A DNA stretch of 64,000 nt, from assembly GCF_031886125.1 (NCBI RefSeq), contig NZ_CP119391.1, positions 1,860,001-1,924,000 on the forward strand. Direction: 5' to 3'. The stretch is from Halomonas piscis. GTDB taxonomy: Bacteria; Pseudomonadota; Gammaproteobacteria; Pseudomonadales; Halomonadaceae. The notes below the pieces were generated by a model. That model ran no database searches, had not been told where the DNA came from, and saw nothing but the letters and a program-made list of their open reading frames with translations. Both the position numbers and the translations under genes were made by a program. The stretch's first letter is position 1. Every line of letters begins with the position of its first letter. Shown one piece after another: positions 1 to 64,000 of the stretch.

Positions 1-1170
1 GGCATGATCCCGCGGATGATGCCGCAGCAGTTCTTCGGCGGTATCAACGCCTTTTCGCTGATGGCCATTCCGCTGTTTATCCTGGCCGGCAACCTGATGA
101 ACGCCAGCAAGCTGACCGACCGACTGATGGCCCTGGCGCGGCTCTTGGTAGGCCATTTGCACGGCGGCATCGGCCACGTCAACGTGGTCTCCAGCGTGTT
201 CTTTGCCGGCGTCAACGGCTCGGCGGTAGCCGACACCTCGGCGCTGGGCTCGCTGCTGGTGCCGGCCATGCGCAAGGAAGGCTATACCACCGCCTTTGCC
301 GCCGGGCTGACCGCCGGCAGCTCGCTGATCGGCCCCATTATTCCGCCGAGCATCTTCATGATCCTCTACGCCTCGCTGACCAACACCTCGGTGGGGGATC
401 TGTTTCTGGCCGGCGTGATTCCCGGCCTGCTGCTGGGAGGCGCGTTCATGACCATGAATGCCCTATACGCCTGGCGCGTTCGCCTGCCCAGGCGCGCCGG
501 CTTGCCCGGTACGCGGAAGCTCAGGCGCGCTTTTCTACGGGCGCTGCCGGCGCTGATTGCCCCCTTCATTATCGTGGCCGGCATCGTCATGGGGCTGGTC
601 ACGCCGACGGAGTCCGGCGCCCTGACCGCCCTTTACGTGGCGCTTTTCGGCGTGGCGGCGGGCCAGCTGACCGCTGCCGGACTGTGGAAGGCCATCGTTG
701 ACACCACCCGGCTGACCGCGGCCATCTTCGTCATCATGGCCGCCTCCAGCACCGTGAGCTGGCTGCTGTCCTACGCCCAGGTGCCCAGCCAGCTGGTCGA
801 GCTGCTCACGCCCTATAGCAACAGCCCGGTGACCATTCTGCTCCTGCTGAGCCTGATCACCTTCATCACCGGCATGTTCATGGAAGAGGTCTCCGCGCTG
901 ATGCTGCTCACGCCGATCTTCGTCCCCGTTGCCGAGCTTGCCGGTATCGACATGGTTCACCTGGGGATTATCATCACCCTGAACATCACCATTGCGCTGA
1001 TCACGCCGCCCATGGGGGCCTGCGTGTTTGTCGCGGCAGCCGTGAGTCAGCTGGAGATCACCGCGCTGTTTCGTACCATCTGGCCCTTTGTCGCCACCGC
1101 CATCGTCGTGCTGATCGCGTTGATTGTGCTCCCCTCGCTGGCCCTGTGGCTGCCCGCTCTTCTTGGATAA
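1..1170 (+). CDS. TRAP transporter large permease (DctM family), 5' partial
   Basis: This is the large membrane subunit of a tripartite ATP-independent periplasmic transporter. It would use a sodium or proton gradient to import a solute, probably an organic acid, delivered by a periplasmic binding protein. The reading frame is open from base 1 and the family is usually about 425 residues, so some 35-40 N-terminal residues lie outside the window. The visible 389 codons are almost entirely hydrophobic helices. They include the family-typical stretches NGSAVADTSALGSLLVPAM and GSSLIGPIIPPSIFMILYAS, and the late ITPPMGACVFVAAAV segment. The binding protein and small permease are presumably upstream. 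The dipeptidase gene starts 4 bases after its stop and is probably co-transcribed. The substrate cannot be told from this subunit. Confidence 0.93.
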   Translation, partial: GMIPRMMPQQFFGGINAFSLMAIPLFILAGNLMNASKLTDRLMALARLLVGHLHGGIGHVNVVSSVFFAGVNGSAVADTSALGSLLVPAMRKEGYTTAFAAGLTAGSSLIGPIIPPSIFMILYASLTNTSVGDLFLAGVIPGLLLGGAFMTMNALYAWRVRLPRRAGLPGTRKLRRAFLRALPALIAPFIIVAGIVMGLVTPTESGALTALYVALFGVAAGQLTAAGLWKAIVDTTRLTAAIFVIMAASSTVSWLLSYAQVPSQLVELLTPYSNSPVTILLLLSLITFITGMFMEEVSALMLLTPIFVPVAELAGIDMVHLGIIITLNITIALITPPMGACVFVAAAVSQLEITALFRTIWPFVATAIVVLIALIVLPSLALWLPALLG

Positions 1171-1174
1171 CGTC

Positions 1175-1930
1175 ATGCTTGAACCCGCCACCCGGCACAC
1201 CACGCCCATTCCCTCGATGAAAGAGCCCGACTGGGCGACGCTGACCCATATTCCGATCACCGGCTCGTCGGAGCGGCTGGTGCCCGTTAGCCTGGCGCCG
1301 CCGCCGGTCCGGGTATTTCCCGCCTACGCGCGGATGGGCGTTCCCGGGGCGGTCAACGAGTGCTACCTGCGCGAAGGCGTCTACCGTCGCCTGCTGGCCG
1401 TGGCCCGCTCGCTGCCCGCCGGGCTGACGCTGCTGGTGCTCGACGGCTGGCGACCCTGGCGAGTGCAGCAATACCTGTTCGAAACGCTCTCCGAGGCCAT
1501 CCGCGACGCCCACCCGGGTATCGACGAAGAGGCGCTGACCCGACGCACCCGGGAGTTCGTCTCGCTGCCCAGCACCTCGCTCGAGGCGCCAAGCCCCCAC
1601 CTCACCGGCGGCGCGGTGGACGTCACCCTGTGCGACGCCGCCGACGGCCTGCCGCTGGACATGGGCACGCGATTCGACGAAGCCGTGCCCGCCTCCCACG
1701 CTGCCGCCCTGGAAAGCCGGCCGCCCTCCACCGCCCGGGACAACCGCCGGCTGCTCTACCACGCCATGCGCGCCCAGGGCTTCACCAATCTGCCCAGCGA
1801 ATGGTGGCACTTCGACTACGGCGACCAGCTCTGGGCCCACTACCGCGGCGAGAGCCAGGCCCTGTACGGCCCGGCAGAGCTCGAAAGCATCGAAAACCGC
1901 TGGCGGCAGTCGCTGCGGCAAGGCCGGTGA
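1175..1930 (+). CDS. ddpX: D-alanyl-D-alanine dipeptidase (DdpX/VanX family)
   Basis: This is a zinc metallopeptidase that hydrolyses D-Ala-D-Ala, a product of cell-wall turnover, so that D-Ala can be reused. The 251-residue length fits the family. The zinc and catalytic motifs are visible: SPHLTGGAVDVTL near residues 139-151 (the SxHxxGxAxD pattern) and EWWHFDY near residues 209-215 (catalytic Glu and zinc His). The Met at 1175 was chosen because the longer frame from 1124 would run back into the permease gene; this start lies 4 bases after the permease stop. Linkage to a TRAP permease suggests a scavenging operon for peptides or amino acids. That is an inference. No vancomycin-resistance genes are nearby, so a resistance role is not suggested. 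Confidence 0.88.
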   Translation: MLEPATRHTTPIPSMKEPDWATLTHIPITGSSERLVPVSLAPPPVRVFPAYARMGVPGAVNECYLREGVYRRLLAVARSLPAGLTLLVLDGWRPWRVQQYLFETLSEAIRDAHPGIDEEALTRRTREFVSLPSTSLEAPSPHLTGGAVDVTLCDAADGLPLDMGTRFDEAVPASHAAALESRPPSTARDNRRLLYHAMRAQGFTNLPSEWWHFDYGDQLWAHYRGESQALYGPAELESIENRWRQSLRQGR

Positions 1931-1993
1931 GAAAAAACCGGCCGGCAAATCAGGGAGGTGCCGAGGCAAAGCCAGGCGCCGGGTTGTGCCCGG

Positions 1994-3103
1994 CTAGCCC
2001 AGAATCCGATAGGTCTCCGGCGGGCCATTGTTCTCGCCGGCCGGCCTGGCCTGTTGCTCCAGACGCTCCCGCAGGGCGCGGGTCCGGGCCTGTTTCTGCG
2101 CCTCCAGGGTTTGGCGAAGGCGGCTTGCCAGCGCGTTCCAGCCGTCGTGCAGCTCGTCTTCCATGGCCGGGCGGTACTTCGCTTCCTCTCGCTTAAGGGC
2201 GATATATTCGGCTCCGGCCGTGGCTGCGACCCCAATGCCCGTGGCCACCGCGCCGCCAATGGGCGTTGCCACCGCGGAGGCGCCGGCCCCCACGGCGGCC
2301 GAGCGGGTGGCCTGGATTCCCACCCTGACGGCAAAGCGGCGCAGCAGCCGGCGCGCGCTCTGCATGGCTTTCCCGGCCAGCAGGCGCCTGGCAGCGAGGC
2401 CGGCTACCGCGCCCGCCGGCAGGCTGGCACCATGGGACGGCAGGGCATTCGACAGGTCAAACGGGCCCTGGGCGCGCTGCATCATCCGGTCCAGATTCAC
2501 GGTGGGTATGGCCTCGTCTGCCGGCGCCACGTCAGCGGAGGTGGCGTAGCGTTGCTGCAGTGCATCCAGCGTCTTTTGCTGCCACGCCTGCTCCGCGCTG
2601 GCCACCCTGGCCCGATGCTGCCGGCTTAGCGCCTGCAGAGAGGTTTTCAGATCCAGGGGGCGAACAAGGCGCTCCTCCAGCTGGGTCTGCATCCACGCAT
2701 CCAGATCGCCGCTCAGCGCGATGAACAGCCGGGAGTAGGATCCCGGGGCGGAGAAGTACCAGTCAAGATAGGCGTCGGCCGCCGCATGATAGTCCGCTTC
2801 CAGCCTGGCCAGAGCGGCGCCCTGCCACAACCGGGTGCCGTACTGCAGCGTGGTTTCCAGCACGGCCAGCCGCTCAAGCAGATCCGCCTGCAGCTTGGCC
2901 TGGTCAGCCGCATCGAGCACCAGAGGCTCGCCGTTGATAATGAACCGTAGCGCCTCGTTGTCGCTCTGGCGCAAACCGTAGTAGAACAGGCTGGCCGCCA
3001 GCGGTATCGCCACCACCAGCGACACCACAAAGAGCCTGTAGGCCGGGCGCCGCCACCGTACGGAATCGACCAGCGCGGACGCAGAAGCGGATGGCTGTGC
3101 CAT
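1994..3103 (-). CDS. Uncharacterised membrane-anchored protein
   Basis: I do not recognise this 369-residue protein. It has a short polar N-terminus, one clear membrane helix near residues 25-46 (RLFVVSLVVAIPLAASLFYY), and a long charged helical domain rich in Gln, Arg and Leu. A Gly/Ala-rich hydrophobic stretch near residues 280-320 could be a second membrane hairpin. The tail is basic and coiled-coil-like. The start at 3103 has a GGAG ribosome site 8 bases upstream, and the neighbouring gene's TAG stop lies one base away, so the two are translated as a pair. The layout suggests a bitopic or hairpin envelope protein acting with its partner. Function unknown. Confidence 0.7.
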   Translation of the reverse strand: MAQPSASASALVDSVRWRRPAYRLFVVSLVVAIPLAASLFYYGLRQSDNEALRFIINGEPLVLDAADQAKLQADLLERLAVLETTLQYGTRLWQGAALARLEADYHAAADAYLDWYFSAPGSYSRLFIALSGDLDAWMQTQLEERLVRPLDLKTSLQALSRQHRARVASAEQAWQQKTLDALQQRYATSADVAPADEAIPTVNLDRMMQRAQGPFDLSNALPSHGASLPAGAVAGLAARRLLAGKAMQSARRLLRRFAVRVGIQATRSAAVGAGASAVATPIGGAVATGIGVAATAGAEYIALKREEAKYRPAMEDELHDGWNALASRLRQTLEAQKQARTRALRERLEQQARPAGENNGPPETYRILG

Positions 3104-3104
3104 G

Positions 3105-3956
3105 CTATTCACTCCAGGGTAGCGGGCGGAGCTCGGCGCTCTCCTCGGGGCTGGCACAACGGGCGTGCAGCGCCGCGATACCGGCCAGCAAGCGCGACAA
3201 CGACCAGGCCAGCGTGGCCTGCATCAGCAGCATTATCGCCCAGGCGAGCAGGGAGATACTCTGACTGACATCAAACCGGCCGAGCGTATTTTGCATCAGC
3301 CAGAAGCCGGTCAGCTCCATGGCGCTGGCAAGCCGCTCAAGGCTGCCCAGCAGCGTCGGGCCGGTAGCCGCCACGGCATGCGATGAAATCGCCGTTTGCC
3401 AGGCCGTATCCACCATGTAGGGCTGGGGCTGCCACAGCCTGACAAGCACCAGCCCCAGAGACAGCACCGCCGCGACGCCAAACACGCAGAGCCGCCGAAC
3501 CAGCGCAGGGCGATACCTTTCAATGATATGCGAGTGCAGGCGCGCATCCAGGCAGCGCTGGCACAGGCTGAACAGGCCCGGCGCCAGCGTCAGCAGCGCG
3601 ATATCAGCGGTGCCGAGCCGGCGCAGCGAAACCAGCAGCACCAGCGCCAGAAAGGCGCTTGTCAGCTGCACCCGGCCGATCATGAAGGCGCCGCCCCCAA
3701 GCCGGCGATGCCACGGCGAGGCGGGCTTCAAATACTGCCCCAGCCAGGCGTGGCGCCGTAAGCGGGCGGACTCCAGCGCACCGGTGTAAATCACCTGCGT
3801 GGCAGCCACCCAAAGCGGCCAGAACAGCACCCCCGCCGGGGTTGCCGGCACCCGCTGCCAGCCAAAAAGCGCCCCCGCCGCTGCCAGCGTGCCCAACAGC
3901 AGCCGCCAGCGCCGGCGTCGAGGCAAGGGGAAACGACGCATGGGGAAACAACGCAT
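3105..3956 (-). CDS. Uncharacterised polytopic membrane protein
   Basis: This 283-residue protein has about six hydrophobic segments separated by Arg-rich loops, and a very basic N-terminus (MRCFPMRRFPLPRRRRWRLL) that marks a cytoplasmic start. The segments lie roughly at residues 18-33, 41-58, 92-110, 118-130, 155-172 and 232-262. No enzymatic or transport signature is recognised. It is the first gene of a two-gene minus-strand unit; its TAG stop is one base from the ATG of the next membrane protein. A later Met at residue 6 is an alternative start. Function unknown. Confidence 0.65.
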   Translation of the reverse strand: MRCFPMRRFPLPRRRRWRLLLGTLAAAGALFGWQRVPATPAGVLFWPLWVAATQVIYTGALESARLRRHAWLGQYLKPASPWHRRLGGGAFMIGRVQLTSAFLALVLLVSLRRLGTADIALLTLAPGLFSLCQRCLDARLHSHIIERYRPALVRRLCVFGVAAVLSLGLVLVRLWQPQPYMVDTAWQTAISSHAVAATGPTLLGSLERLASAMELTGFWLMQNTLGRFDVSQSISLLAWAIMLLMQATLAWSLSRLLAGIAALHARCASPEESAELRPLPWSE

Positions 3957-4018
3957 GACGGTAGTATACTTCGCTTCGGTGAGCCCGGAGGAGCTGCCCC
4001 GCTGACTGATGCGCCTTT

Positions 4019-5113
4019 TTACTGTTTCGCCCTGTCGCTATCGCTCCCTTGCCAGGCGCAGTTGCCCAGAAACGCGTCCTCGCCGAGCTCCTCACGGCTC
4101 GCCAGCAGGGTCTCGCCGTCGCGGCACACCACCCGATGATCGCCGAGCCCGGCAATATCGGTCAGTACCTGGTCCCAGTGGCGGTACTGCACGGTGTGCC
4201 CCTGCCCCGGGTACACCGTGGCCCGCGCCACGTTGGGCAGCGCTTCCTTCCAGTGCTCCATCACCTTCACCGGCACCGTGGTGTCTTCTTCGCCCCAGTA
4301 GAGGTAGGTCGGCGCGGTGATGCGCTCGGCATCCACCACCGCCTCATCCGCACAGGGCCGCCGGTACTCTGCCGCCAGCGCCGAAGGATCGCCCATCTGG
4401 CCGTTCACATAAAACGCGCGCGTGGCATCGCCGTAGGCCGCAGCCTGCCAGCCCGGAATGGCCTGAACCGGCGAGCCGGGCACGCCCCACCAGTCCTTGG
4501 GGTGATGCGTATACCGGCTCACCTCCTCCTTCATTTCCGCCAGGGAGGTGTCGCAGTCGGGGGCGTCCCGCGTGGGCAAAGTGCTGGACACGGCTGCCGC
4601 CGCGTGCAGCGACAGCACACGGTCAGGCACCGCCGCGGCCAGCTGCGCGGCGTAGGCCCCGCCGCCGGAAATGGCCACGATGGCAAACTCATCAACGCCC
4701 AGATGGTCCAGAACGCCAAGCACCTCGTCGGTATAGTCGCTGTAGCCAAGCTCGGGGTCGAAGGGCGATTCGCCAAAGCCGTTGCGCTCGACCGAGATCA
4801 TCCGCAGGCCCAGCTCAAGGCGCAATGAGCGATTGAACTCGGAGAGCTGAAAGGCCGCCAGGCTCGTCCCCTGCCCGCCGATAAACACCACCGGCCGCCC
4901 CTCGGCGGGGCCGTCATCGAGATAAAACACCGGGCGGTCGTCGATCTCGATGCGGTGGACGTCGGCGCCGATGTGGTCAAAGCCGCTGTCAATCTCGACC
5001 GCCGCCGGATCGGGCACCGTGGATGGCGGCGCGGCGTCGGCCTGGGCGCCCATGGCCGTGCCGCCGAAGAGAAAAACCAGGGCCGTCCCGGCCAGCGTCT
5101 GCGATGGGTGCAT
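4019..5113 (-). CDS. Exported alpha/beta-fold hydrolase
   Basis: This is a 364-residue alpha/beta hydrolase with an N-terminal signal peptide (MHPSQTLAGTALVFLFGGTA, cleavage probably after AQADA), so it should act in the periplasm or outside the cell. Visible elements are the oxyanion region (VVFIGGQGTS), the nucleophile elbow VAISGGGAYA, in which Ala replaces the usual first Gly of GxSxG, a candidate acid Asp in YWGEEDTTVP and the catalytic His in GQGHTVQY. Cysteines in the C-terminal half (DCDTS, RRPCAD, VVCRD, GNCAW) could form disulfides after export. The start at 5113 has an AAGGAT ribosome site; a longer frame upstream lacks one. Substrate unknown. Esterase, haloperoxidase-like or lactonase activity are all possible. 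Confidence 0.8.
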   Translation of the reverse strand: MHPSQTLAGTALVFLFGGTAMGAQADAAPPSTVPDPAAVEIDSGFDHIGADVHRIEIDDRPVFYLDDGPAEGRPVVFIGGQGTSLAAFQLSEFNRSLRLELGLRMISVERNGFGESPFDPELGYSDYTDEVLGVLDHLGVDEFAIVAISGGGAYAAQLAAAVPDRVLSLHAAAAVSSTLPTRDAPDCDTSLAEMKEEVSRYTHHPKDWWGVPGSPVQAIPGWQAAAYGDATRAFYVNGQMGDPSALAAEYRRPCADEAVVDAERITAPTYLYWGEEDTTVPVKVMEHWKEALPNVARATVYPGQGHTVQYRHWDQVLTDIAGLGDHRVVCRDGETLLASREELGEDAFLGNCAWQGSDSDRAKQ

Positions 5114-5242
5114 CGGATATCCTTTTGTATGGCTTTCATGAGTGTCGAGCCGTTCTACCCGGCCTTCCGGCCTTGACGGCCAGCTCGTAAAAGCGACATT
5201 ACCGGCTTGCCGATGGCCGGGCAATCGCACGTCGGAAATCAG

Positions 5243-5545
5243 ACGGTGGCGATCTCACGGATGCGGGGCACCGGCGGCCAAACCCGAGATGGCCACGCTT
5301 CGCTCGCCATGACGCGGCGAGTACGGTGGCGCTTGCCATGGCGCGGGCGGGAATCGGAGTTGATCCCACTACCGGTCATCGCGAGGCGCGTAAGCAACGT
5401 GGCGATCTCGTGGGTGCGGGGGCACCGGCGACCAAACCCGAGATGGCCACGCTGCGCTCGCCATGACGCGGCGAGTACGGTGGCGCTTGCCATGGCGCGG
5501 GAAGGAAGCGGGGATCGTGAATATCCCGCTACTCGGTGGGAAGCA
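5243..5545. repeat. 153-bp tandem repeat array built on a REP-like palindrome (two units)
   Basis: Two tandem copies of a unit of about 153 bp: the motif GGCGATCTC recurs at 5248 and 5401. Each unit contains an imperfect palindrome. One arm starts GTCATCGCGAGGCGC; the other reads CGAGATGGCCACGC and ends CGCCATGAC. The same unit recurs at 10.7-11.1 kb with the same spacing, and a related palindrome lies at 52.5/53.9 kb. Open frames in it repeat the same phrases in several frames and are not genes. From 5545 to the start of the IS at about 5674 there is nothing recognisable apart from a short inverted repeat. Confidence 0.8.
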
Positions 5546-5705
5546 CCCCAAGGGCGGGCATAAAGTGACTTGATCAGCGCTGAATGAGTCCCCAAATACG
5601 GTAGGATTCTCACTACCTGGTGGGAGCTGACTTTAGTCAGCGACGGTAAAGCCACAAGCCTGCGGCAGGCCTCGCGGCCCGCTTTCGCGCACTGAAGTGC
5701 GCTTA

Positions 5706-5986
5706 TATGGACCCGTCCTGTTGTGCAAGCTAGAAGCAACCACGCATAAAGGTGAGGACTGCACGCTTATATCCGGCCTGTTGGTGGCACCTGCGGTGCC
5801 TGGCCCTGATGGAATACGCGCTCTCTGCTCTGATCTCCCACTCGGCCTCGCCATGGGCCTGCGCACTTCACAGAGTGACAGAGAGTCGGTCTGACCCGTT
5901 ATGCCATCGAAGCATCTCGCCTGCGCAACCTCGGGGTTGGGTAACTTATCGTATGCTGAACGATCTCGCCTGTTTATTCGGTATCA
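5706..5986 (-). ncRNA. Candidate bridge/seek RNA region of IS1111-like copy 1
   Basis: Non-coding end of the element between the transposase stop and the terminal inverted repeat, read on the minus strand. In IS1111-group elements the guide RNA that pairs with target and donor DNA is known to be encoded downstream of the transposase, and this segment is in that position. It is about 280 bp and rich in short self-complementary stretches. It is well conserved with copy 2 except for a divergent block near 5951-5975, right after the stop codon, and a smaller one near 5786-5800. RNA boundaries and loops were not folded, so the call rests on position and conservation only. Confidence 0.45.
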
Positions 5987-6265
5987 TTAAGCGGCCTCCT
6001 GCGGCTGGTAGCGGCGCTCATGGGCCAATAGCGACCAGCAAATCCGCGCCATCTTGTTTGCCAGGGCCACAATGGCCTTGCGTTGTCCAAGACGCGCCGC
6101 TAATGAGCAGGCCCAGCGGGACAGCCGGTCGGGCTGTTCCTGGCGCTGAAACTGGCGTAATGCCGCGCGGGCACCGTGCACCAGCTGCCGTCGAACCTCG
6201 CCATTGCCGCGTTTGGTGATACCCATTAACTGATGGCGGCCACCACTGGAATGCTGGCGTGGCAC
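5987..6265 (-). pseudogene. IS110-family transposase, C-terminal fragment (split by IS5-family insertion)
   Basis: Encodes the last 92 or so residues of the IS1111-like transposase, starting at VPRQHSSGGRHQLMGITKRG and ending ERRYQPQEAA. It matches the C-terminus of the intact copy at 12633-13667 with a few substitutions. The rest of the gene lies at 7097-7852 on the other side of the inserted element. Deleting the insertion and one copy of the duplicated target would restore an uninterrupted frame (GLVPRQHSS), so the IS5-family insertion is the only visible lesion. As it stands it has no start codon or ribosome site of its own. Confidence 0.88.
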
Positions 6266-6330
6266 TAGGGTGTGTTAACAATCATTAGTTTCGTTTAAAC
6301 TGATTTAGTATTCATAGATTTTGGTGGGCC

Positions 6331-6699
6331 ATGAGTCGGTTGAAGTTACGCGATGATCAGTGGGAGCGAATCGAGCACCTGCTCCCCGGCAAAGCCTCAG
6401 ACTGTGGGGTAACTGCCAAGGACAATCGCCTGTTCGTGGAAGCCGTGCTCTGGATCGCTCGGACCGGCGCCCCGTGGCGTGATCTTCCCGAATCTTTTGG
6501 GCGCTGGCACACCGTCTACATGCGGTATAACCGTTGGTCACGAAAGGGCGTTTGGCAGCGTATTTTTGACACAGTAGCCGACGATCCCGATCTAGAGCAG
6601 CTGATGATCGACGGTAGCATCGTCAGGGTGCACCAGCATGGAGCGTCAAAAAAAACACGCAAGACGTCGAAGCCATGGGCAAATCTCGAGGCGGATTGA
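6331..6699 (+). CDS. IS5-family transposase, frame A
   Basis: The 122-residue N-terminal part of an IS5/IS427-type DDE transposase. It contains the DUF4096-like start (LRDDQWERIEHLLPG), the WIARTGAPWRDLPESFGRW motif and the first catalytic Asp in LMIDGSIVRVHQHGA. The frame continues to 6699, but family similarity passes into the -1 frame near the A8 run at 6648-6655 (codons for the SKKT region). That run is a plausible slippery site for programmed -1 frameshifting, giving a fused transposase of about 250 residues with frame B. Frame A alone lacks the other two catalytic residues. Confidence 0.88.
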   Translation: MSRLKLRDDQWERIEHLLPGKASDCGVTAKDNRLFVEAVLWIARTGAPWRDLPESFGRWHTVYMRYNRWSRKGVWQRIFDTVADDPDLEQLMIDGSIVRVHQHGASKKTRKTSKPWANLEAD

Positions 6700-7082
6700 G
6701 CACCAAAATTCATGCCGCAGTCGATGCGTTAGGTAACCCAGTACGATTGGTTCTCACACCGGGCCAGGCGTCGGAGTATGGTGCTGCTCCCGCTCTACTG
6801 GAAGGTTTTTCCCCGCAAGCAGTGCTGGGCGACAAGGGGTATGACTCCACTGCTCTGCGGGACATGATTCAGGCCGCAGGTGCCGAGTCGGTGATTCCTC
6901 CGAAAAAGAATCGTTTGGCGCGCATTGAAGTAGACTGGCACTGTTACCAAGATCGCAATCTGGTGGAGAGGTTCTTTCAGAAAATCAAGAAGTTCCGGCG
7001 GTTATCTACACGCTATGAGCGACTGGCAAGAAACTACCAGTCACTCCTCTGCCTCGTGTCAGCCGCCATATGGCTGGCCTAA
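6675..7082 (+). CDS. IS5-family transposase, frame B
   Basis: C-terminal part of the DDE transposase, in the -1 frame relative to frame A. It carries the second catalytic Asp in VLGDKGYDS and the catalytic Glu in NLVERFFQKIKKFRRLSTRYE, the Y(2)R(3)E(6)K-type signature of this family. The coordinates are those of the open Met-to-stop frame; the functional product is probably made by frameshifting from frame A at the A8 run (6648-6655), not from this Met. The frame ends 14 bases before the right end of the element. No disabling mutation is visible, so the element may still be active. Confidence 0.88.
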   Translation: MGKSRGGLSTKIHAAVDALGNPVRLVLTPGQASEYGAAPALLEGFSPQAVLGDKGYDSTALRDMIQAAGAESVIPPKKNRLARIEVDWHCYQDRNLVERFFQKIKKFRRLSTRYERLARNYQSLLCLVSAAIWLA

Positions 7083-7096
7083 TTGTTAACGCCCCC

Positions 7097-7852
7097 TAGC
7101 CCTAACGAGGCGCTGAACTGACGCCCGTTGGGAAACCGTGCCGGATCGCCCAGGTGGCTGAACAACAGCGTGGCGTTGATCGGGCCGATGCCGGGCAGAC
7201 TCATCAGCCGCTGCATGTCGGCTGACGCTTTGGCCTGTCGCTGCAGCCGCTTGTCATAGCGCGCGATCCGCGCATCGTTCTCGAGCCACTGGTCGAGCAG
7301 GTCGTTCAGCAGGGTGTAGAGCTCTTCACCCAGCCGCGCCCGTTGCTCGTCCAGGCGTTCACGGATCACACCTTGGCGTATTACCGCATGCCCTTGCGAC
7401 ACGATCAGGCCAAACTCTCCCAGTAGGCCGCGCAGCTCATTGCCGATGGCAGTGCGCTCGCGCACTAACCGGCTGCGCACCCGGTGCACCGCTTGCAGGG
7501 ATTGTTGCGCTTCTGTCTTGATCGTCACCCGAGGCGTCGCCGGGCGTGCTGCGGCCTCGGCGATAGCCGCGGCATCGCGTGCATCATTCTTGTGGCCCAG
7601 CACGAAGGGCTTGACCGCCTGCGGCGGCAGTAGTTCTGCCTCATGGCCCAGGGCGCGAATTTCGCGTGCCCAATAATGGGCCGAGCCGCACGCCTCCATG
7701 GCGATGCGGCAAGGCGGCAGCTGGGCCAGCGTGAGCCGCAGCTGATCACGCTTAACCTGCTTGTTAAAGATGTTATGGCCGCGCGCATCGGCGGCGTGCA
7801 ACTGAAAAACGTGTTTGGCCAGGTCAATGCCGACAATGCTAATCTGTTTCAT
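7097..7852 (-). pseudogene. IS110-family transposase, N-terminal fragment (split by IS5-family insertion)
   Basis: Encodes residues 1 to about 252 of the IS1111-like transposase: the RuvC-like DEDD domain (SIVGIDLAKHVFQLHAADA with its first catalytic Asp, then MEACGSAHYW and GHKNDARDAAAIAEAA), the coiled-coil spacer, and the helix-hairpin segment LPGIGPINATLLFSHLG. It then runs into the inserted element after QFSASLGL and stops a few codons later. The ATG at 7852 has a strong AGGAGG-type ribosome site. The conserved C-terminal motif lies beyond the insertion, so the fragment should be inactive unless the insertion is excised precisely. Confidence 0.9.
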
Positions 7853-7991
7853 GGATGGGCCCTCCTTTCAGATGCCGTCAGTGTTCTGTGCACTGCTAGC
7901 TAGATGTCATATCCAGCTTGGCACAGAAGGACGGGTCCATCCCATTTCCCACCCTTTCCCCGGCCCTTTCGGAAAGATTGGGCCACAACAA

Positions 7992-8029
7992 AAACGGCCG
8001 CTTCGAGCATACGCCCTAAGCAGCCGTTT
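7992..8029 (-). terminator. Rho-independent terminator of the DUF2335 gene
   Basis: A hairpin with arms AAACGGCCGCTT and AAGCAGCCGTTT (11 of 12 paired). Read on the minus strand it is followed by a T run, 47 bases after the stop of the gene at 8077. The IS1111-like element ends right at the T-rich side of this hairpin. Confidence 0.75.
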
Positions 8030-8076
8030 CACGATATTTCTCATTAGCTCGACAAGGCATGAAACAAAGCCCTGCG

Positions 8077-8715
8077 CTACTCACTCTCTTGAGAATCCGT
8101 GCTCTCCGTCTTAGCGTAATCTCGCCTGCTCAAAACGAATATTCCCGACAATACCGCGATTTCAGCAAACACGATGGCGACACCGTATCCTGACGCGCCG
8201 ACAGAAAATGCGAAACACGCCACGAGCAATGCCCCCAGGGCAATACAGGTCCCGGCTACCTGCCCGATACGTTGAGTTATTGACGAGGTTCTCAGTTCAT
8301 CCTTGAGATATTCATGGGCCCGCTCATCCCCTCTATGTCGAAAGTCTTGTTCGCGCTCTGCCATCTGCAAGATGCGCTCAGCTGCCCCCGGTACAATTCG
8401 GTCATAGTCTGCCATGACTCCTGGAGGCGGAAGAGGACCGCTAAACTGAGACACCTCTACTCGCTCAATCCCCTTCTTCACATCGGTCCGATATGTGTCG
8501 AGCAGCTCATTACGCAGATTAATCTCGTCAGACGTCAAGTCCGACGATTTCCGGCTCAATAAAGACTCCAGTTTCTCCAGGTCTTCAGCCTTGCGTTCCT
8601 GAGCTTCCTGCCTTGTCTCAAGCTCCCCAGCCTGACGCGGCTCACCCCCCTGCTGAGTCTTTTCATCCGAAGCCCTTTGCTCGGAAGATTCAGGAGCGGC
8701 ATCCGGGCTGGTCAT
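8077..8715 (-). CDS. DUF2335 family membrane protein
   Basis: A 212-residue protein with a polar, Glu/Gln-rich N-terminal half likely to form a coiled coil, then the conserved block FSGPLPPPGVMADYDRIVPGAAERILQMAE (given here only to show the family match, near residues 90-120), then two adjacent membrane helices near residues 150-190 and a charged tail. The central block and paired helices are those of DUF2335, a family of predicted membrane proteins of unknown function often found in accessory regions. The Met at 8715 was chosen over 8721 because AAGGAG is then 8 bases upstream. It overlaps the end of the small upstream gene, so the two form an operon. Composition is less GC-rich than the flanking core genes, suggesting acquisition. 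Confidence 0.72.
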   Translation of the reverse strand: MTSPDAAPESSEQRASDEKTQQGGEPRQAGELETRQEAQERKAEDLEKLESLLSRKSSDLTSDEINLRNELLDTYRTDVKKGIERVEVSQFSGPLPPPGVMADYDRIVPGAAERILQMAEREQDFRHRGDERAHEYLKDELRTSSITQRIGQVAGTCIALGALLVACFAFSVGASGYGVAIVFAEIAVLSGIFVLSRRDYAKTESTDSQESE

Positions 8716-8926
8716 TCCCATAGCTCCTTATGGCACGTTTAAGCTGCTCACCGACACCCTTCCAGTCGCCTTGCAGCTGCCGAGCGTCCGTGTTGGACGC
8801 AGCACTGCGCGCGCGGGCACGCTGATAGCGTGCTCGCGCAGTCTGCTGGCGTCTGGGGTACACCTCAAGAATGCTACTGACCCCCAGCAAGAGATCTTGC
8901 TTGTTAAATCTGGTACGAGCAGTCAT
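8690..8926 (-). CDS. Small basic hypothetical protein
   Basis: A 78-residue Arg-rich protein with no membrane helix. Its C-terminal portion contains LQGDWKGVGEQLKRAIRSYG. I do not recognise the family. It has its own ribosome site (GGGGGA upstream of the ATG at 8926) and its last 26 bases overlap the DUF2335 gene start, a coupling that supports its being real. The phrase GDWKGVGEQLKRA suggests a short helical DNA- or protein-binding element, but that is a guess. The pair has the look of a small accessory cassette between an IS element and a repeat-bearing spacer. Confidence 0.55.
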   Translation of the reverse strand: MTARTRFNKQDLLLGVSSILEVYPRRQQTARARYQRARARSAASNTDARQLQGDWKGVGEQLKRAIRSYGNDQPGCRS

Positions 8927-9019
8927 GAATTCCCCCGGCTATCTGATTTATCTTTCCATCCAATATATGCCAGCCTAAAAGATGATAAGTCGCATACATT
9001 GTATCAGACTATTTCACCT

Positions 9020-9070
9020 TCGCCATGACGCGGCGCGTAGGCGACGCGTCGATCTTGTGGGGGCGGGAGC
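9020..9070. repeat. Partial copy of the REP-like repeat
   Basis: A truncated relative of the 153-bp unit: GCCATGACGCGGCGCGTAGG followed by GCGACGCGTCGATCTTGTGG. Only the right arm and the start of the next unit are present. The 200 bp between the small gene at 8926 and the regulator at 9127 otherwise holds nothing recognisable. Confidence 0.55.
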
Positions 9071-9126
9071 ATCGGTGCTCCCGAGCGCGCGTCGCCTGCG
9101 CTTGTAAAAACAGAAAAGAAAGCCCC

Positions 9127-10506
9127 TCACGCCGGCGCCTCGCTCATGGGACGGGCCAGGCCGTGCTTTTCCATCAGGCGATAGATTGTGACCCGCGAAA
9201 CGTCCAGCTCTCGGGCCGCCGCCTGAACCCTGTGCGCGTTGCGCTCCAGCGCGGCGACCAGGGCATCCCGCTCCGCCTCGTCCCGGGCCTGGCAGAGGGA
9301 CAGGCCGGAGGCCGGGCCCTGGCGCCGCTCGATGCCCAGATCCTCGGGCTGAATAAGGCGGTTGTCGCACATGACCATTGCCCGACGCACGCGGTTGATC
9401 AGCTCCCGAATGTTCCCCGGCCAGGAGTAGTCGCGCATGGCTTGCAGGGCGTCGCGAGAAAACCCCTTCAGGCGACCGGGCTTTTCGCGAATGAAACGCT
9501 CGAAGAAATAGCGGGCAAGAATCTCGATATCCTCCGGATGGTCCCGCAGGGCCGGCACCTTGACCTGCAGCACGTTCAGGCGGTGGTAAAGGTCCTCGCG
9601 GAACCGCCCCTCCCGGACCGCCTCCTCGAGGTTGACGTGGGTCGCCGCCAGGATGCGCACATCGACGGCGATCTCGCTCAGTCCTCCCACCCGCTGGATC
9701 CGTCGGGTCTCGAGAAAACGCAGCAGGTTAACCTGCTGCTCCAGCGGCAAGTCGCCTATCTCGTCGAGAAACAGCGTCCCGGCGTCGGCCGCTTCGATAC
9801 GGCCGATCTTGCGCTGGGCGGCGCCGGTAAAGGCGCCCTTCTCATGGCCGAAGAGCTCCGACTGAATCAGCTGGTCCGGCAAGGCGCCGCAGTTGATGGC
9901 GTGAAACACGCCGGAGACGCGGGGCGAGCGCTCGTGGATCGCCACGGCGGTCAGCTCCTTGCCCGTGCCCGATTCGCCGTTGATAAGCACCGGGGCATCC
10001 ACGGCCGCCACCTTGCGAATCGTCTGGAACAGCGTGCGCATGGCCGGCGCCGTGCCGACCATCTCGTATTCGGCGATATCGGCCGACAAAGGGGCCGTAC
10101 GGCGATGCAGCGCCAGCTCCTGCCGCTGAAGCTGTACCAGCGCCGCCGCGCGCCTCATCAGATAGCCCAGCTCCGCGCCGTCAACGCCCGGCTCGATAAA
10201 GCCGTGGCAGAGCGTTGCCACCAGGCTGCGCCTGGCGGCATCTTCCAGGGCGTCGTCCGGCAGGATGGCAAACCACAGACAGCGGCTGTGCAGGAGCAGC
10301 GACTCCAGCTGGCGCAGCGGGTCGCCTGTCATACCGTCGAGCTGAACCAGGCCCACAAGGCACGCCTCGTCATCCTCAAGACAGCGGCTGGTGAACGGCG
10401 CCTTCGGCCGAGTTACCGTCCAGCCGAGCGCCTCGAGCCGGGCCACCAGCGACCCGAGCTTTTCCGGCGCCTCGGCCACCAGCCAGCAACGTTGATCCCG
10501 TTCCAT
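9127..10506 (-). CDS. Sigma-54-dependent transcriptional activator (VpsR-like)
   Basis: A 459-residue enhancer-binding protein. Residues 1 to about 140 form a receiver-like domain without an evident phosphorylatable Asp pocket. This resembles VpsR/FleQ-type N-termini more than a classical receiver. The AAA+ domain (about 150-385) has Walker A GESGTGKE, the sigma-54-contacting GAFTGA loop, Walker B LFLDEIGDL and the arginine-finger region FREDLYHRL. The C-terminus has a Fis-type helix-turn-helix (HRVQAAARELDVSRVTIYRL). It should open sigma-54 promoters, possibly for surface polysaccharide or motility genes by analogy with VpsR. No target operon is adjacent, so the regulon is unknown. Confidence 0.87.
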   Translation of the reverse strand: MERDQRCWLVAEAPEKLGSLVARLEALGWTVTRPKAPFTSRCLEDDEACLVGLVQLDGMTGDPLRQLESLLLHSRCLWFAILPDDALEDAARRSLVATLCHGFIEPGVDGAELGYLMRRAAALVQLQRQELALHRRTAPLSADIAEYEMVGTAPAMRTLFQTIRKVAAVDAPVLINGESGTGKELTAVAIHERSPRVSGVFHAINCGALPDQLIQSELFGHEKGAFTGAAQRKIGRIEAADAGTLFLDEIGDLPLEQQVNLLRFLETRRIQRVGGLSEIAVDVRILAATHVNLEEAVREGRFREDLYHRLNVLQVKVPALRDHPEDIEILARYFFERFIREKPGRLKGFSRDALQAMRDYSWPGNIRELINRVRRAMVMCDNRLIQPEDLGIERRQGPASGLSLCQARDEAERDALVAALERNAHRVQAAARELDVSRVTIYRLMEKHGLARPMSEAPA

Positions 10507-10699
10507 TGCTACTCACCTCATCTTTACGATCGGCGGCGGGTCAGCAAGGCCCTGGCTGGAACCGTCGCCGGGTCCCCCATGCCATAACGCTGGCGCCAAT
10601 GGCGGCCGCCGAGCCTATGGCTCAGTCTTGTTATTTGGGCCTTGCCATGATAATGGCAGAGGCGGCAGCGCTTGCGCGCCCTTCGTTTAGACGGGACGG

Positions 10700-11129
10700 G
10701 CGACATTGGCAGTGCATGGGGGCGGGGGCACCGGCGGTAAAACCCGAGATGGCCACGCATCGCTCGCCATGACGCGGCGGGGACGGTGGCGCTTGCCATG
10801 GCGCGGGCGGGAAGCGGTGTTGATCCCACTACCGTCATCGCGAGGCGCGTAAGCAACGCGGCGATCTCGTGGGGGCGGGGCACCGGCGGTAAAACCCGAG
10901 ATGGCCGCGCTTCGCTCGCCATGACGCGACGGGGACGGTGGCGCTTGCCATGACGCGGGCGGGAAGCGGGGTTGATCCCACTACCGGTCATCGCGCGGCG
11001 CGTAAGCAACGCGGCGATCTCGTGGGTACGGGGCTCCGGCGGTAAAACCCGAGATGGCAACGCTTCGCTCGCCATGACGCGGCGGGGACGGTGGCGCTTG
11101 CCATGACGCGGGCGGGGACGGTGGCGCTT
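10700..11129. repeat. 153-bp tandem repeat array (about three units) beside IS1111-like copy 2
   Basis: Second array of the repeat seen at 5.24-5.55 kb. The motif GCGATCTCGTGGG recurs at 10861 and 11014, exactly 153 bp apart, with a further half unit before it and a shortened one after. Each unit holds an imperfect palindrome with arms beginning GTCATCGCGAGGCGCG and ending GCTCGCCATGAC. The array ends where the IS1111-like element begins, near 11130. The stretch 10507-10700 contains only the divergent promoter region of the sigma-54 activator and no gene. Confidence 0.82.
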
Positions 11130-11158
11130 GCGGCCTGCTTTCGCGCACTAAAGTGCGC

Positions 11159-11442
11159 TTATATGGACCCGTCCTGTTGTGCAAGCCAGAAGCAACAACG
11201 CATAAGAGTGAGGACTGCACGCTTATATCCGGCCTATTGATGGCACTTGCCGTGCCTGGCCCTGATGGAATACGCGCTCTCTGCTCTGATCTCCCACTCG
11301 GCCTCGTGATGGGCCTGCGCACTTTACAGAGTGACAGAAAGCCGGTCTGACCCGTTATGCCATCGAAGCATCTTGCCTGCGCAACCTCGGGGTTGGGTAA
11401 CTTATCGCATGCTAAGCTATATTCCCTGTTTGTTCGGTATCA
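11159..11442 (-). ncRNA. Candidate bridge/seek RNA region, tandem copy (outermost)
   Basis: First of three identical non-coding ends of IS1111-like copy 2, lying downstream of a truncated transposase 3' end. Its position relative to the stop codon matches where the guide RNA is encoded in this group. Whether a truncated unit is transcribed is unknown: it depends on read-through from the intact gene or on a promoter inside the unit. Confidence 0.38.
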
Positions 11443-11753
11443 TCAAGCGGCCTCCTGCGGCTGATAGCGCCGTTCATGGGCCAATAGCGACCAGCAAATC
11501 CGCGCCATCTTGTTCGCCAGGGCCACAATGGCCTTGCGTTGCCCAAGACGCGCCGCTAACGAGCAGGCCCAACGGGACAGCCGGTCGGGATGTTCCTGAC
11601 GTTGGAACTGGCGTAATGCCGCGCGGGCACCGTGCACCAACTGCTTTCGAACCTCGCCATTGCCGCGTTTGGTGATCCCCATCAACTGGTTGCGACCCCC
11701 GCTGGAATGCTGGCGTGGCACTAGCCCCAACGAGGCGCTGAACTGACGTCCGT
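11443..11753 (-). pseudogene. Truncated IS110-family transposase 3' end (tandem copy)
   Basis: Encodes only the C-terminal portion of the transposase, from about GRQFSASLGLVPRQHSSGG to QPQEAA, identical to the end of the intact copy. The frame opens a few codons into the preceding IS tip, giving a hybrid start MLLLACTTGRVHI without a recognisable ribosome site. It lacks the DEDD catalytic domain. Confidence 0.85.
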
Positions 11754-12037
11754 TTATATGGACCCGTCCTGTTGTGCAAGCCAGAAGCAACAACGCATAA
11801 GAGTGAGGACTGCACGCTTATATCCGGCCTATTGATGGCACTTGCCGTGCCTGGCCCTGATGGAATACGCGCTCTCTGCTCTGATCTCCCACTCGGCCTC
11901 GTGATGGGCCTGCGCACTTTACAGAGTGACAGAAAGCCGGTCTGACCCGTTATGCCATCGAAGCATCTTGCCTGCGCAACCTCGGGGTTGGGTAACTTAT
12001 CGCATGCTAAGCTATATTCCCTGTTTGTTCGGTATCA
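11754..12037 (-). ncRNA. Candidate bridge/seek RNA region, tandem copy (middle)
   Basis: Second of the three identical non-coding ends. It contains the internal junction between two IS tips. As with the outer copy, transcription is unproven and the call is by position only. Confidence 0.38.
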
Positions 12038-12348
12038 TCAAGCGGCCTCCTGCGGCTGATAGCGCCGTTCATGGGCCAATAGCGACCAGCAAATCCGCGC
12101 CATCTTGTTCGCCAGGGCCACAATGGCCTTGCGTTGCCCAAGACGCGCCGCTAACGAGCAGGCCCAACGGGACAGCCGGTCGGGATGTTCCTGACGTTGG
12201 AACTGGCGTAATGCCGCGCGGGCACCGTGCACCAACTGCTTTCGAACCTCGCCATTGCCGCGTTTGGTGATCCCCATCAACTGGTTGCGACCCCCGCTGG
12301 AATGCTGGCGTGGCACTAGCCCCAACGAGGCGCTGAACTGACGTCCGT
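12038..12348 (-). pseudogene. Truncated IS110-family transposase 3' end (tandem copy)
   Basis: Second truncated copy of the transposase C-terminus, identical to the one at 11443-11753 and to the end of the intact gene. No catalytic domain and no convincing start. Confidence 0.85.
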
Positions 12349-12632
12349 TTATATGGACCCGTCCTGTTGTGCAAGCCAGAAGCAACAACGCATAAGAGTG
12401 AGGACTGCACGCTTATATCCGGCCTATTGATGGCACTTGCCGTGCCTGGCCCTGATGGAATACGCGCTCTCTGCTCTGATCTCCCACTCGGCCTCGTGAT
12501 GGGCCTGCGCACTTTACAGAGTGACAGAAAGCCGGTCTGACCCGTTATGCCATCGAAGCATCTTGCCTGCGCAACCTCGGGGTTGGGTAACTTATCGCAT
12601 GCTAAGCTATATTCCCTGTTTGTTCGGTATCA
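12349..12632 (-). ncRNA. Candidate bridge/seek RNA region of the intact IS1111-like copy 2
   Basis: Non-coding end directly downstream of the intact transposase gene, between its TGA and the inverted repeat at about 12353. Known biology of the IS1111 group places the guide RNA here. Compared with copy 1, the block at about 12597-12622 (CATGCTAAGCTATATTCCC against TATGCTGAACGATCTCGCC) is the most divergent stretch, in an otherwise well conserved segment. That is what a guide loop with a different target would look like. Confidence 0.48.
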
Positions 12633-13667
12633 TCAAGCGGCCTCCTGCGGCTGATAGCGCCGTTCATGGGCCAATAGCGACCAGCAAATCCGCGCCATCT
12701 TGTTCGCCAGGGCCACAATGGCCTTGCGTTGCCCAAGACGCGCCGCTAACGAGCAGGCCCAACGGGACAGCCGGTCGGGATGTTCCTGACGTTGGAACTG
12801 GCGTAATGCCGCGCGGGCACCGTGCACCAACTGCTTTCGAACCTCGCCATTGCCGCGTTTGGTGATCCCCATCAACTGGTTGCGACCCCCGCTGGAATGC
12901 TGGCGTGGCACTAGCCCCAACGAGGCGCTGAACTGACGTCCGTTGGGGAATCGCGCCGGATCGCCCAGATGGCTGAACAACAGCGTCGCATTGATCGGGC
13001 CGATGCCGGGCAGACTCATCAGCCGCTGCATGTCATCTGATGCCCTGGCCAGACGCTGCAGACGCTTGTCATAGCGCGCGATCCGGGCATCGTTCTCGAG
13101 CCATTGATCGAGCAGGTCGTTCAGCAGGGTGTAGAGTTCTTCCCCCAGCCGCGCCCGTTGCTCGTCCAGCCGCTCACGAATAACGCCCTGGCGTATCACC
13201 GCGTGCCCCTGCGACACGATTAGACCAAACTCGCCCAGCAGGCCGCGCAGCTCGTTGCCGACGGCGGTGCGTTCGCGCACTAACCGACTGCGTACTCGGT
13301 GCACTGCTTGCAGGGACTGTTGTGCTTCCGTCTTGATCGTCACTCGAGGCGTGGCCGGGCGCGCCGCAGCCTCGGCGATAGCCGCGGCATCGCGCGCATC
13401 GTTCTTGTGGCCCAGCACGAAGGGCTTGACCGCCTGCGGTGGCAGTAGCTCGGCCTCATGGCCCAGCGTGCCAATGTCTCTCGCCCAGTAATGAGCGGAG
13501 CCGCACGCTTCCATGGCGACGTGGCAAGGCGGAATTTGGGCCAGCGTCAAGCGTAACTTCTCTCGCCGGACTTGCTTGCTGAATACTTTGTGACCGTGCG
13601 CATCCACGGCATGCAGTTGAAAAACGTGTTTCGCCAGGTCAATGCCTATAATGCTAATCTGTTTCAT
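12633..13667 (-). CDS. IS110-family (IS1111 group) transposase, intact
   Basis: A 344-residue DEDD-type transposase/recombinase. The RuvC-like domain starts at SIIGIDLAKHVFQLHAVDAH and includes MEACGSAHYW and the GHKNDARDAAAIAEAA motif. A coiled-coil spacer follows, then LPGIGPINATLLFSHLG and the C-terminal transposase domain with QFSASLGLVPRQHSSGG and ITKRGNGEVRKQLVHGAR. Enzymes of this family recombine DNA under the direction of an RNA encoded in the element's non-coding end. The ATG at 13667 is preceded by AGGAGG with 8-base spacing. All expected motifs are present, so it should be functional and could also act on the truncated ends beside it. Confidence 0.93.
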   Translation of the reverse strand: MKQISIIGIDLAKHVFQLHAVDAHGHKVFSKQVRREKLRLTLAQIPPCHVAMEACGSAHYWARDIGTLGHEAELLPPQAVKPFVLGHKNDARDAAAIAEAAARPATPRVTIKTEAQQSLQAVHRVRSRLVRERTAVGNELRGLLGEFGLIVSQGHAVIRQGVIRERLDEQRARLGEELYTLLNDLLDQWLENDARIARYDKRLQRLARASDDMQRLMSLPGIGPINATLLFSHLGDPARFPNGRQFSASLGLVPRQHSSGGRNQLMGITKRGNGEVRKQLVHGARAALRQFQRQEHPDRLSRWACSLAARLGQRKAIVALANKMARICWSLLAHERRYQPQEAA

Positions 13668-13805
13668 GGATGGATCCTCCTTCACCGATGCCGTCAGTGT
13701 TCTGTGCACTGCTGGCTAGATGTTATATCCAGCTTGGCACAGAAGGACGGGTCCATCCCATTTCCCACCCTTTCCTCAGCCCTTTCGGGAGGGTTGGGGC
13801 ACCAC

Positions 13806-13846
13806 AAAAAAACGGCCACCCAGCGAATACGCCAAGTGGCCGTTTT
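13806..13846 (-). terminator. Rho-independent terminator of tRNA-Pro
   Basis: A stem with arms AAAACGGCCAC and GTGGCCGTTTT around a loop of about 19 bases. On the minus strand it is followed by a run of seven T, 14 bases after the CCA end of the tRNA. The loop shares ATACGCC and AAG with the terminator at 7992-8029. Confidence 0.85.
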
Positions 13847-13859
13847 CTCTACATATTTC

Positions 13860-13936
13860 TGGTCGGAGCGACAGGATTCGAACCTGCGACCTTTGCAACC
13901 CCATTGCAACGCGCTACCAAGCTGCGCCACGCTCCG
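13860..13936 (-). tRNA. tRNA-Pro (anticodon GGG)
   Basis: A 77-nt tRNA with CCA encoded. On the minus strand the acceptor arm is CGGAGCG pairing with CGCTCCG, the D stem is GCGC/GCGC, and the anticodon stem TTGCA/TGCAA holds the 7-base loop ATGGGGT, giving anticodon GGG. The T arm is GCAGG, TTCGAAT, CCTGT, and the end is ACCA. It reads CCC proline codons. The IS1111-like element sits immediately downstream of its terminator. Confidence 0.96.
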
Positions 13937-14049
13937 GCTCTTTGGGCTCGTCCCGGGCCTTGGCTCCAGGACGAGGCGTATAATAGCGCGTTTGGCCGCA
14001 GATGAAAAGCTTTTTTTGCGCTTTTTTTCAGGCGCTTGGCCGGGCGGCG

Positions 14050-14501
14050 CTATTCCTCGCAGCCCGACGGCAGCCAGCTTGTGCTGGTGGTGCCATCACG
14101 CCAGGTGCACTACCAGCCGTTGCTCAAGTCGCTGCCTTTGGGGGCAATCTCCATGGTGGCGCCGTCGAGAATACTCTCGCTTTTTTCCTTGAACCTGGCC
14201 ACGATCGTCGCGTCGGCGTAGCTGACGCTTTTGACATAGCAGCCGGCAAAGCCATCCAGCGTTTTGGTGCCATCCGCCGCGGTGGTGGAAGTAAAGTTTA
14301 CCGCCATCGGCATGGTGCGCGTCAGCGAAAACTGCTCATTGATGTTGTTACGCAGATCAGCCGTGATCGTCAGCGCTTCGCTGGCCTGTGCCGGGCCACG
14401 TGGCCTCGATACCGGGGAATGGCCACGGCGGCCAGCACGCCGATAATGGCAACAACGATCATCAGCTCGATCAGGGTAAAGCCGCGCTGCCTGGATTGCA
14501 T
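14050..14501 (-). pseudogene. Type IV pilin pseudogene (frameshift plus stop)
   Basis: Starts at 14501 with a GGAGGGG ribosome site and reads [20 protein letters not shown], a perfect type IV prepilin leader and N-terminal helix. After [10 protein letters not shown] the frame is lost by one base relative to the intact pilin next door ([15 protein letters not shown]); the family sequence [12 protein letters not shown] resumes in another frame. A second lesion is a TAG after SNGW, where the intact paralogue has GAG (ECSW). The downstream codons still encode CTW...SWLPSGCEE and then stop at 14050, preserving the C-terminal disulfide-loop cysteine. Two independent lesions argue for decay and not a sequencing error. 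Confidence 0.88.
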
Positions 14502-14518
14502 AACCCCTCCGATATAAG

Positions 14519-14540
14519 AAAGGGGCCAAAGGCCCCTATC
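14519..14540 (-). terminator. Candidate terminator after the intact pilin gene
   Basis: Hairpin AGGGGCC-AAA-GGCCCCT at 14521-14537. On the minus strand it is followed by TTCTTAT. It lies 26 bases past the stop of the pilin gene and upstream of the pilin pseudogene, so it would separate the two transcripts. The T run is imperfect. Confidence 0.55.
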
Positions 14541-14563
14541 TTCCACGTCTGCTTAACTACTCC

Positions 14564-15019
14564 TTAAGAATCATCTGCTTTGCAGCCGGATGGCAACAAG
14601 CTCTTATCAGCATCACTACCACTACTCCATGAACACTCCCAACCGTTGCTGGGGTCAGAATTGACAGGTTTAATATACATCCTTGACCCATTAAGGGAGC
14701 TATTTTTCTTAAATTTTGCCTCAATGGCGTTATCAGCACTATAAATTACTTTCTTGATGTATTTCCCTGATATATCTCCTTCTGCAATTTCCACATTTTC
14801 ACCAGGCATTTCCCCGTGAAGCGCATAATATTCGCCAATATCGGCACGCACGCCAGAGGTAATCGTCAGCGCTTCGCTGGCCTGGGAGCGGGCGACGTAG
14901 TTCTGGTACTGCGGGATGGCGATCGCCGCCAGCACGCCGATAATGGCGACGACGATCATCAGCTCGATCAGAGTAAAACCGCCCTGCCTCTGGGCTTGTG
15001 CGGAGGTAGCGTTGTTCAT
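14564..15019 (-). CDS. pilA: Type IV major pilin (PilA-like)
   Basis: A 151-residue prepilin. The short leader [14 protein letters not shown] is cut after Gly by PilD (encoded at 18247), and the mature protein starts with [20 protein letters not shown], with Glu5 present. The C-terminal part has a Cys pair (WECSW...PSGCKADD) that would form the D-loop disulfide. The start at 15019 is preceded by AAGGAGC; a longer frame from 15070 has no ribosome site and would put extra residues before the leader. It is divergent from pilB, sharing an intergenic region of about 200 bp, as in Pseudomonas. It forms the pilus fibre for twitching, adhesion and DNA uptake. Confidence 0.92.
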
Positions 15020-15078
15020 GAAAAGCTCCTTGAGTTTGTTCGGCCCGGGCGGCGTTCGCTTCGGGTACACTTCGTTAC

Positions 15079-15105
15079 ACTATATTACGATCGGCGACGG
15101 CGCAA
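15079..15105 (-). promoter_or_regulatory. Weak candidate promoter for pilA
   Basis: On the minus strand TTGCGC and TATAGT are separated by 15 bases, 60 bases upstream of the pilA ATG. The spacing is short. The sigma-54 promoter usual for pilA in Pseudomonas (GG-N10-GC) was looked for and not found here. Position-weight scoring or 5' mapping would decide. Confidence 0.3.
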
Positions 15106-15221
15106 CCTTTTTTTACATTCTTTTTCTTGTTTTCTCCCCGACGGTGCTCGGCGGATGCCGGGGGCGGGCGGAGTATGGTACAAGTGGGGCGCACCGCGAC
15201 CAGTCACCAACCGAGTAGCGC

Positions 15222-16964
15222 ATGAGCCAACCCCCTTACGAGTCCATGCTGAGCCACGCCGCGGCCCGGGGCGGGCGGCGCGGCATCGCCGAACGGCTGG
15301 TGCGCCAGGGACTTTTGAGCGACACCGGCCTCGCCGCCGCCGAAGCCGCGGCCGCCCGGGAGGACACCGAGCTTCTGCGCTACGTGGTGGAAGAAGGCCT
15401 GGTCGCCCCGGCCCCGGCGGCGGTGGCCGCGGGCCGGGAGTACGGCCTGCCGGTGCTCGATCTCGACGCCGTCAACCCCGAGGCGCTGCCCCCGGCCCGG
15501 GAATACCCGGCGCGAATCCTGCGCGAGCTGCAGGTGCTGCCGCTGGCCCGGCGCGGCCGGCTGCTCACCGTGGCCATTCCCTACCCCGCCACGCTCACCC
15601 AGCTCGACGAGCTGCAGTTTGCCACCGGGCTGCGGGTGGAGGGGGTGCTGGCGCCGGTGGACCAGCTCGCCGGCACCCTGCAGCGCTACATCGCCCAGAA
15701 CGAGCGCAGCATGCTGGAAAGCCTGGGCCAGATCGACGACGCCATTTCGTCGCTGGAAACCGAGGACGACGAGTACCACCCGGAGCTTGACGACGACACC
15801 GACGACGCCCCGATCATCAAGTTCGTCAACAAGATACTTCTCGACGCGGCCAACTCCGACGCCTCGGACATCCACTTCGAGCCCTACGAGCACCTCTTCC
15901 GGGTGCGCTTCCGGGTGGACGGCATCCTCGCCGAGGTGGCGCAGCCGCCGTTTTCCCTGCGCGACCGCATCGCCGCCCGGCTCAAGGTGATGGCGCGGCT
16001 GGACGTCTCCGAGCGCCGCCTGCCCCAGGACGGCAACATCCGCCTGCGGCTGTCGCGCACCCGCTCGCTGGACTTTCGCGTCAACTCGCTGCCCACCGTC
16101 TACGGCGAGAAGCTGGTGCTGCGCCTGCTCGATCCCGCCGCCGCGCAGATGGGCATCGACGAGCTGGGCTTCAGCGAGGTGCAGCGCCGCCAGTACGAAA
16201 AGGCGCTGGACAAGCCCCAGGGCATGGTGCTGGTGACCGGCCCCACGGGCAGCGGCAAAACGGTGACGCTCTACACCGGACTCAACATCCTCAACCAGGT
16301 CGAGCGCAACATCTGCACCGCCGAAGACCCGGTGGAAATCCGCCTGCCCGGGGTCAACCAGGTCAACGTCAAGCCGCGCATCGGGCTCGACTTTGCCAGC
16401 GCCCTGCGGGCCTTTCTGCGCCAGGACCCGGACGTGGTGATGGTGGGCGAAGTCCGCGACCTGGAAACCGCGGAGAACGCCGTCAAGGCCTCGCAGACCG
16501 GCCACCTGGTGCTTTCCACCCTGCACACCAACTCGGCGGCGGAAACCCTGGTACGCCTGTCGAACATCGGCGTGACGGCGTTCAACATCGCCAGTTCGGT
16601 GAACCTGATCATCGCCCAGCGGCTGGTGCGCAAACTCTGCCCGGCCTGTAAAATGCCCGCGGAGATTCCCCCCGAGGCGCTGGCGGCGATGGGCCTTGCC
16701 GAGGCCGACACCGCCGGGGCCACGCTCTACCGCGCGGCGGGCTGCAAGAAGTGCACCCAGGGCTACAAGGGCCGAACCGGCGTCTACGAGGTACTTCCGG
16801 TCAGCGAAACCATGCGCGGGCTGATCATGCGCAACGCCAGCGCCATGGAGATCGACGCCCTGGCTCGGGAGGAAGGCTACGTCAGCCTCTACCACAGCGG
16901 CGTGCAGAAGGTGCTGGCCGGTATCACCAGCCTCGAGGAACTCAACCGGGTCACCAAGGAGTAA
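15222..16964 (+). CDS. pilB: Type IV pilus extension ATPase PilB
   Basis: A 580-residue GspE/PilB ATPase that powers pilus polymerisation at the cytoplasmic side of the inner membrane. The N-terminal GspE_N domain (about 1-160) is followed by the core ATPase: Walker A GPTGSGKT near residue 340, the Asp box CTAEDPVEI, Walker B RQDPDVVMVGEVRD, and the His box (TGHLVLSTLHTNSA). A tetracysteine zinc site is formed by CPACKMP and CKKCTQGYKG. Length and motifs match the family. It starts a plus-strand operon with pilC (7 bases after its stop) and pilD. Confidence 0.96.
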   Translation: MSQPPYESMLSHAAARGGRRGIAERLVRQGLLSDTGLAAAEAAAAREDTELLRYVVEEGLVAPAPAAVAAGREYGLPVLDLDAVNPEALPPAREYPARILRELQVLPLARRGRLLTVAIPYPATLTQLDELQFATGLRVEGVLAPVDQLAGTLQRYIAQNERSMLESLGQIDDAISSLETEDDEYHPELDDDTDDAPIIKFVNKILLDAANSDASDIHFEPYEHLFRVRFRVDGILAEVAQPPFSLRDRIAARLKVMARLDVSERRLPQDGNIRLRLSRTRSLDFRVNSLPTVYGEKLVLRLLDPAAAQMGIDELGFSEVQRRQYEKALDKPQGMVLVTGPTGSGKTVTLYTGLNILNQVERNICTAEDPVEIRLPGVNQVNVKPRIGLDFASALRAFLRQDPDVVMVGEVRDLETAENAVKASQTGHLVLSTLHTNSAAETLVRLSNIGVTAFNIASSVNLIIAQRLVRKLCPACKMPAEIPPEALAAMGLAEADTAGATLYRAAGCKKCTQGYKGRTGVYEVLPVSETMRGLIMRNASAMEIDALAREEGYVSLYHSGVQKVLAGITSLEELNRVTKE

Positions 16965-16970
16965 GCGACC

Positions 16971-18197
16971 ATGGCCTACGCCCCCCGCCGGCGCTCGGAG
17001 GTAGCCGACACCCTGTACCGCTGGAAGTGGACCGGCACCGACGCCGCCGGGCGTCGGGTGCGCGGCCACACGGTAAGCGCCAGCCGCCCCGAGGTGAGCG
17101 CCGAGCTGCGCCGCCAGGAGATCAGCGCCAAACGGATCCGCAAAACCTTCGGCGGCCCGGGCCGGGTCAAAGCGGCGGACATCACCCTGTTCGCTCGCCA
17201 GATGGCGACCATGATCCGCGCCGGCATTCCGCTGTTGCAGGCGCTGCAGGTGGTCCGCGAGAGCACCGAGAAGCCGGCCACGGTGCGCCTGGTGCGCCAG
17301 ATCACCGCCGAGGTGACGGCGGGGGCGAGCTTTTCGGAAACCCTGGCCCGCTACCCGGCGCACTTCGACCGGCTCTTTGTCAATCTGGTCCACGTGGGCG
17401 AGCAGACCGGCGCCCTGGACGAGGTGCTTGTGCGCATTGCGGCGCACAAGGAGCAGGTGGAGTCGCTCAAGGGGCGGGTGAAAAAGGCCATGTGGTACCC
17501 GGCGGCGGTGCTGCTGGTGGGGATCGGCGTGACCATCATGCTGCTGGTCAAGGTGGTACCGCAGTTCGAGAGCATGTTCCAGAGCTTTGACGCCGAGCTC
17601 CCCGCCATCACCCAGGCGACCCTGCACCTTTCCGCGCTGGTGCAGCAGTACTGGCTGCGCGCGCTGGGGGCGCTGGCGCTGGCGGCGGTGGCGTTTCGCT
17701 ATCTGCGCAAGCGCTCGGAAACGCTGGCCTACCGCACGGACGCCTGGCTGTTGCGGCTGCCGGTGGTCGGCGGCATTCTGCAGATGTCGGCGGTGGCGCG
17801 CTTCTCGCGGACGCTCGCCACCACCTTTACCTCGGGCATTCCGCTCACCGAGGGGCTTGGCATCTCCGCCGGGGCCACGGGCAACCGCGTTTACGAGGCG
17901 GCCGTGCTTCAGGCCCGGGACGACGTCACCACCGGCCGGCCGCTCAACTTTGCCGTCCGCATGACCAACGCCTTCCCCACCCAGGTGGTGCAGATGGTCA
18001 GCATCGGCGAGGAGTCCGGCGCCCTGGACGCCATGCTCAACCGGGTGGCGGACCACTACGAAGAGCAGGTGAGCAACCGGGTGGAGGCGCTGACCTCGCT
18101 CATGGAGCCGTTTATCATCGTCATTCTGGGGGCGCTGGTGGGCGGCGTGGTCATCGCCATGTACATGCCCATCATCACCCTAGGCACGGCGCTGTAG
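16971..18197 (+). CDS. pilC: Type IV pilus inner-membrane platform protein PilC
   Basis: A 408-residue GspF/PilC family protein. Two repeated GspF domains are visible. The first begins near residue 70 (ITLFARQMATMIRAGIPLLQAL) and the second near residue 275 (VARFSRTLATTFTSGIPLTEGL). Each is followed by the E-[ST]-G-x-L-like motif (GEQTGALDEVL, GEESGALDAML), with membrane helices near residues 178-200, 225-242 and 380-402. It anchors the PilB/PilT motors and the pilin transfer machinery. It sits between pilB and pilD in the usual order; no abnormality is seen. Confidence 0.96.
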   Translation: MAYAPRRRSEVADTLYRWKWTGTDAAGRRVRGHTVSASRPEVSAELRRQEISAKRIRKTFGGPGRVKAADITLFARQMATMIRAGIPLLQALQVVRESTEKPATVRLVRQITAEVTAGASFSETLARYPAHFDRLFVNLVHVGEQTGALDEVLVRIAAHKEQVESLKGRVKKAMWYPAAVLLVGIGVTIMLLVKVVPQFESMFQSFDAELPAITQATLHLSALVQQYWLRALGALALAAVAFRYLRKRSETLAYRTDAWLLRLPVVGGILQMSAVARFSRTLATTFTSGIPLTEGLGISAGATGNRVYEAAVLQARDDVTTGRPLNFAVRMTNAFPTQVVQMVSIGEESGALDAMLNRVADHYEEQVSNRVEALTSLMEPFIIVILGALVGGVVIAMYMPIITLGTAL

Positions 18198-18246
18198 CGT
18201 TTACCGCCCTTCACCCCCCGCTATCGCAAGGATCGATTTCAAGGAC

Positions 18247-19080
18247 ATGGCAATTCCCGTCTTACTGCTGGCCGCCCTGCTCGGCCTGTGCCTGGGCAGC
18301 TTTCTCAACGTGGTCATCACCCGGCTGCCGGTGATGCTGATGCGCCGCTGGCGGGCCGAGGCCCGGGCGGCGCTGGCGCTGCCCGACGAAACCCCGCCGC
18401 GCTTCAACCTGGCAACGCCGCCCTCCCTCTGCCCGGCCTGCGAGGCGCCCATCCGCTGGCACGACAACGTGCCGCTGCTCGGCTGGCTCAAGCGGCGCGG
18501 GCGCTGCGCGACCTGCCGGGCGCGGATCAGCGTGCAGTACCCAGCGGTGGAGCTCGCCGGCGGCGCGCTCGCCGTGGCGGCGGTGGCGCTTTACGGCGTT
18601 GGCTGGCAGGCGGGCTTTATTCTCGCCGCCTGCCTTGCGCTGCTCGCCATGGCGGTGATCGACCTTCGCACCCAGCTGCTGCCCGACGCGCTGACGCTGC
18701 CGCTTCTGTGGGCCGGGCTCTTGTACCAGCTGCTATTCCAGCCGGCGATGCTCGCCCCGGCGGTGATCGGCGCCATGGCGGGGTATCTGGTGCTCTGGAG
18801 CCTTTACTGGCTGTTCAGGCTGGTGACCGGCAAGGAAGGCATGGGCTACGGCGACTTCAAGCTGCTCGCCGCGCTGGGCGCCTGGCTGGGGTGGAGCCTG
18901 CTGCCGCTGGTGCTGATGCTCGCCGCCGGGTTCGGCGCGCTCGTCGGCCTGGCGCTGCAGGCCAACCCCCGGCGCCGGGGCCTGCCCATGCCCTTCGGCC
19001 CGTTTCTGGCCATGGCGGGCTGGGCCGGCCTGCTGGCGGGCAACGAGCTGATGGCCACCTACCTGAGGATAATGACATGA
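18247..19080 (+). CDS. pilD: Prepilin peptidase / N-methyltransferase PilD
   Basis: A 277-residue polytopic membrane enzyme that cleaves prepilin leaders and methylates the new N-terminal Phe. The cytoplasmic loop carries the zinc-binding CPAC (about 62-65) and CATC (about 87-90) pairs of bifunctional type A24 peptidases. The two catalytic Asp residues are in VIDLRTQLLPD (about 139) and MGYGDFKLL (about 203). It serves the pilin at 14564 and any type II secretion pseudopilins. The gene overlaps coaE by 4 bases (ATGA). Confidence 0.96.
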   Translation: MAIPVLLLAALLGLCLGSFLNVVITRLPVMLMRRWRAEARAALALPDETPPRFNLATPPSLCPACEAPIRWHDNVPLLGWLKRRGRCATCRARISVQYPAVELAGGALAVAAVALYGVGWQAGFILAACLALLAMAVIDLRTQLLPDALTLPLLWAGLLYQLLFQPAMLAPAVIGAMAGYLVLWSLYWLFRLVTGKEGMGYGDFKLLAALGAWLGWSLLPLVLMLAAGFGALVGLALQANPRRRGLPMPFGPFLAMAGWAGLLAGNELMATYLRIMT

Positions 19081-19679
19081 TTATCGGGCTGACCGGCGGT
19101 ATCGGCTCGGGGAAGTCGACCGTGGCGCGCATGTTCGCCGAGCGCGGCGCGGCCTGGGTGGACGCCGACGACGTCGCCCGGGAGATCGTCGCCCCGGGCG
19201 AGCCGGCGCTGGCCGCCATCGCCGAGCGCCACGGCAGCGACATATTGAAGGCGGACGGCAGCCTTGACCGCGCTGCCCTGCGCGCGCGGGTCTTTGCCGA
19301 CCCGGCCGAGCGCGAATGGCTCGAGGGCGTTACCCATCCCCGGGTGCGCGAGCGTTTGACCGCGCATTTGCAACGCCTGGCGGCCGGCCCCGCGCCCTAC
19401 GCGCTGCTGGTCTCGCCGCTGCTGTTTGAGACCGGCCAGGACGCGCTGACCGAGCGCTGCCTGGTCGTCGACGTGCCCGAGGCCACCCAGTACGCGCGCA
19501 CCCTGGCCCGGGACGGCGTGGGCCGGGAGCAGGTCGAGGCGATCATGGCCGCCCAGCTTTCGCGCCGGCAGCGGCTTTCCCGGGGCTGCGATGTGGTCGA
19601 TAATAGCCGCAGCCACGCCTTTAGCGCCGCCCAGGTGGGCGCGCTCGACGCCTGCTACCGCCTGCTGGCCCGGCGCTGA
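19077..19679 (+). CDS. coaE: Dephospho-CoA kinase
   Basis: A 200-residue P-loop kinase catalysing the last step of coenzyme A synthesis (3'-OH phosphorylation of dephospho-CoA by ATP). Visible motifs are Walker [13 protein letters not shown] at residues 4-15, the [10 protein letters not shown] substrate region and the [10 protein letters not shown] lid-side motif. The start at 19077 overlaps the pilD stop, the arrangement long known in pseudomonads. It is followed by yacG. Confidence 0.95.
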
Positions 19680-19726
19680 CCCCGGCGTCAGGCGCGGCTT
19701 TTACCCGAGTCCATCAGGAGTTTTTC

Positions 19727-19978
19727 ATGTCTGCCAATACGTGGTCTTCGTCATCCGCCGGCTCGTCGCCGGTGACGCTGCCCTGCCCCCAGTGCGGCAG
19801 GCGCGTCGTCTGGGCGCCGGAAAGCGCCTACCGGCCGTTTTGCAGCCGCCGCTGCCAGCTTCTGGACCTGGGCGCCTGGGCCGACGAGAGCCACCGCATC
19901 AGCGGCGAAGACGCCATGGACGAGGCGGATATCGACGCGCTGCTGCGCGACGCCGACCGCGACGCCCCGCTTTCCTGA
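19727..19978 (+). CDS. yacG: DNA gyrase inhibitor YacG (zinc-binding)
   Basis: An 83-residue protein with the treble-clef zinc site formed by Cys20, Cys23, Cys39 and Cys43 (CPQCGRRV and [17 protein letters not shown]). Family members bind the GyrB C-terminal region and inhibit gyrase. The acidic, disordered C-terminus is usual. The start has AGGAG 7 bases upstream. It is in the expected coaE-yacG position. Confidence 0.93.
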
Positions 19979-20027
19979 CGGCCCGCTTTCGCGCACTGCG
20001 CTTTTCATTGGCCAGGAGGATATCCCC

Positions 20028-20921
20028 ATGCCCGGCTCTTCGGCCCCTTCGGTGGACTATCGGCTGCTGCACCGGCTGGACGGCGCCTTTGACGACGTGC
20101 TGGCCGCGCTCGAGGCGGTCATGGATCAGGCCCGGCGCAGCGCCCCGGGGATCTGGGCGCTGAACGACGCCGCCGCGGATGCCGGCTGGCTGGAAGCGGC
20201 GCTGTTCGACATGTGGCACACCCCGGGCCAGGACGGCCGGCAAACGCGCAACTACGTGGGGCTGGTGGCCGCCGACGAGGCGCTTCTCGCCGCGGTGACC
20301 CGGGCCAACGCCGCCAAGAGCGCCTTCAGCGAGTGCTTGCAAGCCATCAAGCAGCAGGCGCCGGCGCTTCTCAGCGAGGGCCGGGAGCACCTGCCCCGGC
20401 GCCACCCGGGGGTGGAAAAGGTGCTCGAACAGAACGGCCTGGCGCGGCTGCACCTCAAGCAGTGCTGGCGCCACCTGCCGGTGGCCGAGGCGCCGGTGTC
20501 CCGGGTGCGCTTTGCCTGGTACAGCAGCGGGCGCTCGATCAAGCGGCTGAGCGTGCAGGAAGCGGAACAGAAGCTTCTGGCGCTGGACAGCGACGCCCCT
20601 CACGTGCGCATTCAGCTGCGCCGGCTGGCGGGCATTCCCTCCTCCGAGCCGCTGGCCCAGGTGCAGCCCCAGGCGCCGCTGATGCGCGCCAACCTGTTCT
20701 TTCCCGAGCCCGTCTTTACCCCGACCGCGCCCGACGGCCACAGCCGCCGGGCGCTGAACGTGGCCATGCCGATCTTTGTGCCCGCCCCCGAGGGGCGGCT
20801 GCCGCACACCAACCGTCCGCCCGCCGCGCCGCCGGAAAAGCGCACCCGGGCCCGGCGCCGGGACGAGAAGCTCGAGCACGAGCCCTTCCTTCCGAGCCTG
20901 CGGGTCTACCGCTACCGCTGA
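20028..20921 (+). CDS. Tus-like DNA replication terminus site-binding protein
   Basis: A 297-residue protein I match by eye to E. coli Tus (309 residues). Shared features in order: the N-terminal helix (YRLLHRLDGAFDDVLAALEA against Tus [20 protein letters not shown]), an Ala/Lys-containing helix before a PTAARFEW-like region, VRFAWYSSGRSIKRLSVQEA against LRFGWANKHIIKNLHRDEV, a Lys/Arg-rich DNA-binding segment, and the end LPSLRVYRY against IPRLHLYVA. Tus binds Ter sites and blocks forks from one side. A Ter-like site was not identified by eye. If the call is right, this window may lie nearer the replication terminus, or the protein may regulate locally. It ends tail-to-tail with the next gene, overlapping it by 10 bases. 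Confidence 0.68.
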   Translation: MPGSSAPSVDYRLLHRLDGAFDDVLAALEAVMDQARRSAPGIWALNDAAADAGWLEAALFDMWHTPGQDGRQTRNYVGLVAADEALLAAVTRANAAKSAFSECLQAIKQQAPALLSEGREHLPRRHPGVEKVLEQNGLARLHLKQCWRHLPVAEAPVSRVRFAWYSSGRSIKRLSVQEAEQKLLALDSDAPHVRIQLRRLAGIPSSEPLAQVQPQAPLMRANLFFPEPVFTPTAPDGHSRRALNVAMPIFVPAPEGRLPHTNRPPAAPPEKRTRARRRDEKLEHEPFLPSLRVYRYR

Positions 20922-21232
20922 GCGCCGGGCTTGTCGGCCCAGACGCCGCACTCGAGCAGCGTGCCGATCAGCTCGGTGAGCACGGCGGGGGTCATGCGGT
21001 ACTCCTCCATCAGCGCCTCCAGACGCTGGCTGAACGCCCGCTCGCGGGCCCGGGCGTCTTCTTCCTTCGCCTGGGCCTGGGCCGAGCGTACCGGCGGGCC
21101 GGTGGGGATGTCAGGCCGGGCATCCGGGTCGTCCAGTTCCTGCAGCGCTTTGGCGAACGCGTCATCCAGTTCCTGGAACTGCCTGAGCTTTTCCCGTCCG
21201 TTATTTGGCCTGGCTGCGTTGCGATGTTTCAT
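20912..21232 (-). CDS. Small coiled-coil hypothetical protein
   Basis: A 106-residue, mostly helical, charged protein with no membrane segment. A central Gln/Glu/Ala-rich stretch probably forms a coiled coil, followed by RLEALMEEYRMTPAVLTELI. The phrase LEALMEEYRM recalls the oligomerisation region of H-NS-type proteins (compare LESLMEEFSKRPADVIALL in the MvaT-like protein at 21889), but the C-terminal DNA-binding domain is missing. It might therefore be a truncated H-NS-family modulator; this is speculative. The ribosome site is weak (GGAACG). Confidence 0.55.
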   Translation of the reverse strand: MKHRNAARPNNGREKLRQFQELDDAFAKALQELDDPDARPDIPTGPPVRSAQAQAKEEDARARERAFSQRLEALMEEYRMTPAVLTELIGTLLECGVWADKPGAQR

Positions 21233-21310
21233 TATCGTTCCATTTTCACCTTGTAATGCGCCTGTATGAAAGGCCGGCCAGAGTCAGGCCGTCGTGAAGT
21301 GTCAATCAAA

Positions 21311-21345
21311 AGGCTGTCCGGATGAAAAAACGGCCGGACAGACAA
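21311..21345. other. Intergenic hairpin upstream of the small coiled-coil gene
   Basis: Inverted repeat GCTGTCCGG ... CCGGACAG around a 12-base loop containing AAAAAA. It lies about 80 bases upstream of the gene at 20912 (minus strand). It could be a terminator-like or operator element; no T run follows on either strand. Confidence 0.4.
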
Positions 21346-21482
21346 AGCCGGATCGCCGTCAGAAACGGCCCGGTAAACGGCGGCGAATATCGCTTTATTA
21401 ACGATACGCCAGAGGTCCAGATCAGTCCCCTGACCAACGGCGTATTCACCAGGGGAACAGCGCTATTGAAGTCGCGATGTCT

Positions 21483-21552
21483 TTAAAAGATCGTCCTTAA
21501 AACACAGTCCTTAAAACACGCTCTTTAAAACACCGTCTTTAAAAACACCGAG
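21483..21552. repeat. 14-bp tandem repeat array with A-tracts (five units)
   Basis: Five consecutive 14-bp units starting TTAAAA: TTAAAAGATCGTCC, TTAAAACACAGTCC, TTAAAACACGCTCT, TTAAAACACCGTCT, TTAAAAACACCGAG. It lies in the 650-bp gene-free stretch between the small coiled-coil gene and mvaT. Besides this array and the one at 21690-21800, I see no gene in that stretch. Confidence 0.85.
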
Positions 21553-21689
21553 CGCCGTCCGCTTTGACAGTGCCGATCGGCCACTAGGGATCGTGTCGTG
21601 AAAGGCCGGCGGGGAAGCCGCTACCGGCAGGCCCGTGAGACAAGGCGGCCGGTGCTTGCGCTGCTGCTGCTATTGCGATGCCGCTATTA

Positions 21690-21802
21690 CGCAGCTGCGA
21701 TTATGCGACTGCCGTTACCATTGCCGTTATCGGCAGTCGTTATCAACGGCCGCTAACAATGACCGCTAACAACGGACGCTATCAACGCCGCTGTCCAGGG
21801 TC
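21690..21802. repeat. Degenerate 13-bp tandem repeat array downstream of mvaT
   Basis: Imperfect units of about 13 bp such as CGTTATCAACGGC, CGCTAACAATGAC, CGCTAACAACGGA and CGCTATCAACGCC, preceded by more diverged CCGTTA and GCGATTA-type units. It begins within a short GCTGCTGCTGCT run. It is 90 bp downstream of the mvaT stop. Confidence 0.7.
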
Positions 21803-21888
21803 GTTATCGGCGGGCGTTGAACACATCGTCAATTCTATCATACGGCGGGCCGGCACTGCGCGGATGGCAATGCCGGCCGGGGAAGCGC

Positions 21889-22254
21889 TTAGTCTTCGGT
21901 GCGTACGACCCAGGACTCGACGGTCTTGTCGCCGTACTCGCTCTTCCAGGCGCGCAGCTCTTTGTGGTTGCCGCCGCGGGTCTTGATCACATCACCGGTG
22001 TGGGGGTTTTCATAAACCTTCAGGCGGCGCCTGCGGCGGCCGGTGCTGGTAGTGGCCGGCTTGCTGGGCTGCTCGGGGCTCAGCAGCGCAATGACGTCTG
22101 CCGGGCGCTTGGAGAACTCTTCCATCAGGCTTTCGAGCTTTTTCTTGAACTCGAGCTCGCTTTGCAGGCGCTGGTCGGCTTCCAGGCGCTCCATTTCTTC
22201 CTGGAGCTGCTTGAGCTGCTGCTCTTTCTGCACGTATTGATTAAGTAGTGACAT
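21889..22254 (-). CDS. mvaT: MvaT/MvaU-type H-NS-family nucleoid protein
   Basis: A 121-residue xenogeneic silencer that binds AT-rich DNA as oligomers. The N-terminal coiled coil (MSLLNQYVQKEQQLKQLQEE) and second dimerisation helix (LESLMEEFSKRPADVIALLS) are followed by a basic linker (GRRRRRLKVY) and the DNA-binding domain YENPHTGDVIKTRGGNHKEL. The last matches the MvaT pattern KNPHTGEVIETKGGNHKTL, with the AT-hook-like Arg-Gly-Gly-Asn loop. The start at 22254 has AGGAG 6 bases upstream; a longer frame adds six residues without a better site. It probably represses acquired DNA such as the IS-rich segment at 5-14 kb. It is flanked on both sides by 13-14-bp repeat arrays. Confidence 0.93.
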   Translation of the reverse strand: MSLLNQYVQKEQQLKQLQEEMERLEADQRLQSELEFKKKLESLMEEFSKRPADVIALLSPEQPSKPATTSTGRRRRRLKVYENPHTGDVIKTRGGNHKELRAWKSEYGDKTVESWVVRTED

Positions 22255-22434
22255 TTTGACTCCTGTAGCCAATGCGGAAAATAACGTCTGTCGCTTGCTT
22301 TATAACGCTGCGCTGCAGACCGTGGAAAATACGGTGCCTTGTTTTTCCCGCGCCGATGCACAAAGCAATATGGCGGAAACGTATTGGCGGCGGACGCGAA
22401 ACGGTAGCAGCAGCGCTGGCGAACCCGGTACCGA

Positions 22435-22567
22435 CGAGCAGCTCTTGGCGAACCGCTCTCGACGAACAAGTATCGGCAAACACGTATCGACGAACAGCTT
22501 TCGGCGAACGACTCTCGACGAACGACTCTCGGCGAACGACTCTTGACACACAAGTGTCGGCGAAGAG
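22435..22567. repeat. 14-bp tandem repeat array upstream of mvaT (about ten units)
   Basis: About ten consecutive 14-bp units, for example CGAACAGCTTTCGG, CGAACGACTCTCGA, CGAACGACTCTCGG, CGAACGACTCTTGA and CACACAAGTGTCGG. The consensus is near CGAACNNCTCTCGR with alternating final A and G. The array lies 180-310 bp upstream of the mvaT start, in the 700-bp stretch between mvaT and rpsA, which I believe has no protein gene. The unit length is not a multiple of three, so the repetitive open frames across it are not coding. Confidence 0.88.
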
Positions 22568-22782
22568 CGCTGCCCGGCCTTGTTTGCTATCCTGCGACTC
22601 TTTGAACGCCCGGCGCTGCTGTCACCTTCGGATCGAATTCCGATTTGCGTTAACAGCGACAGCATTCGCTTCGCTTATCCAACACGCCCCAAGCATAATG
22701 CACCGGCGGCGGCGTTTACCGGTTCCGCACATTATTACTGCAACAAGGCAAACTCGCAAGCATAAATAAAGACAGTTTTCCC

Positions 22783-22853
22783 TATAATCGGGTTAATAAG
22801 GTAAAGGCATGATGTTGATCAAACTCTTAAGCCTGTTTTCAGGAGCGTTATAG
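22783..22853 (+). promoter_or_regulatory. TATAAT box and possible 14-codon leader peptide
   Basis: A perfect TATAAT at 22783-22788 is followed 20 bases later by a ribosome-site-like AAGG and the short frame ATGATG...TAG at 22809-22853, encoding MMLIKLLSLFSGAL. No good -35 hexamer is seen. No gene follows on the plus strand before the terminator at 22899, so this could be a small RNA promoter or chance in AT-rich DNA. Confidence 0.25.
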
Positions 22854-22898
22854 CGTTTGCGTCCCTGTACGATTCTTCCGAGCACGGAAAGCACGTAT

Positions 22899-22926
22899 AA
22901 AAAAACGCCGCCCCGAAGGGCGGCGT
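22899..22926 (-). terminator. Rho-independent terminator after rpsA
   Basis: A near-perfect hairpin AACGCCGCCC-TTCG-GGGCGGCGTT followed on the minus strand by seven T, about 40 bases past the rpsA stop. The A-rich flank on the other side lets it work for plus-strand transcripts too. Confidence 0.92.
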
Positions 22927-22966
22927 TGGCAGGTATCAATAACTCTTGGCGCCTGGGCGCAAGGGC

Positions 22967-24643
22967 TTAGTCCTGCCCCATCTGCTGCTTGATCAGATCG
23001 CCGATGGTGGTGGCGCCGCTGCCGCTTTCCTGCTCGTCGCGCAGCTTCTTCATGTTCTGGCGCGTGTCGTCCTGATCCTTGGCCTTGATCGAGAGGTTGA
23101 TCTGGCGGCTCTTGCGGTCGACGCTGACGATGCGCGCCTCGACGCTGTCGCCTTCGCTGAGCACGTTGCGCGCGTCTTCCACGCGGTCGGCGCTGATTTC
23201 GGAGGCCTTGAGCACGGCGACCACGTCGGTGGCCAGCTCCACCTGGGCTTCCTTGGCGTCAACCTCGACCACGCGGCCGGTGACCACGGTGCCCTTGTCG
23301 TTCACCGAGAGGAACTCGGCGACCGGGTCGGTATCCATCTGCTTGATACCCAGCGAGATGCGCTCGCGCTCGGGGTCGATGGAGAGGATGACGGCTTCGG
23401 CTTCGTCGCCCTTCTTGAACTGGCGCACGGCTTCTTCGCCGGGCTCGGTCCAGGAAATGTCGGACAGGTGAACCAGGCCGTCGATGCCGCCTTCCAGGCC
23501 GATGAAGATACCGAAGTCGGTGATCGACTTGATGGTGCCGGAAACGCGGTCGCCCTTGTTGTGCTCGGCGTTGAAGGTTTCCCAGGGGTTCGGCGTGCAC
23601 TGCTTGATACCCAGGGAGATACGACGCCGCTCTTCGTCGATGTCGAGCACCATGACGTCGACGTCGTCACCCACCTGCACCACCTTGGAGGGGTGGATGT
23701 TCTTGTTGGTCCAGTCCATTTCGGAGACGTGAACCAGCCCCTCGACGCCCTCTTCCAGCTCGGCAAAGCAGCCGTAGTCGGTGAGGTTGGTGACGTTGGC
23801 GTGGACCTTGGTGCCTTCCGGGTAGCGATCCTTGATGTTGACCCACGGATCCTCGCCCAGCTGCTTGAGACCCAGCGATACGCGGTTGCGCTCGCGGTCG
23901 AACTTGAGCACCTTGACGTTGATCTCGTCGCCCACGGAGACGATCTCGGACGGATGCTTGATGCGCTTCCAGGCCATGTCGGTGATGTGCAGCAGGCCGT
24001 CGACGCCGCCGAGGTCGACGAAGGCGCCGTAGTCGGTCAGGTTCTTGACGATACCCTTGATCTGCTGGCCTTCCTGAAGCGTGGCGAGCAGCGCTTCGCG
24101 CTCGGCGCTGTTTTCCGCCTCGAGCACCGCGCGGCGGGATACCACGACGTTGTTGCGCTTGGGGTCGAGCTTGATGACCTTGAAGTCCAGCTCCTTGTTT
24201 TCCAGGTGCGTGGTGTCGCGCACCGGGCGCACGTCAACCAGCGAGCCGGGCAGGAAGGCACGGATGGAGTCGACGTCGACGGTGAAACCGCCCTTGACCT
24301 TGCCGTTGATCACGCCCTTGACGATTTCGTCATCCTCGAAGGCGGCTTCCAGCACCTTCCACGCCTCGGCGCGCTTGGCCTTCTCCCGGGACAGGCGGGT
24401 GGCGCCGAAACCGTCTTCCACGGCTTCCAGGGCGACGTGCACGTCGTCGCCGACGGCAATGGCGAGCTCGCCGTTTTCGTCGAGAAACTGCGACGCGGGG
24501 ATCTGGCCTTCGGACTTCAGGCCGGCGTTGACGGTAACCCAGTCACCGTCAATATCGACAACCTGGGCCGCGACGATGGCGCCCGGCTCCATGTTGATGT
24601 CGTTAAGAGACTGTTCAAACAGTTCAGCAAAGCTTTCGCTCAT
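22967..24643 (-). CDS. rpsA: 30S ribosomal protein S1
   Basis: A 558-residue protein with six S1 RNA-binding domains. The first two bind the 30S subunit and the rest bind mRNA. Repeat signatures are visible: [83 protein letters not shown]. Length matches the E. coli protein (557). It follows cmk after about 185 bp that holds its own leader, as usual. A strong terminator follows directly. The ihfB gene that typically comes next in related bacteria is absent here. Confidence 0.98.
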
Positions 24644-24827
24644 GGTGTTCCTACGTGATCAACGTTGTTTGAGGCACGGTGTGCCTTCTCCGTACCACCA
24701 GCAAGTACGGGCCTAATGTCACTCTGCCTTTGCGGGCGTTAGCGCTGGTTAGACATCACCGGGCTGGCAGTGTGAAAAATCGCCCGATCATGCCGTGACG
24801 CCGCAGCAAAGGCGCCGCAAGGGAGAA

Positions 24828-25526
24828 TCAAACGCCGGACGCCATGCCCCGCCGGGCCAGCAGTTCGGTCAGCTGTTCCACCACTTCCGGTATACTCAGG
24901 CGCGTGGTGTCAAGGGTCACGGCATCGTCTGCCGGCTTGAGCGGGGCCACGCTGCGCTGCGTGTCGCGTGCATCGCGTGCCTGAATCTCCTGCAAAAGAC
25001 TCGCAAGACTAGCATCTTCGCCGGCCTGGCGCAACTGCGCATGGCGCCGGCGGGCGCGTTCTTCGGCGCTGGCGGTGAGAAAAATCTTGAGCCCGGCATC
25101 GGGAAACACCACCGTGCCCATGTCGCGGCCGTCGGCCACCAGCCCCGGGGTCTTGGCAAAATCGCGCTGGCGCTGCAAAAGTGCCTCGCGCACCGCGGGC
25201 ACCGCGGCCACTCGGGAGGCGCGCTCGCCGGCCTGCTCGGTGCGGATCGCCCGGGATACGTCTTGGCCCTCGAGCAGGGTCTGCACCGCGCCGCCTGTTA
25301 CCGGAAAGGCGACGTCGAGATTGGCGGCCACCCGGGCCAGGCCGGCCTCGTCGTCAAGGTCGACGCCGTGCTTGCCGGCGGCGTAGGCGGTCAGGCGGTA
25401 AAGGGCGCCGCTGTCCAGCAGGTGCCAGCCCTGGCGCTCGGCGATCAGGCTGCTGACCGTGCCCTTGCCGGCGCCGCCGGGGCCGTCGACGGTCAGTACC
25501 GGCGCGGCGGAGGCGTTATGGCTCAT
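24828..25526 (-). CDS. cmk: Cytidylate kinase
   Basis: A 232-residue (d)CMP kinase. The P-loop is GPGGAGKGT near residues 14-22, the CMP-binding region is [16 protein letters not shown], and [19 protein letters not shown] is the conserved DGRDxGT motif. The lid is [11 protein letters not shown]. The ATG at 25526 lies inside the end of aroA (an 11-base overlap), giving translational coupling. The order aroA-cmk-rpsA is widely conserved. Confidence 0.96.
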
Positions 25527-27813
25527 GATGACTCTCCGTTTCCGGCCCCTGGACTTCCAGGCCCATGCCGATGCGACGGGCAAGCTCGGTGAAGTTGGGG
25601 AAGGAGGTGGCGACGTTGGCGCAGTTGTCGATGACGACCTCTTCGCCCGCGCGCAGCGCGGCCACGGCGAAGGCCATGGCGATGCGATGATCGCCGAGGC
25701 TGTCGATGCGCCCGCCGCCGTAGCTCGGGCCCTCTGCCCCGCCGCGGCCGACGATGTCGATGCCGTCGTCATGAAGGCTGTGCTCGACGCCAATCGTGGC
25801 AAAGCCGTCGGCCATGGCGGCCAGGCGGTCGGACTCTTTCACCCGCAGCTCGGCGGCGCCGCGCAGACGGGTGGTGCCGGCGGCGTTGGCCGCGGCGATG
25901 AACAGCGCGGGGAACTCGTCGATGGCCAGCGCCACCTGCTCTGCGGGGATGTCGATGCCGGTCAGCGGCGCGTAGCGCACGCGCACCTCGGCCACCGGCT
26001 CGCCGCCCACTTCGCGCTCGTCGATCAGCTCGAGGTCGGCGCCCATCAGCTTGAGGACGTTGATCACGCCGGTGCGGGTGGGGTTGATGCCCACGTGCTC
26101 GAGCGTCAGGTCGCTTCCCGGGGTAATGGCAGCGGCGACCATGAAAAACGCCGCCGAGGAAATGTCCGCGGGCACGTCGATGGGGCTTGCGGTCAGGCGC
26201 CTGCCGCCTTCAAGCCAGCAGGTGTCGCCGTCGCGCGCGACCGGGTAGCCAAAGCCGCCGAGCATGCGCTCGGTGTGATCCCGGGTAGGCGCCGGCTCGC
26301 GCACCCGGGTTTCGCCCTCGGCGTAGAGCCCGGCGAGCAGCAGGCAGGACTTGACCTGGGCGCTGGCCACGGGCATGTCGTAGTACAGGCCGGCAAGCGG
26401 GGTGCCGCCGTGAATGGTCAGCGGCGGCCGGCCGCCCTCGGCGGTGTCGATCAAAGCGCCCATGGCGCGCAGCGGCTCGGCCACGCGGTTCATCGGGCGC
26501 TTCGTCAGCGAATCGTCCCCGGCAAGCTCGCTGGTAAACGACTGCCCGGCCAGAAGCCCGGCAAAGAGGCGCATAGCGGTGCCGGAGTTGCCCACGTAGA
26601 TAGGCCCCGAGGGCGCCTTGAGGCCGTGAAGGCCCACGCCGTGGATGACCACCCGGCCCTGGCTGGGGCCTTCGATGGCCACGCCCATCTCGCGAAACGC
26701 CTGCAGCGTGGCCAGGCTGTCTTCGCCTTCGAGAAAGCCGGTCACGGTGGTCACGCCCTCGGCCAGGGCGCCGAGCATGATCGAGCGGTGGGAAATCGAC
26801 TTGTCGCCGGGAACGCGCACGCGCCCCCGGGCGCTGCCGCCCGGACGCACCCGGTACGTCACCTGACTCTGTGATTGCATGGCATATTCCGTCTGGTAGC
26901 TGGTCTTGTTCAGCAGGGATTCAAAATAGCGGCGCGCGTGGCTGGCGCGGCCGAAGGCGGCGAGCATGGCGTCGCCGTCGCCGGCCTCCACCGCGGCGCG
27001 CAGCCGGGCCAGGCCGGCCTCGAAGTCGTCCAGCGAGGCGAGCACGGCGTCGCGGTTGGCGGTGAAGATGTCCCGCCACATCACCGGGTCGCTGCCGGCA
27101 ATGCGGGTGAAGTCGCGAAAGCCGCCGGCAGCGTAGCGAAAGATGTCCAGCCGCGCGTCCTGGCGGGCGAGGGTGTCCACCAGCGAGAACGCCAGCAGGT
27201 GCGGCAGGTGGCTGGTCTGGGCGAGCACCGCGTCGTGACGCTCGACGTCCATTTCCAGCACCCTGGCGCCGCAGGCCTGCCACAGCGCCCGCACCCGGGC
27301 CAGGGCCTCGGCGTCGGTGTCGGCCTCGGGGGTGAGGAGGACGTTGTGGCCGGCGTAAAGCTCGGGATCGGCCGCGGCCACGCCGCTTTTTTCCGAGCCG
27401 GCGATGGGGTGCCCCAGCACCAGCGTCGGCGGCACCCGGCCGAACACCCGGCGCGCGGCGTCGCGCACGGTGGCCTTGGTGCTGCCGACGTCGGTCACCG
27501 CCTGGCCTTTCAGCCCGGGGTTGAGCGCGTCAAGCTCGGCAAGCAGGCCTTCCATGGCGAGCACCGGCACGGCGAGCACGATCACGTCCGCCGCCGGCGC
27601 CAGCTCGGCCAGGCGGGTGCTGCCGGCGTCGATCAGGCCCATGTCCAGGCCGCGGCGAAGCTCGCCGGCGTCGGGGTCGCAGGCGGTGATGCGCCCACCG
27701 AAGCCCGACGCCCGCAGGCCGGCGGCGAGCGAGCCGCCGATCAGCCCCAGCCCGACAATCAGCAGGCCGGGCGGCGCTTCTGCGCGCGCTGTCGTCGCCT
27801 CGGCGTCGGTCAC
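25516..27813 (-). CDS. Bifunctional prephenate dehydrogenase / EPSP synthase (TyrA-AroA fusion)
   Basis: A 765-residue fusion. The N-terminal TyrA part (about 15-300) has the NAD-binding [10 protein letters not shown] and the [10 protein letters not shown] motif; it oxidatively decarboxylates prephenate toward tyrosine. The C-terminal AroA part (about 320-760) has [19 protein letters not shown], the [11 protein letters not shown] active-site motif and [14 protein letters not shown]; it makes 5-enolpyruvylshikimate-3-phosphate. The Gly-Asn-Ser-Gly-Thr-Ala-Met segment is typical of glyphosate-sensitive class I enzymes. The start is a GTG at 27813 overlapping the pheA stop (GTGA). The same fusion is known in Pseudomonas. 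The hisC2 aminotransferase gene often found between pheA and this gene is missing. Confidence 0.96.
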
Positions 27814-28904
27814 AGCACGCCCTGGGGGTAGGAGCCGAGCACCTTGAGGTCGGCGGCGCGCAGGCGGACTTCGTCCAGCATGGCGGCGATGTGGGGCTCG
27901 TCGTGGTGGCCGACGAAGTCGATGAAGAAGACGTAGTTCCACACGCCGCTGCGCGAGGGCCGGGTCTCCAGCCGGGTCATGTCGATACGGTGGCGGTGGA
28001 ACGGCTCCAGCAGGTCGTGGAGCGCGCCGGGCTGGTTGCGCATGGCCACCACCAGCGAGGTCTTGTCGCTGCCGGAGAACGGCGCGTCGCGGTTGCCGAT
28101 GATCAGAAAGCGGGTGGAGTTGTCCGGGCGGTCCTCGACCTTTTCGTGGATCACTTCCAGATCGTAGAGCTTGCCCGCCATGTCGCCGGCGATGGCGGCG
28201 CTGTGCCACTCGGTCTTGACCAGCCTCGAGGCCTCGGCGTTGGAGGCCACGGCCACGCGCTCGGCGTGGGGGTAGTGGGCGTCCAGCCACTTGCGGCACT
28301 GGGCGAACGACTGCGGGTGGGAGTAGATCCGCGAGATCTTGTCGCGGCGGGTGTTCTCGCCCACCAGCAGGTGGTGGTGAATGCGCAGCACCACCTCGCC
28401 GGCGATGCGGATCGAGGATTCCAGGAACGTATCCAGAGTGTGGTTGACCACGCCTTCGGTGGAGTTTTCCACCGGCACCACGCCGTAGTTCACCGCGCCG
28501 GCCTCTACCTCGCGGAAGACTTCGTCGATGGCGGCCATGGGCAGGCTCACGGCGCTCTCGCCGAAGTGCTTGAGCGCGGCCTGCTGGGTGAAGGTGCCCT
28601 CGGGGCCAAGGTAGGCCACCTTGACCGGCTGCTCCAGCGCCAGGCAGGCGGACATTACCTCGCGAAACAGCCGCGCCATTTCCTCGTCGGACAGCGGGCC
28701 CTTGTTCATGGCCATGATCCGGCGCAGCACCTGGGCCTCGCGCTCGGGGCGGTAGAACCGCGTGCCGGGGTCTTCGTCGAGCTTGACCTCGGCGACTTCC
28801 TGGGCGCAGCGGGCGCGCTCGCTGATCAGGTGGAGGATATCGTTGTCCAGCTGGTCGATGCGCTCTCGCAACGCGTCCAGGCTGGCTGCCGCATCAGAAG
28901 ACAT
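27810..28904 (-). CDS. pheA: Bifunctional chorismate mutase / prephenate dehydratase (P-protein)
   Basis: A 364-residue enzyme of phenylalanine synthesis. Domains in order: AroQ-type chorismate mutase (about 7-90, LDALRERIDQLDNDILHLIS), prephenate dehydratase (about 100-275, with VVPVENSTEGVVNHTLD and the catalytic NSTRFLIIG Thr-Arg-Phe motif), and an ACT domain (about 285-364, GALHDLLEPFHRHRIDMTRLETRPS) for feedback inhibition by Phe. It starts 6 bases after serC and overlaps tyrA-aroA by 4 bases, so aromatic and serine synthesis are translationally linked. Confidence 0.97.
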   Translation of the reverse strand: MSSDAAASLDALRERIDQLDNDILHLISERARCAQEVAEVKLDEDPGTRFYRPEREAQVLRRIMAMNKGPLSDEEMARLFREVMSACLALEQPVKVAYLGPEGTFTQQAALKHFGESAVSLPMAAIDEVFREVEAGAVNYGVVPVENSTEGVVNHTLDTFLESSIRIAGEVVLRIHHHLLVGENTRRDKISRIYSHPQSFAQCRKWLDAHYPHAERVAVASNAEASRLVKTEWHSAAIAGDMAGKLYDLEVIHEKVEDRPDNSTRFLIIGNRDAPFSGSDKTSLVVAMRNQPGALHDLLEPFHRHRIDMTRLETRPSRSGVWNYVFFIDFVGHHDEPHIAAMLDEVRLRAADLKVLGSYPQGVL

Positions 28905-28910
28905 GGTCTA

Positions 28911-30014
28911 TTAGCCTTTTCGTTGTTCAAAATCGGCCATGAACGCGGTGAGCGCGTCCACGGCGGCTTCGGGCACGGCGTTGTAGAGGCTGGCGCGCAT
29001 GCCGCCCACGCTGCGGTGGCCCTTGAGGTTCAAAAGCCCGGCGGCGTCGGCTTCCTTGAGGAATTCGCCGTCCAGCCGGCTATCCGCCAGGGTAAAGGGT
29101 ACGTTCATCCGCGAGCGGTTGAGCGGCGCGATGGGGTTGGCGTAAAACTCGCTTTGATCGATGGCGGCGTAGAGCCTGTTGGCCTTGCGCTGGTTGATCG
29201 CGTCCATGGCGGCCAGCCCGCCGACGTCGTCTTTCAGCCACTCGAACACCAGCCCGGCCAGATACCAGGCGTAGGTGGGCGGGGTATTGATCATGGAGCC
29301 GGCCCTGGCCATGGCGTCGTAGCGGAAAAGTCCCGGCATCGCCGCCTGGGCCTGGTCGAGCAGGTCGTCGCGGACGATCACCAGGGTCAGCCCCGCCGGG
29401 CCGATGTTTTTCTGCGCGCCGGCGTAGATGATGCCGAACTGGGAGACGTCGAGCGGCCCGGAAAGCAGGCTCGACGACATGTCGCAGACCACCGGCACCT
29501 CGGCGCCGTCGGCCCGGCGCCCCCGGGGCACGTAGTCGAACGCCAGCCCGCCGATGGTTTCGTTGGCGGCGTAGTGCAGGTAGGCGGCGTCGTCGCTGAT
29601 GTCGAGCTCGTTGGGGCGCGGCACGGCGACGTTGCCCTCGGGCTCGGTGTTGGCCGCCACGTGCCAGGCCGCGCCCAGGTTCTGGGCTTCCGCCAGCGCC
29701 TTGGTGCTCCAGATGCCGGTCTGGACGAAGTTGGCGCGCCCGCCGTTGCCCAGCAAGTTCATGGGCAGCATGGAAAACTGCAGCGTCGCCCCGCCCTGGA
29801 AGAACAGCACCCGGTAGTTGTCGGGCACGGCCAGAAGCTCGCGCAGGTCGGCCTCGGCGCGCTCGGCGATGGCGACGAAGTCGGCGCTTCGGTGGCTCAT
29901 TTCCATGGGGGAAAGGCCAAGCCCCCGGTAGTCGAGCATCTCGTCCCGGGCGCGTTCGAGCACCGGCGTGGGCAGCGCCGCCGGCCCGGCGCAAAAGTTA
30001 TACTGACGGGTCAT
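28911..30014 (-). CDS. serC: Phosphoserine aminotransferase
   Basis: A 367-residue class V aminotransferase converting 3-phosphohydroxypyruvate to phosphoserine and also acting in pyridoxal phosphate synthesis. Motifs: [10 protein letters not shown] at the start, [17 protein letters not shown] (phosphate binding), CDMSSSLLS, and the PLP lysine in [13 protein letters not shown]. The ATG overlaps the end of gyrA by 17 bases, so the two are co-translated. The gyrA-serC-pheA order is conserved in gammaproteobacteria. Confidence 0.97.
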
Positions 30015-32688
30015 CTTCCCCCTCCGTTGGTTCGTGGTGGGTATCGGCCGCGGCGGCGCTGCCCTCGTCTCCCGCGCTTTCCTCGTCCTCGTCGTCGGGC
30101 TCGTCCACGCGCACGGTCTTCACCAGGTGCTCTTCGCGGCCCAGGCGGATGAGCATCACGCCCTGGGTGTTGCGCGAGGTGGTGGAGACCTCGTCGACGT
30201 GGGTGCGTACCAGAGTGCCGCGGTCGGTGATCAGCATCATTTCGTCGCTGTCGTAGACCTGCATGCCGGCCACCAGCGCGCCGTTGCGCGCGCTGGTCTG
30301 CATGGCGATCACGCCCTGGCCGCCGCGCCCGCGCAGCGGAAACTCGCCAAGCGGCGTGCGCTTGCCGTAGCCGTTCTCGCTGGCGGTGAGGATGTAGATC
30401 GGCGACGCGGCCGCTTCGCCGGTTTCGGCGTCGGCGCCCGCGTCCTCGGCGTCGATCTGCTGGTGCTGGGGGATCACCAGGCTGATGACCTCGGCGCCCT
30501 CGGTCAGGCGCATGCCGCGCACGCCCCGGGCGGTGCGGCCCATGGCGCGAACGTCGCTTTCCTCGAAGCGGATGGCCTTGCCGTTGGACGACAGCAGCAT
30601 GGCGTGGTCGCTGCCTGAAGTGATCTTGGCGCCCACCAGGCGGTCGCCTTCCTCGAGCTCGATGGCGATCAGCCCGACGCTGCGCGGCCGGGAGAACTGC
30701 TCGAGGCTGGTACGCTTGACCGTGCCCCTGGCGGTGGCGAAGAAGATGTAGTGGTCGGGGTCGTAGTCGCGCACCGGCATGATGGCGTTGATCGACTCGC
30801 CCTCCTCCAGCGGCAGCATATTGACCAGCGGCTTGCCCCGGGAGCCGCGGCTGGCGTTGGGCATCTCGTAGACCTTGAGCCAGTAGACCTTGCCGCGGTT
30901 GGAAAAGAGCAGCACGGTGTCGTGGGTCGAGGCCACCAGCAGGTGCTCGATGACGTCCTCGTCCTTCATCGCCGTGGCCGACTTGCCCCGGCCGCCGCGG
31001 CGCTGAGCGTGGTAGTCGGAGAGCGGCTGGGTCTTGGCGTAGCCCGAGCGCGACACCGTGACCACCATGTCCTCCTCGGCGATCAGATCCTCGATGGACA
31101 GATCCAGGTGGCTGGCCTGGATGTCGGTGCGCCGAGACTCGCCGTACTGGTCGCGTACGGCGGTAAGCTCGTCGCGGATGACCTCCATCAGCCGGTCCGG
31201 CGAGGCGAGGATCTCGGAAAGCTCGGCGATGCGCTCGAGAATGGTCAGGTATTCGTTGAGCAGCTTTTCGGTCTCGAGCCCGGTCAGGCGGTGCAGGCGC
31301 AGCTCGAGAATCGCCTGGGCCTGGGCCGGCGACAGCCGGTAGGCGGTGGCCGCGGGGTTCAGGCCGTAGCCTTCGTCGAGGTCCTCGGGCTTGCACGAGG
31401 TGGCCCCGGCGCGCTCGAGCATGTCGGTGACCTGGCCCGGCTGCCAGGTGGCGTCGAGCAGCTTTTCCCGGGCGGCGGCGGCGTTGGGAGAGGCCTTGAT
31501 CAGCTCGATGACGTCGTCGATGTTGGAAATGGCGACGGTCAGACCTTCAAGAATGTGGCCGCGCTCCCGGGCCTTTTTCAGCTCGAAAAGCGTGCGTCGG
31601 GTGACCACTTCCCGGCGGTGGCGGACGAAGGCTTCCAAAAGCTCCTTGAGGTTGAGCGTGTAGGGCTGGCCGTTTTCCAGCGCCACCATGTTGATGCCGA
31701 AGACGTTCTGCAGCTGGGTCTGGGCGAAGAGGTTGTTGACCAGCACCTCGCCGGACTCGCCGCGCTTGACCTCGATCACCACCCGCAGGCCTTCCTTGTC
31801 GGACTCGTCGCGCAGCTCGGCGATGCCCTCGATGCGCTTGTCCTTGACCAGCTCGGCGATCTTCTCGATCAGCCGGGCCTTGTTCACCTGGTAGGGAAGC
31901 TCGGTGATGATGATGTGGTCGCGGCCGGTCTTGTCGTCGTGCTCGATGGTGTGGCGCGCGCGCACGTAGACCCGCCCGCGGCCGGTGCGGTAGGCGTCGA
32001 GAATGCCCGCGCGGCCGTTGATGATGCCGCCGGTGGGAAAGTCCGGCCCCGGCACGTAGTCCATCAGCTCGTCGACGGACAGGGTGTAGTCGTCGATCAG
32101 CGCCAGGCAGGCGTCGATGACCTCGTTCATGTTGTGCGGCGGGATGTTGGTCGCCATGCCCACGGCGATGCCCGAGGAGCCGTTGATCAAAAGGTTGGGC
32201 ACCCGCGTCGGCAGCACGTCGGGAATGCGTTCGGTGCCGTCGTAGTTGTCGACCCAGTCGACGGTGTCCTTTTCCAGGTCGGCCAAAAGCTCGTGGGAGA
32301 GCCTGGCCATGCGCACCTCGGTGTAGCGCATGGCGGCGGCGTTGTCGCCGTCGATGGAGCCGAAGTTGCCCTGGCCGTCCACCAGCACGTGACGCATGGA
32401 GAAGTCCTGGGCCATGCGCACGATGGTGTCGTAGACCGCGCTGTCGCCGTGGGGGTGGTACTTACCGATGACATCGCCGACCACGCGTGCCGATTTCTTG
32501 TACGGTTTGTTCCAGTCGTTACCCAGCTCGTGCATGGCAAACAGCACGCGGCGATGCACGGGCTTGAGCCCGTCGCGCACGTCGGGCAGCGCGCGGCCGA
32601 TGATAACGCTCATGGCATAGTCGAGGTACGACTGCTTGAGCTCTTCTTCTATGTTGACGGGCAGAATGTCTTTGGCGGTGTCACCCAT
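29998..32688 (-). CDS. gyrA: DNA gyrase subunit A
   Basis: An 896-residue type II topoisomerase subunit. The active-site Tyr122 ([10 protein letters not shown]) is at the same number as in E. coli. The quinolone-resistance region reads [10 protein letters not shown] with Ser83 and Asp87, the wild-type susceptible residues. The C-terminal beta-pinwheel has the GyrA box [10 protein letters not shown]. The end is acidic ([15 protein letters not shown]), as in many gammaproteobacteria. Start chosen at [20 protein letters not shown] because this matches the family N-terminus; the extra 21 codons upstream do not. Confidence 0.98.
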
Positions 32689-32827
32689 GAAAGTCAGATC
32701 CTTTGCACTGCATTGGCACTGCGTAGAGTGGTAAGCGCGAACACCGGACAACGGCGCGCAAATATCGCGCTATCATACCATTGCCGGCGCCTCATGGGCA
32801 GCCGCTTGCGCCGCTCCTGCAGCGCGG

Positions 32828-33274
32828 CTACTCGTCTTCGGCGACAAACGCCTCCGGCGGCACGACCAGGGCGTTGAGGGTGTCGCGCACCGCCCCCTCG
32901 ATGGCGGCGGCCCGGCCGGCGGCCAGGTCCAGCAGCACGAAGGTCAGATCCGCCCGGGCCACCAGGGCACCGTCGCCCCGGCGCACAAGGCGGTGGTGGC
33001 ACTTGGCGCTGCGCTCGCCCACGCTGACAATGCCGGTGAGCACGTCAAGATCGTCGCCGAGCACCGCCGCGGCGCGGTAGTCGACGTTGAGGTTGACCAC
33101 GGCAAAGCCCAGGCCGTTGTCGTGCAGCCCGGCAATGAGCTGCGGGTGGAGGTCGAAAAACGCCCAGCGGCCCTCTTCCATGAACTCCAGATAGCGGGCG
33201 TTGTTGACGTGGCCGTAGCCGTCCAGGTGGTACCCGCGTACCCGCAGGCAGGTACGCGACAGCAAATCGCTCAT
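32828..33274 (-). CDS. Acyl-CoA thioesterase, FadM/YbgC hot-dog family
   Basis: A 148-residue single hot-dog domain thioesterase. The N-terminal RVRGYHLDGYGHVNNARYLE segment closely follows E. coli FadM (KVRGYHLDVYQHVNNARYLE), with the Asp, His and Asn-Asn of the active-site loop, and VVNLNVDYRAAAVLGD follows the substrate strand. FadM hydrolyses long-chain unsaturated acyl-CoAs left from beta-oxidation. The start at 33274 has AAGGAGG 8 bases upstream. It is divergent from rdgC and separated from gyrA by about 140 bp. Confidence 0.88.
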   Translation of the reverse strand: MSDLLSRTCLRVRGYHLDGYGHVNNARYLEFMEEGRWAFFDLHPQLIAGLHDNGLGFAVVNLNVDYRAAAVLGDDLDVLTGIVSVGERSAKCHHRLVRRGDGALVARADLTFVLLDLAAGRAAAIEGAVRDTLNALVVPPEAFVAEDE

Positions 33275-33411
33275 GGCGAAGCCTCCTTGTTGAATCGGGT
33301 GCCGGCATGGCGCCGGCGAGGGTGGCAATGCCCGGCCATGCTGGCAGGACGCAGACGCTTTCGCCATAATGTGCGCTTTTCTCCTCCGCAGTTCTCACAA
33401 GGACGGGCGAC

Positions 33412-34338
33412 ATGTGGTTTAAAAACCTGCTGCTCTACCGCCTGCACGGCGCCCCCGAGATTGACCACGCCACCTTTGACCAGGTGCTCGATGACCACGC
33501 CGCCGTGGCGCTGGGCAGCGCCGACGCTCGGCGGCTGGGCTGGACGCCGCCGGCCGGCCGCGCCGGCAACGGCCAGTACGTCCACGAAGCCCAGGGCCAT
33601 CGGCTGCTCTCGGCGCTGCGCCAGGAGCGCCTGCTGCCGGCGGCGGTGGTCCGCGAGGAAGTCGAGGAGCGCGTGGCCGATATCGAGCAGACTGAAGGCC
33701 GCCGCGTCACGCGCAAGGAAAAGACCGCGCTCAAGGAAGAGATCACCGAGGCGCTTTTGCCCCAGGCCTTCGTCCGCCGGCAGAAGATCGACCTCTGGTG
33801 GGACACCCGCCGGGGGCTTTTGGGCATCAACGCCGCCTCCCGGGCCCGGGCCGACGAGATTCTCGACCTGCTGCGCGAAACCCTGGGCAGCCTGAAAGTC
33901 ACCCCGCTCACCGCGCAGACGCTGCCCATCCGCGCCATGACCGAGTGGCTCGGCGATCCGGGCAGCCGCCCGGCGGACATGGTGCTGGGCGACCAGGTGG
34001 AGCTCAAGGCCAAGGGCGACGACGGCGTGCTGCGCGCCCGCCAGGTCGACCTCGACGGCGACGACATCCAGCAGCTTTTGGAAAGCGGCCGCCAGGCCAG
34101 CAAGCTGGCGCTTTCCATCGAGGGCCGGCTGCAGTTCGTGCTCACCGACGAGCTGGCGCTGAAGTCCCTGCGCTTCGGCGACGCCCTGATCGAGGAGGCC
34201 GACCACGCCGACGACGGCGACGACGCCCTGGCCCGGCTGGAGACCGACTTCATCCTCATGGCCCAGGCGCTTGCCGAGGATGCGGAACGCCTGCTGGAAT
34301 GGCTGGGCGGCGAAGCCCGGACCGGCGACGCCGTCTGA
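33412..34338 (+). CDS. rdgC: Recombination-associated protein RdgC
   Basis: A 308-residue ring-forming DNA-binding protein that limits RecA activity. The N-terminus MWFKNLLLYRL is the family signature, followed by the basic region RKEKTALKEEITEALLPQAF and VLGDQVELK. Length matches E. coli RdgC (303). It lies upstream of an acyltransferase gene with a 58-base gap and is divergent from the FadM-like gene. Confidence 0.95.
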   Translation: MWFKNLLLYRLHGAPEIDHATFDQVLDDHAAVALGSADARRLGWTPPAGRAGNGQYVHEAQGHRLLSALRQERLLPAAVVREEVEERVADIEQTEGRRVTRKEKTALKEEITEALLPQAFVRRQKIDLWWDTRRGLLGINAASRARADEILDLLRETLGSLKVTPLTAQTLPIRAMTEWLGDPGSRPADMVLGDQVELKAKGDDGVLRARQVDLDGDDIQQLLESGRQASKLALSIEGRLQFVLTDELALKSLRFGDALIEEADHADDGDDALARLETDFILMAQALAEDAERLLEWLGGEARTGDAV

Positions 34339-34396
34339 CACCGCCCGCCGCCCACGCTCTGGCTGCCCCATTTGCACTGCCGACGGAACGGACCCC

Positions 34397-35572
34397 ATGA
34401 CAGACCACAACGCAAGCCCCCCCGCCGCTTCCGACCCCTGGGCGGACATTCGCCCCTACGCCGACGCCGAGGTCGAAGACGTACTCAGGCGCCTGGCCCA
34501 CGACAACGAGCTGCTCAACGCGCTGACCCAGTTTCGCCTGCCGCGCCTGGCCCGCCTCGCCCCGCCGCTGGCGCGGCTGCTGGCCAGCCGAGCGGTCAAG
34601 CGCGAGGTGCAAGGGGTACGCGACGTGCGCGCCTTTCAGCAGCGCATCGCCGGCTACATGGACCGCATGATCCGCCAAAGCACCGACGCCTTCGACGTTA
34701 CGGGGCTTGACCGGCTCGACCCGGAGACGGCCTATCTGTTCATCGGCAACCACCGGGATATTTCGCTGGACCCGGCGTTCGTCAACTACGCGCTCTACCG
34801 CGCCGAGCGCAACACCGTGCGCATCGCCATCGGCGACAACCTGCTGAAAAAGCCCTACGTCACCGACCTGATGCGTCTCAACAAGAGCTTCATCGTGCCG
34901 CGCAGCGCCCGGGGCAAGCGCGCCATGCTCGCCGCCTACCAGAATCTGTCGGAGTACATCCGCCATTCGATCACCGTGGACAACCACTCGATTTGGATGG
35001 CCCAGCGCGAAGGCCGGGCGAAGAACGGCATCGACCTCACGGGGCCGGCGATCATCAAGATGCTGACCATGGCCCGGCGCCGGGCGGACAAGGACGCCGG
35101 CACCGGCGAGGCGATCAAGGAGCTGCGCATCGTACCGGTATCGATCAGCTACGAGCTCGACCCCTGCGACGTGCAGAAGGCCCAGGAGCTTTTTGATCTG
35201 GATACCCGGGGCGGCTACGACAAGACCGAATTCGAGGACATCCAGTCCATCGTCGCCGGCATTACCGGCGACAAGGGCCGGGTGCAGCTGCACTTCGGCA
35301 CGCCGCTGGGCGCCGACGCCGGCACCGCCGAGGAGGTGGCCGCCGAGATCGACCGCCAGGTCATCGGCGGCTACCGGCTTTTCCCCACCCATTACCTGGC
35401 CCTGGAGGCGCTGGGGGACGCGCCGGAGCTGGTATCGCACCGGGCGATCACCGCCAGGGATCGCGAGCGCTTCGACAAGCGCCTGGCCACGGTGCCCGAG
35501 GCCCTGCGCCCCTACTGGCTGGCCCAGTACGCCAACCCGGTCAAACACAAGGCCGGCCGGCTGGCGCTGTGA
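34397..35572 (+). CDS. PlsC-type 1-acylglycerol-3-phosphate acyltransferase family protein
   Basis: A 391-residue acyltransferase. The catalytic HX4D motif is GNHRDISLD (His near residue 118, Asp near 123); the glycerol-3-phosphate contact region is WMAQREGRAKNGID. An N-terminal segment of about 100 residues precedes the acyltransferase domain and has no obvious membrane anchor apart from one weak hydrophobic stretch. It is longer than housekeeping PlsC (about 245 residues), so it is probably an accessory acyltransferase for phospholipid or lipid remodelling. Start at the Met of MTDHNASPPAAS, the first Met not overlapping rdgC. Confidence 0.85.
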   Translation: MTDHNASPPAASDPWADIRPYADAEVEDVLRRLAHDNELLNALTQFRLPRLARLAPPLARLLASRAVKREVQGVRDVRAFQQRIAGYMDRMIRQSTDAFDVTGLDRLDPETAYLFIGNHRDISLDPAFVNYALYRAERNTVRIAIGDNLLKKPYVTDLMRLNKSFIVPRSARGKRAMLAAYQNLSEYIRHSITVDNHSIWMAQREGRAKNGIDLTGPAIIKMLTMARRRADKDAGTGEAIKELRIVPVSISYELDPCDVQKAQELFDLDTRGGYDKTEFEDIQSIVAGITGDKGRVQLHFGTPLGADAGTAEEVAAEIDRQVIGGYRLFPTHYLALEALGDAPELVSHRAITARDRERFDKRLATVPEALRPYWLAQYANPVKHKAGRLAL

Positions 35573-35655
35573 GCCCCGGGTGAAAAAATGCTAAGGTCCG
35601 CAGGAACGGCGCCGCCCGCCCGGCCGCGTCCTCAAGCGTACACAGGAGAGCCTTT

Positions 35656-35937
35656 ATGTCCGCTTCAGAAATTCAGAAAACGCGCATCATCAACGAGCTG
35701 CAGGGGTTTATCCGCAAGCTGTTGCAGGACCCCAGGATTCTCGAGCAGTCGCTGGCCGTGGCTCGCCGGGAGCTCGACAACGGCGGCAGCGCCGACAGCA
35801 TGGTGCGCATAGCCAACGAGATCACCGACACCACGAGCATTCACATTCCGGAAGATCCCGAGGAGCACTCCGAGGCCGACAAGCTGTTTCTCGCGCTCTT
35901 GCGCGAGGTGATTCTCGAGGAGCAGGCGCTGTACTGA
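35656..35937 (+). CDS. Small conserved hypothetical protein
   Basis: A 93-residue acidic helical protein: [20 protein letters not shown], then [20 protein letters not shown] and a C-terminal helix [17 protein letters not shown]. No known domain is recognised. It has a good ribosome site (AGGAGA 8 bases before the ATG) and codon use like its neighbours, so it is likely a real gene. It lies between the acyltransferase and metG without overlap. Confidence 0.68.
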
Positions 35938-36013
35938 GCCGACCCCGGCACGCGCTCTTTTTTATCCAAGCCCGCATACCCCAAGCCCGACGTTAACGGA
36001 AGCCTCATTCCCC

Positions 36014-38050
36014 ATGCCTAACACCGCCACGCGCAAGATCCTGGTCACCAGCGCGCTCCCCTATGCCAATGGCGCCATCCATCTGGGCCATCTGCTCGAG
36101 TACATCCAGACCGACATCTGGGTGCGCTTCCAGAAAAGCCGCGGCCAGCAGTGCCACTACGTCTGCGCCGACGACGCCCACGGCACCGCCATCATGCTGC
36201 GCGCCGAGCAGGAAGGCATTTCCCCGGAGGCGCTGATCGAGCGCGTCTCCCAAGAGCACCAGGAAGACTTTGCCCGGTTCGGCGTGGCGTTTGACAACTA
36301 CTACACCACCCACTCGGCAGAAAACCGCCGCTTCAGCGAGCTGATCTACACCCGTCTGCGCGACGCCGGCCACATCGCCACCCGGGAGATCGAGCAGATG
36401 TTCGACCCCGAGCGCGGGCTGTTTCTCGCCGATCGCTTTATCAAGGGCACCTGCCCCAAGTGCCGCAAGGACGGCCAGTACGGCGACAACTGCGAGGCCT
36501 GCGGCGCGACCTATACTCCGGCAGACCTGATCGACCCGGTCTCGACGGTGTCCGGCGCCACCCCGGAGGTTCGCAGCTCCACCCACTACTTCTTCAAGCT
36601 GCCGGACTTTGCCGACTTCATGCAACGCTGGATCAACGACGACCGCGTCCAGCCGCAGATTCGCAACAAGCTGATGGAGTGGTTCGAGGACGGCTTCAAC
36701 GAGTGGGACATCTCCCGGGACGCGCCCTACTTCGGCTTCGAGATTCCCGACGCCCCGGGCAAATACTTCTACGTCTGGCTGGACGCGCCCATCGGCTACC
36801 TGGCGAGCTTCCAAAACCTCTGCGAGCGCGAGGGGCTCGACTTCGACGACTACTGGCAGCCGGATTCCGACGCCGAGGTGTACCACTTCATCGGCAAGGA
36901 CATCGTCTACTTCCACGCGCTGTTCTGGCCGGCGATGCTCCACGGCGCCGGCTTTCGCACCCCCACGGCGGTGAACTGCCACGGCTTTGTGACGGTAGAC
37001 GGCGCCAAGATGTCCAAGTCCCGGGGCACCTTCGTCAAGGCGACCACCTACGCCGAGCACCTGAACCCGGAATACCTGCGCTACTACTTCGCCGCCAAGC
37101 TGACCTCGGGCATCGACGACCTGGACCTCAACCTGGACGACTTTGCCGCCCGGGTGAACGCCGACCTCGTGGGCAAGGTGGTCAACATCGCCAGCCGCTG
37201 CGCGGGCTTCGTCAAGAAGATCGGCGGCGGCACGCTGTCTTCGCACTGCGCGGAGCCGGCCATGGTGTCGCGCTTCATCGCCGCCGGCGACGACATCGCC
37301 GAGCACTACGAGAACCGCGAGTTTGCCCGCGCCATGCGCCGGGTCATGGAGCTTGCCGACGAGGCCAACACCTACATCGCCGAGGCCGAGCCCTGGGTGC
37401 TGGCCAAGCAGCACGGCCGCGACCAGGAAGTGCTCGACATCTGCTCGGTGGGGATCAACCTCTTCCGCCAGCTGATGGTCTACCTGGCCCCGGTGGTGCC
37501 GGCCATGGCCAATGAGGCCCGGGCGTTTCTCAACCTCGACACCCTCGACTGGGCGAGCCGCCACCAGGTGCTGACCGAGCACGCCATCAACAAATTCAAG
37601 CCGTTGATGACGCGCATCGAGCGCTCGAGCATCGACGCCATGCTCGAAGCGTCGAAGGAAGACCTCGCCGCGGAGCAGAAGCTCAAGGAGGCGCCCAAAG
37701 GCCCGCTGGTGGACGATCCCATCGCCGAGGAAATCAGCTTTGACGACTTCGCCAGGGTCGATCTGCGCATTGCCCGGATTGCCCGTGCCGACTACGTCAA
37801 GGGCGCCGACAGGCTCTTGCAGCTGACCCTGGATATCGGCGGCGAAACCCGCAACGTCTTCTCCGGCATCCGCTCGGCCTACGCCCCGGAGGCGCTCGAG
37901 GGCCGGCTGACGATCATGGTCGCCAACCTGGCGCCGCGCAGGATGCGCTTCGGCGTCTCCGAAGGCATGGTGCTGGCGTCCGCCGACGACGCGGGTATCT
38001 ACCTGCTCTCGCCGGACGACGGCGCCGAGCCCGGCCAGCGCGTTACCTGA
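36014..38050 (+). CDS. metG: Methionyl-tRNA synthetase
   Basis: A 678-residue class I synthetase (E. coli 677). The HIGH motif appears as HLGH near residue 22, a zinc knuckle as [18 protein letters not shown], and KMSKS as [12 protein letters not shown]-terminal tRNA-binding domain (about 575-678, [20 protein letters not shown]) makes it the dimeric form. In Pseudomonas an ApbC/Mrp gene is next to metG; here it is followed by an RnfB-like gene and nth instead. Confidence 0.97.
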
Positions 38051-38061
38051 GCGGTGGGTTC

Positions 38062-38859
38062 ATGAGTCGCCACGCTTCGCTGATCGAGGCCGTCGATGCG
38101 CTGCTGCCGCAGACCCAGTGCGGCAAGTGCGGCTTCGACGGCTGTTTGCCCTACGCCCGGGCCATCGCCGAGGGCGAGCCGGTCAACCGCTGCCCGCCGG
38201 GCGGCGAGGCGACCCTTGCCGCGCTGGTTGAGCTGACCGGCCAGCCGTACCGGCCGCTTGCCGAGCCGGCCCAGCCGCCCCTTGCCGCGGTGATCCGCGA
38301 AGACGAGTGCATCGGCTGCACCAAGTGCATCGACGCCTGCCCGGTGGACGCCATACTCGGCGCGGCCAAGCGCATGCACACGGTGATTACCGACGAATGC
38401 ACCGGCTGCGAGCTGTGCGTGGCGCCCTGCCCGGTGGACTGCATCGACATGGTCGCCCACCCCGCCTGGCAGGCCGCCAAAAGCGAAGCGGAGCAAGAGG
38501 CCTACCTCGAGCGCCGCGCCGCCCTTGGCCGGGAGCGCCACCGGGCGCGCCAGGCGCGCCTGGAGCGCGACGCCCGGGAGAAGCGTCAGGAACGCCGCCG
38601 GCGGCGGCTGCAAAAGCGCCAGGCTCCCGCCGCCGGGGGCCAGGCGTCCCGGGCCGCGGCGCAGCGCCAGAAAAGGCTCGCCGTCCGGGCCGCGGAGCAG
38701 GCGCTCAGGCGCGTGGAGCAGCAGCTGGAAAGCGCGCAGCGCCGCCGGGACGCCGAGGCCGAAGCCACCGCCCGGGAGCAGCTTCCCGAAGCCGAACGCC
38801 TGCTGGCCGAGGCGCGCCAGGCGCTGGAAAACACAAGCAAGGAAGACAGCACGCCATGA
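38062..38859 (+). CDS. rsxB: RnfB/RsxB-like ferredoxin-type iron-sulfur protein
   Basis: A 265-residue protein related to the B subunit of the Rnf/Rsx electron-transport complex. It has the CGKCGFDGC...NRCPPGG cluster motif near residues 19-48, then two 4Fe-4S ferredoxin motifs [15 protein letters not shown] and [15 protein letters not shown]. It lacks the N-terminal membrane helix of true RnfB and has a long, very basic coiled-coil tail (about 155-265, rich in Arg, Gln, Ala). The other rnf genes are not adjacent. It overlaps nth by 4 bases (ATGA). Coupling with an Fe-S DNA glycosylase suggests electron transfer or cluster supply, which is an inference. Confidence 0.85.
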
Positions 38860-39494
38860 ACGCGCACAAGCGCTACGAGATCTTTGCCCGGCTGCGGGCG
38901 GAAAACCCGCACCCGCAAACCGAGCTCAACTGGACCACGCCGTTCGAGCTTCTCACCGCGGTGCTGCTTTCCGCCCAGGCCACGGACGTCGGCGTCAACA
39001 AGGCTACCGCGCGGCTCTTCCCGGCGGCCAACACGCCGCAAGCGATCCTTGATCTGGGCCTCGACGGCCTGAAGGCGCACATCAGGACCATCGGCCTTTA
39101 CAACACCAAGGCCGAGAACCTGATGAAAACCTGCCGCTTGCTGGTGGAAAAACACGGCGGCGAGGTGCCCCGCACCCGCAAGGCGCTGGAAGCGCTGCCC
39201 GGCGTGGGGCGCAAAACCGCCAACGTCATCCTCAACACCGCCTTTGGCATGCCCACCATCGCCGTGGACACCCATATCTTCCGCGTGGCCAACCGCACCG
39301 GCATGGCGCCGGGCAAGAACGTGGTGGAGGTCGAGCAGAAACTGCTGCGCCACGTCCCCGCCGAGTTCAAGCGCGACGCCCACCACTGGCTGATTCTGCA
39401 CGGCCGCTATACCTGCATCGCGCGCCGGCCCCGCTGCGGCAGCTGTGTCATCGAAGACCTCTGCGACTATTCACACAAGACCGAGCCCCACTAG
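38856..39494 (+). CDS. nth: Endonuclease III (DNA glycosylase/AP lyase)
   Basis: A 212-residue base-excision enzyme removing oxidised pyrimidines. The helix-hairpin-helix [17 protein letters not shown] carries the catalytic Lys; [12 protein letters not shown] carries the catalytic Asp. The 4Fe-4S site is [17 protein letters not shown]. The start overlaps the RsxB-like gene. The last codons (THE sequence TEPH and the stop) form part of a 15-bp tandem repeat that continues past the gene. Confidence 0.96.
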
Positions 39495-39532
39495 ACCGAG
39501 CCCCACTAGACCGAGCCCCACTGGACCGAGCC
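39478..39532. repeat. 15-bp tandem repeat overlapping the nth stop codon
   Basis: Four units of about 15 bp, GACCGAGCCCCACTA with small changes in the last. The first unit supplies the final codons (Thr-Glu-Pro-His) and the TAG stop of nth, and each full copy brings another in-frame TAG. Confidence 0.88.
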
Positions 39533-39564
39533 GCAACGCGCTCGGCCCTCCCGGGAAGAGAACA

Positions 39565-41064
39565 TCAAGCGTCGTCGCTCCGCGCGGCGCGAGATACGGG
39601 TTTTCCAAGCACTTCGTCAACGGCTGCTTGGCATTCCTTCGCCCTTTCCACCGGCGCTTTCGTCACCAGGCTGACCCCCACAAACAGCACGCTTGCCACG
39701 ATAATCCCCCAGATGCCGGCGGGCAGCCCCAGCAGGGAGTTGCCGGCGGCATAAAGCGCCAGCACGAAAAGCGTAGTGCCGATCACGCTGGCAAGAGCGC
39801 CGGCGCCGGTGCCGCCTTGCCAGTAAAAAGCGCCGATCATCGCCGGTACCACGGCGACCAGGCCCGAGGAGGCGGCCACGGAGAGCACCGCGATCAAATC
39901 CAGCTGCAGCTGCGCAAAGCCCAGCGCCAGCAGCGCGATCAGCGGAACCACGACCTTGCCCATCCGCAGCTGCCGGCGCTCGCTGACGTCCGGCTTGAGA
40001 TTGGCATACAGATCCCGGGAAAGCATGGAAGACAGCGCCAGCATGATCGAATCGATGGTCGAGACGGCGGCGGCCAGGATGGCGATCAGCACGATCACGC
40101 CCAGCCAGGGCGGCACGTAGTCGGAGCCAAGCAGCCTCGGCGCGGCCAGGTCCGCATTCTCGAGCCCGGGAAAGGCAACCAGTGCCGAGAAGCCCCAGAG
40201 CACCGAGACAAGCGTATAGATGAAGCCGAAAACCAGAAAGCCCAGCAGCATGCGCCGCATCGCCCCGAGAGAGGCGGGCATGAACAGCCGCTGGCTGACC
40301 TGGGGGTTGGAGAGGCTGAAGAAAAACCAGGGAAGGGTCAGCCCCAGAAAGGTGGTCAGGCTGAACAGGCCGCTCCCGGGCACCGTCAGGGCTTGCGGCC
40401 GCTCCGTGGCCAGCCTGTCGAAGAGCGTCGGGAATCCGCCAAGCCCCTGAACCACCAGGAAGACCACCAGGGTCGAGGCCAGCATCATCACGATGGCCTG
40501 CAGGGAGTCGGTCCACATCACCGAGCGGATTCCCGCGATATAAGCAAACAGGAGGGCGATGGCCGTGGCCAGAAATATGCCGACGTTATAGGAAATGGCG
40601 CCGTCCGTGGTGCCCTGCAGAAGATAGCCGACCCCGGTGAGCTGTACCGCGGCGTAGGGGATCAGAAAGATACAGTTCGAGACGGCGATGACCGTCGCCA
40701 CGTGTCTGTTGGCATAGCGGTAGCCGAGCATCTCGCTGGGCGTGACGAAACCGAAGCGCTTGCCCAGGGCCCAAAGCCGGGGCCCGAAGACCGCCACCAG
40801 GGAAACCCCGGCGAAATAGATGATCTCGAAGCCCAGAGCGCCGACCCCGCCGGCGTAGGTGAGCCCCGCCAGGCCGACCATCATGAAGGCGCTGTAGGTG
40901 GTAGCGCTGTAGCTGAGCGCGGATACCAGGCCGCTCATCTGCCGATTGCCCAGAAAATACCCCGACATCCGCGTCGCGGGCTTCTTCTGCCGGGACAAAA
41001 ACCCGACCAGGGTGGCGATAATCAGATAGATCGCTACCGACCACCAGATAAGGGATGCGCTCAT
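39565..41064 (-). CDS. Sodium:solute symporter family (SSS) transporter
   Basis: A 499-residue LeuT-fold transporter with about 13 membrane helices. Family hallmarks: SALSYSATTYSAFMMVGLAG in the sodium-site helix, GYRYANRHVATVIAV, and IAILAAAVSTIDSIMLALSS (the AAxxSTxDS motif that holds sodium ligands). Substrate is not evident; closest by feel are the pantothenate or general organic-solute branches. It is preceded, 13 bases upstream, by a small membrane protein gene, a common arrangement for SSS transporters. The tail is cytoplasmic and charged. Confidence 0.9.
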   Translation of the reverse strand: MSASLIWWSVAIYLIIATLVGFLSRQKKPATRMSGYFLGNRQMSGLVSALSYSATTYSAFMMVGLAGLTYAGGVGALGFEIIYFAGVSLVAVFGPRLWALGKRFGFVTPSEMLGYRYANRHVATVIAVSNCIFLIPYAAVQLTGVGYLLQGTTDGAISYNVGIFLATAIALLFAYIAGIRSVMWTDSLQAIVMMLASTLVVFLVVQGLGGFPTLFDRLATERPQALTVPGSGLFSLTTFLGLTLPWFFFSLSNPQVSQRLFMPASLGAMRRMLLGFLVFGFIYTLVSVLWGFSALVAFPGLENADLAAPRLLGSDYVPPWLGVIVLIAILAAAVSTIDSIMLALSSMLSRDLYANLKPDVSERRQLRMGKVVVPLIALLALGFAQLQLDLIAVLSVAASSGLVAVVPAMIGAFYWQGGTGAGALASVIGTTLFVLALYAAGNSLLGLPAGIWGIIVASVLFVGVSLVTKAPVERAKECQAAVDEVLGKPVSRAARSDDA

Positions 41065-41077
41065 CCGTTGCCTCTTG

Positions 41078-41257
41078 TTATTTTCCCTTGAAGTCCTTGG
41101 TCATGACGATGTTGAGTGCGATCACCGCCAGTCCCACGAGGGTCCAGAAGAGAAAGCTTCCGTACCAGGCCTGGACCCGAGTCAATAGAGTATAGGGAAT
41201 CAGGTAGCTCAACAGCACCAGGCCCCATACTGCCCATATCCATCGGCTTCTCGGCAT
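41078..41257 (-). CDS. Small two-helix membrane protein paired with the SSS transporter
   Basis: A 59-residue protein with two hydrophobic helices (WIWAVWGLVLLSYLIPYTLL and LFWTLVGLAVIALNIVM) and a basic end KDFKGK. Start at 41257 (AGGAG 7 bases upstream); an upstream Met would extend it into unlikely basic sequence. Short membrane partners of this kind (YhdT or DUF3311-like) often sit before symporter genes and may aid assembly or stability. The exact family is uncertain. Confidence 0.72.
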   Translation of the reverse strand: MPRSRWIWAVWGLVLLSYLIPYTLLTRVQAWYGSFLFWTLVGLAVIALNIVMTKDFKGK

Positions 41258-41331
41258 TCGCGCTCTCCTGTCGTCCGTTTTAATCTGCTGCAAGCGTATC
41301 ATGATGAGACGCCGTTCATGACGAGGTAGCC

Positions 41332-41937
41332 ATGCCGTCACACCGTCTACCCCTCTGGCTCAAGCTGGCTTTCACCGTCTGGATCGCCATCTGGGCGCCG
41401 AGCTATTTCGCCAGGGTGGGCTGGCAAAATTTCCTGTGGCTGTGCGATCTGGCCAGCCTGCTGATCCTCGTCGCGCTGTGGACCGAGAGTCGCCTGCTGA
41501 TGTCGGCCCAGTGGCTCGCAGTGCTGCTGGTGGGCATACTGTGGAGCCTGGATGTCGGGGGCGCCTTGCTGTTCGGCGTTCACCCCATCGGCGGCACCGA
41601 ATACATGTTCGATGCCCAGGTGACGCTGTCCTTCCGCCTGCTTTCGCTCTTCCATGTGGTGCTGCCGGTAGTCACCAGCTATGCGGTGTTCAGGCTGGGC
41701 TATGACCGACGCGGCCTGTGGCTGCAGACGGCGCTGACCTGGCTGGTACTGCCCCTGAGCCTGTGGCTCACCGATGCGGAGCGTCACATCAACTGGGTGC
41801 ACGGGCTATTCGGCCAGCACCAGACGCTGCTCGATCCGCTCGTCTATCTCTTGGGCCTGATGCTCGGCTGGCCGATCGTGCTGTATCTGCCCTCACATTT
41901 ACTGGCCATCGCGCTGCAGCGTCGGCAGGCAAGATGA
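41332..41937 (+). CDS. Uncharacterised integral membrane protein
   Basis: A 201-residue protein with about six membrane helices and short loops: helices near residues 8-25, 32-50, 58-80, 95-118, 125-145 and 165-190. A conserved-looking loop is FGVHPIGGTEYMFD; another is DAERHINWVHGLFG. The His and Asp/Glu residues near the membrane could bind a metal or be catalytic, but no family is recognised. It is divergent from the small SSS partner, 74 bases away. The ribosome site is GAGGT. Function unknown. Confidence 0.68.
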   Translation: MPSHRLPLWLKLAFTVWIAIWAPSYFARVGWQNFLWLCDLASLLILVALWTESRLLMSAQWLAVLLVGILWSLDVGGALLFGVHPIGGTEYMFDAQVTLSFRLLSLFHVVLPVVTSYAVFRLGYDRRGLWLQTALTWLVLPLSLWLTDAERHINWVHGLFGQHQTLLDPLVYLLGLMLGWPIVLYLPSHLLAIALQRRQAR

Positions 41938-42146
41938 TTCCGCCCCATAGCCGCACTTTCTCGCCCATTCGCGGCGTCGACGCCTGCCCTTTCGATCGCG
42001 ATCATCGGGGTGGCGCCCGACGCATCCGATCGCCGGCGGTATCGCCCGGGGCGTTCGGAAAGCACCCGAGCGCCTCGACCCCCGGCCCGAGCACCGACTA
42101 CACTCGGCCTGGACTACCTCTGTGTCTTGTCTAAGGAGAAAAGGCC

Positions 42147-42845
42147 ATGAACCAAGTCTGCGCCATCATCGGTATCGGTCCGGGTAACGGCCTGGCACTG
42201 ACACGCCGTTTCGCCCGGGAAGGGTATCAGGTCGCCATGCTGTCCCGGGATATCGACAAGCTCAAGGAGTGGGAGCAAGACATTGCCGGCGCCCATGCCT
42301 ATCAATATGACGCCACCGATGGCGATCAGGCAAGGGAGGTCTTCGCCCGCATTCGCGAGGAGCTCGGCCCCGTCTCGGTGCTGCTCTACAACGCCGGCGC
42401 CGGCGTATTCAAGCGTGCCGACGAAACCACCCTGGACGAGTTCGAGGCGACCTGGCGGGTCAACTGCCATGGGCTGCTGGCGGCCACCCAGGCGGTGCTT
42501 GCGCAGTTGCGCGAGCATGATCAGGCGAGTCTCGTCGTCACCGGCGCCTCAGCGGCGCTGCGCGGTCGCGCCGGCACGGCGCCCTTCGCCTCGGCCAAGG
42601 CGGCCCAGCGCAGCCTGGCGCAGTCCCTGGCCCGTCAGCTCGGCCCCGAGAACATCCACGTTGCCTACGTGGTGATCGACGGCGTGGTCGATCTGCCGCG
42701 CACCCGGGAAGCGATGCCGGACAAGCCCGACAGTTTCTTCCTCGATGCGGATGCCATCGCCGACAGTATCTGGTTCCTTACCCGGCAGCAGCGCTCCGCC
42801 TGGACCTTCGAACTCGATCTGCGGCCCTTTGGCGAAACCTGGTAA
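42147..42845 (+). CDS. SDR-family protein lacking the catalytic Tyr
   Basis: A 232-residue Rossmann-fold short-chain dehydrogenase/reductase. The nucleotide-binding loop is GIGPGNGLALTRRFA, a variant of TGxxxGxG; YNAGAGVFKR stands for the NAG motif, and VTGASAALRG contains the conserved Ser. At the position of the catalytic YxxxK it reads FASAK, so Lys is kept but Tyr is replaced by Phe (codon TTC). This would abolish or change classical oxidoreductase activity, although such variants exist in a subfamily of SDR proteins. It has a strong AAGGAG ribosome site and stands alone. Cofactor and substrate unknown. Confidence 0.85.
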   Translation: MNQVCAIIGIGPGNGLALTRRFAREGYQVAMLSRDIDKLKEWEQDIAGAHAYQYDATDGDQAREVFARIREELGPVSVLLYNAGAGVFKRADETTLDEFEATWRVNCHGLLAATQAVLAQLREHDQASLVVTGASAALRGRAGTAPFASAKAAQRSLAQSLARQLGPENIHVAYVVIDGVVDLPRTREAMPDKPDSFFLDADAIADSIWFLTRQQRSAWTFELDLRPFGETW

Positions 42846-43099
42846 GCCCGGCCCTGGCGGGCAAGAAGCATAGCCCCGGTACGCACCCGGCCGCCCCCGC
42901 CCGAACCGGCACCCCCTACTCGGCTTTCCTCTCGGTATTCGGCCAAGGTCGCCTTGGCCGCCGGCGCCCCGGGTGCCTAGACTGCGATAAACGCAGAGCC
43001 ATGAGCTGCGCTGAGCTGGCCTCAGCGCTGGCCTGGCAATAACGCAGGCCCTGGCACAACGCTGGCCCCAGAACAACGAAAACGCCGCAGGAGAACGCC

Positions 43100-43483
43100 A
43101 TGTCTCGGGTACTGGTGGTGGACGACGAACCCAACATTGTGCTTTCGCTCGAGTTTTTAATGCAGCAGGCGGGCTTTGAGGTGCTGACCGCCGAGGACGG
43201 CGAGGGGGCGCTTGCGCACATCGACGCCGGCCCGCCGGATCTTTTGCTGCTTGACATCAGCCTGCCCGGCATCAGCGGCTTTGACGTGCTTGAACGGCTG
43301 CGCGCCGACGACGCCACCCGGGCGCTGCCGATCATCATGCTCACCGCCCACGGCCGCGAGGTCGAGCGCGAAAAGGGCATGGCGCTGGGCGCCGACGACT
43401 ACGTCACCAAGCCGTTTTCCACCCGGGCGCTGGTCGACAAGGTCACCGCGCTGCTGGCCGAGGCCAACCATGACTCGCCGTGA
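43100..43483 (+). CDS. Stand-alone response regulator receiver protein
   Basis: A 127-residue receiver domain without output domain. The acidic pocket is Asp8-Asp9, the phosphoacceptor is Asp52 ([10 protein letters not shown]), with Thr82 and Lys104 (VTKPFS). It is the first gene of an operon with a kinase-like exonuclease fusion (which it overlaps by 14 bases), a small membrane protein and a CrbS-like sensor kinase. It is therefore the likely phosphate acceptor of that kinase. Without an output domain it would act by protein contact, as CheY does, or as a phosphate sink. It is preceded by CAGGAG. Confidence 0.92.
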
Positions 43484-45560
43484 ACGCCGGGGGCTGCCCA
43501 GGCGCCAGCGGCTGGTGGGCCTGTGGCTTCTCCTGAGCGGGGTCAGCCTGGCCGGCGGCGCGCTGTTCGCCGCCTGGCTGGACAGCCGCCTGGGCGCTGC
43601 CGGCTGGGAGCGCGCCGCGCTGTGGCTGGGGTGCTTCTCCGGCGGGGCCACCATTCTGCTCGCCGGGCTGGTGCTCGAGCGCATGCTCTTTACGCCGCTG
43701 CGCCACCTCCAGGCCCAGCTGGCGCGGCTGGTGGCCAGCCCCGACGCCCACGACGAGCGCCCGCCCCGGGGCTGGCTGACCGGGCTGGGGCCGGATCTGG
43801 CCCGGGTGCGGGAAGGCTGGCGCGCCGACCGCGCGCGCCTGGCCGGCGCCCGGGAAGAAGGCGCCCGCGAGGCCGCGGACACTCGCCAGCGGCTGGAGGC
43901 GCTGCTGCAGACCCTGCACACGCCGCTGCTGCTGTGCGACCGCCATCGCCGTATTCTGCTGTTCAACGCCGCCGCCGAGCGCTTTTTCGACGGCGAGCCG
44001 GCGCCGGGGCTGGGCAAGCGGCTGGACACGCTGCTGCCGGCGGCAAGCCTGCAAAGCACCCTCGACCGGCTGCCCGACGACGGCACCCCTCGGGAACTCC
44101 TGCTTCCCTGCGGCGAGCGCTGGCTCAAGGCCGCGCTGCGCCGGGTGGGGCAAAGCGACGGCGAAAGCCTGGTGACCCTCGAGGACGCCACCCGGGCCTG
44201 GCGCACCGAAGTGGGCGTGCGCGCCGAGCTTGCCACCGGGCTTGGCGACCTGCGCCGCCGCGCCGCCAGCCTTGCCGGCGCCGCCGACGCGCTCAAGGCC
44301 CTGGGCACCGCCGACAGCCCCCTGCGTCAGCGGCTGGCCGGCGCCATCGACGAAGACGGCCCGGCGCTTAGCGACAGCATCGCCCGGCTGGGCCGGCTGG
44401 TCGACGACATGCAGCGCCAGGGCGAGCAGCTCTCGCCCATCTGGTCCAACGATTTCTGGCAGGCGCTGGACGAGCGCCTCGACCCTTCGCGCCGACTGAT
44501 CACGCCTGTGGGCATGCCGTCCTGGTTCAAGGGCGACGCCCCGGCGCTGATCGCGCTGCTCGACTCGCTGCTGAGCTACCTTGAAACGCGTCAACCGGCG
44601 GGCGGAGCGGATATCGGCGGCCCCGGCGGCGAATACTTTGAAGGCGAAATCACCCTGGGCAACAAGCAGGTATATCTCGACCTGATCTGGCACGGTAAGG
44701 CCATCCCCGACGGCGACCTGGCCCGCTGGCAGCGTCTGCCGCTGGATACCCTGCCGCTGGCGCCCACCGCGGCCGAAGTGCTGCGCCAGCACGCCAGCGA
44801 CATCTGGAGCCTCACCGACGACGGCGGCAAGCGCGCCCGCCTGCGCCTGCCGCTGCCCGCCGTCGCCCGAGCCGGCCCGCCGGCCCGAGCCGTGCCGCCG
44901 CGGCCGGAGTTTCACGACTTCGGCATTGCCGGACTGCCCTCGCCGGACGAGCCCCGGGCCGGGCTGGCTCTGGCCAGCCTGGACATCGTCGCCTTCGACA
45001 CCGAAACCACCGGGCTTGCCCTGCGCCAGGGCGACACCGTGGTCAGCCTGGGGGCGTGCCGCATCGTCAACGCCCGGGTGCTGGCCGACGACACCTTCGC
45101 CCAGCGGGTCAACCCCGGCCGTCCGATCTCGCCGGAAAGCACCGCCATCCACGGCATCACCGACGCCGACGTCAGCGACGCGCCGCCGCTGAGCGAGGTG
45201 CTCACCGACTTTCGCCACTATCTCGGCGACGCCGTCTTGCTGGCGCACAACGCCTCCTTCGACATGCTCGCCATCAGCCACCAGGGCGTCGAGTTCGCCA
45301 TGCCGGTGCTGGACACCCTGCTGATCTCACGGGCGCTGGACGAAGCCCTGGACGGCCACGACCTGGACAGCCTGGCCGCACGCTACGCCATCGCCTTTCC
45401 CCCGGGCACCCGGCATACGGCGCTGGGCGACGCCCGAGTCACCGCCGCCTTGTGGCTTGCGCTGCTGCCGCGCCTGGAGGCCCGCGGCATCGATACCCTG
45501 GATACGCTGCTGGCCCTGCAGGCCAACGCCATCGACACGGAGGACGCCACCGCGCCATGA
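43470..45560 (+). CDS. Degenerate histidine-kinase-like sensor fused to a DEDDh 3'-5' exonuclease
   Basis: A 696-residue fusion. Two membrane helices (about 15-37 and 47-72) are followed by a coiled coil and a PAS-like domain near 150-230 ([20 protein letters not shown]). Next is a helical region resembling a dimerisation domain but without the phosphoacceptor His. Residues about 350-460 end in [23 protein letters not shown], resembling a kinase ATPase domain without its Asn box. Residues about 503-690 are a DnaQ-like exonuclease: FDTETTG (Asp, Glu), HNASFDML (Asp), HTALGDARV (His, Asp), all catalytic residues present. Related exonuclease genes occur beside acetate-sensor clusters in other bacteria. 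The start overlaps the receiver gene. Confidence 0.85.
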
Positions 45561-45784
45561 CCACGCCGCTACGCCATCGTGCCCGCCACAGCGAGCGCCT
45601 GACCGCGCTAATCGTCACCGCGGCGGTGCTGTTCTGCCCGCCGCTGCTGCTGGTCATCGACCGGCTGCCCTCGGCCACCGGCATCTGGCTTTTGCTCTAT
45701 CTGTTTATCGCCTGGGCGGTGGTGATCGGCCTTGCCGCCTGGCTGCAGGAAAGCCGCAGGGCCTCCGGGAAAGGCAGGCGCTAG
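45557..45784 (+). CDS. Small two-helix membrane protein in the CrbS-like operon
   Basis: A 75-residue protein with two hydrophobic helices (LTALIVTAAVLFCPPLLLVI and WLLLYLFIAWAVVIGLAAWL) and basic ends. Its ATG overlaps the exonuclease stop (ATGA), and the kinase gene starts 3 bases after its TAG, so it is translationally embedded in the operon. It probably acts as the small partner of the symporter-like part of the downstream kinase, as DUF4212-type proteins do for acetate permeases. Family assignment uncertain. Confidence 0.75.
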   Translation: MTTPLRHRARHSERLTALIVTAAVLFCPPLLLVIDRLPSATGIWLLLYLFIAWAVVIGLAAWLQESRRASGKGRR

Positions 45785-45787
45785 GCC

Positions 45788-48541
45788 GTGCGCAACGATA
45801 TCGTCGTTCTCGCCGTCGCCTTCGGCTACCTGGCGCTGCTGTTCGTGGTGGCCGCCTGGGGCGACCGCCGCGCCGAGGTCGGCCGTTCGGCCATCGGCTC
45901 GCCGACGGTGTACGCGCTGTCCATCGCGGTGTACTGCACCGCCTGGACGTTTTACGGCAGCGTCGGGCGAGCCTCGGCCCAGGGGCCGCATTTCCTGCTG
46001 ATCTATCTGGGGCCGACGCTTGCCATGCTCGCCGCGCCCTTTGTCATCCGCAAGATGGTGCGCATCGCCGCCCGCCAGCGGATCACCTCGATTGCCGACT
46101 TTATCAGCGCCCGCTACGGCAAGAGCGCCGGGCTCGGCGCCGTGGTCGCGCTGATGGCGCTGATCAGCAGCACGCCCTACATCGCCCTGCAGCTCAAGGC
46201 CATTACCGTCAGCCACGCGGTGCTGATGAACTACCCCGCCTCCGCGGACCTGGCCGTGGAAGAGGCGCACTTCTGGATCGACAAGTCGTTCTGGGTAGCG
46301 CTGGTGCTGGCGGTGTTCATCATCCTCTTCGGCACCCGCCACCTGGACGCCAGCGAGCGCCACGAAGGCATGGTCGCGGCCATCGCGCTTGAGTCGCTGG
46401 TCAAGCTGGTGGCGTTTCTCGCCGTGGGCATCTTCGTGGTGTTCGTGATGTTCCAGGGTCCCCTGGACCTGCTCGGCCGGGTGGCCAATACGCCGGAGCT
46501 CTCCCGGGTGCTGGGGCTCGAGCAGGTGCCGGGGGGCGCCACCGGCTGGGTGGGCGTGCTGATTCTTGCGGTGCTGGCGTTTCTCACCCTGCCGCGGCAG
46601 TTTCAGGTGCTGGTGGTGGAAAACGTCGACGAAACCCATATCGACCGCGCCAGCTGGGTGTTCCCGCTGTACCTGCTGCTGATCAACCTCTTCGTGGTGC
46701 CCATTGCCCTTGCCGGGCTGCTGCTGGGCAGCGAGGGTGCCGATCCGGACAGCTTCGTGCTGACCCTGCCGCTATCCGCGGGCGCCGAGGCGCTGCCGCT
46801 ATTGGTGTTCATCGGCGGGCTCTCCGCGGCCACTGGGATGATGATCGTCGAGACCATTGCGCTGTCGACCATGGTCAGCAACCAGCTGATCATGCCTTTG
46901 CTGCTGCGCTTTGACCGCCTGCACCTGAGCGGCTCGGGCCGGCTTGCCGCCTGGCTTCTGGGCATTCGCCGGGTGGCCATCGTGGCGATTCTGCTGCTGG
47001 GCTACGTGTATCACGCGCTGATCGGCGACGCCTACACCCTGGTGACCATTGGCCTGGTGTCCTTTGTCGGCGCGGCGCAGTTCGCCCCGGCGCTGCTGAT
47101 CGGCCTCTACTGGCGCGTCGCCACCCGGGCGGGGGCGCTCTGGGGGCTCGTGGCCGGCTTTTTCCTCTGGGGCTACACCCTGCTGCTGCCGGGCTTTGCC
47201 CAGTCCGGCTGGATCGACATCGCGCTGATCGAACAGGGCCCCTGGGGCCTTGGCTGGCTCAACCCCTACGCGCTGTTTGGCCTGGACGGCTGGGACATCT
47301 ACACCCACGGGCTGCTCTGGAGCCTGCTGGCCAACGTGGGGCTATACGTCGGGATATCGCTCTTTACCCGGCCCACGGCGCTGGAGCAGACCCAGGCGGC
47401 GCTGTTCACCGAGGCGCTGCATCCCAACCTCCCCAGCGCCTCGCTGTGGCAGGGGCAAACCACCCAGGGGGAGCTTGGCGAACTGCTGCGCCGCTACCTG
47501 GGCGAAGCCGCCATCCGCCGGGTGTTCGCCGACGCCGGCGACGGCCACGCCGGCGACAGCCGGGAAGCCTCGCACCGGCTGATCACCCGCGCCGAGCAGG
47601 CGCTCGCCGGGTCGCTGGGCAACGCCTCGGCCAGGGTGCTGATCAATTCCGTGGTGCGCGGCGAAGCGCTGGACATGGCGTCCATTCTCAGCATTCTCGA
47701 CACCACCTCCCAGGCGCTGGAGTATAACCGCCGGCTGGAACAGAAGTCCGCCGAGCTGGAGCGCGCCAGCGCCGCCCTGCGCCGGGCCAACGCGCGCCTG
47801 CGCGAGCTCGACCGGCTCAAGGACGAGTTCATCGCCATGGTCAGCCACGAGCTGCGCACGCCGCTGACCTCGATCCGCGCCTTCGCCGAAATCCTCAACG
47901 ACGAGGACGCCATGGACGCCGACAAGCGCCGCCACTTTCTCGGCGTCATCGTCCACGAAAGCCAGCGGCTATCGCGCCTGATCGAGGAAATCCTCGATCT
48001 CGCCCGGCTGGAAAGCGGGCGGCTGACGCTCAACCCCGAACGGCTGGACCTCGCGCTTTTGGCCCGGCGCAGCGTGGACGCCGTGACCCAGCTGCACCGC
48101 GAACAGGGCATTGCGCTGACAACGGAGCTGGACAGCGGCCCGGCCATGGTCACAGGCGACGCCGACCGGCTGGAGCAGGTCATCATCAACCTGCTGGATA
48201 ACGCCGGCAAGTTTGCCGACCGCGAAGCCCCTCGGGTGCTGATACGCCTGGCGCCGCATAAGGATCGCTACCGCCTGAGCGTGGAAGACAACGGCCCGGG
48301 CATCGGCCCCGAGGAGCGCGAGCGGGTATTCGACAAGTTCCACCAGCTCGAACGCGGCGGCGACGCCCTTGGCCGCCCCCGGGGCAGCGGGCTGGGGCTG
48401 GCCATCAGCCGGGGGATCATCGCCCACCTGGGCGGCCGGCTGTGGGCCGACGAAAGCCGGCACCTGGGCGGCGCCTGCCTGACCCTGGAGCTACCCGGCA
48501 GCGCCGACGAGGCGCCTGCCGAAGCGCCCGCCTCTCACTGA
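45788..48541 (+). CDS. CrbS-like sodium:solute symporter/histidine kinase fusion
   Basis: A 917-residue membrane sensor starting with GTG. Residues about 1-510 are a 13-helix SSS (SLC5-type) transporter domain (SIAVYCTAWTFYGSVGRAS, ISSTPYIALQLKAI, GGLSAATGMMIVETIALSTM). A linker and coiled coil follow, then a complete kinase core: phosphoacceptor His near residue 687 (VSHELRTPLTS), N box (IINLLDNAGKF), G1 DNGPGIG, F box and G2 GSGLGLAISRG. CrbS/MxtR kinases of this shape control acetyl-CoA synthetase and the acetate switch through the CrbR/ErdR regulator in Vibrio and Pseudomonas. No LuxR-type CrbR is present here; the receiver at 43100 is the nearest partner. It ends tail-to-tail with the HlyU-like gene, overlapping by 7 bases. 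Confidence 0.92.
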   Translation: MRNDIVVLAVAFGYLALLFVVAAWGDRRAEVGRSAIGSPTVYALSIAVYCTAWTFYGSVGRASAQGPHFLLIYLGPTLAMLAAPFVIRKMVRIAARQRITSIADFISARYGKSAGLGAVVALMALISSTPYIALQLKAITVSHAVLMNYPASADLAVEEAHFWIDKSFWVALVLAVFIILFGTRHLDASERHEGMVAAIALESLVKLVAFLAVGIFVVFVMFQGPLDLLGRVANTPELSRVLGLEQVPGGATGWVGVLILAVLAFLTLPRQFQVLVVENVDETHIDRASWVFPLYLLLINLFVVPIALAGLLLGSEGADPDSFVLTLPLSAGAEALPLLVFIGGLSAATGMMIVETIALSTMVSNQLIMPLLLRFDRLHLSGSGRLAAWLLGIRRVAIVAILLLGYVYHALIGDAYTLVTIGLVSFVGAAQFAPALLIGLYWRVATRAGALWGLVAGFFLWGYTLLLPGFAQSGWIDIALIEQGPWGLGWLNPYALFGLDGWDIYTHGLLWSLLANVGLYVGISLFTRPTALEQTQAALFTEALHPNLPSASLWQGQTTQGELGELLRRYLGEAAIRRVFADAGDGHAGDSREASHRLITRAEQALAGSLGNASARVLINSVVRGEALDMASILSILDTTSQALEYNRRLEQKSAELERASAALRRANARLRELDRLKDEFIAMVSHELRTPLTSIRAFAEILNDEDAMDADKRRHFLGVIVHESQRLSRLIEEILDLARLESGRLTLNPERLDLALLARRSVDAVTQLHREQGIALTTELDSGPAMVTGDADRLEQVIINLLDNAGKFADREAPRVLIRLAPHKDRYRLSVEDNGPGIGPEERERVFDKFHQLERGGDALGRPRGSGLGLAISRGIIAHLGGRLWADESRHLGGACLTLELPGSADEAPAEAPASH

Positions 48542-48867
48542 TCGTCGGTAGCGTCGCGGCGGGAGTCAGGCCCGAACATGGCCTCGCCGGTTTCGTCGAT
48601 AAAGCGCTGCGCCTTGCTCACCATCATGGCATCGCAGGCCTCGCGGTCGGGCAGCACGTCGGAGCGCTCGAAGCCGTGTTCGAGCGCTTCGCCCTCTTCC
48701 CGGGGCAGCTGGATCACGCCGCTGACGCGAAACCGGCCGTCCTCGACCACGGGTCGGGAAATGATCCGGTAGCCCCGGTACTCGACCGGCTCGGCGGGCG
48801 CCGGGCCGGTCGACTGACCCGCACGCTCGGCGCTGCCGAACAGGCCGGAAAACAGTTTTTTCAGCAT
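48535..48867 (-). CDS. HlyU-family protein
   Basis: A 110-residue protein. After the family start MLKKLFSGLFG it has YRGYRIISRPVVEDGRFRVSGVI and then ERSDVLPDREACDAMMVSKAQRFID, matching the short HlyU Pfam family as I remember it. These proteins are annotated as transcriptional regulators but lack a recognisable helix-turn-helix, and their role is poorly known. This is not the ArsR-type HlyU of Vibrio. It lies between the kinase operon and argG with its own ribosome site (GGGAGG). Confidence 0.75.
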   Translation of the reverse strand: MLKKLFSGLFGSAERAGQSTGPAPAEPVEYRGYRIISRPVVEDGRFRVSGVIQLPREEGEALEHGFERSDVLPDREACDAMMVSKAQRFIDETGEAMFGPDSRRDATDDQ

Positions 48868-48896
48868 GACTCCCTCCCGCCTGACGGGCGCCGTGA

Positions 48897-50117
<1,221 letters not shown>

Positions 50118-50322
50118 CGTGTGCTCCTCGTGAAAAACGGATCAAGACAAACCCCAAGTATAGCGCCCCGGGCCGCCTGCGAATACCACCGGCGGCCTGC
50201 GTATAAAGCGCCGGGAAAAAGCTGCTAGAATCGGCCTGTTTCGATCCGCCACCGTCGCCGGTTTGCGGCTTGGTGTCACCCGCCATTCACCCCGCTACCC
50301 ATCTGCCAATCAGGAGTACTGC

Positions 50323-50997
50323 ATGAGCGAGGCTATTGCTCGCGATTTGATGTCCCGGCGTTTTCGCAGCTATTTGCCGGTCGTGGTCGACCTGGAAACC
50401 GGCGGCTTTGACGCCACAGGCGATGCGCTGCTGGAAATCGCGGCGGTAACGCTCACCATGGATCCGGACGGCAACCTCTTGCCCGAAGCGACCTACGCCC
50501 ACCATATTCGCCCCTTCGAGGGGGCCAACGTGGAACAGGCGGCGCTGGATTTCACCGGCATTCGCCTCGACGACCCGCTGCGCCAGCAGGTGGCCATGGA
50601 AGAATGCCAGGCGCTGGGCGACATTTTTCGTCCGATTCGCAAGTCGATCAAGTCGCACGGCTGCACCCGGGCGATTCTCGTCGGCCACAACGCCGCCTTT
50701 GACCACGGCTTTTTGAACGCCGCGGTCAACCGCTGCGGCATCAAGCGCAACCCCTTTCACCCGTTCTCCAGCTTCGATACGGCGTCCCTGGCGGGCCTGG
50801 TCTACGGCCAGACGGTCCTGGCCCGCGCCTGCCGGGCGGCGGGTATCGAGTTCGACAACAAGTCGGCCCATTCGGCGCGCTACGACACCGAGCGCACCGC
50901 GGAGCTGTTCTGCGCCATGGTCAACCGCTACAAGGATCTGGGCGGCTGGCGGCTGGCCCAGCAGGAGCAGGACATGGACACGGACAGCGCCGAGTAG
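50323..50997 (+). CDS. rnt: Ribonuclease T
   Basis: A 224-residue DEDDh 3'-5' exoribonuclease that trims the 3' ends of tRNA and other stable RNAs. Catalytic motifs: VVVDLETGGFD (Asp, Glu), GHNAAFDHGFLN (Asp) and HSARYDTERTAELF (His, Asp). Start at 50323 with CAGGAG 6 bases upstream; the frame extends further upstream without a ribosome site. Length fits the E. coli enzyme (215). Confidence 0.96.
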   Translation: MSEAIARDLMSRRFRSYLPVVVDLETGGFDATGDALLEIAAVTLTMDPDGNLLPEATYAHHIRPFEGANVEQAALDFTGIRLDDPLRQQVAMEECQALGDIFRPIRKSIKSHGCTRAILVGHNAAFDHGFLNAAVNRCGIKRNPFHPFSSFDTASLAGLVYGQTVLARACRAAGIEFDNKSAHSARYDTERTAELFCAMVNRYKDLGGWRLAQQEQDMDTDSAE

Positions 50998-51126
50998 GCC
51001 CGCGGGGCGGATGCAGCCGCCGGCGCTTTGCGCTAGAATTCGCCACCGTTAATTAATGTTGCCGTCTCCGGGGAGCCTTGCCGCCCCGGCGTTTTTTCGT
51101 CTCGCTTCAGGAGTTCCACCGTTTCC

Positions 51127-52386
51127 ATGGCCCAGCACAACGCTTTTTACGCCCAGTCCGGAGGCGTCACCGCCGTCATCAACGCCAGCGCCTGCGGCGT
51201 GATCGAAGCCTGCCGCGAAGCGCCGGAGCACATCGGCAAGGTCTACGCCGGGCGTAACGGCATCATCGGCGCGCTGACCGAGGATCTGATCGACGTCAGC
51301 CAGGAAAGCGACGAAACCATCGCCGCGCTGCGCCATACCCCGGGCGGCGCCTTCGGCTCCTGCCGCTACAAGCTCAAGGATATCGACACCCACCGCGCCC
51401 AGTACGAGCGGCTGATCGAGGTGTTCAAGGCCCACGACATCCGCTACTTCTTCTACAACGGCGGCGGCGACAGCGCCGATACCTGCCTCAAGGTCTCCCA
51501 GCTCTCCGAGAAGATGGGCTACCCGCTGACCGCCATCCACGTGCCCAAGACCGTGGACAACGACCTGCCGATTACCGACTGCTCGCCGGGCTTTGGCAGC
51601 GTGGCCAAGTACATTGCCACCTCGACCCTGGAAGCGTCGCTGGACATCGCCTCCATGTGCGCCACCTCGACCAAGGTGTTCGTGCTCGAGGTCATGGGCC
51701 GCCACGCCGGCTGGATCGCCGCCGCCGGCGGGCTTGCCGGCCAGGGCGAAGGCGAACCGCCGCACGTCATCATCTTCCCCGAGATCGCCTTCGACCGCGA
51801 GGCGGTGATGGCCAGGGTGGAGTACTGCGTCAGAGAATACGGCTACTGCGTGATGGTGGTCTCCGAAGGCGCGCGCTACGAAGACGGCACTTTCCTCGCC
51901 GATGCCGGCAACACCGACGCCTTCGGCCACCGCCAGCTCGGCGGCGTGGCGCCGACGGTGGCGGGCATGGTCAAGCAGGACCTGGGCTACAAGTATCACT
52001 GGGCCGTGGCCGACTATCTTCAGCGCGCCGCCCGCCATCTGGCGTCCAAGACCGACGTCGAGCAGGCCTACGCCGTGGGCCGCGAGGCGGTGGCCCTGGC
52101 GCTGGCGGGCAAGAACTCAATGATGCCGGCGATTCGCCGCCTCTCGCCGTCGCCCTACCAGTGGGACGTCATCTCGGCCCCGCTCGCCAAGATTGCCAAC
52201 CGGGAAACCTTCATGCCCCGGGATTTCATCAGCGAGAACGGCTTTGGCATCACCCAGGCCTGCCGCGATCATCTCTCGCCGCTGATTCAGGGCGAGGACT
52301 TCCCCCCGTTCAAAAACGGCCTGCCCGTGGTGGCCAAACCCCGGCTGGAAAAGGTGGATAAGCGCCTGCCCGAGTTTACGCTGTAA
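51127..52386 (+). CDS. 6-phosphofructokinase, probably PPi-dependent
   Basis: A 419-residue PfkA-superfamily enzyme converting fructose-6-phosphate to the bisphosphate. Two positions that separate PPi- from ATP-dependent enzymes favour PPi: Asp rather than Gly in YNGGGDSADTC (GGxDS) and Lys in VPKTVDNDLPITD (ATP enzymes have Gly-Thr here). Fructose-6-phosphate contacts MGRHAGWIAAAGG and EGARYEDG are present. PPi enzymes are reversible and can serve gluconeogenesis and the pentose pathway. A soluble pyrophosphatase gene lies 3.6 kb away. It stands alone with about 130 bp upstream. Activity should be tested, since cofactor calls from sequence can fail. Confidence 0.9.
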   Translation: MAQHNAFYAQSGGVTAVINASACGVIEACREAPEHIGKVYAGRNGIIGALTEDLIDVSQESDETIAALRHTPGGAFGSCRYKLKDIDTHRAQYERLIEVFKAHDIRYFFYNGGGDSADTCLKVSQLSEKMGYPLTAIHVPKTVDNDLPITDCSPGFGSVAKYIATSTLEASLDIASMCATSTKVFVLEVMGRHAGWIAAAGGLAGQGEGEPPHVIIFPEIAFDREAVMARVEYCVREYGYCVMVVSEGARYEDGTFLADAGNTDAFGHRQLGGVAPTVAGMVKQDLGYKYHWAVADYLQRAARHLASKTDVEQAYAVGREAVALALAGKNSMMPAIRRLSPSPYQWDVISAPLAKIANRETFMPRDFISENGFGITQACRDHLSPLIQGEDFPPFKNGLPVVAKPRLEKVDKRLPEFTL

Positions 52387-52513
52387 CACAGGCCAGGCGG
52401 GCCTGCGGCCCGCATCGCCCGGCAAAGCCGGCCTCCCACAAAACCCTGCATAGCCGGCCACGGCGGGCATATCGCTGACGCTCGCCGATAACCGACAGCG
52501 GGGTGCCCCCCTG

Positions 52514-52522
52514 TGTCATTGC
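52514..52522. repeat. Left remnant of a REP-like palindrome split by the third IS
   Basis: GTCATTGCG immediately left of the IS end. Joined to the sequence right of the IS (AGCGTAGCGAAGCAATCTCG at about 53915) it recreates the REP-like arm GTCATTGCGAGCG...AAGCAATCTCGG. The 130 bp between the pfk stop (52386) and this point contain a GC-rich inverted repeat (GCGGGCCTGCGGCCCGC) and no gene. Confidence 0.6.
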
Positions 52523-52540
52523 GTATAGGGACTCCTCCCC

Positions 52541-52792
52541 GGTTGCAAGCCTCGAAAGCCTGAAAAACACAGCCGATGCGTGCGTATAGTCGGTCTTTAT
52601 ACGGGGTCGCTATCCCCTGACCCTGATGAACGTCGCGCACCTTCTCTCCTCAACGAGCATTAGGCCTTTCAGCCATCGCAATGATCAGGTTTTGAGAAGG
52701 TCGGTCTGACCTGTTTTTCATCCCTCGTGGCTCGGCAACAAGGTGATGGCACTAGCGTGCCAGCATCCCCTGTACTGGTGGCCAACCGGCCA
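52541..52792 (-). ncRNA. Candidate bridge/seek RNA region of the third IS110-family element
   Basis: Non-coding segment between the transposase stop and the inverted repeat, read on the minus strand. It contains GGTCGGTCTGACCTG on the plus strand, resembling AGCCGGTCTGACCCG in the ends of the other two elements, which may be a conserved structural piece. Structure not folded; the call is by position. Confidence 0.42.
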
Positions 52793-53836
52793 TCAGCACT
52801 GGAATTCGGTGTCTACATAATCCGCCCGGTACGTCGTGTTGCCGTGCAGCAGCGCCCAGGCCACTCGCACGGTTTTGTTGGCCAGGGCAACGGCCGCCTT
52901 GTTCTTGCCCACGCGGTCGACCAGCGCTCTCAGCCAGTGGCTTTTGCTGTCCTGCTTGTCGCCCAGCCGCTGGATTACCGAATGCGCCCCGCGGATCAGC
53001 GCGGCCTTGAGGGAGAGCTGGCCGGTTCGGCCTATCCCCGTCATGGCCACCTTGCCGCCGCTGCTGAACTGGCGCGGTGTCAGGCCCAGGTAGGCCGACG
53101 CCTGTCGTCCTTTGCTGAACGCCTTGCCGTTACCCAGGGCGCTGTAGAGCTGGGTGGCAACGACGGGGCCGACGCCTTCCACGGCCTGCAGCCGCTGACA
53201 CGCCGGAATGGCGCGGCTCAGCTGCTCCATTTGCTTGTCCAGGCGGTGAATGCGCTCATTTTGATGGTCCAGCTCGGCCATTTGGTCGGCCAGCAGCTCG
53301 CGTATCGTGAACGTCAGTTCGTTCTCCGCGTCCTCCAGCACACGCCACAGGGTCCGCTTCAGGGCCGCCTGACCGCGCCCGGAGACAATGCCGTATTCCT
53401 GCAGCAGGCCATGTACCTGGTTGATCAGCTGGGTGCGCTGTTTGATGTAACGATCTCGGATGCGATGCAGGCTCTGCAGGTCCTGCTGCTCCAGGTTTTT
53501 CTGAGGCACAAAACGCATGTGGGGTCGCAACCCGGCCTCCACGATCGCCAGCGCATCGTTGGCATCGGTCTTATGCCCCTTGCGAAACGGGGTGACAAAC
53601 TGCGGTGCAATAAGCCGTACCTCATGCCCCATGGCCTGGAACTGCCGCGACCAGTGATGCGAGCCGCCGCAGGCCTCCATGAAGACGCGACAGCTTGGCT
53701 GACGCCGCAGGTAATCCAGCAGCTCCGCGCGCTTCAGCACTTTGTTGGTACGAACGCGTTGTTGACGGGTATTCACGATGCACACCTGAAACGCCTGCTT
53801 TGCCAAATCAATGCCAATCGCCGTATGCTGGTTCAT
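52793..53836 (-). CDS. IS110-family transposase (IS1111 group), intact
   Basis: A 347-residue DEDD recombinase. TAIGIDLAKQAFQVCIVNTR carries the first catalytic Asp; MEACGGSHHWSRQF and GHKTDANDALAIVEAG follow. The coiled-coil spacer precedes VEGVGPVVATQLYSALGNG, and the C-terminal domain has QASAYLGLTPRQFSSGGKV and GIGRTGQLSLKAALIRGA. No disabling lesion. It shares only family-level similarity with the transposase at 12633. Its target, a REP-like palindrome, is a known preference of some family members. Confidence 0.93.
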   Translation of the reverse strand: MNQHTAIGIDLAKQAFQVCIVNTRQQRVRTNKVLKRAELLDYLRRQPSCRVFMEACGGSHHWSRQFQAMGHEVRLIAPQFVTPFRKGHKTDANDALAIVEAGLRPHMRFVPQKNLEQQDLQSLHRIRDRYIKQRTQLINQVHGLLQEYGIVSGRGQAALKRTLWRVLEDAENELTFTIRELLADQMAELDHQNERIHRLDKQMEQLSRAIPACQRLQAVEGVGPVVATQLYSALGNGKAFSKGRQASAYLGLTPRQFSSGGKVAMTGIGRTGQLSLKAALIRGAHSVIQRLGDKQDSKSHWLRALVDRVGKNKAAVALANKTVRVAWALLHGNTTYRADYVDTEFQC

Positions 53837-53910
53837 GACTCTTCCCCCTCTTTTGGTGGTCTCAACGCCATTCTGCCCGATGAGGCATCGGAGTGGGGAG
53901 GAGTCCCTTT

Positions 53911-53993
53911 CATTGAGCGTAGCGAAGCAATCTCGGGGTTTCCCGCTACCCGCCGATTAAAACCGAGATCGCTTCGCTGGCGCTCGCGATGAC
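53911..53993. repeat. REP-like palindrome beside the third IS
   Basis: Arms GAGCGTAGCGAAGCAATCTC (about 53915-53934) and CCGAGATCGCTTCGCTGGCG...GATGAC (53963-53993) separated by a loop of about 26 bases. Same family as the palindromes inside the 153-bp repeats at 5.2 and 10.7 kb. Confidence 0.75.
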
Positions 53994-54020
53994 GCCTGGC
54001 GAGAAGCAGCGTCATATCCC

Positions 54021-55736
54021 CTACCGCAGCACCCAGGAAAGCACCAAAAGCAGCAGCAGAATGCCCGCCACGCCCTGCCAGAAGCGCCGGGCGTCGGCGC
54101 GCTGGGCGGCGTCCGGCGGCGAAGTGTGGCGGCGCACTTGCAGCTCGTGCACCAGCTCCGACAGCCTGCGAAAGCGCAGCGCGCGCTGGGGGTCCAGGGC
54201 CCGGCGCAGGGTATCGTCCAGCGCCGGGGTAATCTCGGGGTTGGCAGCGCGCGCGCTGCGGTAGCTGAGGGCTTCCAGGTCGGTGTGGTTGCAAAGCCTG
54301 TCCGGGGTCAGCCGGTACGGCAGCTGGCCGGTGAGCAGCCAGTAGACCGTGGAAGCATAGCCGTACTGATCGCTGCGCTGGCCGATGCTGTCGCCCAGGG
54401 CGTATTCCGGCGCGGTGTGCGGAGTAAAGCCGATGGGCCGGAGGATTTCGCCGGACCGGCGGTGGCCGTCGGCATCGCGCAGATGGCAGGCGCTGAAGTC
54501 AGTGAGCACCACCTTGCCGTGCTCGTCGACCAGGACGTTATTCGGGTTGATCTGCTGATGCAGCACCCCGCGGTGGTGCAGCGCCTGTACCGCATGGCCC
54601 AGCTGACCGGCCATTTCCAACCGCTGGGCAAGCGTTGCCTGGGGGTGGCGCTCGGCCCACGCGCGCAGGGTCTCGCCGCGTATGCTGGACAGCAGATAGT
54701 AGAGATAGTGGCGCGGCCGCGAGGGCTCGACCACCCGCACCACAAACGGCGACGATACCCGCTCCACTACCCACTGCTGCAGCAGGAAATGCTCCAGGTA
54801 GGCATTGCGCAGGGAAAGCTCGGGGCTCGGCGCCTTCATCACCACCTCGGCCCCGGTATTCACGTCCTTCACCCGGTACACCCGTGACTGCGCCGTGCGC
54901 GCCAGCACTTCGATCACTTCCAGCCCGTCCAGCCGCTCCCCCGGCGAGAGCTCCGGCGGAATCGGCAGGTCGCCGTAAAGCTGGCCGGGGTCGTCGCTTT
55001 GCCCCTCGGGCAGCTCGTCGATGCGCGCCAGCTGAAAGCAGAACGGATCCACGGCGTAGCCGCGCTCCCGGGCCCGAGCGCTGGCTTCGTTCACCAGGCG
55101 CTCGCAGGCGGCGTTAAGGTCGCTTGCGTCCTGGCGTATCAGCCGCACGTAGTCCGAGGGCAGAAGCGTCCCCACCGCCGCCCGGGTGGTGAAGAGGAAA
55201 ATATCGCCCTGCTTGAGCGGGAAGCGGACGTAGTCGATGTCCACGCTGTTGTCCATGCCCAGCGCCCGGGACGGATAGCGATAGCCGCCCAGGGCGGTCA
55301 CGTGCTCGGCGCTGAGCTGCTCGAACTCTGCGCCGCGCAGGCGAAACACCAGGGTGTCGCCGATGTGAAACAGATGGGCGCTTTGCCCGCGAAACACCAG
55401 CGTCGACAGCGAGGCGACGAAGCTTTCGGCCGCCGGCTGACGGCTCTGGCCGTGGCACCATCCGTTCAGCGCGCGGAGCACCCGAGTGGCCGAGGTCTTG
55501 ACGCTCCAGTGGTCGGGCGTGGAAAAGTAGTCCGCGACGAAGGAGCGCACACCAAGCTCCGCGGCCCGGCTTGCCTGGGCGCCGGACGCTACCGAATCGC
55601 CGATCACCGCACAGCCGCCCTTGGCGTGCATCAGCGGCTTTTCCGGCAGGTAGACCGCCATCGCGCTTAGCTGGTAACGCCGGGGGGCCGTCACCTGCGC
55701 CTGGCCGTAACTGATCAGCAACTGTGCGTGCGCCAC
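54021..55736 (-). CDS. PP2C-phosphatase/Ser-Thr kinase fusion, both active sites degenerate
   Basis: About 571 residues from a GTG at 55736 (GGAGG 4 bases upstream; later starts possible). Residues about 1-235 have a PP2C fold, about 270-540 a protein kinase fold, then a single C-terminal membrane helix (FWQGVAGILLLLLVLSWVLR). It resembles the bifunctional kinase/phosphatase found near nitrate genes in pseudomonads (WSVKTSATRVL region, RALGMDNSVDIDY). Key residues are lost: the DG metal motif reads GDSVASG, the late TDG reads TTRAAV, HRD reads LHQQINPNN and DFG reads TDFSA. The ATP-site Lys (VVMKAP) remains. It is likely a membrane-anchored pseudo-enzyme acting as a scaffold or allosteric partner. 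No nitrate genes are nearby. Confidence 0.82.
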   Translation of the reverse strand: MAHAQLLISYGQAQVTAPRRYQLSAMAVYLPEKPLMHAKGGCAVIGDSVASGAQASRAAELGVRSFVADYFSTPDHWSVKTSATRVLRALNGWCHGQSRQPAAESFVASLSTLVFRGQSAHLFHIGDTLVFRLRGAEFEQLSAEHVTALGGYRYPSRALGMDNSVDIDYVRFPLKQGDIFLFTTRAAVGTLLPSDYVRLIRQDASDLNAACERLVNEASARARERGYAVDPFCFQLARIDELPEGQSDDPGQLYGDLPIPPELSPGERLDGLEVIEVLARTAQSRVYRVKDVNTGAEVVMKAPSPELSLRNAYLEHFLLQQWVVERVSSPFVVRVVEPSRPRHYLYYLLSSIRGETLRAWAERHPQATLAQRLEMAGQLGHAVQALHHRGVLHQQINPNNVLVDEHGKVVLTDFSACHLRDADGHRRSGEILRPIGFTPHTAPEYALGDSIGQRSDQYGYASTVYWLLTGQLPYRLTPDRLCNHTDLEALSYRSARAANPEITPALDDTLRRALDPQRALRFRRLSELVHELQVRRHTSPPDAAQRADARRFWQGVAGILLLLLVLSWVLR

Positions 55737-56022
55737 CTTTCCTCCCGGCGTTTCTTCCCGGCTTTTTCTCCCGACCCTTCCGCGGCCGGCAAAGCCCTGT
55801 GGGACAGGGGTAAACAGGCGCAAATCATACATGCCGCTTGCCGTGTTCCACCATGCGACTTATTGCATACGCCGGGCGCTTGCCAAGAAGGCTTAGTGCA
55901 TTTTTCGTCGGATTGGTAATCTTTTCGCCTTGTTCGTATAATCCGGTACCCGAATGTTCGGCACCAGCTGTGCTGCCCTGCCTCAACGATTTGCCACACG
56001 CCCATGCTCCAAGGAGCCCACG

Positions 56023-56553
56023 ATGAACTTTGACAACATCCCCGCCGGCAAGGCGCTGCCCAACGATATCTACGTGGCCATTGAGGTCCCGGCCAATCAC
56101 GCGCCGGTCAAATACGAGATCGACGAAGACATGGGCGCGCTGATGGTCGACCGCTTTCTGGCCACGCCGATGTTCTACCCGGCCAACTACGGCTACATTC
56201 CGCGTACCCTGGCCGACGACGGCGACGCCCTCGATGCCTTGGTGGTCACCCCGCACCCGGTAGGAGCAGGCAGCATCATCCGCGCCCGGCCGGTGGGCGT
56301 GCTCAACATGACCGATGAGGCCGGCGAGGATGCCAAGCTGGTGTGTGTGCCCCATGCCAAGCTGACCGCGCTTTACAACGACATCAACGAGGCCACCGAC
56401 CTCCCCGAGCTGCTGCGCCAGCAAATCGCCCATTTCTTTGAAAACTACAAGGATCTGGAAAAGGGCAAGTGGGTCAAGGTCGAATCCTGGGACAACGCCG
56501 AAGCCGCCCACCGGGCCATCGAAAAAGCCGTCGATGCCTATGAAAAAGCCTGA
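56023..56553 (+). CDS. ppa: Inorganic pyrophosphatase (family I)
   Basis: A 176-residue soluble pyrophosphatase (E. coli 175). Metal-binding acidic motif [11 protein letters not shown] near residues 65-75, substrate Lys and Tyr in [11 protein letters not shown], and [13 protein letters not shown]. It hydrolyses PPi from biosynthetic reactions, among them those of ArgG and MetG in this window, and competes with the PPi-type phosphofructokinase for its substrate. Start has AAGGAG 7 bases upstream. A terminator follows. Confidence 0.97.
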
Positions 56554-56576
56554 CGGCCGCTTGTGCCTCACCAGCG

Positions 56577-56603
56577 AACGGGTCGCCTTCGGGCGGCCCG
56601 TTT
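56577..56603 (+). terminator. Rho-independent terminator after ppa
   Basis: Hairpin AACGGGTCGCC-TTCG-GGCGGCCCGTTT with one bulge on each side, 23 bases past the ppa stop, followed by GCGTTTA. The T run is short. Confidence 0.7.
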
Positions 56604-56693
56604 GCGTTTACGGCGAAGATTAACGCGCCATGAAGCCCGCAAGGCCGCTTGCGCATCGGCGCTTTTGAATTCTCAGCCACTAAGGACGATTCC

Positions 56694-58733
56694 GTGCTAT
56701 TCCATTTCCGCCTGCCCGCCGCGCTGCGGTACCGTCAAGCCCTTTGGCTTGTGGCCGCGCTGCTTGTCTTGCTGCCTCCGGGGCTTGCCCAGGCCCAGTG
56801 GTTTTCCGGCGATGACCAGGGTGACTTTCTGCCCGTGCGCGAGGCCTTTCAGCCCAGCGCCTGGCACGACGGCGACACGCTCTATATCGGCGTCGAGGCA
56901 GCCGAAGACCACTACCTCTATCGCCATCAGTTTGCCGTCGAGAGCCAGTCCCCCGACGTCAGCCTCGGCGAGCCGGAGCTGCCGCCGGGCACCTTCATGA
57001 CCGACGAATACCTCGGCGAGGTCTACACCTTCCGCGATACCGTGGTCTTCGAAACGCCCCTGGAAGAGGCGCATAACGGCCCCTTTGACGTCGAGCTGAC
57101 CTTTCAGGGCTGCGCCGACGCCGGGCTTTGCTACCCCCCCGAACGCATGTCCCTCGAAGCCGCCGAGAGCGGGCCTCCGGCGGCCTTTGCCGATGCCGGC
57201 GAAGCCAGCGGCCAGGCCTCGCCCATCGAAGAAACCTCCCCTGCCGGCAAATCGTCGCCGGCGGCCAGCGACGCCGCTTCTTTCCCCAGCGGCGATGCGC
57301 CTGATAACGAAGCGCCGGCCAGCGAAGCAGCCGTCGGCGAAACCCCGGCGAGCGATGTCGCCGAAGCCGACAGCGACGCGGCGGATGCCGGCTTCAGCGG
57401 CCCGCAAAGCGAAGACCGCCGCTTTGCTACCCTGCTCGACGATGCCAGCCTGCCGCTGTCGCTGGGGCTTTTCTTCCTCGCCGGGCTGGGGCTGACGTTT
57501 ACCCCCTGCGTGCTGCCGATGCTGCCGATCATGTCGTCGATCATCGTCGGCCAGAACCCCACCCGCCCCCGGGCCTTTGTGCTCTCGGCCAGCTACGTGC
57601 TGGGCATGGCGCTGACCTATGCCCTGGTCGGCGTGCTGATGGGGCTGTTTGGCGCGGGCCTGAACCTCCAGGCGCACCTGCAGTCGGCGCCGGTGCTGAT
57701 CACCTTTGCGGTGCTGTTCACGCTCTTTGCGCTGGCCATGTTCGGCGCTTTCGACCTGCGCCTGTCGCCGCGCCTCGCCTCCCGGATAGACGCCTGGCAA
57801 AACCGCGCCCAGCAAAGCGGCCCGCTGGGGATTGCCGTGGCCGGGGCGCTCTCGGTGCTGGTGGTTTCGCCCTGCGTCACCGCGCCGCTGGCCGGCGCCA
57901 TGGTGTTCATTTCGTCCACCGGCGACGGCGTGCTGGGCGGCGCGGTGCTGTTTGCGCTGGGGCTGGGCATGGGCGTGCCGCTGCTGCTGGTCGGCACCTT
58001 TGGTGCCACGCTGCTGCCGCGCTCCGGCGCCTGGATGAACGGCGTCAAGATCGCCTTCGGCCTTTTGCTGCTGGGGGTCGCCATCTGGATGGTCGAGCGG
58101 CTGGTGGCCGCGCCCGTGGCGCTGATGCTGTGGGCAGCGCTGGCCGTGGGCTCGGCGCTGGCGCTGGGGGCGCTGCAGTTCAACCAGCCCCAGGGCTGGG
58201 GCCGGGCCCGCCAGGCGCTGGGCATTCTGCTGCTGGCCTGGGGTATCGCCCTGCTGCTGGGCGCCGCCCAAGGCAACAGCAACCCGCTGCGTCCGCTGCA
58301 GAGCACCCAGCAGATGGGCGCCAGCGGCGGTACGCCGACAGCGGCGGCCGAGCCCAGGTTCACCCGGGTGGATACCCTGGCAGGGCTCAACGACGCGCTG
58401 GACGACGCCGCCGCCAAAGGCGAGCCGGCGTTTGTCGACTTTACCGCCGAGTGGTGCATTTCGTGCAAGGTCATGGAGCGCGAGGTGTATCCCGACCCCA
58501 GGGTCGCCAGCGCGCTTGCCGACTATAGGCTGATCCAGGCCGACGTCACCGAGACCGATGACAGCACCCGGGAGCTGCTGGAAGCCTTTGACCTGTTCGG
58601 CCCGCCGAGCCTTCTGTTCTTTGCCGACGGCAAGGAAATTGCCCAGGCGCGCATCCAGGGCGAGGTGAACGCCGACCAGTTCAGCGCCCATCTGGAAAAG
58701 CTGGGCCAGTGGCTCGATAGCCGCGCCGGCTAA
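56694..58733 (+). CDS. dsbD: Thiol:disulfide interchange protein DsbD
   Basis: A 679-residue inner-membrane reductant conduit passing electrons from thioredoxin to periplasmic DsbC and partners. A signal peptide ([20 protein letters not shown]) precedes the alpha domain with the Cys pair in [11 protein letters not shown] long low-complexity Ala/Ser/Glu linker of about 85 residues follows, then the eight-helix beta domain with Cys in TPCVLPMLP and [10 protein letters not shown], and the gamma thioredoxin domain with [13 protein letters not shown]. The GTG at 56694 was chosen for the AAGGA site 7 bases upstream and the signal peptide; a TTG at 56649 is an alternative. The acidic linker is longer than usual, perhaps an adaptation to salt. 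Confidence 0.95.
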
Positions 58734-59113
58734 GCCTGCCCGCCTGCTCGCCTGCCGGCCGGTGCGCTTTTGCCATCCGGCCGGCGTTCGGCAGCGCTAG
58801 ACAGGCTGCCTTTTTTTCGGCAAACTTCGCCTGCACGCGAGCCCGGTGCGCGGTTTGGGGCGCCAACACAGCCGCAACGTTCACCAACGTGCCGCGTTCT
58901 CGGTTTTTTGCTTTCAGGTTTACTGCGGCAGGTAACGCCTGCCAGGCGTGCGTGCTGCGCCGTTTGAGCGCGCCCCGCAGGCGCTACTTAAACGCCGCCG
59001 TCCGCCATGTCCGTTTTGCCCGGGTGCGGCACCGCTGCGCGCCGCCGGTGTCCGGGAACTATATCGCTTACGCCTTTTGTCGTTTTCATTTTCAAAGAGT
59101 ATGGAACCCCCGC
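58734..59113. other. Gene-free stretch between dsbD and accB
   Basis: About 380 bp. It holds the dsbD terminator and, near the accB end, what should be the acc promoter and leader. No trace of aroQ, which lies here in Pseudomonas, is visible: the type II dehydroquinase motif (NGPNLNLLG) is absent in all frames. The only open frames are short and Arg-rich without ribosome sites. Further upstream a GCCGGCCGG inverted repeat lies at 58755-58787. Confidence 0.6.
58790..58817 (+). terminator. Rho-independent terminator after dsbD
   Basis: Hairpin GGCAGC ... GCTGCC with a 9-base loop followed by seven T, about 60 bases past the dsbD stop. The stem is short. Confidence 0.6.
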
Positions 59114-59590
59114 ATGGATATTCGTAAAGTCAAAAAGCTGATCGAGCTGCTGGAAGAGTCCAACATCAGCGAGATCGAGATTCAGGAAGGCGAAGAGTCG
59201 GTACGCATCAGCCGCCACCCCGACGGCACTCCCTACGCCCCCCAGCCCATGGCCCAGTTTGCCCCCCACCCGTATCCCACCCAGGCGCCCGACCCCGCCG
59301 CGCCCGGCACCGCCACGCCGACGCCGGAAGAAGCGCCGGCGGCGCCGACCTACCGCGGCGAGGCGGTCAGCTCGCCCATGGTCGGCACCTTCTACCGCAG
59401 CCCGGCGCCGGGCGCCACGCCCTTTGTCGAAGTGGGCGCCAGCGTGAAGAAAGGCGAAACCGTGTGCATCGTCGAAGCCATGAAGATGATGAACCAGATC
59501 GAAGCCGACCGTGACGGCGTCATCGAAGCCATTCTGGTGGAAGACGGCGAGCCGGTCGAGTTCGATCAGCCCATGGTCATCATCGCCTGA
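59114..59590 (+). CDS. accB: Acetyl-CoA carboxylase biotin carboxyl carrier protein
   Basis: A 158-residue carrier. The N-terminal [20 protein letters not shown] is the dimerisation and AccC-binding segment. A Pro/Ala-rich linker (about 50-80) leads to the biotinyl domain with the biotinylated Lys124 in [12 protein letters not shown]. The thumb region [16 protein letters not shown] is present. Start set by the family N-terminus; the frame is open upstream. It forms the first step of fatty-acid synthesis with AccC and the AccAD transferase encoded elsewhere. Confidence 0.97.
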
Positions 59591-59621
59591 TCATTCATTT
59601 TCGACACGGGTGGAACCTCCC

Positions 59622-60962
59622 ATGCTGGACAAGGTACTGATCGCCAACCGCGGCGAAATCGCCCTGCGCATCCTGCGCGCGTGCAAGGAGCTGGGCATCA
59701 AGACGGTCGCGGTGCACTCCCAGGCCGATCGCGAGCTCATGCACGTGCGCCTGGCCGACGAGGTGGTATGCATTGGCCCGGCGCCGTCGGCCCAGTCGTA
59801 TCTGCATATCCCCGCGCTTATCAGCGCCGCCGAAGTCACCGACGCAAGCGCCATTCATCCCGGCTACGGCTTCCTGTCGGAAAACGCCGATTTTGCCGAG
59901 CAGGTCGAGCGCTCGGGCTTTCGATTCATCGGCCCCCGGGCGGAGACCATCCGCCTGATGGGCGACAAGGTCAGCGCCATCAGGGCGATGAAGGCCGCCG
60001 GCGTGCCCACCGTGCCCGGCTCCAACGGGCCGCTTGGCGACGACGACGATACCAACCTGGCCACTGCCCGGCGCATCGGCTATCCGGTCATCATCAAGGC
60101 CGCTTCCGGCGGCGGCGGGCGCGGTATGCGCGTGGTGCACACCGAAGGCTACCTGCTGTCGGCCATCAGCATCACCCGCACCGAGGCGCACTCGGCGTTC
60201 GGCGACGGCACGGTCTATATGGAAAAGTTCCTGGAAAAGCCGCGCCACGTCGAGGTTCAGGTACTGGCCGACGGCCAGGGCAACGCCATCCACCTCTATG
60301 ATCGCGACTGCTCGCTGCAGCGCCGCCACCAGAAGGTGCTGGAAGAAGCGCCGGCGCCGGGCATCGACCCCGACGCCCGGGCGCAGGTGCTCGAGGCCTG
60401 CCGCAACGCCTGCATCGACATCAACTACCGCGGCGCCGGCACCTTCGAGTTTCTCTACGAAAACGGCGAGTTCTTCTTTATCGAGATGAACACCCGGGTA
60501 CAGGTCGAGCATCCGGTCACGGAAATGGTCACCGGCGTGGACATTGTCAAGGAACAGCTGCGCATTGCCTCGGGCTGGCCGCTTTCCATCACCCAGGATG
60601 ACGTCAAGCTCGACGGCCACGCCTTCGAATGCCGCATCAACGCCGAAGACGCCCGCACCTTCATGCCCTCGCCGGGCCGGGTCACGCTGTTTCACCCGCC
60701 GGGCGGCCTTGGCGTACGCATGGACTCGCACATGTACACCGGCTACAGCGTACCGCCCCACTACGACTCGCTGATCGGCAAGCTGATCACCTGGGGCGAA
60801 GATCGCGACATTGCCCTGACGCGGATGCGCAACGCCCTGGACGAGCTGCTGGTGGAAGGCATCAAGACCAACATCGACCTGCACAAGGATCTGGTGCGGG
60901 ACAGCTACTTCCGCCAGGGCGAAGTCACCATCCACTACCTGGAAAAGAAGCTGGAATCCTGA
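59622..60962 (+). CDS. accC: Acetyl-CoA carboxylase biotin carboxylase
   Basis: A 446-residue ATP-grasp enzyme that carboxylates biotin on AccB. Motifs: [20 protein letters not shown] at the start, the glycine-rich ATP lid [32 protein letters not shown], the catalytic [18 protein letters not shown] and the ECRINAEDA region. Length matches E. coli (449). It follows accB by 31 bases. A terminator separates it from prmA. Confidence 0.98.
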
Positions 60963-60980
60963 CGCTCGGTTAGCACACGC

Positions 60981-61011
60981 CGCGGGGAGCCACCGACTGC
61001 CCCGCGTTTTT
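60981..61011 (+). terminator. Rho-independent terminator after accC
   Basis: Stem CGCGGGG/CCCCGCG with an 11-base loop, followed by TTTTTCCCCC, 18 bases past the accC stop. Clear canonical form. Confidence 0.85.
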
Positions 61012-61032
61012 CCCCCACCGTGCGGAGCCCCC

Positions 61033-61956
61033 ATGCCCTGGCTACAGCTTAAAGCCCACGTTCCCCCGGAGCACGCCGAACAGCTCGAGGAGCTGCTGCT
61101 CGACGAAGGCGCCACCGCCATCAGCCTGCAGGACGCCGACGACGACCCGGTGTTCGAGCCCGAGCGCGGCACGACGCCGCTGTGGCAGGACACCGTGCTC
61201 ACTGGCCTTTACGATGACCTGGAAGGCGTGAGCGCCATGCTCGAGCGCATTCACGCCGCCTGGGCCGAGCGGCTGCCCGGCGAGCCCTGCCCCGCGATCG
61301 ACTACGAGCTGGTGGCCGACCGCGACTGGGAGCGCGAGTGGATGGACGCCTTCGAGCCGCTCAGGATGGGCGAGCGGCTGTGGATCGTGCCCAGCTGGCA
61401 CGAACCGCCGGCGTCGGATGCGGTCAACCTGATCCTCGACCCCGGCCTTGCCTTCGGTACCGGCACCCACCCCACCACGGCGCTGTGCCTTGGCTGGCTG
61501 GACGAGCTGGCCGTGGCCGGCGAGCTTGCCGGCGCCCGGGTGCTGGACGTGGGCTGCGGCTCGGGGATTTTGGCCATCGCCGCGCTGAAACTCGGCGCGC
61601 GCCGCGCCACGGGCACCGATATCGACCCCCAGGCGCTCCAGGCCAGCCGCGACAACGCCGAACGCAACGCCGTAAGGGACGCCGACCTGGCGCTTTACTA
61701 CCCCGAGGCGCTCGACCTTGAGCACCCCGAGACCGGCTACCCCGTCGTGGTGGCCAACATCCTCGCCGGTCCGCTGGTGGAGCTGGCCCCGGCCGTTGCC
61801 GGGCGCGTGGCCGCCGGCGGCCGACTGGCGCTGTCGGGCATTCTCGAGCACCAGGCCGACGAAGTGCTCGACGCCTACCGGGCCCAAGGGCTTATCATGG
61901 ACGAGCCGGCGCACCGCGAAGGCTGGGTGCGCCTGACCGGCATACGCCCGGAGTAA
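61033..61956 (+). CDS. prmA: Ribosomal protein L11 methyltransferase
   Basis: A 307-residue SAM-dependent enzyme trimethylating L11. The N-terminal L11-recognition domain (about 1-60, MPWLQLKAHVPPEHAEQLEE) is followed by the methyltransferase with AFGTGTHPTTALCL, the SAM loop VLDVGCGSGILAIAALKLGA and the catalytic-site motif VVVANILAGPLVEL. Length close to E. coli (293). It lies between accC and dusB in conserved order. Confidence 0.97.
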   Translation: MPWLQLKAHVPPEHAEQLEELLLDEGATAISLQDADDDPVFEPERGTTPLWQDTVLTGLYDDLEGVSAMLERIHAAWAERLPGEPCPAIDYELVADRDWEREWMDAFEPLRMGERLWIVPSWHEPPASDAVNLILDPGLAFGTGTHPTTALCLGWLDELAVAGELAGARVLDVGCGSGILAIAALKLGARRATGTDIDPQALQASRDNAERNAVRDADLALYYPEALDLEHPETGYPVVVANILAGPLVELAPAVAGRVAAGGRLALSGILEHQADEVLDAYRAQGLIMDEPAHREGWVRLTGIRPE

Positions 61957-61971
61957 ACGCGCGGATCGACT

Positions 61972-63009
61972 ATGACACCACCTTTGACTTCTGTCTCCAT
62001 CGGCCCCTATACGCTGCCCAACCGCACGCTGCTGGCACCCATGGCCGGCGTCACCGACCGCCCCTTCCGCCAGCTGTGCCGGCGGCTGGGTGCCGGCTGG
62101 GTAGTGGGGGAAATGGTCACGTCCGATCCCTCGCTGTGGCACACGCGCAAGTCCCGCCAGCGCATGGATCATAGCGGCGAGCCCGCCCCTCGGGTGGTGC
62201 AGATTGCCGGCGGCGACGCCGAGATGCTCGCCAAGGCCGCCCGCCTGAACGCCGAGCTTGGGGCCGAAGTCATCGACATCAACATGGGCTGCCCGGCGAA
62301 AAAAGTCTGCAACAAGGCCGCCGGCTCCGCGCTGATGCGCGACGAGCGCCTGGTCGCCGAGATCGTCAACGCCGTGGTGGCCGCGGTAGATATCCCGGTG
62401 ACGCTGAAAATCCGTACCGGCTGGTGCGCCGACAGCAACAACGCCGTGCGCGTGGCAGGCATCGCCGAAGACGCCGGCATCCGGGCGCTTGCCGTGCACG
62501 GCCGCCACCGCCAGCAGCGCTACGCGGGAGAGGCCGAATACGACACCATCGCCGCGGTGAAGTCCCGGGTGGGGCTGCCGGTATTTGCCAACGGCGATAT
62601 CGATACCCCCGAAAAAGCGGCCCAAGTGCTGGACTACACCCGAGCCGACGCGCTGATGATCGGCCGCGGCGCCCAGGGCAACCCCTGGATATTTCAGCAG
62701 ATCAACCACTATCTCGACCACGGCACGCCGCTGGCCGCCCCCACGCCCGGCGAGCGCGCCCGGGTACTGGGCGAACACCTGGCCGCGCTGCACGCATTTT
62801 ACGGCGACTACATGGGCGTGCGCATCGCGCGCAAGCACCTGGGCTGGTACCTCGCCGCCGATACGCGCTTTACGCCGGCGCAGCAGCGCGCCCTGAAACA
62901 GCAGTTCAACGCCCTGGAGACCCCGGCGGCGCAGTTTGCCTGGATGGAGACTTTAACGGTGCCGGATGCCGCCGTACGCCTGTCAGCCAAAGGAGGCCAC
63001 GCCGCATGA
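61972..63009 (+). CDS. dusB: tRNA-dihydrouridine synthase B
   Basis: A 345-residue FMN-dependent reductase of specific uridines in the tRNA D-loop. TIM-barrel start [20 protein letters not shown], catalytic Cys in [19 protein letters not shown], and FMN contacts [12 protein letters not shown] and [16 protein letters not shown]. It overlaps fis by 4 bases (ATGA), the dusB-fis operon known from enteric bacteria. Confidence 0.97.
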
Positions 63010-63317
63010 CGGATCGCAACCCGATGCCCACCCGCCCGGACACCGCCGCGCTCGACAAAACGCCGCCAGAGGCGCCGCCCAAACCCCTGCGCGACGCCGT
63101 GGAAGCCTCCATGCGGCGCTATTTCGAGCACCTTGACGGCGGCGAAACCAGCGACCTTTACGCCATGGTCATGGCCGAGGTGGAAACGCCCTTGCTGGCC
63201 GCCGTGCTGGAGTATACTCACGGCAACCAGACCCGCGCTGCCAAGGTGCTGGGGCTGAACCGCGGCACCCTGCGCAAGAAGCTCAAGCATTACGGACTTA
63301 TCGACAGCGCACCCTGA
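63006..63317 (+). CDS. fis: DNA-binding protein Fis
   Basis: A 103-residue nucleoid-associated protein and factor for inversion stimulation. The N-terminal part is variable and Pro-rich; the core helices ([38 protein letters not shown]) dimerise; the C-terminal helix-turn-helix is [20 protein letters not shown]. Translation is coupled to dusB by the ATGA overlap. Confidence 0.96.
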
Positions 63318-63345
63318 GCCTTCAGGCTCAGGCTTTGCTGTTTTC
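63313..63345 (+). terminator. Rho-independent terminator after fis
   Basis: Perfect hairpin CCTGAGCC-TTCA-GGCTCAGG overlapping the end of fis, followed by CTTTGCTGTTTT. It separates dusB-fis from purH. Confidence 0.8.
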
Positions 63346-63373
63346 TATCAGACCCACTGCCTACGAGAGTGTG

Positions 63374-64000
63374 ATGGCTACTACCGCGTCCCCCGTTCGC
63401 CGCGCTCTGCTGAGCGTCTCCGATAAAACCGGCATCGTCGACTTTGCCCGCGGCCTGCGCGAGCACGGCGTCGAGCTTTTGTCCACCGGCGGCACCTTCC
63501 GGCTGCTCAAGGAAAACGACCTCCCGGTCAGAGAGGTTTCCGAACACACCGGCTTTCCGGAAATCATGGACGGGCGGGTCAAGACCCTGCATCCCAAAAT
63601 CCACGGCGGCATTCTTGCCCGCCGGGGGCAGGACGACGCGGTCATGGCGGAAAACGATATTGCGCCCATCGACATGGTGGTGGTCAACCTCTACCCCTTT
63701 GCCGACACCGTCGCCAACCCCGAGTGCACGCTCGAAGACGCCGTCGAAAACATCGACATCGGCGGGCCGGCCATGCTGCGCGCCTGCGCCAAGAACCACG
63801 CCCACACTACCGTGGTGGTCAACGCCGGCGACTATCCCCGAGTGCTGGACGAGCTGGCCGCTCGAAACGGCAGCATCGGCGCCATCGCGCGCTTTGACCT
63901 CGCGGTCAAGGCGTTCGAGCACTCGGCGGGCTACGACGGCGCCATCGCCGACTACCTGGGCCGCCGGGTGAGCGCCGAGGACGCCAACTTCCCGCGCACC
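63374..64000 (+). CDS. purH: Bifunctional AICAR formyltransferase / IMP cyclohydrolase, 3' partial
   Basis: The first 209 codons of purH, which performs the last two steps of IMP synthesis; the frame runs off the end of the window (whole enzyme about 525 residues). The IMP cyclohydrolase domain is visible: [57 protein letters not shown] and [17 protein letters not shown]. Start ATG at 63374 preceded by GAGAG. The order fis-purH is conserved in gammaproteobacteria. Confidence 0.96.

Follow-up and report, generated by a model that had tools for sequence, protein, structure and literature searches.

Positions 11160..13763 of the window (the whole 64,000-nucleotide stretch of DNA analysed here) are occupied by an IS1111-type element of 2604 bp, whose transposase gene lies on the minus strand and whose termini, TATATGG on the right at 11160 and CCCATTT on the left at 13763, were placed by comparison with other copies and with empty sites. 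The intact transposase (12633..13667 from its ATG, minus strand) has Pfam matches to DEDD_Tnp_IS110 and Transposase_20 (E-values 4e-18 and 7.4e-23, respectively), and its frame is open, with a longer version reaching 13709 from an upstream GTG. The subterminal inverted repeats are GGACGGGTCCAT, with CCCATTT outside them on the left and TAT on the right; about 3 bp outside the right subterminal repeat is usual in IS1111-type elements. The 7-bp extension on the left is the IS1111 rule described in the main text of Siddiquee et al., 2024 (PMC11187229), and the 344 residues counted from the ATG at 13667 fall within the 330–350 aa range given there for IS1111-type transposases. Non-coding DNA amounts to 283 bp downstream of the gene versus 96 bp upstream of its ATG. 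The flanks and the empty sites identify a left target half-site, a REP-like palindrome, beside the right end (11140..11159) and a right target half-site, CCCAC, beside the left end (13764..13768). An earlier note on this DNA had called the element IS1111-like, and its domains, subterminal repeats, downstream non-coding region and target agree: it is an ordinary member of that group, and relatives of 68–81% protein identity were found within the same family. A tRNA-Pro (ggg) gene lies about 100 bp past the left end (13860-13936), followed by a frame judged by eye to be pilin-like (14564-15070, minus strand). On the element's left side as the window is read, it is adjoined by a 153-bp tandem repeat at 10717-11116 (2.6 copies, 94% matches).

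The right end of this element is present as three tandem units on the minus strand. The outermost, unit 1 (11159..11753), has its terminus at the natural target half-site GCACTAAAGTGCGCT; unit 2 (11754..12348) follows, and unit 3 (12349..12943) runs on into the intact transposase gene. As the earlier note had claimed, the three units at 11159-12943 are identical to one another over 595 bp, each comprising the final 103 transposase codons and stop followed by the whole 283-bp non-coding end, and they stand beside a transposase whose full frame is open. The length of the window copy is accordingly 1414 + 2 x 595 bp, where uninterrupted single-unit copies measure 1413–1414 bp. At joint 1 (11740..11761) and, with the same sequence, at joint 2 (12335..12356), the internal transposase site GAACTGACGTCCGTT is fused to the right terminus TATATGG. 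Identity between units extends beyond the 595 bp by 0 bp leftward and 1 bp rightward; because it ends there, the one contiguous base common to both sides of the joint is the T that precedes TATATGG, in keeping with the 1–2 bp of shared sequence first reported. The triplication is far beyond chance. Genome-wide, the joint word CCGTTTATATGGACC was found only at these two joints, inside the array.

The host genome is a single contig of 3,227,066 bp and contains at least 21 elements of this family whether counted by right end or by left part, from a census that scored 40 of 56 right-end and 40 of 123 left-part first-look candidates. Thirteen copies are 1414 bp long, four are 1413 bp and one (L018) is 1429 bp; the remainder are two interrupted copies (L016 and one at window positions 5704-7947) and the 2604-bp array copy of the window. 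The array is thus found in one of 21 copies. Because the 20 other elements are single-unit, a count that includes L018 despite a doubling of 16 bp, the array is the derived state. The two interrupted copies, L016 (G000:C1:1341528-1343777) and window 5704-7947, belong to different subfamilies, and each has its insert at the same CTAG of the transposase gene, 30 bp from the position of the repeat joint; in the window copy the insert has DUF4096 and DDE_Tnp_1 frames, is of the IS5 type and is flanked by CTAG on either side, and the insert in L016 was placed solely by an overlapping 4-bp match.

Flanking sequences show that the target is fixed and that it is not duplicated beyond one ambiguous base. 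GCT precedes TATATGG at the outer right flank of all 21 copies, and the left flank is CCCAC in 19 of 20 readable copies and CCAAG in one. Most targets of the family are REP-like palindromes. Empty sites in the same genome read GTGCGCT directly joined to CCCAC, and unoccupied repeats consist of GCACTGAAGTGCGCT and then directly CCCAC, with one further variant. By the empty sites, therefore, the element runs from TATATGG to CCCATTT, with a single ambiguous T ahead of TATATGG, and with the right terminus so defined the repeat joint sits exactly at the element's end. The target is also present as tandem repeats at 133-bp and ~200-bp spacing, with three unoccupied sites each (L048-L053; G000:C1:1160978-1161255 and 1214007-1214419). 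The copy with CCAAG in place of CCCAC, L017 (G000:C1:3089185-3090601), is 94% identical and is perhaps a natural off-target insertion.

Comparison with the dispersed copies bears on the history of the array. One single-unit copy, L004, is identical to the array units over all 595 bases and over the rest of the element too; each of the remaining 19 differs from the unit, and 12 dispersed copies differ from it at 0–3 of 595 bases. Because dispersed copies are this close, identity of the units is by itself no sign of a recent event, as had been proposed; nor does it point to homogenisation, the other proposal, since some dispersed copies resemble one another as closely as the units do. All three units have a single haplotype, that of L004, which indicates local duplication rather than several insertions by different copies. 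That haplotype, together with the recurrence of the same joint, led us to reject independent insertions as the source. On the sequences compared, the array most plausibly formed from a single copy that had already made its last move.

Each unit also carries a complete predicted seekRNA core, a hairpin in which two guides, GUAAAGUGCGC and GUGGGAG, would face each other in an internal loop; by fold and alignment it lies at 11273..11347 in unit 1 and, with identical sequence, at 11868..11942 in unit 2 and 12463..12537 in unit 3 (all minus strand). Thirteen non-coding ends, four of them from this genome, align as conserved blocks around one short variable segment, which resembles the element's own target half-site in most relatives. 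This putative left-guide segment reads AAAGTGCGC here, AGCCGG in L081, AAGCTC in L076, AAGATG in L085 and AAGCTG in L099. Over 10 guide/target pairs, not all of them independent given how closely related some of the relatives are, the longest matches sum to 62, versus 41.2 after shuffling, and 5 of 100,000 shuffles scored as high. The match is 10 nt in each of the two rows from this genome, which represent its two subfamilies, and 6, 4, 6, 6, 5, 6, 3 and 6 in the others; the two weak ones are L086, at 3 nt and with a stop inside its gene, and L082 (4 nt). Across relatives, then, the predicted left guide and the target half-site covary. GUGGGAG, the second guide, is complementary to the right half-site (it would pair with CTCCCAC), and both are nearly constant; in L085 both the second guide and the target differ, yet the changed base is unpaired. 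A consensus fold of 10 sequences (the alignment less L017, L018 and L074) gives a stem, the two guides opposed in an internal loop and a hairpin paired through GGCC/GGCC, with two-sided changes in 4 of 19 pairs. The fold of the single sequence is mildly better than those of shuffled sequences (z -1.68; 11 of 200 as good), and an Rfam scan of 10500-14000 at E up to 1 returned tRNA only. The guide/target covariation and the complete predicted core in each unit uphold the suggestion that every unit includes the guide-RNA region.

How, then, did the joint arise? We lean towards a history in which the transposase joined the right end to an internal target-like site and the duplication then grew from two units to three by ordinary recombination. 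In the first step, the transposase, holding the right terminus, would join the internal site GAACTGACGTCCGT^T of its own gene, which resembles the natural target in its left half (compare GGACTGAAGTCCGC^T). Possible routes are an exchange involving two sister copies, one copy inserting into another with homologous collapse afterwards, and a deletion that begins at a neighbouring copy's terminus; each of them would leave the same joint behind. The third unit would then come from unequal homologous crossing-over of the two 595-bp repeats. Three units require only one unusual joint, as the rest can arise by homologous recombination between 595-bp repeats. Because it starts exactly at the element's end, the array suggests that the element's enzyme joined that end to a site within the element, although a plain copying accident is also possible.

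The position of the breakpoint argues most directly for this history. It coincides with the right terminus, give or take one ambiguous T, and the chance that a random breakpoint would fall at either terminus is ~0.006 by an arithmetic estimate that allows two breakpoints, two termini and two equivalent positions in 1414 bp. Because the breakpoint is exactly the terminus defined by the empty sites, a joint made by the element is the better reading. Further, the joint has the polarity of a target-left/right-end joint, and the outer flanks of the array are a natural target pair.

The internal site itself resembles natural targets in part. GAACTGACGTCCGT^T matches GGACTGAAGTCCGCT, the half-site occupied at L009 and L020, at 12 of 15 bases, and the left flank of the window copy itself at 10 of 15. 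For both comparisons it ranks first among the 1404 top-strand positions of the element, and in the rest of the window 5 and 70 of 122,572 positions, respectively, score as well. When each position is given its highest score against nine distinct natural half-sites, the internal site ranks 1 of 1400 in the element, a score found at 13 of 122,672 positions elsewhere. Against recognition as a target, the internal site has GGGGA as its right half, which agrees with CCCAC at no position. The target spelled by the two guides agrees with the site at 6 of 15 bases, a value that 235 of 1404 positions equal or exceed, and the left guide plus T agrees at 6 of 10, equalled or exceeded by 28 of 1409. Agreement with GCAATAAATTGCGCT, the half-site of several copies, is 8 of 15, as it is for 22 of 1404 positions, and a position-weight score over 15 nt ranks the site 10th of 1400 and 8th of 303 among positions ending in T. 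Because the right half, the guides and the weight matrix fit poorly, coincidence with the terminus is the stronger leg of the argument and similarity of the site the weaker. The reciprocal product, an element without its right 595 bp or a lone left part, was also not seen among the candidates scored in the census, which gave 21 elements by right end and 21 by left part. Aberrant RNA-guided recombination, as first proposed in the earlier note, is partly supported: a joint made by the element is the better supported reading given the breakpoint, but the guides fit the internal site poorly. We regard a transposase-made origin of the tandem end as plausible but unproven.

A second doubled terminus was found in L018 (G000:C1:3216383-3217800), in which the first 16 bp are doubled so that TATATGGACCCGTCCT is present twice, with TATATGG joined to an inner T. 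Its outer flanks are the normal target pair. The inner site is not target-like, which speaks against target recognition, and L018 thus supports joining at the terminus rather than recognition of a target. It is conceivable, although we hold it only tentatively, that IS1111 recombinases recurrently join the right terminus inside their own sequence, sometimes at target-like sites, that such joints seed tandem arrays of guide-RNA modules, and that the array and L018 are two products of this behaviour.

The principal alternative is a plain illegitimate tandem duplication, by template switching at a short and interrupted similarity whose start fell at the element's end by chance, followed by homologous expansion. 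Tandem duplications with ~1-bp junctions are common in bacteria, and the poor fit of the guides to the internal site counts in favour of this alternative. The earlier statement that no long repeats exist at the breakpoints holds with a qualification that also favours such an origin, namely that 10 of 15 upstream bases agree between the two breakpoint sites, the T of the joint included. The longest contiguous run that they share is 3 bases, however, with one base at the joint itself, and an illegitimate event would have to coincide exactly with the right terminus in the array and again in L018. We consider this origin possible but less likely.

Since the genome has 21 related copies, many of which are nearly identical, an assembly artefact could be suspected, and the perfect identity of the units is what such an artefact might give. 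The genome is, however, one contig, and the absence of CCGTTTATATGGACC elsewhere in it means that the joint did not come from a confusion of copies; an assembler is also likelier to collapse such repeats than to invent them. This makes an artefact very unlikely. We give almost no credence to a functional array, in which extra seekRNA copies, transcribed from promoters rebuilt at the joints, would raise guide dosage or uncouple guide production from circle formation: all three guide modules are intact, and TTGCAC in the right end with a joint-made TATAAA 15 bp on resembles part of a circle-junction sequence, but these -35-like and -10-like words are weak and closely spaced, a sigma-70-like promoter and terminator scan of 11000-13850 found neither, and no other copy in this genome has an array. 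The idea of an amplified set of modules serving as a device is thus unsupported. Excision and circle formation by ISEc11 needed target flanks on both sides, according to the main text of PMC11187229, and the internal right ends here, lacking normal target flanks, probably do not excise. We regard the array as most likely a neutral by-product.

Other genomes provided no second example. The C-terminus of the transposase, used as a query against 21 relatives, several of them draft genomes, revealed no similar array among the matches listed, where the closest same-strand pair of C-terminal matches lay 1501 bp apart. That pair consists of two full IS1111-type copies in the same orientation (L109, G605:C1:765800-769800). 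Abutted full elements, considered as a source of arrays, were rejected on the evidence of this pair: the 1501-bp separation exceeds the ~1427-bp match between the copies, which are therefore not abutted and, we infer, sit in neighbouring target repeats. The unit DNA matched 4 of 58 genomes including its own, at one place in each of the other three, none of which has an array. Among named genomes the exact right end recurred at one locus, in Chromohalobacter sp. 296-RDG, where the sequence departs from the family soon past the right end. No relative was found among viral contigs, and plasmid-borne relatives of the transposase were all below 60% identity among the 5000 matches listed. The junction stretch had 21 plasmid matches, all from Aeromonas and none covering more than 80% of the query (23% in the best 10 of the 21). 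The titles and abstract openings listed by literature searches contained no report of tandem IS1111 ends, and the word "tandem" does not occur in the main text of either PMC11187229 or PMC11208160.

Ordinary partial tandem duplications in bacteria are head-to-tail, have minimal similarity at their junctions and grow by homologous recombination. The array shares the head-to-tail arrangement, the minimal junction similarity and probably the mode of growth, but unlike them it has one breakpoint exactly at a transposon terminus. In other respects the element resembles ISEc11, ISPa11 and ISKpn4 as presented in the main text of Siddiquee et al., 2024 (PMC11187229): it has a DEDD/Transposase_20 protein of similar length, subterminal repeats, a 7-bp left extension, a non-coding region downstream of the transposase gene and two predicted guides, arranged in the same order and directed at opposite strands of the target, and its target is REP-like, as is that of ISPa11. 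It differs from the IS1111 elements described there in carrying its right-end module as three tandem units. Placement of the predicted target guides in an internal loop recalls the IS110/IS621 bridge RNA recombinases in the main text of Durrant et al., 2024 (PMC11208160), where the recombinase can insert, excise and invert DNA between guided sites and also inserts off target. In the IS110 group the RNA lies at the left end and the subterminal repeats are very short, whereas the layout here is that of IS1111.

Tandem repetition of the right end makes this element a structurally unusual IS1111-type member. If the array arose by plain duplication, it would have little significance. If instead the transposase made it, the array would record a natural side reaction of RNA-guided recombinases, enzymes under development as editors, in which a single end was joined at a half-matching site and the guide locus was duplicated. 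Such a reaction would offer a way for guide modules to multiply and to diverge independently of the transposase.
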